From the IMG/VR virus record IMGVR_UViG_3300046004_000803, positions 1 through 27,298 of that record: 27,298 bases of DNA; one strand, given 5' to 3'. Numbering within the stretch: position 1 is the first letter of the stretch; each line of letters opens with the position of its first letter. The notes below the pieces were generated by a model, which did no database searches, was not told the DNA's origin, and was given only the letters and a program-made list of their open reading frames with translations. Shown here in pieces: positions 1 through 27,298 of this stretch. Origin of the DNA: a virus. Position numbers and translations under genes: made by a program.

Positions 1-539
1 GGATCCCACTCGCGCCACATCATCAAAAGTTGATCAGGAATCTCCGGTGGGCTGTGCCAATCAGCACCGGCCCAGGTGTAAGGATTGCCCGTGTCCGGGT
101 GAATCGAGGGCGGCAGCACGTCCTGCACCGAGCCCGCGCGCAGTTCAAACACCACCTCGGTCTTGCGCGGATCGCCATCCACCGGCCAACTGATCTTGCG
201 CGTGGTCAGCATTTCCCCGGCAGGCGCATGAAACAAAACCTTGCCCCGATCCGGGCGCCCAACAATCCGCGGGGCCGACGCAAGGATTGCGTCAAGGTCG
301 ATGTTCATGGCCTCCATGATCATCCGCGTGTTGGCCATGTGGTCAATGTCCAGCGCAACCGTGCCGCTCAGGCTGTGCAGCACCCCGATGTTGTGGGTCG
401 GGTGGTCCGCCCAGTGCGATGGGCTGGTGGGCTGGGTCGACCAGCCGAATGTCGTGGGAGCCTTGCTGCCGGCCGGAATGGCAACAAGCGCCCATCCAGC
501 ATCCGCATAGGCCAAGGCCATGGCGTGCGTGTCACTCAT
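1..539 (-). CDS. Bifunctional primase-polymerase (Prim-Pol, AEP fold), N-terminal part
   Basis: The first 179 residues of an archaeo-eukaryotic-type primase-polymerase are visible; the rest lies beyond the left edge. Such proteins synthesise primers and extend them during phage DNA replication. Seen in order: an N-terminal helix followed by GWALVAIPAGSKAP (residues 15-28), a W-rich segment ending in NIGV (50-53), the catalytic-type DID motif (64-66) in VALDIDH, GRPDRGKVLFH (94-104), and a late VLPPSIHPDTGNPYTW motif (141-156). These match the Prim-Pol N-terminal family (PF09250 type) closely. A helicase domain often follows in this family, but that part is out of view. The start ATG overlaps the stop of the upstream small gene in an ATGAGTGA junction, so the two genes are probably translationally coupled. 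The start is well supported by the junction and by a GGAGG 9 nt upstream. Confidence 0.85.
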   Translation of the reverse strand, partial: MSDTHAMALAYADAGWALVAIPAGSKAPTTFGWSTQPTSPSHWADHPTHNIGVLHSLSGTVALDIDHMANTRMIMEAMNIDLDAILASAPRIVGRPDRGKVLFHAPAGEMLTTRKISWPVDGDPRKTEVVFELRAGSVQDVLPPSIHPDTGNPYTWAGADWHSPPEIPDQLLMMWREWD

Positions 540-723
540 GGCCTTCAACCTCCGCCAGCACATCCCGAAACGCACTCTCAAGGAACTTCCAGTCGCCAAG
601 CGTACTCGTGGGCCCACCGTCAACGGTCAGGCTTGCGCGCCACTTCTGCTTGGCCGGAAGCCACTCAAGGGCAACCACGGCCTTCTTGTCGGGATGGGGC
701 GGAGCGTGTAAAAGCTTCTTCAT
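532..723 (-). CDS. Small protein coupled upstream of the primase-polymerase
   Basis: A 63-residue protein of unknown function. It has a basic N-terminus (MKKLLHAPPHPDKK), a central beta-like segment (residues 15-37) and an acidic C-terminal helix. I chose the ATG at 723 because AGAGGA lies about 8 nt upstream; an in-frame ATG at 795 would add 24 residues but has no clear ribosome site and reads like non-coding sequence. The stop overlaps the start of the primase-polymerase by 8 nt, so it belongs to the same leftward replication operon. I do not recognise a family. A role as a replication accessory protein is suggested only by position. Confidence 0.6.
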   Translation of the reverse strand: MKKLLHAPPHPDKKAVVALEWLPAKQKWRASLTVDGGPTSTLGDWKFLESAFRDVLAEVEGHE

Positions 724-959
724 CGAAGCGATCCTCTTCCAGGTTGGGTTTCGATCACGGGCCAGGCTGTTTGCGCAGCGCTGGCCCAAATTCATCCATA
801 GGTCAAAGTTCGTGGCCGGGCAAGCGACAAAGGGTTTGAACTTAGTCGGGCCCGAAAATCTCGGACCCCGAATTTTGCAGGTTTAGTAAAATTTAATGGC
901 TGACGATCAAACAAGGTCGACCGCAGAACCCCAGTGAAACAAGGGGTCTGAGGCCTCTC

Positions 960-988
960 TATATATTAAGGGGTTTTTTCTTTCTAAA
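960..988 (-). promoter_or_regulatory. Candidate leftward sigma70-type promoter
   Basis: On the minus strand, TTTAGA (983-988) is followed after exactly 17 nt by TATATA (960-965). Each box matches four of six consensus positions, and the spacer is A-rich. It would transcribe toward the small protein at 723 and the primase-polymerase. Pattern match only. Confidence 0.35.
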
Positions 989-1125
989 CTATAAGAGGGT
1001 AGGCAGTCACTTCCTACCGTGAGGGTCCCTAGAGGGTTCCCGGTTTTTATGATTAATGACCGCCCTTGACGCGACCCACCAAGCGCAGGCATGTTGGGGC
1101 ATGCGACCTCCCTCGCGGCACCTCA

Positions 1126-1156
1126 GCCCAGGCCCAAGCGCCTGGGCGCCCTTTTC
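1126..1156 (+). terminator. GC-rich hairpin with short T-run before the late operon
   Basis: GCCCAGG (1126-1132) pairs perfectly with CCTGGGC (1141-1147) across an 8-nt loop, followed by GCCCTTTTCCCC. The stem is strong but the T-run has only four bases. It could be a weak intrinsic terminator or attenuator insulating the late operon, or a leader structure in its mRNA. It ends about 30 nt before the first late gene. Confidence 0.4.
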
Positions 1157-1177
1157 CCCCGGATGAGAACCACACCC

Positions 1178-1459
1178 ATGAACAGGTCCGACATCCTTGA
1201 TACTGCGAAGGCATACATCACCGTCGATAGGGCGGCCGTACACGGCAACGCCGAGAATACCTTTGGCGAGATAGCGCAGGCATGGAGCTGGTGGCTGGGC
1301 GGCCGCCTCAGCGCGCCTGTGACGGCATACGATGTTGGGATGATGATGGCCCTGTTCAAACTGGCAAGAGCGAAGGGAAACCCAAGCCACATGGACTCGA
1401 TTGTGGATGGAGCAGGATACCTCGCCCTGGCCGGCGAAATGGCACCCTCGACTGCCTGA
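1178..1459 (+). CDS. DUF6378-like phage protein
   Basis: A 93-residue protein with the look of the DUF6378 family of small phage proteins: an N-terminal ILDTAKAYI helix (residues 5-13), a central NTFGEIAQAWSWWLG segment (25-39), then DVGMMMALFKLARAKGNP and a closing DSIVDGAGYLAL motif. The family's biochemical role is not established. The ATG at 1178 places the start just before the conserved ILDTA helix, although its ribosome site is poor (GGATGAG lies far upstream). An in-frame ATG at 1163 is the alternative. It is the first gene of the long rightward operon and lies directly before the ParB-methyltransferase. Confidence 0.7.
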   Translation: MNRSDILDTAKAYITVDRAAVHGNAENTFGEIAQAWSWWLGGRLSAPVTAYDVGMMMALFKLARAKGNPSHMDSIVDGAGYLALAGEMAPSTA

Positions 1460-1519
1460 CCGATTTCCTGTAAGGTGCAAACTCAATCCACCGGCCGCAT
1501 GGTCGAGATGAGAGGCGAG

Positions 1520-2785
1520 ATGAATCCATTTCCCGCGTATAAAACTGTTTCTGTCGGAAAATTGGTGCCTTACGCCAGAAACAGCCGCACACATTCGCCG
1601 CAGCAGGTGGACAAAATCGCCGCCAGCATCCGCGAGTTTGGCTTCCTGAACCCCATCATCGTGGACGGCGAGAACGGCATCATCGCAGGCCACGGGCGCG
1701 TCATGGCAGCCCAAAAGCTTGGCCTGTCTGATCTGCCGGTCATCGAGGCATCGCACCTCACCGAGGCCCAGCGCCGCGCCTACGTCATCGCGGACAACCG
1801 CTTGGCGCTTGACGCCGGGTGGGACAACGATCTGCTGAAGGTCGAACTGCAGGATCTCGACAGCCAAGGCTTTGAACTGACGCTGACGGGGTTTGAGTTG
1901 GGCGAGATCGGCAATCTGCTGGCCGAACCCGCCGAGGGCCTGACCGACGACGACGCGGTGCCGGAAGTGCCTGCCGTCCCGGTGACGGTCGAGGGCGACG
2001 TGTGGCTGCTTGGACGGCATCGGCTGATGTGCGATGACAGCACCAGCATCGATGCGGTGGACAAGCTGATGGCGGGGCGGAAGGCCGACATGGTCTTCAC
2101 TTCGCCGCCCTACAACGCAGACGCAAAAGCCGGGCAGGGCGACATCTTCAACAAGAAGAAAAGCGTTAAACTTTACGCGGATGGATATTCCGACAAGCTG
2201 CCATCGCAAGAGTATGTTGATTTCGCAGCCTCTGTCCTTGAAATATGCTTTGCCGTGACGGACGGCTTTATCTTTTGGAATGTTAGCTACAACGCAAAGT
2301 CGCGGTTCGAATACATTCAGCAAATATCCAACCGGCTTCCGTATCTTGTGGAGCAGGTTTGCTGGAAAAAAAGCAGCACCATACCGTTCAAGGGTTCCTT
2401 GATGCGCGATTGGGAGCCGATTTATGTGTCCTCGACGAACAAGCAGCCCGTTGCAGTGAAAGAGGTCACAAGCAATTTCTGGCAGGTGAGCAACACGGGA
2501 GCGCAGGCTGAAAACCACAAGGCGTGCTTCCCTGTCGAATTGCCGCAGCGGGGCATTGGCATCGTGGCAAAGAATACGGGTGTGGTTTTTGAACCGTTTG
2601 GCGGGTCTGGAACGACTGCCATCGCTTGCGAGAAAACAGACCGCGATTGCTACATGATGGAACTCGACCCGAAATACTGCGACGTCATCATCACCCGCTG
2701 GCAGGACTTCACGGGGCAGACGGCAACGCTTGAGGCGACCGGCCAGACGTTTGCAGAACTCAAGCAGAAGCGCGAGGCCGCATAA
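1520..2785 (+). CDS. ParB-domain DNA methyltransferase (N6-adenine/N4-cytosine, beta-class order)
   Basis: A fusion of a ParB/Srx-type N-terminal domain (about residues 5-105, ending in the typical NRLALDAGW) and an SAM-dependent amino-methyltransferase. The catalytic motif is SPPYN (about 195-199) and the SAM-binding motif FEPFGGSGTT comes later (about 357-366). This order is that of beta-class N6-adenine or N4-cytosine enzymes. Phages use such enzymes to protect their DNA from restriction; here the gene sits immediately upstream of the terminases, with its stop overlapping the terS start (TAATG). I chose ATG 1520, which has AGAGG close upstream; a GTG at 1475 and ATGs at 1499 and 1508 are in frame. 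The part between the two motifs (about 2150-2600) is clearly AT-richer than the rest. Target sequence cannot be read from the protein. Confidence 0.85.
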   Translation: MNPFPAYKTVSVGKLVPYARNSRTHSPQQVDKIAASIREFGFLNPIIVDGENGIIAGHGRVMAAQKLGLSDLPVIEASHLTEAQRRAYVIADNRLALDAGWDNDLLKVELQDLDSQGFELTLTGFELGEIGNLLAEPAEGLTDDDAVPEVPAVPVTVEGDVWLLGRHRLMCDDSTSIDAVDKLMAGRKADMVFTSPPYNADAKAGQGDIFNKKKSVKLYADGYSDKLPSQEYVDFAASVLEICFAVTDGFIFWNVSYNAKSRFEYIQQISNRLPYLVEQVCWKKSSTIPFKGSLMRDWEPIYVSSTNKQPVAVKEVTSNFWQVSNTGAQAENHKACFPVELPQRGIGIVAKNTGVVFEPFGGSGTTAIACEKTDRDCYMMELDPKYCDVIITRWQDFTGQTATLEATGQTFAELKQKREAA

Positions 2786-3150
2786 TGCCGTCAGTCCCAC
2801 CAGATCGCACGCACAACCCGACCGACACGCAGCGCCAGCTTGTGCAACTGCACGCCACCATCGGCACGCAGCAGGCGGTCATCGCCGACATCATCGGCAT
2901 CGACGCCAAGACGCTTCGCAAGCACTACCGCGAAGAACTTGATCAAAGTATGGCCAAGGCAAATGCCCAGATTGGCGGCGCGCTGTTCAACAAAGCCAAA
3001 GGCGGCGACACCACCGCGATGATCTTCTGGATGAAAACCCGCGCGGGTTGGCGTGAGAAGCAGGAAGTTGATGTTACTTCTTCCGACGGCAGCATGACGC
3101 CGCAGGTGGTCGAGCGGATCATCATCCAAGCCAAAGCCGCGGATGGCTAA
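2785..3150 (+). CDS. terS: Terminase small subunit-like DNA-binding protein
   Basis: A 121-residue protein preceding the large terminase and overlapping it by 8 nt. The N-terminal half (residues 15-50) reads as a helix-turn-helix of the kind that recognises packaging sites: QQAVIADIIGIDAKTLRKHY. A conserved-looking segment GGDTTAMIFWMKTRAGWREK (73-92) follows, which is common in small phage proteins placed before terL. It probably binds phage DNA and brings it to the motor subunit. Assignment rests on the HTH, the size and the position; the family is diverse in sequence. The start ATG overlaps the methyltransferase stop. Confidence 0.75.
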   Translation: MPSVPPDRTHNPTDTQRQLVQLHATIGTQQAVIADIIGIDAKTLRKHYREELDQSMAKANAQIGGALFNKAKGGDTTAMIFWMKTRAGWREKQEVDVTSSDGSMTPQVVERIIIQAKAADG

Positions 3151-4444
3151 GAACAGGCTCAGGATCCCGACGGCGGCGTGCTTCATGCCGCTGCTGGAGC
3201 CAGCCCGATACAAGGGCGCGTGGGGCGGCCGTGGAAGTGGCAAGTCCCGTTTCTTCGCCGGATTGCTGGTCGAGGAGCACTTGCGCTTCCCTGGTCATCG
3301 CAGCGTGTGCATCCGCGAAGTGCAGAAGTCCCTGAAGCAGTCGGCCAAGAAGCTGATCGAGGACACGATCCAGACCTACAACCTCGGCGAGGCGCAGGGC
3401 TTCAAGGTGTTTCGCGAGGTCATCGAGACGCCGGGCGACGGGCTGATCATCTTCCAGGGGATGCAGGATCACACGGCCGACAGCGTGAAGTCCCTGGAGG
3501 GCTTCGATCGGGCCTGGGTCGAGGAAGCCCAATCTCTGTCCGACCGTTCGCTGTCGCTCCTGCGGCCCACGATCCGCGCCGAGAAGTCCGAACTTTGGTT
3601 TAGCTGGAACCCGTCCCGGCCGACCGATCCGATCGATCAGCTTCTGCGCGGGCCCATCCTGCCGTCTGGGGCCGCTGTCGTGCGCGCCAACTGGTCTGAC
3701 AACCCGTGGTTCCCCGACGTTCTGGAGGGAGAGCGCAAGGACTGCCTGGGCAACCAGCCGGAGCGGTACGGCCACATCTGGGAGGGCGAGTATGCGACCG
3801 TCCTTGAGGGCGCCTACTACGCCAAGCACCTGACCGAGGCACAGCTTGAACGGCGCATCGGCTTCGTCGCCCGCGATCCGCTGATGAAGGTCTACGCATT
3901 CTGGGACATCGGCGGCACGTCATCCAAGTCCGACGCGACTGCGATATGGGTGGTGCAGTTCGTCGGCTCCGAGGTGCGCGTGCTGAACTACTACGAGGCC
4001 GTGGGGCAGCCCTTCGAGGCCCATGTGAACTGGCTGCGGTCTGAGGGCTACGAGGAGGCGGTCAGCGTCCTGCCGCACGACGGGCGCAAGCACGACCAGG
4101 TCTACGCCGTGACGCCCATGTCGTACCTGCAGGAAGTTGGCTTCGTGGTTGAACTGGTGCGGAACCAGGGCGCGGGCGCGGCATTGCAGCGGATCGATGC
4201 GACCCGCAGGCTGTTCCCCTCGATCAGGTTCAACGAGGTCACGACCAAGGGCGGACGCGATGCGCTGGGCTGGTATCACGAAAAACGTGATGAGGCCCGC
4301 GGCATCGGGCTCGGGCCGGAGCACGACTTTGCGTCGCACGCGGCTGACGCGTTCGGCATGATGGCGGTCTACAAGGCGACCACGATGGCGTCGCAAGACA
4401 CTTGGGACAAGCCCCTGCGCAGAAACCTTAAAGGAGTCCTTTAG
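3143..4444 (+). CDS. terL: Terminase large subunit (PBSX/Terminase_3 type)
   Basis: The packaging motor, 433 residues, the usual length for PBSX-type enzymes. The ATPase half has Walker A GGRGSGKS (28-35) and Walker B-like FDRAWVEEA (121-129, with the catalytic glutamate pair). The nuclease half (RNase H fold) begins near 250 with AFWDIGG, giving the first metal-binding aspartate (D255), and ends with a SHAADAFGMM segment (about 411-420) that supplies a late acidic residue. It cuts concatemeric DNA and drives it into the prohead through the portal at 17429-19534. Complete, with no missing motif. A perfect 15-nt palindrome covers its last codons (4429-4443). Confidence 0.95.
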   Translation: MAKNRLRIPTAACFMPLLEPARYKGAWGGRGSGKSRFFAGLLVEEHLRFPGHRSVCIREVQKSLKQSAKKLIEDTIQTYNLGEAQGFKVFREVIETPGDGLIIFQGMQDHTADSVKSLEGFDRAWVEEAQSLSDRSLSLLRPTIRAEKSELWFSWNPSRPTDPIDQLLRGPILPSGAAVVRANWSDNPWFPDVLEGERKDCLGNQPERYGHIWEGEYATVLEGAYYAKHLTEAQLERRIGFVARDPLMKVYAFWDIGGTSSKSDATAIWVVQFVGSEVRVLNYYEAVGQPFEAHVNWLRSEGYEEAVSVLPHDGRKHDQVYAVTPMSYLQEVGFVVELVRNQGAGAALQRIDATRRLFPSIRFNEVTTKGGRDALGWYHEKRDEARGIGLGPEHDFASHAADAFGMMAVYKATTMASQDTWDKPLRRNLKGVL

Positions 4445-4451
4445 CGCACGC

Positions 4452-4480
4452 TTTTCGTCTGCTTGGCTTTGTGCTAGGGT
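4452..4480 (+). promoter_or_regulatory. Possible weak promoter in the terL-downstream gap
   Basis: The 57-nt gap after terL is one of the few in the rightward operon. It holds TTTTCG (4452-4457), a 17-nt spacer and TAGGGT (4475-4480). The matches are poor, so this is a suggestion only. The next gene has a good ribosome site (AAGGGG, 7 nt before ATG 4502). Confidence 0.2.
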
Positions 4481-4501
4481 AGCGGCAACGAAGGGGCGGC
4501 T

Positions 4502-6013
4502 ATGGGCATTCTTGACTACTTCACGCCGGAAGCGCGACGTGGCAATCGTGAATGGCTGGACAGCCAGAACGCCGCCATTTCCGAAGCCCTACGCTATTAC
4601 CTCGGGCCGACGGGGATCCCGGAGCGGCTTGGCCTGTTGGCCGAAAGCACGCCGACGGCTGGCCTTGAGCGCGCTGGCACTGAGTCATCCCGCATGTTCG
4701 CACCTGGGCTGTCTGGCTGGGACCGCATGGCAGCGGCTGGCAACATGCTCTCAGAGACTGCAGGAGCGGGCGCTGGGCTGCTTGGGATGCCGGCGGCGGG
4801 TAGGATGGCGGACGATCTGGTTGAGGCTGCAGCGCCGGCTGTGAGGCGGTTTGGTGGCGACGAGTTTGGTGGGGTGCCGGTTCCTGGTTCTGTGCGGACC
4901 CAAAAGGTCGGAAACACCACTGTTCAATTCTCGATTGCGGACGACGGAACTGCAGAAATTTACTCGGTTCGCACCCCTAAAGACAAGCGCGGCGGCGGGT
5001 CGGCGCGGTCTGCGATGGAAGCGATCTTGCCGCAACTTCGTGATGAGGGGGCCACTTCCGTGAAGTTGGTTTCATCCCCGCTTGATGCGAAGACAAACCC
5101 GGCGCGGCTCAAGGGTTTCTATGAAAGTCTTGGGTTCCAGGGCACGGGAGAGACTGCGAACATTGCCGGCGACCCGATAATGAGAATGGACTTGCCGCAA
5201 AGAACCGACGCAGCCGCCCAGCAGGGCAGCGAGATCATCAATCTCTTGCGTTCAGGCCGCGCCGGTGAAGTAACCGAGCAAATGCTGGACATGGGCGATC
5301 CGGTGCTGAACGCACGGTTGAGCGAATATCTTTACAGCAATTACGACCTGCCGATGGACGCCGCCAGCCGGATGGGTCGGGCAACAGAAATGGGCGCGAT
5401 AGACGAATACCACGGGACGACAACCGGCGGGGACATGCGATACCCGAGTTCGCGGTACGGCTTCGGATCGCGTGAAAGATCTGGTTTTTTCACGTCTGAT
5501 AGCCCCTACATGGCAAGCACATATGCCGACCCGCTGTACGGGTCAGTGCTTCCCATGATGAACGCCACCCCGCCTAGTGGGCTGTCGCTATTGGATGCGG
5601 GCGGCGAAATTTGGAGCCAAATACCTGGCGACACTATCGTGAGACGCGGCGCAGACGAGTTTCCAGTATCCTCCTACGCGCAGGGAGGGGCCGATGTCGG
5701 CGGCGTATACAGCACCAACCAGATTGCGCGCGGCGCGAACCTTGAGGGGGACGGCGGCGTTCGGTTTGAAAATCTAATTGACCGCGGTATGCACATACCG
5801 CGCCTGCGCGATGACCCATCACTAATGATTGAGTTTCAGTCGCGTGCATCTCAACCGTCTACGGTAACTACGCGCCAAGACACCCGCGGGATGCGTTCCC
5901 GCTTCGCCCGTTTCGACCCGCGCCTGTCCCACTTGCGCGACCTCAATGCGGCGCTGGCCGCCGGCGTCCCGCTCGGCCTTCTCGCCATGCAACCAGGTCA
6001 GGAACCACAATGA
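4502..6013 (+). CDS. Two-domain phage protein: GNAT-like acetyltransferase plus ADP-ribosyltransferase-like domain
   Basis: A 503-residue protein directly behind terL. Residues 130-230 read as a GNAT acetyltransferase: beta strands, an acetyl-CoA-loop-like KRGGGSARSAMEAI (162-175) and the late NPARLKGFYESLGF (199-212). Residues 300-430 resemble an ADP-ribosyltransferase fold: EYHGTTTGG (302-310, H304 as possible NAD-binding residue), GFFTSDSPYMASTYA (328-342) and VRFENLIDRGM (420-430). The N-terminal 115 residues are Ala/Gly-rich and may be a packaging or virion-binding region. The tail (FDPRLSHLRDLNAALAAGVP, 471-490) resembles the closing segment of large phage polyvalent proteins. I infer a protein that is packaged or made late and modifies host targets. 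The domain calls are by motif, without alignment. Its stop overlaps the next start (ATGA). Confidence 0.6.
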   Translation: MGILDYFTPEARRGNREWLDSQNAAISEALRYYLGPTGIPERLGLLAESTPTAGLERAGTESSRMFAPGLSGWDRMAAAGNMLSETAGAGAGLLGMPAAGRMADDLVEAAAPAVRRFGGDEFGGVPVPGSVRTQKVGNTTVQFSIADDGTAEIYSVRTPKDKRGGGSARSAMEAILPQLRDEGATSVKLVSSPLDAKTNPARLKGFYESLGFQGTGETANIAGDPIMRMDLPQRTDAAAQQGSEIINLLRSGRAGEVTEQMLDMGDPVLNARLSEYLYSNYDLPMDAASRMGRATEMGAIDEYHGTTTGGDMRYPSSRYGFGSRERSGFFTSDSPYMASTYADPLYGSVLPMMNATPPSGLSLLDAGGEIWSQIPGDTIVRRGADEFPVSSYAQGGADVGGVYSTNQIARGANLEGDGGVRFENLIDRGMHIPRLRDDPSLMIEFQSRASQPSTVTTRQDTRGMRSRFARFDPRLSHLRDLNAALAAGVPLGLLAMQPGQEPQ

Positions 6014-6168
6014 AGAAGTCCAAAGTCTCCCGCACCATGTCAGAGTTCAAAAAGGGCACGCTGCACGCCGGCATTGACCCGAAGGGGCCGAAGAAGGCGC
6101 CGATCGTCAAGTCGCGCAAGCAGGCGATCGCCATCGCGCTAAGCCAGGCAGGAAAGGCTAAGAAATGA
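6010..6168 (+). CDS. Small basic protein, DUF6496-like
   Basis: A 52-residue lysine-rich protein. It has the pattern of the DUF6496 family of phage mini-proteins: SEFKKGTLHAG (11-21) followed by a proline/lysine linker and VKSRKQAIAIALSQAGKAKK (33-52). The function of the family is unknown. It is joined to the neighbours at both ends by ATGA overlaps. The high positive charge would suit nucleic-acid binding, but nothing here proves it. Confidence 0.75.
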   Translation: MKKSKVSRTMSEFKKGTLHAGIDPKGPKKAPIVKSRKQAIAIALSQAGKAKK

Positions 6169-6257
6169 AAGCCCCAGTATTCAAGCCGTGCAAGGGATGC
6201 CCGAACCCGACCAAGTGCAAAGCCATGGGCAAGTGCATGATGAAGGGCAAGAAGTGA
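6165..6257 (+). CDS. 30-residue cysteine-rich mini-protein
   Basis: A very short reading frame held between two overlapping junctions: its ATG lies in the stop of the gene before (ATGA) and its stop overlaps a GTG start after it. The protein is lysine-rich and has four cysteines, at residues 9, 12, 18 and 24, the first two as CKGC. This spacing could bind one metal ion as a tiny zinc knuckle. The tight coupling on both sides and the ordered cysteines argue that it is translated. No known family is recognised. Confidence 0.6.
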   Translation: MKAPVFKPCKGCPNPTKCKAMGKCMMKGKK

Positions 6258-6556
6258 AAACCCCGACCTGGCAGCGGGCGGAAGGCAAGGCCAAGTCCGG
6301 CGGCCTGAACGCCAAGGGGCGGGCGTCCGCCAAGGCCGAGGGCATGAACCTGAAGCCGCCGGTGAAGGCTGGCGACAATCCGCGCCGTGCGTCCTTCCTC
6401 GCACGCATGGGCGGCATGCCGGGGCCGGAGAAAGACGAAAAGGGCGAACCCACGCGCCTGCTGAAATCTCTGCAGGCGTGGGGCGCGTCCAGCAAGCCCG
6501 ACGCGAAGGCTAAAGCCAAGGCCATTTCGGCCCGCAATGAGGCGAAGAAGAAATGA
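6254..6556 (+). CDS. Small basic protein, DUF6321-like
   Basis: A 100-residue basic protein starting with GTG at 6254, inside the stop codon of the previous gene. Its central part, LKPPVKAGDNPRRASFLARM (residues 33-52), followed by GGMPGPEKDEKGEPTRLL and LQAWGASSKPDAKAKAKAIS, is characteristic of the DUF6321 family found in phages. Function unknown. A longer frame using an ATG at 6188 exists but would read through the cysteine mini-protein in another phase, so the GTG is preferred. The stop overlaps the adaptor gene start. Confidence 0.75.
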   Translation: MKTPTWQRAEGKAKSGGLNAKGRASAKAEGMNLKPPVKAGDNPRRASFLARMGGMPGPEKDEKGEPTRLLKSLQAWGASSKPDAKAKAKAISARNEAKKK

Positions 6557-7164
6557 GCATCACCAACTTCGGCACGCTGAAGACGGCCATCGCGGACACG
6601 CTTAACAGGCAGGATCTAACCTCGGTCATCCCCACGTTCGTCTCGCTGGCCCAAGCGCAATTCAACCGCAAGATCCGCTCGCACCGCCAGATCACGCGGG
6701 GCAGCCTAACGATCGACGCGCAGTTCGAGGCCTTGCCGGCCGACTGGCTGGAAACGATCCGCATCACGATGGACGCCAACCCGATCCGGGTGCTGACGCA
6801 GATCAGCATGGACGACCTGACGCGGTATCGCACAGCCATCGACAACACGACGGACGCGCCCGTTTACTTCGCCCACAACGGGACCGACATCGAGTTGTTC
6901 CCGACGCCCAGCACGTCCTTTACGGGTGAGATTACCTATTACGCCAAGATCACGGCACTGTCGGCGGACGCAGACACCAACTGGCTGTTGACCAATAACC
7001 CGGATGTTTATCTTTATGGATCTTTAGTGCATACTGCACCGTACCTTAAGGATGATGCGCGCATTGCTCTGTGGGCCGGTCTGCTGGCCCAGGCGATGGA
7101 CGAAATCGAAGATGAAACCGCCGCGGCCCGGTTTGGTTCCCCGTTGCGTATGAGGATGCGATAA
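6553..7164 (+). CDS. Head-tail adaptor protein (SU10-type)
   Basis: A 203-residue structural protein expected to form a ring under the portal and to connect head and tail. The sequence begins with [18 protein letters not shown], followed by a [15 protein letters not shown] helix, then a [10 protein letters not shown] segment and a beta-rich middle with ELFPTP and ITYYAKI. The C-terminal helix is [13 protein letters not shown]. This order is typical of the phage adaptor family that includes the SU10 adaptor. It agrees with the SU10-like capsid gene later in the window. ATGA and TAATG overlaps on either side show it is part of one transcript. Confidence 0.8.
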
Positions 7165-8351
7165 TGGCTGACACAACCACAACGACGTACTCCCTGGTCA
7201 AGCCGGAGGTTGGAGCCTCTGCTGACACATGGGGAGGTAAAATCAATACCAACCTCGACAGCTTGGACGACCTGCTCGACGGCACGACCGCAATCAAGCC
7301 GAACCTATCGGAAGGGCTGTGGGAGATCGGCGGGGTGGCGGTGACGGCCACGGCTGCTGAGTTGAACGTGCTGGACGGGGTGACGGCCAGCACAGCCGAG
7401 TTGAACATCCTCGACGGGGTCACTTTGACGGCGGCTCAGATCAACGTGTCAAATACTGACCCGAACTCCGAAAACCGCATCATCAACGGCGATTTTGGCA
7501 TCTGGCAGAGGGCTACAAGCAGCACTTCGGCCGGATATGTCGCAGCGGATCGTTGGGTAAACTCACTATCCGGCGGCACTGTCACGCAGTCTCGACAGTC
7601 TTTCGCGCTAGGTGACGCGCTTGGAGCCACTCAGCCAGCATTCTATTTGCGCCAAACTGTCAGCGGGCAAACTCTAGCCTCGCAGTTTGCGCAGACAGTC
7701 CAAAGAATTGAAAATGTTCGTTCTTATGCGGGGCAAACCGTTACCGTCTTGGGCTGGACTCGCCGGTCGTCGGGCACAGGGAACATGGCGATTGACGCCA
7801 CACAATCTTTTGGCACGGGCGGATCGCCCAGCGCGCTTGTGTCAGGTATTAGCCCTACGTCCATCACTCTTACAGGATCGTGGGCACCTTTCGCGGCGGT
7901 GCTTACATTCCCGTCTATCTCAGGCAAGACGCTAGGCGCCAATTCTGATGACAGTGCGGTCATTAACTTTTGGGCATCGGCAGGATCCGACTTCAACGCC
8001 CGCACCAACTCCCTCGGCCTGCAGACTATCGGCGTGGACCTGTGGGGCATCCACACCCGCGTTGGTACATGGGCCGCAGCGGATGCAGCACTCTACCGGC
8101 CCCGCGACATTGGGACCGAGCTGACGTTGTGCCAGCGGTATTATGAAGTATTTAGCGCCACTGCTGGCATCAACGGGTCGTACATCAACGGGTACAGTTT
8201 CCCTGTTACAAAGCGCGTTCCCCCCACAATAACCGTAATTTCTGGTTCGCTTGCCGGGTCTACATGGCAAGCAGATCAAAACCGCTTCGTGCAGATCAAC
8301 AACTCGTCTGGCGCAAGCGGCGTTGGTTTTGGTTTCGATGCGGAATTGTGA
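7164..8351 (+). CDS. Tail fibre / virion receptor-binding protein
   Basis: A 395-residue fibre-like protein. The N-terminus contains [15 protein letters not shown] (22-36), common at the virion-binding end of fibres. It is followed by two to three repeats of the pattern [12 protein letters not shown] (about 62-90), typical of trimeric shaft segments. The rest starts with [13 protein letters not shown] (about 106-118) and continues with beta-rich sequence containing YVAADRW, as in carbohydrate-binding fibre tips. It probably attaches to a host surface sugar. The DNA of the distal part is somewhat AT-richer than neighbouring genes, as expected for exchangeable receptor-binding regions. A second fibre module lies at 23079-25311. 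Confidence 0.7.
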
Positions 8352-8386
8352 TGGCCGGTATGTTTGCAAAAGTTAGGTTTTGACGG

Positions 8387-8659
8387 ATGGCCGACGAACA
8401 ACGCCTTGAGCGCATGGAAAACAAGATTGACGAATTGACCAAAGTGGTCACGTCGATGGCCCGCATTGAGGAGCGGATGATCACGCTGTTCAAGCGCATG
8501 GAGATGTACGAGTTCCGGCACGACAATCTGGATGGCCGGATCGGCGAGGTTGAGAAAACCGTCACCAAGACGGGCGTGGTGGACCAAGTGCTGGAAAAGG
8601 GCTTCTGGGTCGTCGTCGGCGGGGGCATTGCCTTCGTCGTCAAGGTGTTTGGAGAGTGA
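8387..8659 (+). CDS. Coiled-coil protein with C-terminal membrane segment (lysis-associated)
   Basis: A 90-residue protein. Residues 1-60 form a charged amphipathic helix (RLERMENKIDELTKVVTSM and so on). Residues 71-87 (GFWVVVGGGIAFVVKVF) form one hydrophobic span at the C-terminus. This layout resembles XhlA-type accessory lysis proteins. It directly precedes the amidase and holin, so a role in lysis is likely though not shown by a specific motif. Possible ribosome site TTAGG about 9 nt before the ATG. Confidence 0.6.
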   Translation: MADEQRLERMENKIDELTKVVTSMARIEERMITLFKRMEMYEFRHDNLDGRIGEVEKTVTKTGVVDQVLEKGFWVVVGGGIAFVVKVFGE

Positions 8660-8660
8660 C

Positions 8661-9155
8661 ATGCGCCCGCTGAACGAGATCATTGTTCACTGCACGGCCA
8701 CCAGGCCCGACTGGTGGTCAACGCGCACGACGGCGCAGAAGGTGGCCGAGGTAAAGCGGTGGCACGTTCAGGATCGAGGCTGGTCCGACATAGGATATCA
8801 TTTCCTGATCGACCGTGACGGCAAGGTTGTCGCGGGACGACCACTGCAGACGGTTGGGGCGCACACGCAGGGGCACAACACCGGCACGATCGGCATCAGC
8901 CTGTTCGGCGGCCATGGGTCATCCGCCACGGATGCATTCGCCGAGCACTACACGCCGCAGCAGGACAAGGCGCTGCGGGATCTGATCGCGCACCTGAAAA
9001 CCAACTACCCGACGATCACCAAGGTCAGCGGCCACAATGAGTATGCCGCCAAGGCCTGCCCTGGGTTCAATGTGCCGAAGTGGTACGGGGCCCGGTCAAC
9101 CAGCCCGTCGCGCATGTCGCGCCTGGCTGCATTCCTCAAAGGAGAATCGAAATGA
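8661..9155 (+). CDS. Endolysin: N-acetylmuramoyl-L-alanine amidase (amidase_2, T7 lysozyme type)
   Basis: A 164-residue zinc amidase that cuts the bond between MurNAc and L-Ala in peptidoglycan. Zinc ligands expected from T7 lysozyme are present: H10 (IIVHCTA), H125 (SGHNEY) and C133 (KACPG). The catalytic-site residues Y46 (GYHFLIDRDG) and K131 are also in place. ATG 8661 is preceded by GGAGAG at good distance; a longer frame from 8532 would only read the previous gene out of phase. There is no signal peptide, so it should need the holin at 9152 to reach the cell wall. The last codon overlaps the holin start (ATGA). Confidence 0.92.
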   Translation: MRPLNEIIVHCTATRPDWWSTRTTAQKVAEVKRWHVQDRGWSDIGYHFLIDRDGKVVAGRPLQTVGAHTQGHNTGTIGISLFGGHGSSATDAFAEHYTPQQDKALRDLIAHLKTNYPTITKVSGHNEYAAKACPGFNVPKWYGARSTSPSRMSRLAAFLKGESK

Positions 9156-9319
9156 CGCATGAACAGTTCGGCGGCATTGTCCGCGCGCTGGTGGCCGCTG
9201 CAGGGGGCTACTTCGTCGGGCAGGGCCTCGTGGATGCCGAAACCATGATGACCGTGGGCGGGGCCATTACGACGCTCGCAGTGGCCGTCTGGTCGATCTA
9301 TTCGAAAAAGAAGGTATGA
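9152..9319 (+). CDS. Holin (Pam3-gp28-like)
   Basis: A 55-residue membrane protein with two hydrophobic stretches (about residues 9-24 and 32-50), a short turn with VDAETMM between them, and a basic end (SIYSKKKV). This matches the small putative holins of the Pam3 gp28 type. It would open the inner membrane and release the amidase coded just upstream. The start is fixed by AAAGGAG about 7 nt upstream and by the ATGA overlap with the amidase stop. Confidence 0.8.
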   Translation: MTHEQFGGIVRALVAAAGGYFVGQGLVDAETMMTVGGAITTLAVAVWSIYSKKKV

Positions 9320-9522
9320 TCGAATTGCTGACCATCACGGTTGTCCTGATCGTGATGGTCGTCCTGTTCGCCGTGGCCACAGGTCGGCGATCGGGCGGCA
9401 ATGCCAAGGATAAGATTGAGGCCATCCGCGCGGCCGAGGAGGTCAAGAATGAAATTGAGGCCCTTCCTTCTGATGCTCTGCGTGATCGGGCTCGGACCTG
9501 GGTGCGCAAGCCCAAGGGGTGA
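9316..9522 (+). CDS. Inner-membrane spanin-like protein
   Basis: A 68-residue protein with an N-terminal membrane span (about residues 4-22, LLTITVVLIVMVVLFAVA) followed by a short charged helical part (KDKIEAIRAAEEVKNEIEAL). The topology is that of an i-spanin, with the C-terminal part in the periplasm. It overlaps the next gene by 74 nt in a different frame, as expected for Rz/Rz1-like pairs. The helical region is shorter than in lambda Rz, so the call is by architecture only. Confidence 0.65.
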   Translation: MIELLTITVVLIVMVVLFAVATGRRSGGNAKDKIEAIRAAEEVKNEIEALPSDALRDRARTWVRKPKG

Positions 9523-9649
9523 CTTCTGCGACATCGCCGACCCAATATACTTTGGGCGCGATGATGTGGTAGACTGGCTTTCAGCAAACGATGAACCGCT
9601 CCTGCGCAGCATCGTCACACACAACAGTCTGGTCGAAACATGCCCTTAG
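9449..9649 (+). CDS. Outer-membrane spanin-like lipoprotein
   Basis: A 66-residue protein with an N-terminal signal segment (KLRPFLLMLCVIGLGPGC) ending in a likely lipid-modified C19, followed by CASPRGDFCDIADPIYF, a pattern common in small phage Rz1-like proteins. The lipobox (LGPGC) is not classical, so lipidation is probable rather than sure. Translation is supported by AGGAGG 7 nt upstream of ATG 9449, inside the upstream gene. Together with the i-spanin it would fuse inner and outer membranes at lysis, which points to a Gram-negative host. Its stop lies 10 nt inside the next gene. Confidence 0.7.
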   Translation: MKLRPFLLMLCVIGLGPGCASPRGDFCDIADPIYFGRDDVVDWLSANDEPLLRSIVTHNSLVETCP

Positions 9650-11115
9650 TCCCGCTACAGCTTCCGCCCGGCGTATACCGCAACGGCACAGACCTGCAGA
9701 GTGCGGGCCGCTGGCGTGACGCATCTCTGGTGCGGTGGACTGACGGCACCATGCGCCCGGTTGGCGGGTGGCTGACGCGTGTCACCGTGACGGACCAGCC
9801 GTTGCGTGGGGCGCTGGCCTGGCGCGACCTTGGCGGCGATCGGTGGTTTGCCGCGGGCAGCCACTTGGGTCTGTTTGTGGGTTTGGCCAGCAACACGATT
9901 ACAAACATCACGCCGGGGTCGTTCGTCGGCGGAACCAAGGACGCGGCGGTCAACATCGGGTATGGCGGTGGGTTTTACGGCACGGCGGCCTACGGCATCA
10001 CGCGACCGGACACGGGGAACTACAGCCTAGTCTCAACGTGGTCGCTGGACACCTGGGGCGAATACCTCGTTGCGTGCAATGCGTATGACGGCCGCCTGCT
10101 GGAATGGCAGCTAAACACGGCCAACGATGCCGTGGCGATCACCAACGCGCCCACGGGCTGCGATGGCCTGATGGTGACGGAGGAGCGGTTCCTGTTCGCC
10201 TTCGGGCCGGGCGGGAACTTCCGCCGCGTGCAATGGTCCGACCGCGAGGACAACACGACGTGGGCCCCGTTGGCCACGAACGAAGCTGGCGACATTGAGT
10301 TGCAGACGTCGGGCCAGATCATGCTTGGCATCAGGACGCGCGGGCAAGCCCTGATCCTTACCGACCAAGACGCGCACACGGCCACCTACCAAGGGCCGCC
10401 TTTCGTCTATGGGTTTGAGCGCGTGGGATCGTCCTGCGGCGCGGTATCCCGCCTGTGTGCGGCTGCGGTGGACAATGGCGTGTTTTGGATGGGACCGGGC
10501 GGCTTCCACACATACTCCGGCAGCGCGGTCCAAGACCTGCCCTGCGATGTGGCGGATTACGTCTTCGGCGACATCAACCTGACGCAAATTTCAAAAGTAG
10601 CAGCCGTGGCCAACGCGCGGTTCAATGAGATTTGGTGGTTCTACCCGTCGAGTGGCAGCATCGAAAACGACCGATACGTCACCTACAACTATCAGGAGCA
10701 GCATTGGAGCACGGGCATGCTGGCCCGCACCAGCGGCGTTGACGTGGGCATATTCTCCACACCGATCTGGATGACGCCCGCAGGCTTGGCCGTGAACCAT
10801 GAAATCGGCAATCAGACGGGCGGGGCTGAGGTCTACGCCGAGAGCGGGCCGGTCCAGATCGCAACTGGCGATAACGTCATGAGCGCGCTGATGCTCATCC
10901 CGGACGAGAAAACGCAAGGCCAAGTCACCACGACATTCCGCACCCGTTTCCACCCGAACGACACCGAACGCACCTACGGGCCGTATTCGATGGCAAACCC
11001 GACCGACCTGCGCTTCACGGGTCGGCAGGTATCGATGCGCGTCACGGGCGATCAGAATACAGACTGGCGGTGGGGCGTGCCGCGCGTTGACGTTCGCCAG
11101 GGTGGCCTGCGGTGA
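9640..11115 (+). CDS. Tail nozzle / tail stabilisation-like structural protein
   Basis: A 491-residue beta-rich protein with no signal peptide and few helices. It starts with LQLPPGVYRNGTDLQSAGRW and contains several GxxxW and WFxxG segments suggesting a propeller fold: DRWFAAGSHLGLFVG, DTWGEYLVACNAYDGRL and VFWMGPGGFHTYSG. Similar proteins form the nozzle or stabilisation tube of podovirus tails (P22 gp10-like function). It is placed after lysis and before the internal virion genes, in line with a tail component. The family was recognised by overall style, so the exact structural role remains inferred. Confidence 0.65.
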   Translation: MPLVPLQLPPGVYRNGTDLQSAGRWRDASLVRWTDGTMRPVGGWLTRVTVTDQPLRGALAWRDLGGDRWFAAGSHLGLFVGLASNTITNITPGSFVGGTKDAAVNIGYGGGFYGTAAYGITRPDTGNYSLVSTWSLDTWGEYLVACNAYDGRLLEWQLNTANDAVAITNAPTGCDGLMVTEERFLFAFGPGGNFRRVQWSDREDNTTWAPLATNEAGDIELQTSGQIMLGIRTRGQALILTDQDAHTATYQGPPFVYGFERVGSSCGAVSRLCAAAVDNGVFWMGPGGFHTYSGSAVQDLPCDVADYVFGDINLTQISKVAAVANARFNEIWWFYPSSGSIENDRYVTYNYQEQHWSTGMLARTSGVDVGIFSTPIWMTPAGLAVNHEIGNQTGGAEVYAESGPVQIATGDNVMSALMLIPDEKTQGQVTTTFRTRFHPNDTERTYGPYSMANPTDLRFTGRQVSMRVTGDQNTDWRWGVPRVDVRQGGLR

Positions 11116-11765
11116 GGTTTGGCGTCCCGCCAGTCGGGAACGATGCGCTCTCGTGGGCGAATGACCTGCGCCGCTGGCTGGCGCGGACGTGGGATAACCT
11201 GACGTTCAAGGACGCGGACGCCTCGGCATCGCAAGACGGAACGATACTGTGGGATCCGACGGGCGGCTACCCTGTGGTGTCCAAGAACAACGTGTGGCGG
11301 CAGGTCTTGCTGGCGGATGGGTACGCCATCTTCGGGCAGGATGTTGACGTAACGGCGGCCGTGGCCGACACGGCGTACAAGGTTCCGCTGGACAACATCG
11401 CATCGCAGGGCATCACGCTGACGGGCTCGCCGCTGACGGATATCACCTTTGCCGAGGGTGGGCTGTACGAACTTTCCTTCGCCGTGCAGATCAGTTCAAC
11501 GTCAGGTTCGACCACTACATTCAGATTTTGGCCACGCCTCAACGGGTCAGACGTGCCGGGCAGTACGATCGTCGCCAGCCTGCACCAGAACGACGCCACA
11601 ACCGTTGTGTCCCGCACGTCGATCTTTACCGTATCGGCGGGAGATGTGTTGAACGTCATGTGGGCGGTAAATCGGGTTCAGGGTTATCTCCACGCGCAAC
11701 CGGCGACAGCCTACGCGCCCGTAGCCCCGTCGGTCACCCTCAATATCGTGAGGGTGCAGGGGTGA
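11112..11765 (+). CDS. Virion structural protein with beta-sandwich C-terminal domain
   Basis: A 217-residue protein starting at GTG 11112 inside the stop of the nozzle gene (GTGA). The N-terminus has an amphipathic part (DALSWANDLRRWLARTW). From residue 75 on it is beta-rich with GLYELSFAVQISS and AGDVLNVMW, resembling jelly-roll domains of phage virion proteins (C1q/TNF-like fold). Probably a minor tail or head component. No enzymatic motif is seen. It overlaps the next gene in another GTGA junction. Confidence 0.6.
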   Translation: MRFGVPPVGNDALSWANDLRRWLARTWDNLTFKDADASASQDGTILWDPTGGYPVVSKNNVWRQVLLADGYAIFGQDVDVTAAVADTAYKVPLDNIASQGITLTGSPLTDITFAEGGLYELSFAVQISSTSGSTTTFRFWPRLNGSDVPGSTIVASLHQNDATTVVSRTSIFTVSAGDVLNVMWAVNRVQGYLHAQPATAYAPVAPSVTLNIVRVQG

Positions 11766-12121
11766 CGGTGAACCAGAAGCAAATTCAGGGCTGGATCGAG
11801 TCCGCGCTGGAATACAGCGGCGGCACACATGTCTACCAAGACATCGTTGACGCGATCGGCGAAGGCCGCATGCAGTTGTGGCTTTCCGAAAGGGGGTGCG
11901 CTGTCACTGAAATTGTGGTATTTCCTCGAAAGAAGGTGCTCCACGTTTTCTTGGCGGCGGGCGAAATGGATCAACTGTTTGACATGATTGACGACGCAAC
12001 AAAGTGGGCCAAGGAACGCGGCTGCACGGCAATGACACTTGCTGGGAGGCCCGGCTGGCAGCGCGCGATGAAGCCATTGGGCTTCGTGCCGACGTTGGTC
12101 ACGATGGAAAAGGATTTCTGA
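11762..12121 (+). CDS. GNAT-fold-like internal virion protein (T7 gp13-like position)
   Basis: A 119-residue protein, start GTG 11762 within the preceding stop codon; a second GTG six bases later is possible. The sequence EIVVFPRKKVLHVFLAAGEM (residues 50-69) and the terminal GRPGWQRAMKPLGF (98-111) are typical of a GNAT-fold family found in podovirus genomes just before the ejection proteins, in the place of T7 gp13. Whether it binds acetyl-CoA is doubtful because no clear P-loop-like RxxG/A motif is seen. A structural or assembly role is more likely. Confidence 0.6.
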   Translation: MTVNQKQIQGWIESALEYSGGTHVYQDIVDAIGEGRMQLWLSERGCAVTEIVVFPRKKVLHVFLAAGEMDQLFDMIDDATKWAKERGCTAMTLAGRPGWQRAMKPLGFVPTLVTMEKDF

Positions 12122-12122
12122 T

Positions 12123-12779
12123 ATGGCTGGTGGTGGTGGCAAGGGCGGCAGCACATCGACTGAGGTAAGCATCCCCGCATGGTTGGAGGATGCTGCAAAA
12201 AGTGGATTGGCGCGCGGTACACAGGCGGCTGGCATCGGGTTTGCTCCGTATCAGGGGGCCGACGTGGCTGCCCTGACGCCGCTGCAAGAGGCCGCCATGT
12301 TCAACACTAGCCAAGCCTCGTCTGCTTTTGGTTTGGGTCCGTCCCCAGCCCCCAGCGCAGGCATGCCCACGGTCCAGACCTTCGCAGACGGGACGCGTGG
12401 ATACAGCGCATTCCCGCTCTACGAGCAGGCGGTGAATGCGTTGAAGGTGCGAGATCCGGCGCAGTACGCTAAGCTGACGGCACCGTTTGACGGCGGCGGC
12501 CAGTTCGGCATCACCAGCATGCCGATGGGCGGCGCACCGCAATCTTACGGCCAACCCATGCGCGAGGGCGGCCCCCAAGGGTCTGCGGCTTCGCGCAATA
12601 CGTCATTCGATACATACAGCACGCCAGCAGCAGCAGCAGCGCGGGCAGCAGCGAATGGAGTAACGGCGGCGAACAGGCCAAAGGCGTCTCCGGTCGCTAA
12701 GACCGTGCCGACAAAACCGGCGAGCAAACCAGCGGAAAAAAAGAGCGCGCCATCGCGTGGCGGCGTGGGACGGAGATAA
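12123..12779 (+). CDS. Putative internal virion protein with low-complexity C-terminus
   Basis: A 218-residue protein beginning with a Gly/Ser stretch, then VSIPAWLEDAAKSGLARGTQ (15-34) and FAPYQGADVAALTPLQEAAM (40-59). This start is common to phage proteins located before or inside the ejection module. The last 60 residues are rich in Ala, Lys, Pro and Arg, with a (CAG)5 run in the DNA at 12625-12639, and look disordered. The ribosome site AAAGGA lies 8 nt before the ATG. It may be the split-off N-terminal partner of the following protein, because related phages can carry both segments in one gene. That last point is inference. Confidence 0.55.
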   Translation: MAGGGGKGGSTSTEVSIPAWLEDAAKSGLARGTQAAGIGFAPYQGADVAALTPLQEAAMFNTSQASSAFGLGPSPAPSAGMPTVQTFADGTRGYSAFPLYEQAVNALKVRDPAQYAKLTAPFDGGGQFGITSMPMGGAPQSYGQPMREGGPQGSAASRNTSFDTYSTPAAAAARAAANGVTAANRPKASPVAKTVPTKPASKPAEKKSAPSRGGVGRR

Positions 12780-12782
12780 ATC

Positions 12783-13421
12783 ATGGCAGGCGCAGCACGA
12801 CCACAGCAAGTCCAGCCGCAGCCCATGGGCGCGGGCCAGCAGAACGTTTACCAGCAGGCCGCCGGGCAGTATAATGCCGCCGTAGCCGGCCCGAACATCG
12901 GTCAGTTCATGAACCCCTATACGTCCGAAGTGATCGGGCGCACCGGCATGGACATGGCCCGGCAGGCTCAAATGGCGCAGAACACGCTAGGTGCCGAGGC
13001 AACGCGGGCCGGCGCCTTTGGCGGATCTCGGCAGGGTGTAGCCCAAGGCACGATGCTGGGCGACTACGGGCGCGCGTTCGGCGACATTGCGGCGCAGCAG
13101 CGGCAGCAGGGCTTCAACACCGCACTGAGCGCGGCGCAGGCGCAGCAGGGCATCCAGTCTGGACTGGCGGGTCAGGGCTTTGGCTTCGGCCAGCAGATCG
13201 GGGCAACGCAGGCGCAAGAGGGCCAACGCCAGCAGGGCATGAACCAAGCGCTGATCGACGCGGCCAAGGGTCAATTTGGCGGGTTTACCGGCGCGCCGCA
13301 GGATGCTCTCAGCACGTATCTGGCGGCGTTGGGCGGTTCGCAAACTGGTCAGCAGACACAGACATCGACGCAGAAGCCCGGGCTGCTGCAGTATCTGTCG
13401 CTTGGGCTTGGGTTGCTCTGA
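12783..13421 (+). CDS. Internal virion / DNA ejection protein, Gln-Gly-rich
   Basis: A 212-residue protein rich in Gln, Ala and Gly. The core contains IGQFMNPYTSEVIGRTG (39-55) and TRAGAFGGSRQGVAQ (74-88), a signature of phage internal virion proteins that form helical ejection complexes (T7 gp14-like role). The C-terminus (LLQYLSLGLGLL) is hydrophobic and could insert in a membrane. Its stop overlaps the start of the lysozyme-like gene (TGATG). Ribosome site GGAG about 8 nt before ATG. Confidence 0.65.
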   Translation: MAGAARPQQVQPQPMGAGQQNVYQQAAGQYNAAVAGPNIGQFMNPYTSEVIGRTGMDMARQAQMAQNTLGAEATRAGAFGGSRQGVAQGTMLGDYGRAFGDIAAQQRQQGFNTALSAAQAQQGIQSGLAGQGFGFGQQIGATQAQEGQRQQGMNQALIDAAKGQFGGFTGAPQDALSTYLAALGGSQTGQQTQTSTQKPGLLQYLSLGLGLL

Positions 13422-14068
13422 TGGCCATCACGATTGACGAACTGAGGCGCAATGTCTTCCCCGGCGAAAGCGGCGGGGACTACAACGCATTATTCGGATA
13501 CGCCAATCGCCCGGGCGGCCAGTTCGCCAATACTCAACTGACCAACATGACCGTCGATCAGGCCCTGCAGTTTGCAAACCCGAGCGGGGAATATGGTCAA
13601 AGCGTCAAGGGCCAGATCGGCCGAGTGGCCACGCCGATGGGCGCATATCAGGTTGTCGGGGCGACCCTGCGGGGCGCCAAGGAGGGCCTTGGGCTCACTG
13701 GCAACGAAGTCATGACGCCCGAACTGCAAGACGCCATCGGGATGTGGATTTATCAGAACCAAGGCCCGGGCGCGTGGGAAGCATGGGGCAAGGGCGGATC
13801 ATCCCCACAGCCAACCGCAAGCACCCCGTTCGGTCCCGGCACGCCCGCACCTATGGCGACGGCAGCCCAGTTCATGCCCACGCAACCCACTGACCCGTTC
13901 GAGGGCATGGGCCTGCTGTCGCGCCTTGCCGCCAGCCGTGGCATCGCGCAGGAAGCCGGTGGCGCGCCGCTGGCGAACCTTCTTAACATCATCACGCAAA
14001 AGAAAGACCCCCAGCTTGCCGATCTGGCAAAGCAGCGCGGCGGGTTTTTCGGTCTTTTGGGGGCGTAA
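13421..14068 (+). CDS. Virion-associated lysozyme/transglycosylase-like protein
   Basis: A 215-residue protein whose first 125 residues resemble a lysozyme-like fold: the catalytic glutamate candidate E16 in FPGESGGDYNALFGY (13-27), LTNMTVDQALQFA (40-52), then GRVATPMGAYQVVGATL (67-83) and MWIYQNQGPGAWEAWG near 108-123. Such enzymes are carried in podovirus particles and open the peptidoglycan locally during DNA entry. It is separate from the lysis amidase at 8661. The remaining 90 residues are Pro/Thr-rich linker and a helical tail, perhaps for docking to the internal proteins on either side. Confidence 0.7.
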   Translation: MAITIDELRRNVFPGESGGDYNALFGYANRPGGQFANTQLTNMTVDQALQFANPSGEYGQSVKGQIGRVATPMGAYQVVGATLRGAKEGLGLTGNEVMTPELQDAIGMWIYQNQGPGAWEAWGKGGSSPQPTASTPFGPGTPAPMATAAQFMPTQPTDPFEGMGLLSRLAASRGIAQEAGGAPLANLLNIITQKKDPQLADLAKQRGGFFGLLGA

Positions 14069-15223
14069 ATGGCAATTAATATGGAGGAACTCCTGCGAGC
14101 CTTCGGTCGGCCCAACGTGGTCGAGGTTGGTTCCGTTCCGCAGCCGCCAGCCACCCTGCCACAGCCCACCAGAGCGCCCGTGACGGCCCAAGCACCCATG
14201 CAAGCACCGCAGGCAGCCCAGCGGCCCCGTGGCCTTCTTGGTGGCTTCTTTGGCCCCGAGGGGCGCGACGCGAGATCACGCCTTGCCATCGGTCTTGAAG
14301 GCTTGGCGATGAACCCGAACCAGGCGCTGATTGGGCAGTTGCAGCAAGGCATCCAAAGCCGCGAGACGGCCGCACAAAGAAACGCCACGATTGAGTGGCT
14401 TTTGTCGCGTGGGCGGGATGACTTGGCTGCGGCTCTGGAAGCTGGAGCATCCCCGCAAGACGTGCTGGCCGAGGCCATGCGCCCCGCGGCGGCAGCCGAA
14501 CGCGGCGTTGTGGTCGGCGGCAACGTCGTTGACCCAATCACTGGCGAAATCATCTACCAGGGCGAAGGCAAGGAACCGTCCCCGCAAACAGCCATTGCTA
14601 AGCTGGAGGCCGACCGGCGCTCCGGTCTGATCAATGAAGAGCAATATAAGGCTGGCCTGCAGGCTCTCGCCCCAACCGGAACGAGCGTTACGGTGGGCCC
14701 TGACGGGCAAGTGCAATTCACACAAGGCGTCGGCGTCGGCGGAACTGGTGCGCCTACGGTTGGGCAGGTCTACAACCCAAACGAAATTCAAAGCGTTATC
14801 GGGATGATTGACCAAATCGCAACGGACCCTAACCTTCCGAGCGTTGTGGGGCAAAAAGCTGTAATCTTGGGCGGCGGAAACAAGATTTCCGACATGAACA
14901 TGACCCAACGACTTGCATACGGCCAAGAAGGTCTTGGTCTTATTGAGCGGATTGGACAACTTCAGAGCAACGCATGGCTGTCCGCCCGTCAAATGCTGAA
15001 GGGCGGCGGAGCAATCACCGATTACGAAAGCCAAAAAGCCGAAGCCGCAGTCGCTCGCCTTGAACGCCCGAAAAGCGAAGGAGAGTTCAAGCAGGCCCTC
15101 AAAGACCTGCGCGACGCCATTGTTGAGGGCGAAGCAAAGTTGCGCGCACAGCAAGGCGGTGCGCTTGCTCCTGCTGGCGGCATGCCGTCGGACGACGCTC
15201 TTCTGAACATGTACGGGGGCTGA
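14069..15223 (+). CDS. Internal virion protein
   Basis: A 384-residue protein with a Pro/Ala/Gln-rich N-terminal linker (about 20-55), a helical segment GLEGLAMNPNQALIGQLQQG (75-94) and a C-terminal region with IERIGQLQSNAWLSARQMLK, GGGAITDYESQKAEAAVARL and SEGEFKQALKDLRDAIVEGE. The last region is widespread in phage structural proteins with ejection or tape-like roles. No catalytic motif. It lies between the lysozyme-like protein and the large ejection protein, so it is likely one of three or four proteins forming the DNA-delivery channel. Confidence 0.6.
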   Translation: MAINMEELLRAFGRPNVVEVGSVPQPPATLPQPTRAPVTAQAPMQAPQAAQRPRGLLGGFFGPEGRDARSRLAIGLEGLAMNPNQALIGQLQQGIQSRETAAQRNATIEWLLSRGRDDLAAALEAGASPQDVLAEAMRPAAAAERGVVVGGNVVDPITGEIIYQGEGKEPSPQTAIAKLEADRRSGLINEEQYKAGLQALAPTGTSVTVGPDGQVQFTQGVGVGGTGAPTVGQVYNPNEIQSVIGMIDQIATDPNLPSVVGQKAVILGGGNKISDMNMTQRLAYGQEGLGLIERIGQLQSNAWLSARQMLKGGGAITDYESQKAEAAVARLERPKSEGEFKQALKDLRDAIVEGEAKLRAQQGGALAPAGGMPSDDALLNMYGG

Positions 15224-15224
15224 A

Positions 15225-17432
15225 ATGGCTGAATACGACCAGATCATGCAGGCCCTGCGAAATGCTCACGCGGCCGGTGATACGGCTGCGGCCCAGCGCC
15301 TGGCGCAAATGGCAAAAGCCGCGAAGCCATCTGAAAATGTCGTTATGAATACCAAAGACGGCGGGCGCGTTGTTCGCAGCCAATCCGGCGCGCTGTCTTT
15401 CGTTTCTCCGGCATATTCCACGTCTGACCCAGAGCAGATCAAGCGCATCATGGAAGGCGCGGGCGGGGCTGAAGTCTCGCGCGGCGGCATGCAAGAAAGC
15501 ATCATCGCGCAAGCGCCAGTTTCTTCTAGGCTGACAAAGCTAGTCGAGGGAACGCCTGCCGTTGGGTCATATCTTGATGAATTGATTGGCGCGTTCGCTG
15601 GGCCGGAAGCAACGCAGGGCGTCCGCGCGCTTTCATCGGCGATGGAGGAAACCCGGCCAGGCCAGTCGCTCGGGTTGAACCTCGGCGGCGCGGCACTGGG
15701 CACGGCGGCAACGCTTGCCGCAACGCCGGCCCGCATCGCCACCGCATTGGTCCCCTCAACGTCCGCCCGCATGCTGCCGAGCATCGGCAAGGCCGCGCTA
15801 ACCTCTGGCCTTCTTGGCGCAACCGAGGGGGCAATCTACGGTGCGGGCCAAGGCGAGGGCGCTGGGCGTGCAGAGACTGCCGGGACGGGTGCCTTGTTCG
15901 GCGGTCTTCTTGGTGGCGCGCTTGGTGGCGCTGCGCCGCTTGTTGCCGCCGGTGCAGAAAATGTCGCGGGCATCTTCCGGCGCAGCGACGTAGCAAAGAT
16001 TGCGGTTGACCTCGGCATCTCTCGCGAGGCGGCAACTGTCATCAAAAACACCTTCGACCAAGGCGGCGACATTGCCGCTGCGCGTGCAGCGATTCAGCGC
16101 GCCGGATCTGAGGGCATGCTGGCCGACGCAGGTTTTGCGGCGCAGGCCCTGCTCGATGCTTCCGCAGCCACTGGCGGTCGGGCTGGGCAGGTTGCACGGG
16201 AAGCCGTTGAGGGGCGCATGACCCGCACGGGCGAGGCGCTGGACGCTACGCTGGACGCGACACTTGGAACTGCTCCGCTTGGACCCCGCACGGCGGTTAA
16301 CGCCATTGCAGAGCGCACAGCGCCAGCCCGGGCCGAGGCATACGGATTAGCCTATCAGACCCCGATCAACTATGCCGCGCCGCAAGGTCGCAAGATCGAG
16401 GAAGTGCTAGGGCGGGTTGCGCCAGATGACTTGATCGCAGGCATCGTCGAGGCAAACAAGGAAATGCGTTCGCGTGGCATGGTCAATCAGCAGATTATGG
16501 CTGTGCTCGACGCCAACGGAAACGTGGAGTTTTTGCGCGAAATGCCGAACGTCCAGCAGTTGGACGAAGTCAAAAAGGCATTGCAGAAAATCGCATACGA
16601 CAACACCGATGATTTCGGCCGCCTGACCGGGACGGGCCAACGTTATTCGCGCCTTGCAGGTGAGTTGCGCGATGCCGTCGGGGACGCCGTGCCAGACTAT
16701 CGCACCGCTGTCTCGATCGGCGGTGACAAGCTGGCCGAAGAGCGGGCATTTATGCTGGGCCGCGATCTCCTTTCCGCCAGAACGGAAATTGAAGATATCG
16801 GTTTTGAACTTGGCAAGAACCCGTCTGCGGCTCAGGTCGAGGCTGCGAAGTCTGGCCTGCGGTCTCAAATCGCAAAGGTTCTGGGCGACGTTCGCGCCGT
16901 GCCTTCGGATATGAACCTTGACGCCCGCGAAGTGGTCAAGGCCGTCACGGACATGAGCAGCAGCAACGCCAGGGCCAAGATCCGCGCGCTGATGGGCGCC
17001 GAGGCCGACGCACTTTTGAAGCAAGTTGACGAAGCCGCACAGAGCGCAGTCGTGCGGACGGCTATGGCGACGAACTCCAAGACGGCCATTCGGGGTAGCA
17101 TCAAGCAGACCGTGCAAGAAATGACGACCCCCGGCGTCTTGGGCCAAGCGATGGCCGGCGAGCCCATCAACTCGTCAAAGGCCCTGATCCAGGCCATCAC
17201 TGGTCAGACCGAGGAATTTACTGCACAACAGCGGCAGCGTATCTTTGAGGATATCGCCAAGGCTTTGACGGAAAAGCGCGGGAACACGGCACTGGCGGCG
17301 CTTGATTACCTGGAGCAGGCAATGCGTGGTCAGCCGTTGACTGCGGCGCAAAATGAATTCCTTGCGCGCCAAATCGCGGGGACCACGATAATCGCTGGCG
17401 TGCCGGCGGCTCAAGAGGTGACTGGAAGATGA
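15225..17432 (+). CDS. Large internal virion / ejection protein with glycine-rich membrane-like segments
   Basis: A 735-residue protein. Residues 150-255 hold glycine/alanine-rich hydrophobic stretches (LGLNLGGAALGTAATLAATP and AGTGALFGGLLGGALGGAAP), which could insert in the host membrane when the protein is ejected. The rest is mostly helical with long Ala/Glu/Lys-rich regions. No lysozyme motif is seen, which fits the separate enzyme at 13421. Size, position before the portal and composition all point to the main ejection (pilot) protein, comparable in role to T7 gp15/gp16 or P22 gp16/gp20. Ends in a 4-nt overlap with the portal gene. Confidence 0.6.
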   Translation: MAEYDQIMQALRNAHAAGDTAAAQRLAQMAKAAKPSENVVMNTKDGGRVVRSQSGALSFVSPAYSTSDPEQIKRIMEGAGGAEVSRGGMQESIIAQAPVSSRLTKLVEGTPAVGSYLDELIGAFAGPEATQGVRALSSAMEETRPGQSLGLNLGGAALGTAATLAATPARIATALVPSTSARMLPSIGKAALTSGLLGATEGAIYGAGQGEGAGRAETAGTGALFGGLLGGALGGAAPLVAAGAENVAGIFRRSDVAKIAVDLGISREAATVIKNTFDQGGDIAAARAAIQRAGSEGMLADAGFAAQALLDASAATGGRAGQVAREAVEGRMTRTGEALDATLDATLGTAPLGPRTAVNAIAERTAPARAEAYGLAYQTPINYAAPQGRKIEEVLGRVAPDDLIAGIVEANKEMRSRGMVNQQIMAVLDANGNVEFLREMPNVQQLDEVKKALQKIAYDNTDDFGRLTGTGQRYSRLAGELRDAVGDAVPDYRTAVSIGGDKLAEERAFMLGRDLLSARTEIEDIGFELGKNPSAAQVEAAKSGLRSQIAKVLGDVRAVPSDMNLDAREVVKAVTDMSSSNARAKIRALMGAEADALLKQVDEAAQSAVVRTAMATNSKTAIRGSIKQTVQEMTTPGVLGQAMAGEPINSSKALIQAITGQTEEFTAQQRQRIFEDIAKALTEKRGNTALAALDYLEQAMRGQPLTAAQNEFLARQIAGTTIIAGVPAAQEVTGR

Positions 17433-19534
17433 AACCGAAAAAGCTGACCCGCGACCAGATCCAGAACACAGTCAAGAACGCCATCATGGAGGCGGTCAGC
17501 TTCATTGAGGCCGAGATTGCTCCGGATCGTATCAGGGCGCAAAAGTATTTCGACGGTCAGGTTGACCTTGCATCGGAAGACGGCCGATCGGGCGTTGTGG
17601 CCACGAAGTGTCGGGACACCATCCGCGCGGTCAAGCCGTCGCTGATGCGGGTTTTCCTGCAGTCCGGCCGCCCGGTGGAGTTCATCCCGCGCAAGCCGCA
17701 GGCCGTGCAGGAAGCCGAGCAGAAGACAAATTACGCGGCCTATGTTTTCGAGCGCAACAACGGCTTTCAGATTCTGTCTGATGCCATCGACGATGCGCTG
17801 AAAAAGAAGGTCGGCATCTGGAAGGTTTACGTTGACGAGCCCGCCACCATCGAAATCGATGAATACAGCGACCTCACCGAAGATCAGGTTCAGTTGATCC
17901 GCATGGATTCCGAGATTGAAATCTTGGAAGAGGAAGTCACGCAGGAAGCCATCATTGATGAAATGGGCATGACCATCATGCCCGCGATGTATGACCTGAA
18001 GATCGCCAAGGAAACCCGCAGCAAAGAGATCCGCATCGACGCGGTGGCCCCGGAAGACTTCTTTGTGGACCGGAACGCATCCGGCATTCAGGACGCATAC
18101 GTCTGCGGCCACAGCGCTGAGATGCGCGTGGGCGATGTGGTAGCTATGGGCTACGACTTTGAAGAAGTCTACGACATGGCCGGCACGACGGACGGCAGCG
18201 TTGACGAGGAAGAAGAACTTCAGCGCAAGGGCTGGGATGCCAGCGACACGGACGAGGACGCCAACGACCCGTCCATGCGCAAGATTACACTGACCGAAGC
18301 CTACATGAAGATGGACATCGAGGGCACGGGCATTCCCCGCCTTTACAAGTTCCTGTGCGGCGGCGGCAGCTATGAAATGCTTGACTACGAACTTTGCGAC
18401 GAGATGCCGTTCGCCATTTTCGAAGTGGATCCGGAAGCGCATGCCTTTTTTGGCCGTTCGCTGGTGGAAATCATCATGGACGACCAGGACGCCGCCACAG
18501 CCCTGCTGCGTGGCCTGCTGGATAACATGTCCCTGATCAACAACCCGAGGATGGTCGTCAATTCCAAGCTTGTGAACATGGACGACGTGCTGAACAACGA
18601 AATCGGCGCGGTTATCCGCACGAGCGATGTCAGCGCCCTGCGTGAGATCACGATCGGCGGGATGGCGACCGGGCTGCTTCCGGCCATCACTTACTACGAC
18701 GAGGCCATCAGGGCGAAGACAGGCGTCTCTGGGGCGGGCATGGGGCTTGATGCCAACGTCCTGCAGTCTCAGACCGCGCAAGGCGTGAATGCCGCTGTGC
18801 AGGCCGCTAATCAAGTCTCAGAGCTTATTGCGCGCCACCTGGCCGAAGGCGGCTTCAAGCAAGCGTTCAAGATCATCGTCAAACTGGCAAAGCAGCACAT
18901 CGGCGGCCAGGAGATGATGCGCGTGAACGGCGAGTTTGTGCCCGTCGATCCGAGGTCGTGGTCTGCCGACGCTGATCTGATGGTGAACGTCGGCATCGGG
19001 ACGAACAAGCACGAAGAAAAGGCGATGGTCCTGCGCGAAACGCTGCAGACGCAGATGGGTATCTGGCAGGCTTACGGGCCGCAGAACAACATTGTGAGCA
19101 TGACCAACATCCGCAACACGCTGGCCGACATTTTGCGTCACGGTGGCCTGAACAACTCCGAGCGGTATTATCAGCCCATGAACCAGCAGATGGAGCAAAT
19201 GCTGATGATGCAGGCCGCCCAGGCTGCGCAGGGCCAGCAGCAGGCGCAACCGAGCGACCCGAACGCCGCATTCTTGCAGGCCGAGCAAATGAAGATGTCG
19301 GCGCGCGTTATGGCTGATCAGCAAAAGACACAACTTGATTACCAGAAGGCGCTGATGCAGGACGATCGCGAGCGGGATAAGATGACGCAAGACCTTGCCA
19401 TCGAGGCCGCCAAGATCTTCGCGAATACCGGCGTGCGGTTGAACGAGCAGCAAATCCGGGCCCAGCAGGCAATGACGCCGATGCCTATGGGGCAACCGAT
19501 GATGCCGCAGCCGGGGATGATGCCGAATGCTTGA
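17429..19534 (+). CDS. Portal protein (P22/SU10-like large portal)
   Basis: A 701-residue portal that forms the 12-fold ring at one capsid vertex. The N-terminal part has QKYFDGQVD and SGVVATKCRDTIRAVKPSLM, with FLQSGRPVEFIPR next, a typical start for this portal class. A middle VAPEDFFVDRNASGIQDA (209-226) and a later SLINNPRMVVNSK (about 367-379) also fit. The C-terminal 150 residues form a Gln/Met-rich helical barrel-like region (QMEQMLMMQAAQAAQGQQQA). The length suits P22-like portals with a barrel. It interacts with terL, the scaffold and the adaptor. Confidence 0.88.
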   Translation: MKPKKLTRDQIQNTVKNAIMEAVSFIEAEIAPDRIRAQKYFDGQVDLASEDGRSGVVATKCRDTIRAVKPSLMRVFLQSGRPVEFIPRKPQAVQEAEQKTNYAAYVFERNNGFQILSDAIDDALKKKVGIWKVYVDEPATIEIDEYSDLTEDQVQLIRMDSEIEILEEEVTQEAIIDEMGMTIMPAMYDLKIAKETRSKEIRIDAVAPEDFFVDRNASGIQDAYVCGHSAEMRVGDVVAMGYDFEEVYDMAGTTDGSVDEEEELQRKGWDASDTDEDANDPSMRKITLTEAYMKMDIEGTGIPRLYKFLCGGGSYEMLDYELCDEMPFAIFEVDPEAHAFFGRSLVEIIMDDQDAATALLRGLLDNMSLINNPRMVVNSKLVNMDDVLNNEIGAVIRTSDVSALREITIGGMATGLLPAITYYDEAIRAKTGVSGAGMGLDANVLQSQTAQGVNAAVQAANQVSELIARHLAEGGFKQAFKIIVKLAKQHIGGQEMMRVNGEFVPVDPRSWSADADLMVNVGIGTNKHEEKAMVLRETLQTQMGIWQAYGPQNNIVSMTNIRNTLADILRHGGLNNSERYYQPMNQQMEQMLMMQAAQAAQGQQQAQPSDPNAAFLQAEQMKMSARVMADQQKTQLDYQKALMQDDRERDKMTQDLAIEAAKIFANTGVRLNEQQIRAQQAMTPMPMGQPMMPQPGMMPNA

Positions 19535-19775
19535 CGTTCGCCAGCGGGCCACCCAAGCGCGGCAGCTTGAGGGCTACGAGCCGTTCAAGGAAATCTGCGC
19601 CGAAATCCGCGAGGAAGCGGTGCAATTGTTTTTGAACCCGGCTTCTGATATAGATTCAATTGCTCGGGCGCATGAGGCGGTCCGGGCAGTGGAAACGTTC
19701 ATGGCGGCCATTCAGACGCGCATCGACGCCGAGAAGGTCGCGGATAAAAAGGCTCAGCACCGTGGAAGCGACTGA
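19527..19775 (+). CDS. Small helical protein between portal and scaffold
   Basis: An 82-residue, mostly helical, charged protein overlapping the portal by 8 nt. The C-terminal half reads AHEAVRAVETFMAAIQTRID (47-66) then a basic tail. Small helical proteins at this place are common in podoviruses, often with a conserved RAVxxF helix, but no function is assigned. It could help assembly of portal and scaffold, judged by position only. Confidence 0.65.
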   Translation: MLDVRQRATQARQLEGYEPFKEICAEIREEAVQLFLNPASDIDSIARAHEAVRAVETFMAAIQTRIDAEKVADKKAQHRGSD

Positions 19776-20706
19776 ACAAATGGAAGCGGCGGTCAATTCG
19801 CTGCTGATTGTGGACGAACCATCCGAACCGGATGAGGCACCGCAGGAATACTCTGCGACCGACCCGGAATTGGAAGCGCAAGAGACTGAAGCGCAGGAAG
19901 ACGACGCCGAGGCTGAGTATTCCGAAGATGTCGAAGCCGATGACGAAGAAGAATCACGGGAACAAGCGCCTTCGAAATACACCGTCGTGTCTGACGGCAA
20001 GGAAATCGAGGTAACGCTGGACGACCTGAAACGTTCATTCTCCGGTCAGGCTTACATCCAGAAGGGCATGCAGGAAGCAGCCGAGGCTCGCAAGGCCGCG
20101 GCGGAAATCTTCCAAACCCTTCAAGCCGAGCAATCTAAATTCATGCAAGTGGTTCAGACGATCCAGGAGCATGGGTTTAAGGCACCGCCGCAAGCGCCTG
20201 ACATCGCCATGATGGACAAAGACCCGATTGGCTACATGCAGGCGGAAGCGCGATACCGCAAGGACGCTGCCGAGTATCAGACACAGCAACAGCAAATCCA
20301 GCAAACGGCGGCAGCACACCGCCAGATGCAGGACAGGGCAATGGCTGAGTTTGTGGCGGAGCAGGGTAAAGTCTTGCAGTCGCGCATTCCCGAGTTTGCC
20401 GACGCGAGCAAGGCCCGCGAGATTACGGGCAAGATCCGCAACACGGCATCCGAGGCTTACGGTTTTACCGACCAGGAACTGAGTGGCATCGTTGATGCCC
20501 GTCAGGTACTGGCGCTGCACGACGCGATGAAATGGCGTGAATTGCAGGCCGCACGGACCAAAAAGGCACCCGAAGCGCCCAAGTCAATCAAGCCGGTCAT
20601 GCGCCGTACTGAGCCGCAGCAGATTGTTCGGAAAAAGCAGATCGACGCAGCACGGAAGAGCGGTGGCAAGCCTGAGGCTTTCATCGATCTTCTGTTCAAG
20701 CAATGA
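19762..20706 (+). CDS. Capsid scaffolding protein
   Basis: An acidic, helical protein of 314 residues placed between portal and capsid genes. Residues 20-75 are almost all Glu, Asp, Ala and Ser, followed by a short beta-like part (KYTVVSDGKEIEVTLDDLKR), a long Gln-rich coiled coil (about 105-205) and a basic C-terminus (KPVMRRTEPQQIVRKKQ) that probably contacts the capsid protein. This charge layout is typical of scaffolds. The start is uncertain: GTG 19762 has AAGG 9 nt upstream and overlaps the previous stop, ATG 19780 is a good alternative, and upstream codons read as non-coding. Confidence 0.75.
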   Translation: MEATEQMEAAVNSLLIVDEPSEPDEAPQEYSATDPELEAQETEAQEDDAEAEYSEDVEADDEEESREQAPSKYTVVSDGKEIEVTLDDLKRSFSGQAYIQKGMQEAAEARKAAAEIFQTLQAEQSKFMQVVQTIQEHGFKAPPQAPDIAMMDKDPIGYMQAEARYRKDAAEYQTQQQQIQQTAAAHRQMQDRAMAEFVAEQGKVLQSRIPEFADASKAREITGKIRNTASEAYGFTDQELSGIVDARQVLALHDAMKWRELQAARTKKAPEAPKSIKPVMRRTEPQQIVRKKQIDAARKSGGKPEAFIDLLFKQ

Positions 20707-20726
20707 ACCCTTAAAGGAGTCTGGTC

Positions 20727-21683
20727 ATGGCGCAGCCAACCAACACCCTGGACAGCTACGACGTTCGTGGCATCCGCGAAGACCTTCAGGATATCATTTA
20801 TGATATTTCGCCGGAGGAAACGCCCTTTTACACCAAAAGCGCGAAGGCCAAGGCGACCAACACGCTGCACGAATGGCAGACCGACGCCCTGCGTTCGTCC
20901 GCTGACAACGCGCACATCGAAGGCGGCGACACCGCCCCGGAAGCGCGTGCAGTCACGACAAGGCTCGGGAACTATTCACAAATCTTCAAAAACGCCGTTG
21001 CCATCCCCGGCACCGACGATGGCCTGAACAAAGCCGGTCGCGCACGCGAAATGGCCTACCAGGTTCTGAAGATCGCCAAAGAGCAGAAGCTGGACATCGA
21101 GAAAGCCCTGTTCGCGAACCAAGCCCGCTCGGCTGGTTCTTCGGTTGCACCGCGCCGCCTGGCTGGTGTGCCCGCTTGGCTGACCACGAACACCAACTTC
21201 CAATCCGGCAACGGCGGCGCAGACCCGACCGGCGACGGCACGAACGCCCGCACCGACGACGGCACCCCGACGGCCTTCGACCAAACCAAATTCGACAGCG
21301 TCATGCAGGCGATTTGGCAGTCGGGCGGCAAGCCGGACACTGTTTATCTGTCGTCTTTCCAGATGAACAAAGCCCTGACCTTCACCGGCAACAACAACCA
21401 GCGCTCGAACGTGACCGCTGAGTCCGAGAAGGTCATCAAGCACATGTCCGTCTATGTGACGCCGTGGGGAACCGTGGAATTCATGCCGACGCGTGAAAAC
21501 CGCAGCCGCGACGTGTTCGTGATGCAGGACGATATGTGGGGAATTGGCGTTCTGCGCGCGACCCGCAATACCGAACTTGCAAAAACGGGCGACAGCGAAA
21601 AGCGCCAGATCATCACCGAACTGACCCTCATTTGTAAGAATGAGAAAAGCAGCGGTGGAATTTTTGACTCAACTGTCGCTTAA
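20727..21683 (+). CDS. Major capsid protein (SU10-type, DUF5309)
   Basis: The 318-residue main shell protein. The opening (residues 10-35) SYDVRGIREDLQDIIYDISP then EETPFYT is diagnostic for the SU10 major head protein family (DUF5309), as is TLHEWQTDALRSSADNAHIE (46-65) followed by ARAVTTRLGNYSQIFKN. Later parts, PDTVYLSSFQMNKALTF and VYVTPWGTVEFMPTR, agree with an HK97-type fold. Strong ribosome site AAAGGAG 8 nt before the ATG, fitting high expression. No prohead protease is seen in the window. Confidence 0.9.
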   Translation: MAQPTNTLDSYDVRGIREDLQDIIYDISPEETPFYTKSAKAKATNTLHEWQTDALRSSADNAHIEGGDTAPEARAVTTRLGNYSQIFKNAVAIPGTDDGLNKAGRAREMAYQVLKIAKEQKLDIEKALFANQARSAGSSVAPRRLAGVPAWLTTNTNFQSGNGGADPTGDGTNARTDDGTPTAFDQTKFDSVMQAIWQSGGKPDTVYLSSFQMNKALTFTGNNNQRSNVTAESEKVIKHMSVYVTPWGTVEFMPTRENRSRDVFVMQDDMWGIGVLRATRNTELAKTGDSEKRQIITELTLICKNEKSSGGIFDSTVA

Positions 21684-21695
21684 GGAGCAAACCCA

Positions 21696-22136
21696 ATGGC
21701 TTCCGAATACAAACCCAACCTTGGCGTGATTGCGATCACTGCCGCCACCACGCTTGATGATGACGCCTACGCTGGGCGCACCATCAACCTGAACTCCGCA
21801 ACCGGCCGGATCGTTACCCTGCCGGCCGCCACGGGTTCGGGCGCCACCTACACGATCTTCGTGGGCACCACCGTGTCCTCGGGCTCGCACGTCATCCGTG
21901 TGGCTTCGGCCTCCGACGTGATCCAGGGCGCCGTGTCGATCTCGACCGACATCGCAGGCGTGACTTGCCCGACCGCTGCCGACAGCGACACCATCACCAT
22001 GAGCGGCTCCACCACCGGTGGCGTGCGCGGGTCGATGGTCGAACTGCAGGACGTGGCTTCCGGCATCTGGATGGTTCGCGGCTCGCTGGTTTCGACCGGC
22101 GCCGAAGCGACCCCGTTCTCGGCCGCGGTGTCCTAA
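21696..22136 (+). CDS. Capsid decoration / head fibre-like protein
   Basis: A 146-residue Thr/Ser/Ala/Gly-rich, beta-structured protein 12 nt after the capsid gene, with its own good ribosome site (AAGGAG). The motif ATGRIVTLPAATGSGATYTI (35-54) is common in small phage surface domains. Its place after the major capsid gene and its composition suggest that it coats the capsid. A strong hairpin follows its stop, closing the head-gene block. Confidence 0.6.
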   Translation: MASEYKPNLGVIAITAATTLDDDAYAGRTINLNSATGRIVTLPAATGSGATYTIFVGTTVSSGSHVIRVASASDVIQGAVSISTDIAGVTCPTAADSDTITMSGSTTGGVRGSMVELQDVASGIWMVRGSLVSTGAEATPFSAAVS

Positions 22137-22143
22137 TAATGGC

Positions 22144-22166
22144 GGGGGCGGTCAAAAGCCGCCCCC
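22144..22166 (+). terminator. Strong hairpin after the capsid block, without T-run
   Basis: GGGGGCGG (22144-22151) pairs perfectly with CCGCCCCC (22159-22166) over a 7-nt loop, directly behind the decoration gene. No T-run follows, so it is not a standard intrinsic terminator. It may slow or partly stop transcription, or protect the 3' end of the capsid mRNA, lowering expression of the genes that follow. Confidence 0.5.
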
Positions 22167-22185
22167 AACACCATAGGAATATGAT

Positions 22186-22506
22186 ATGACGCAGGTATGG
22201 GTAAAAACCAACCAAGGTGATATACTCCGCCTCGGCGATGCGCAGAAGGCGTGCAAGGCAGACGAGGAACTGACGTATGAAGTTATCGGAACAAATGACG
22301 GTCGAGGACGGGACGCTGCACATTCAGCAGACGCACGACTTCACCCCGATAGCGGAAAAGTCGAAGGCCCTGCAGTCGGCGGAAGCCTGGAACATGGGCG
22401 AGAGCCGGCTGGTGGCGAACATCCCGATGAAGATGTGGTCGGAGTGGGCGAAAAAGCACGGCGTCCGCGTGGACGACCACGGCGCGATGCGGGAAGTCGT
22501 GCATAA
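22186..22506 (+). CDS. Small protein overlapping the next gene out of frame
   Basis: A 106-residue frame with a usable ribosome site (ATAGGAAT, about 8 nt upstream). The first 30 residues lie in otherwise unassigned DNA and look like real protein (TQVWVKTNQGDILRLGDAQK). The remaining three quarters overlap the next gene in the +1 frame and give a Gly/Arg/Asp-rich sequence ending in RRPRGRPRRDAGSRA, which looks more like a by-product of the overlapped gene. Either this is a true overlapping gene, or a short gene whose stop was lost, or its N-terminus was once joined to the following frame. No family recognised. Confidence 0.4.
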   Translation: MTQVWVKTNQGDILRLGDAQKACKADEELTYEVIGTNDGRGRDAAHSADARLHPDSGKVEGPAVGGSLEHGREPAGGEHPDEDVVGVGEKARRPRGRPRRDAGSRA

Positions 22507-22579
22507 GGAATTGATGGACCCGGATAACGCACATTTCCGGGTGTGGAATGGAAACCTCGGCCGCTTCCAGGCCAAGTAA
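22277..22579 (+). CDS. Small phage protein with WxEWAKKHG motif
   Basis: A 100-residue protein of a type often seen near phage head genes. It starts with MTVEDGTLHIQQTHDFTPIA (residues 7-26), then SRLVANIPMKMWSEWAKKHG (43-62), and ends with DPDNAHFRVWNGNLG. The compact acid/helix layout and the FRVW ending are conserved in similar small proteins, whose function is unknown. GAGGAA lies 8 nt before ATG 22277, inside the overlapping upstream frame. Compared with that frame, its composition is more protein-like. Confidence 0.72.
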   Translation: MKLSEQMTVEDGTLHIQQTHDFTPIAEKSKALQSAEAWNMGESRLVANIPMKMWSEWAKKHGVRVDDHGAMREVVHKELMDPDNAHFRVWNGNLGRFQAK

Positions 22580-22591
22580 GGATCAAAGAAA

Positions 22592-22936
22592 ATGGCGACG
22601 ATTATCCCTACTACGGTCGAGCAGCAAATTCAGGCGGCGGCGTATCGCTGGACGGATTACAGCACGGCCGACACCTCTGTTCCGGTGAAGGTGCAGAACA
22701 TGCAGGGCCTGGCCGGATCCGTGCAGGTCACTGGCACGTTCGGCGGTGCTACGATCACGCTGCAGGTGTCGAACGACGGCACGAACTATGTCACGCTGAA
22801 GGATGGTATTGGCAATGACATTACGTTTTCGGCGGCTGGTATGCGTGAGTTTTCGACGGCTGCGCTGTATCTGAAGCCCACATCCACGGGCGGAACTGCC
22901 GATAACGTCGTTGTGACCGTCATCCTGCGGGGTTGA
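22592..22936 (+). CDS. Small beta-rich virion protein
   Basis: A 114-residue protein with alternating beta-type sequence: GLAGSVQVTGTFGGATITLQ (40-59), VSNDGTNYVTLKDGIGND (60-77) and a C-terminal DNVVVTVILRG. This resembles a small Ig-like or jelly-roll virion domain. Good ribosome site AAGGA about 9 nt upstream. A minor head or tail protein is likely, with no more specific assignment. Confidence 0.6.
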   Translation: MATIIPTTVEQQIQAAAYRWTDYSTADTSVPVKVQNMQGLAGSVQVTGTFGGATITLQVSNDGTNYVTLKDGIGNDITFSAAGMREFSTAALYLKPTSTGGTADNVVVTVILRG

Positions 22937-22940
22937 TCTG

Positions 22941-23072
22941 ATGCATATGCCGCTCGGCCTCTTAAATCTGAGACGCAGGGCCGGCGCGCTGTTGAGCTAC
23001 GTCCTGTTTATCCCCTCCGGATCTGACAGCTTGATTACGGCGGATAGCCTCATCTTCAAAGCCAGGGAGTAA
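22941..23072 (+). CDS. Small 43-residue protein before the fibre module
   Basis: A short frame that fills the gap between two structural genes. It has a GGGG about 8 nt before its ATG, four bases after the previous stop. The sequence has a hydrophobic middle (GALLSYVLFIPSG, residues 15-27) and a repeat-like end (DSLITADSLIFK, 29-40), similar in style to short phage proteins placed ahead of tail fibres. Not assigned to a family. Supported by position and spacing only. Confidence 0.45.
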   Translation: MHMPLGLLNLRRRAGALLSYVLFIPSGSDSLITADSLIFKARE

Positions 23073-23078
23073 ACCGAC

Positions 23079-23435
23079 ATGGCCGACTACAATTCAGCAT
23101 ACACCGGCGCGCAGATCGACGCGAACCTCGCCCTAGCCGCCACAGCCGTGCAGGACGCTGATCTGGCAACCGTGGCGACGACCGGCGCATACAGCGACCT
23201 CACCGGCAAGCCGACCCTCGGCACCGCAGCCGCTGCGGCCACGGGGGACTTCGCCACGGCAGCGCAGGGCGCACTTGCTGACACCGCCGTCCAGCCCGCA
23301 GCCATCGCCAAGATGGTCGTCAGCGACACCACAGGCATCACCGGGGCCGACGCCATCACCAACGTGGTGAGCCTGACGCAAGCCGAATACGACGCCCTGA
23401 CCCCTGACGCTGACACGCTCTATGTGGTGATCTGA
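23079..23435 (+). CDS. Tail fibre connector / upper fibre protein
   Basis: A 118-residue protein with the fibre-type start AYTGAQIDANLALA (6-19), an AYSDLTGKPTLGTAAAAA motif (37-54) known from many phage fibre shafts, and the ending TPDADTLYVVI. The sequence pattern suggests a short trimeric shaft or adaptor linking the receptor-binding protein coded next to the virion. The TGATG junction with the next gene supports coupled production. Confidence 0.65.
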   Translation: MADYNSAYTGAQIDANLALAATAVQDADLATVATTGAYSDLTGKPTLGTAAAAATGDFATAAQGALADTAVQPAAIAKMVVSDTTGITGADAITNVVSLTQAEYDALTPDADTLYVVI

Positions 23436-24982
23436 TGAAGATCGGGACAAGCACAGTCACGGCCATCTACCTCGGCACGACTTCCATCGTCAGCGCGTAT
23501 CTCGGGGCCACGCAGGTCTTCGGGGGTGCTTCCGCATTCACGCCGCTGGACCTGTTCTCCGGTGGCTCCCAAGGCATCTGGCTCGACCCCAGCGACCTCA
23601 GCACCATGTTCTCAGACCGCGCTGGCACGACGCCCGTGACGACGCCTGGAACTGTCGTGGGGCTGCGGCTGGATAAGTCGAAGGGGCTGACGCTGGGGGC
23701 GGAACTTGTCACGAATGGGGATTTCTCTGGTGGGACGACGGGGTGGACTTCGTGGCAAACCGGCACCCTGTCTATAGATACCGGGCGGCTGAAGGTTGAG
23801 AACGGCGCGGCAACGATTTCTGGCGGATACCAGATTGTCACCGTGGTCGTGGGTAAGGTCTATCAATTTGAGGGCATAAAGGAAGCAGGCACGGCAAGCG
23901 GACCTCGGTATTACCTTGGCACTTCAATAGGCGGGACGCAGTATTCATCGAACGCCGCTGCAAGCACCAAATTTACCGCAACGTCCACCACACTTGTGGT
24001 CACGGCCTCGACGCAAACCACGACACTCGGCGCAACAGCCTTCTTCGACAACATCAGCGTCCGCGAACTCCCCGGCAACCACGCAGTCGCCCCAACCGAC
24101 GCCGCGCGCCCGACGTATGGGGTGGAGCCGAAAGGGGGCAGGCGGAATCTGCTGCTGGCGACGGATACTCTGTCAACGCAAAGCCTCACCGTGACGGCAG
24201 TGGCACACACGCTGGCATTCACCGGCACCGGCACGGTAACGCTGTCTGGCGCATCCATTGCCGGGCCGCTGATTGGTACAGGAGCAAGCGACCGGGTCAG
24301 CCTGACATTCACCCCCACGGCGGCAAGCCTGACGCTTACTGTGGTGGGTAGCGTGACGCTGGGGCAGCTTGAGTTGGGTTCTTCGGCGACGGCGTATCAG
24401 AAGGTTGTCACTGCATACAATGTAACCGAATCCGGCGTCGCCACGACACACTACGTCCAGTTCGACGGCAGCGATGACAGCATGTCCACGGCGGCGATCA
24501 ACTTCACGGCGACGGACAAGATGAGCGTGTTTGCGGGGGTGCGGAAGTTGTCGGATGCGGCGACGGGCGTCGTTGTCGAGTTGAGCGCAACGGTTGCCTC
24601 AAACAACGGATCGTTCCTTCTTGCCGCCCCAGATGGTGCGACTGCCACCTTTGGCTTCGACAGCAAGGGGACAACGCAGGTTGATGCGGTCGCGTCCAGC
24701 CTGACCGCGCCAATATCAAGGATTGTCACGGGCCTTGCCGACATTGCAGGCGATAGGGCAACCATCCGCATTGACGGCGTGCAGGCAGATCAGGACACGG
24801 GCGACCAAGGGACCGGAAACTTCGGCAACTACCCCTTGTTCATCGGTCGCCGCAACAACGCCACGCTCCCCTTCAATGGCCGGGACTTCGGAATAATCGT
24901 CGTCGGCAAAGCCGCATCCGCCGGGGAAATTACCGACACCGAAACATGGCTGGCAGCCAGAACATCCGGGGTGACATTGTGA
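23435..24982 (+). CDS. Receptor-binding tail protein with lectin-like domains
   Basis: A 515-residue protein. The N-terminus (residues 1-30) repeats a YLGTTSI/YLGATQVF pattern found at the base of many phage fibre proteins. The section 90-212 (VTNGDFSGGTTGWTSW to FFDNISVREL) resembles a carbohydrate-binding beta-sandwich. The section from about 340 (HYVQFDGSDDSMST) to the end resembles a laminin-G/concanavalin-like lectin domain. It probably binds a host surface sugar. Two such binding proteins (also 7164-8351) may give a wider choice of receptors. Confidence 0.65.
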   Translation: MKIGTSTVTAIYLGTTSIVSAYLGATQVFGGASAFTPLDLFSGGSQGIWLDPSDLSTMFSDRAGTTPVTTPGTVVGLRLDKSKGLTLGAELVTNGDFSGGTTGWTSWQTGTLSIDTGRLKVENGAATISGGYQIVTVVVGKVYQFEGIKEAGTASGPRYYLGTSIGGTQYSSNAAASTKFTATSTTLVVTASTQTTTLGATAFFDNISVRELPGNHAVAPTDAARPTYGVEPKGGRRNLLLATDTLSTQSLTVTAVAHTLAFTGTGTVTLSGASIAGPLIGTGASDRVSLTFTPTAASLTLTVVGSVTLGQLELGSSATAYQKVVTAYNVTESGVATTHYVQFDGSDDSMSTAAINFTATDKMSVFAGVRKLSDAATGVVVELSATVASNNGSFLLAAPDGATATFGFDSKGTTQVDAVASSLTAPISRIVTGLADIAGDRATIRIDGVQADQDTGDQGTGNFGNYPLFIGRRNNATLPFNGRDFGIIVVGKAASAGEITDTETWLAARTSGVTL

Positions 24983-25311
24983 CCGACTACACCAGCGCAG
25001 TCCTAATCCTGCCCGCAGCCTATCGTGACGCCGGCAACGACCTATCCGCCGAAATGGGCTGGCAACCCGTGGGGGCTGACCCCGGCACCTACTCCATCCC
25101 GTTGATGACCGGCGATACGCTCACGCACTGGGGCTGTCGGGCTGACGTGACGCAGAACTTCATCGGCATGGTCGAGAACCCAGCGCCGGAGGTGCAGCCG
25201 CTTGTGGATGTGCTGGTGTATGATTGGCGGGTGACGGGTGATCCGCATCAGCATTTCATGGACGTGATTGCGGCCAACGGGCTTGTGGTGCAGCAAAATC
25301 TTATTGAGTGA
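24979..25311 (+). CDS. Small protein closing the fibre module
   Basis: A 110-residue protein starting at GTG 24979 inside the stop of the receptor-binding gene (GTGA). It has SAVLILPAAYRDAGNDLSAE (residues 6-25), a beta part with YSIPLMTGDTLTHWGCRADV, and a C-terminal VVQQNLIE. Similar small proteins with the same VLILPAxxRDAGN opening close fibre gene groups in other phages; they may be chaperones or fibre-tip parts. Last gene of the rightward operon. Confidence 0.6.
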   Translation: MTDYTSAVLILPAAYRDAGNDLSAEMGWQPVGADPGTYSIPLMTGDTLTHWGCRADVTQNFIGMVENPAPEVQPLVDVLVYDWRVTGDPHQHFMDVIAANGLVVQQNLIE

Positions 25312-25317
25312 AAGCTT

Positions 25318-25400
25318 GCAGGGGCTGGTTGATTTCTATGGAATGTGGCGCATTCGGTTAGCACTCGACCAAAACGAAACCTAAGTTCCGGCGCCCCTGC
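25318..25400. other. 83-nt inverted-repeat structure between converging operons
   Basis: GCAGGGGC (25318-25325) and GCCCCTGC (25393-25400) are perfect inverted repeats closing an 83-nt element in the gap between the converging late and early operons. Inside are further nested pairs, GGAA/TTCC (25340-25343 with 25386-25389) and TTCG/CGAA (25353-25356 with 25375-25378). It could be a bidirectional terminator or a structured small RNA. It is not a tRNA: no T-arm fits on either strand. Confidence 0.5.
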
Positions 25401-25410
25401 GTTGACCTTA

Positions 25411-25722
25411 TTACATACCCGTGTCGGGGTATGCAACATGGTTTTCCTCGTAGTACGCGTCCGCGATAATGGCGCCGATCATTTCCGTCACCGTGCTTCC
25501 AGGCGGGACTTGCGCTTCCAGCCAACGACGCACCTCCGGCGGCAGGGAACGCAGCAAATTGGCTATGTTGTTCCCGGCAGCTGCTTCAAGCAACCCATCG
25601 GCTTTGGCGGCGCTAATGTAATTGTAAACCGTGGATGGCTTTACTCCCAAACGATCAGAGATGACTTCTGTGGCGTAGCCATCGTTGCGCAGCTTGGCAG
25701 CGCGCTGAATCATTTCGGTCAT
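25411..25722 (-). CDS. Helix-turn-helix protein, last gene of the leftward operon
   Basis: A 103-residue protein with a clear N-terminal HTH: MIQRAAKLRNDGYATEVISD, then RLGVKPSTVYNYISAAKADG (residues 23-42 or so), with the recognition helix at STVYNYISAAK. The rest is helical with ALPPEV-like features (LRSLPPEVRRWLEAQVP). It is likely a DNA-binding regulator of phage or host genes, or a small-terminase-like protein. ATG 25722 is preferred because AGAGGA is placed properly in front of it and the previous gene stops 2 nt before; ATG 25737 is in frame but overlaps that gene. Confidence 0.7.
   Translation of the reverse strand: MTEMIQRAAKLRNDGYATEVISDRLGVKPSTVYNYISAAKADGLLEAAAGNNIANLLRSLPPEVRRWLEAQVPPGSTVTEMIGAIIADAYYEENHVAYPDTGM
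25414..25433 (-). other. Perfect hairpin at the 3' end of the HTH gene
   Basis: CATACCC (25414-25420) and GGGTATG (25427-25433) form a 7-bp perfect stem with a 6-nt loop, lying in the last codons of the HTH gene. No T-run follows on the minus strand. It could help end the leftward transcript together with the larger structure at 25318-25400, or be an operator for the HTH protein. Confidence 0.4.
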
Positions 25723-25723
25723 G

Positions 25724-25933
25724 TTATTCCTCTTCATGCTCGTGCTCCATCGGGCTGCGTTTATTGTTTGGGACCGGATCCACGGCTTTGCGTTCGAGGA
25801 ACCTGACGTGGGCTTCCAGGGACGCGATCCTGTCGATGGCTTCTGTGGCCACGTCGGCCAAATGCGGCCAGTTCATGATCGGGCCGTGGGCTAGGACGGC
25901 GAGGTGGCCGAGGCGGTCTTTGATGTCAGTCAT
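25724..25933 (-). CDS. Small protein with acidic His/Glu tail
   Basis: A 69-residue protein starting at ATG 25933 with a good ribosome site (AAGGGGG 6 nt upstream) and a TGATG overlap with the previous gene. The body is one helix (IASLEAHVRFLERKAVD) after a hydrophobic part (LGHLAVLAHGPIMNWPHLAD). The last residues are EHEHEEE, another acid/His tail as in the genes near the right edge. Function unknown. Possibly a small dimeric early protein. Confidence 0.6.
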   Translation of the reverse strand: MTDIKDRLGHLAVLAHGPIMNWPHLADVATEAIDRIASLEAHVRFLERKAVDPVPNNKRSPMEHEHEEE

Positions 25934-26115
25934 CACGCGCCCCCTTTCGTGGCGGGCGTTAACATGACCGCAGCCTCATGTTCGCTTTTCGGCGTTTCGT
26001 TAACATGAGCGGGCTGCACGGCGGGAAGGGCGCGGACCTCAGCCTCGACATCACAGCAATAGGTCCACTCTTGTAGGAGATGCATTACCGCATCCCGGCT
26101 TACTGCGTCACTCAC
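25933..26115 (-). CDS. Small early-type protein
   Basis: A 60-residue protein starting at GTG 26115, with GGGAGAG 6 nt upstream. The start MSDAVSRDAVMHLLQEWTYC is followed by a VEAEVRALPAVQP motif (residues 23-35) that is common in small phage early proteins. No enzyme or binding motif is clear. The start overlaps the stop of the Cys-rich gene before it (GTGAGTGA), and the junction is a near-copy of the one upstream. Confidence 0.6.
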   Translation of the reverse strand: MSDAVSRDAVMHLLQEWTYCCDVEAEVRALPAVQPAHVNETPKSEHEAAVMLTPATKGGA

Positions 26116-26131
26116 GGCTCTCTCCCTTCAG
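26107..26131. repeat. Junction repeat B, copy 1 (partner 26273-26298)
   Basis: A 25-nt segment nearly identical to 26273-26298 (one missing base, one change). It covers an LKGE-coding end, the Shine-Dalgarno GGGAGAG and the next start (MSD). Confidence 0.8.
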
Positions 26132-26281
26132 ACAAAAGTGGGCGAGGACTTCTACAGCTTCCGCGCTGTCGCAGTTACAAGCTGGGTCGCGCAGCCCACG
26201 GTCTTTGAAGCCGGGATGGCAGCGGCATCGAACCAAGTCGCGCAGTTCATCGATGGCTTGCTCAATGCTCAGGTCACTCAT
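26108..26281 (-). CDS. 57-residue cysteine-rich small protein
   Basis: A short gene fitted between two overlapping junctions: ATG 26281 lies in the stop of the coiled-coil gene (ATGA), and its stop overlaps the next start by 8 nt. It has an acidic N-terminal helix and then VRCRCHPGFKDRG (17-29) and DPACNCDSAEAVEVL (32-46), with a further C50. The arrangement CxCH...CxC could bind a metal. The C-terminus LKGESRE resembles the LKGETP end of the gene before it. Confidence 0.65.
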   Translation of the reverse strand: MSDLSIEQAIDELRDLVRCRCHPGFKDRGLRDPACNCDSAEAVEVLAHFCLKGESRE

Positions 26282-26298
26282 GGCGTCTCTCCCTTCAG
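26273..26298. repeat. Junction repeat B, copy 2 (partner 26107-26131)
   Basis: The second copy of junction repeat B, 26 nt, 167 nt upstream of the first on the minus strand. It joins the coiled-coil gene to the Cys-rich gene. Confidence 0.8.
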
Positions 26299-26631
26299 CG
26301 CGGCGCGTGCGTCAATCGCGGCTTCGTATGCCAAACACGCCGCCCACGGCTCTCTTGAAAGGCAGTTGGCAAAGTCGCTCAGTTCCATGCCCGCTGCGTC
26401 CAATGCCACTGCGGCATCAGCCAGTTTCGCCCGCAGCCGGTCACGCTCTGCCTCTGCATTCTCGGCGCGGCACAGGGCCACATGGTTGTCAGTCACGCAG
26501 CGCAGCAACCCGTCCCGCTCTGCGGTCAGGGCTTCGATGCGAGCGGCGGCTTCAGCCATATCAACTTCGGCGTGCGTGGGGGCTTCATGAGCATCCACTT
26601 CCCGCAGCCGCTTCACCAGATCATCACTCAT
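26278..26631 (-). CDS. Coiled-coil early protein (Ea22-like type)
   Basis: A 117-residue protein with a central coiled coil (about 28-75, VDMAEAAARIEALTAERDGL then RAENAEAERDRLRAKLADAA). It resembles Ea22/Ead-type early phage proteins, whose function is not known. ATG 26631 was chosen because it makes an ATGA overlap with the previous gene; an ATG 15 nt upstream is in frame. The C-terminus LKGETP also forms the Shine-Dalgarno of the following gene. Confidence 0.65.
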   Translation of the reverse strand: MSDDLVKRLREVDAHEAPTHAEVDMAEAAARIEALTAERDGLLRCVTDNHVALCRAENAEAERDRLRAKLADAAVALDAAGMELSDFANCLSREPWAACLAYEAAIDARAALKGETP

Positions 26632-26789
26632 TTCCCCGCCTTCCATTGCTCAATCATCCGCAGCACGGCTTGCAGATCACCGTGGTTCATGTGCGCAATC
26701 TCCCGCACGATCTCCCACCGCAGTGCGTCGTTTTGGGCGCGCATGTGCTTCAGCAGCGGGCCGGGTGTGTCTGGCTCCATGTCAGTCAT
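26628..26789 (-). CDS. Small helical early protein
   Basis: A 53-residue protein: MTDMEPDTPGPLLKHMRAQN then a helical DALRWEIVREIAHM and a last helix LQAVLRMIEQWKAGK. ATG 26789 has CGGGAG 7 nt upstream within the preceding gene, overlapping it by 8 nt; ATG 26780 is possible. It might bind another small early protein. No family was recognised. Confidence 0.55.
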   Translation of the reverse strand: MTDMEPDTPGPLLKHMRAQNDALRWEIVREIAHMNHGDLQAVLRMIEQWKAGK

Positions 26790-26967
26790 CGTCATGCTCC
26801 CGGTCGCGCTTGTCATCGTGTCCTTGATCATCGCCGTTCAGCGCCTCCCGCAGGTGATCCCGCTCGGCGCGCAATGTCAAAATTCGATCTGCGGCGAGGC
26901 TTAAAATTTGCTTGTCCTCCATCGTTCCCTTGGTGATTAACCACAGCGCAATCTCATCATCACTCAT
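26782..26967 (-). CDS. Small early protein with helix and Asp/His tail
   Basis: A 61-residue protein beginning MSDDEIALWLITKGTMEDKQ and continuing with a coiled-coil-like helix (ADRILTLRAERDHLREAL, residues 25-42). The last residues are GHDDKRDREHDDD, nearly the same as the end of the next upstream gene (DKRDREHDDE). ATG 26967 has CGGGAG 7 nt upstream. A longer frame from 27249 would read the Pro/Asp-rich gene out of phase and is rejected. Confidence 0.6.
   Translation of the reverse strand: MSDDEIALWLITKGTMEDKQILSLAADRILTLRAERDHLREALNGDDQGHDDKRDREHDDD
26786..26814. repeat. Junction repeat A, copy 1 (partner 26964-26992)
   Basis: A 29-nt segment matched with one mismatch at 26964-26992. It covers the last codons of one gene (KRDREHDDD), the Shine-Dalgarno CGGGAG and the start of the next gene. 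Confidence 0.85.
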
Positions 26968-27298
26968 CGTCATGCTCCCGGTCGCGTTTGTCGTGATCCT
27001 CGCCATGGTCCTCGTCGTGGTCCTCGTCGTGATCTCCTTCGTCATCGCCTCGATCTTCGTCATCGTCTCGTCCGTCGTCGTCATGATGCTCTTCCCGGTC
27101 ATCGTCGTCGTCTCCGTGGTCAGGTTTGGGATCGGGCTTGGGTGGCTCTGGTTTCGGGTCAGGTTTCGGCGGCTCTGGCTTAGGCTCCGGCGCAGGCGGC
27201 TCAGGAGCGGGCGCTGGGCCGGGGTCTGGCTTCGGCTGCACATTGTCACCGATTAGCAAGGAAAGCCCGCCACCGCCGCCCTGAGAGCATTCTGGGGG
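26960..27298 (-). CDS. Partial protein with Gly run, Pro-rich repeats and Asp/His-rich tail
   Basis: The final 112 residues of a protein whose start is beyond the right edge; the frame is open to the last base. Going towards the C-terminus it has a Gly run (SQGGGGGLSLLIGD), then KPEPPKPDP repeated twice among further Pro-rich units, and then a tail almost only of Asp, His, Glu and Arg (DGRDDDEDRGDDEGDHDEDH and on). The tail could bind divalent metal or act as a DNA-mimic-like polyanion. Four related 12-nt units at 26995-27042 code for part of it. Most upstream visible member of the leftward operon. No family was recognised. Confidence 0.55.
   Translation of the reverse strand, partial: PPECSQGGGGGLSLLIGDNVQPKPDPGPAPAPEPPAPEPKPEPPKPDPKPEPPKPDPKPDHGDDDDDREEHHDDDGRDDDEDRGDDEGDHDEDHDEDHGEDHDKRDREHDDE
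26964..26992. repeat. Junction repeat A, copy 2 (partner 26786-26814)
   Basis: The second copy of the 29-nt junction repeat, 178 nt away. It covers the end of the Pro/Asp-rich gene and the start of the next gene. Confidence 0.85.
26995..27042. repeat. Four imperfect 12-nt tandem units in the Asp/His-rich tail
   Basis: Units of 12 nt (plus strand GGTCCTCGTCGT twice exactly at 27007-27030, with diverged copies on either side) code for repeats of the DEDH type. Such a tract can change copy number by slippage. Confidence 0.7.

What the first reader, a model, noticed from the sequence alone, without database searches (positions are those of the whole stretch)
4502..6013. GNAT plus ADP-ribosyltransferase-like protein directly behind terL
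One protein seems to join two different protein-modifying folds: GNAT motifs KRGGGSARSAMEAI and NPARLKGFYESLGF, and ART-like YHGTT and GFFTSDSPYMASTYA. It also has an Ala/Gly-rich head and a tail typical of phage polyvalent proteins. The slot behind terL, within the virion genes, suggests a packaged effector that enters with the DNA and modifies host defence, transcription or translation factors. I know ART effectors from T4 (Alt, ModA), but not this pairing in a podovirus late operon.
Basis: partly seen in the sequence, partly recalled or inferred. Interest (0 to 1): 0.62.

Follow-up and report, generated by a model that had tools for sequence, protein, structure and literature searches.

The report
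Phage GNAT–ART polyvalent effector
A short-tailed phage carries, right behind its DNA-packaging gene, one protein that joins an acetyltransferase and an ADP-ribosyltransferase, probably to disarm or reprogram the bacterium at the start of infection; this pairing was already described in 2017, so it is a well-supported new member of a known class.

Summary
Window 4502-6013 encodes a 503-aa protein behind terL with a GNAT domain (about residues 136-230) and an ART domain (about 298-475). Sequence alone gives only sub-threshold Pfam hits. Homologue profiles and AlphaFold2 models (pLDDT 87.5 and 89.0) make the GNAT assignment firm and the ART assignment strong. R163, G166, F206, Y207, G211 and F212 (GNAT) and H304, Y341 and D427 (ART) are conserved. 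Y336 is not conserved.

Five other viral contigs carry the same GNAT family fused to an ART homologue. The ART unit often lies between terL and the next virion gene, or directly behind portal. The cassette is missing in several close relatives, and its N-terminal partner varies.

The claim that the pairing is new does not stand: Iyer et al. 2017 (PMC5512222) described this GNAT-ART neighbourhood in polyvalent proteins predicted to be packaged and injected. Packaging, activity and target are untested here. Best reading: a virion-delivered, two-activity effector, a new member of a known kind. The most interesting open lead is a conserved, poorly modelled hydrophobic C-terminal tail that might be a virion-loading signal.

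The parts
4502..6013 (+). CDS of the GNAT-ART protein, 503 aa
   Evidence: ORF and translation; homologues L002 (70% over the C half), L012, L162
4502..4876 (+). N-terminal Ala/Gly-rich head, residues 1-125
   Evidence: Similar head in L012 (phmmer E 2.8e-6) and in the aligned N-terminal half of L162 (30% over residues 10-232 of the open frame); L002 weaker (27%, E 4e-4)
4907..5191 (+). GNAT acetyltransferase domain, residues 136-230
   Evidence: Model pLDDT 87.5; Foldseek PDB E down to 8e-7, listed matches are acetyltransferases, including AcrVA5 6iuf with TMt 0.86; 31-sequence alignment
4988..5005 (+). Predicted acetyl-CoA loop R163-G-G-G-S-A168 (R-G-x-G-x-A/G motif)
   Evidence: R163 27/31, G166 31/31, A or G at 168 30/31
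5117..5137 (+). GNAT motif F206-Y207-ESL-G211-F212
   Evidence: F206, Y207, G211, F212 each 31/31
5198..5392 (+). Helical lead-in with the LPMDxASRMxRA signature, residues 233-297
   Evidence: M285 56/57, R290 56/57; helices in model
5393..5926 (+). ART domain, residues 298-475
   Evidence: Model pLDDT 89.0, pTM 0.84; BFVD hits include proteins named PolyVal ADP-ribosyltransferase; PDB hits weak (E>=0.02), the top four chains being MbcT (two), AcrIF11 and KptA
5411..5413 (+). H304, predicted NAD-site His (strand 1)
   Evidence: 48/57 conserved; strand 68-73 of the model
5522..5524 (+). Y341, predicted NAD-site Tyr, just after strand 2 and a short helix
   Evidence: 55/57 conserved, other two Phe
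5780..5782 (+). D427, predicted third catalytic residue, directly after the strand at model residues 187-194
   Evidence: 39/41 (alignment A5), 44 of 48 ungapped (A4)
5927..6010 (+). Hydrophobic C-terminal tail, residues 476-503; candidate virion-loading or membrane signal (inference)
   Evidence: L478, L481, A483, G492 at >=90% in 41 sequences; residues 484-503 have pLDDT<50; most hydrophobic 19-mer of the protein
3143..4444 (+). terL, upstream neighbour
   Evidence: Terminase_3 E 3e-23; PHROG 3717 E 6e-45
4470..4487 (+). Conserved promoter-like motif TGTGMTAGGGTRNCGGCA between terL and the slot
   Evidence: Exact matches in window, L006-L011 and L017; in L008 the HNH gene lies between terL and the motif. 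Only match in the window at <=3 mismatches, 0.12 expected by chance. Function not tested
6010..6168 (+). Small downstream gene (52 aa), whose 3' part is shared with empty-slot relatives
   Evidence: DNA similarity to relatives resumes near 6105; start overlaps the effector's stop (ATGA)
6553..7164 (+). Next virion gene downstream of the slot ('adaptor' in this report)
   Evidence: PHROG 2941 virion structural protein E 5.5e-54

Best explanation
This is a phage polyvalent effector that combines a GNAT acetyltransferase and an H-Y-D ADP-ribosyltransferase. It is made from the late virion operon, most likely packaged with the DNA and ejected into the host, where the two domains modify host proteins (defence components, RNA polymerase or translation factors) using acetyl-CoA and NAD+. 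Supported here by computation: both domain assignments, conservation of the predicted active sites, the location among virion genes, and exchange of the N-terminal partner. Inferred: catalytic activity, packaging, injection and the host targets.
For: GNAT model matches solved GNATs, E 8e-7. ART model matches viral proteins named ART-PolyVal, and its weak PDB hits are led by ART-superfamily structures. Catalytic residues conserved over 31 and 57 sequences. Family members pass or approach Pfam's ART-PolyVal cut-off; L025 scores 50.2 against 31.2. The same GNAT family is fused to an ART homologue in L133, L153, L162, L171 and L182. Of 80 ART ORFs found without using terL, 21 of the 26 with a visible terL lie within 2 kb behind it, and 37 of the 51 with a visible adaptor gene lie within 1 kb before it; others sit directly behind portal (L201). 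The window also encodes a predicted DNA-ejection protein and a protein of a PHROG described as released on infection. Iyer 2017 and PMC9503650 argue packaging for such proteins.
Against: No virion proteomics or activity data were available to me. ART similarity to solved structures is statistically weak (best E 0.02). About 16% of relatives lack H304, including L012 (47% identical in the ART half), so some members may be inactive or differ in chemistry. Several close relatives lack the gene, so it is accessory.
Confidence: 0.62

Rival explanations
1. An enzymatic effector made late in the infected cell and not packaged. It acts on host or phage proteins late in infection or excludes competing phages.
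For: It sits in the late operon, behind a promoter-like motif. PMC9503650 itself offers an alternative: such ARTs could counter immunity aimed at packaging components. No direct virion evidence exists.
Against: Location within the head cluster in diverse phages, and modular exchange of domains as in other predicted polyvalent proteins.
Confidence: 0.25
2. The ART fold is a non-catalytic module (adaptor, virion-loading or binding domain) and only the variable N-terminal partner acts.
For: The C-terminal signature RSxFARFDP is more conserved (A469, D472, P473 57/57) than H304 (48/57); H304 is replaced in L012, L023, L117, L138, L148, L156 and L159/L161/L163.
Against: Y341 and D427 are nearly invariant and H304 is kept in 84% of relatives and in the window; loss of function would erode these together.
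Confidence: 0.18
3. A purely structural accessory virion protein with vestigial folds.
For: Position between virion genes; Ala/Gly-rich head.
Against: Absent in close relatives L006, L007, L010, L011 and L017; conserved GNAT and ART active-site residues.
Confidence: 0.06

Closest known systems
Phage polyvalent proteins with GNAT plus ART (Iyer et al. 2017, PMC5512222; example BAR32501.1, uncultured Mediterranean phage)
   Same: GNAT and ART in one polypeptide, H-Y-D ART, terminase/virion gene context, predicted packaging
   Different: [quoted passage not shown] the one genome match to the ART half found here is in a Rhodobacterales MAG, and many of the cultured phages nearest by terL infect alphaproteobacteria. 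I could not compare sequences with BAR32501.1 directly
gp6 of Octadecabacter Antarctic DB virus 2 (MW805364)
   Same: Homologous ART half and C-terminal tail, located between terL and the 'tail tubular protein' gene
   Different: No hit with the GNAT profile; the N-terminal half is different
T4 Alt
   Same: Phage ART encoded with late genes; packaged and injected, modifies host RNA polymerase (as cited in PMC5512222)
   Different: Alt belongs to the R-S-E clade and has no GNAT; here H-Y-D
AcrIF11 (ART anti-CRISPR, PDB 6kyf) and AcrVA5 (GNAT anti-CRISPR, PDB 6iuf)
   Same: Fold resemblance of each domain; AcrIF11 also depends on His, Tyr and Asp/Glu residues (PMC12421852)
   Different: Separate stand-alone proteins; no evidence that this protein targets CRISPR; the ART match is weak (E 0.31)
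phiGT1_5 of Sulfitobacter phage phiGT1
   Same: ART-PolyVal-like gene in the head cluster (PF18760 30.0 bits against a 31.2 cut-off); its record names BAR32501 as closest phage homologue
   Different: Lies between portal and scaffold genes; no GNAT detected

Membership tests
Polyvalent proteins (Iyer 2017) | Two or more unrelated biochemical domains in one polypeptide | tested here: met
   GNAT and ART models and profiles
Polyvalent proteins (Iyer 2017) | Encoded with portal-terminase/virion genes | tested here: met
   terL upstream, virion structural gene downstream; family-wide neighbourhood
Polyvalent proteins (Iyer 2017) | Packaged and delivered with the DNA | not testable with these tools
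   Predicted in the paper; needs virion proteomics
Tox-ART-HYD2 / ART-PolyVal | His in strand 1, Tyr in strand 2, Asp in strand 5 | tested here: met
   H304 in the first strand, Y341 just after the second strand, D427 at the end of a later core strand; all conserved. Strand numbering judged by order in the model, not by superposition
Tox-ART-HYD2 / ART-PolyVal | Pfam PF18760 gathering score (31.2 bits) | tested here: inconclusive
   Window protein 13.7 bits; relatives up to 50.2 bits and E 2e-34
Tox-ART-HYD2 / ART-PolyVal | ART fold | tested here: inconclusive
   Confident model with hits to viral ART-PolyVal proteins, but PDB matches have E>=0.02
GNAT superfamily | GNAT fold | tested here: met
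   Foldseek E 8e-7, 213 matches at E<=0.001
GNAT superfamily | R/Q-x-x-G-x-G/A acetyl-CoA motif | tested here: met
   R163-GGGSA168; G166 invariant
GNAT superfamily | Acetyl-CoA dependent acetyltransferase activity | not testable with these tools
   Needs biochemistry
T4 Alt family | R-S-E active site | tested here: not met
   H-Y-D residues are the conserved ones

The most novel reading that the evidence does not exclude
The gap behind terL is a standard cargo bay in this broad group of podoviruses: effectors with interchangeable front domains share the ART unit and a conserved, poorly modelled hydrophobic C-terminal tail that acts as the virion-loading or ejection signal, so the tail would define a modular protein-injection system.
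Probability: 0.18. Interest if true: 0.62.

Novelty: new member of a known kind. Interest (0 to 1): 0.34.

Why it matters
It is a compact, tractable example of a predicted two-activity injected effector, with its probable catalytic residues named, in an environmental phage. The slot offers a natural series of domain swaps, including relatives with no cargo. If packaging is shown, the conserved tail could reveal how podoviruses load effector proteins.

Tried and rejected
Sequence search of the PDB found nothing. Tblastn of phage records with the whole protein found only 4 records, and with the ART half only one, so most relatives come from metagenomic contigs. Catalytic role of Y336: rejected by the alignment. 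Close kinship with T4 Alt/ModA: rejected because the conserved residues are H-Y-D. Claim of a new pairing: rejected by Iyer 2017. The genome-collection scan returned one homologue, in a Rhodobacterales MAG.

Full report
**What is in the sequence.** ORF 4502-6013 (+) encodes 503 aa, starting 57 nt behind the terL stop. On its own the protein has only sub-threshold Pfam hits: GNAT E 0.007, ART-PolyVal E 0.11. PHROG 1249 (acetyltransferase) hits at E 9e-4.

**GNAT domain.** Residues 135-228 match stand-alone proteins of Pseudomonas phages Lu11 (43%) and HRDY3 (35%). A profile built from these finds the domain in many viral contigs, including ORFs of more than 2000 aa. Over 31 sequences G166, F206, Y207, G211 and F212 are invariant and R163 is kept in 27. 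The model has mean pLDDT 87.5. The listed PDB matches are acetyltransferases (best E 8e-7), among them RimI, GCN5 and the anti-CRISPR AcrVA5 (6iuf, TMt 0.86).

**ART domain.** Residues 233-503 belong to a family of 92 ORFs in the loci fetched. Of 61 full-length members, 20 hit ART-PolyVal at E<=1e-3, best 2e-34; L025 exceeds Pfam's cut-off. Conserved are H304 (48/57), G305 (53/57), Y341 (55/57) and D427 (39/41 in the tighter alignment); Y336 is not. Iyer et al. describe exactly H (strand 1), Y (strand 2), D (strand 5) for the ARTs of polyvalent proteins (PMC5512222). In the model (pLDDT 89.0, pTM 0.84) H304 is in the first strand, Y341 follows the second strand and a short helix, and D427 follows the strand at model residues 187-194. 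PDB matches are weak (E>=0.02), but the top four chains are MbcT (two), AcrIF11 and KptA. The viral library gives 19 matches at E<=0.001, several named PolyVal ADP-ribosyltransferase or ART-PolyVal-like.

**Pairing and slot.** The same GNAT family occurs in one ORF with an ART homologue in L133, L153, L162, L171 and L182. Other ART homologues have different partners: Pfam finds Peptidase M15, CHAP, LPD23, DUF7178 and ASCH among the 61. L002 shares 70% of the C half with the window but has no GNAT. Among 80 ART ORFs from loci found without terL, 21 of the 26 with a visible terL are within 2 kb behind it, and 37 of the 51 with a visible adaptor gene are within 1 kb before it. A second location is directly behind portal: L166, L170, L180, and L201 in a Rhodobacterales MAG; in Sulfitobacter phage phiGT1 an ART-PolyVal-like gene also lies in the head cluster, before the scaffold gene. 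Relatives with 87-88% identical TerL (L006, L007, L010, L011, L017) have no cassette; L008 and L009 have an HNH-type ORF instead, identified by eye. An 18-base promoter-like motif behind terL is kept in window, L006-L011 and L017; the cassette starts just after it.

**Mechanism.** Most likely a late-expressed, packaged and injected effector with two protein-modifying activities. Domain identity and conserved active sites are supported by computation. Packaging, injection, activity and targets are inferred from position and from the arguments in PMC5512222 and PMC9503650. The window itself encodes a predicted DNA-ejection protein (12783-13421, PHROG 4287) and a member of PHROG 2534, 'released from the phage upon host infection' (14069-15223), so ejected proteins are part of this virion plan.

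**Novelty.** Iyer et al. state that one polyvalent-protein GNAT family typically has the ART domain as neighbour and that both GNAT families belong to the RimI-like clade. The finding is therefore a new member of a known kind. What this work adds is D427, a survey of the slot, evidence of partner exchange, and a conserved tail (L478, L481, A483, G492) that runs into a low-confidence end of the model.

**Limits.** Most relatives are metagenomic fragments, many without terL or adaptor visible; the survey is a sample capped at 80 loci per call. The host of this window is unknown; alphaproteobacteria are suggested by several of the nearest cultured phages by terL and by the MAG. BAR32501.1 could not be aligned directly.

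Noticed in passing
L008:2974-3654, L009:7401-8066, L002:3660-4295: HNH-type ORFs lie in or beside the same terL-adaptor slot in relatives, with or without the ART gene; homing endonucleases might drive cassette turnover.
   Followed up: partly
L162 about residues 310-450; L028 about residues 205-345: A second, different GNAT-like stretch (MDVVGYSM...VxxMQGxGIGGELQYL) precedes the ART unit; the window's GNAT profile does not recognise it as a strong hit in L028, and I judged it by eye only.
   Followed up: no
L018:5965-7107: In this relative the slot region holds an LPD23 polyvalent-associated protein (55.4 bits) with an HEGQH zincin-like motif seen by eye.
   Followed up: partly
L022:7327-9395, L025:4548-6532, L026:1771-3848, L029:3738-5899: In these relatives the slot holds two genes, an unknown protein followed by a stand-alone ART protein; in L022, L025 and L026 both proteins end in a similar FMAPT/FLAPQ...MxxYxxxxxR-type tail.
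   Followed up: no
window 1475-2785: ParB N-terminal domain fused to an N6/N4 DNA methylase, upstream of terS.
   Followed up: no
window 12783-17432: Likely ejection/internal virion protein cluster: PHROG 4287 DNA ejection protein, PHROG 2534, and a 735-aa Ala/Gly-rich protein (PHROG 5880).
   Followed up: partly
L086, L089, L090, L091, L103: The same GNAT family is embedded in very large ORFs (2212-2886 aa) of other viral contigs.
   Followed up: no
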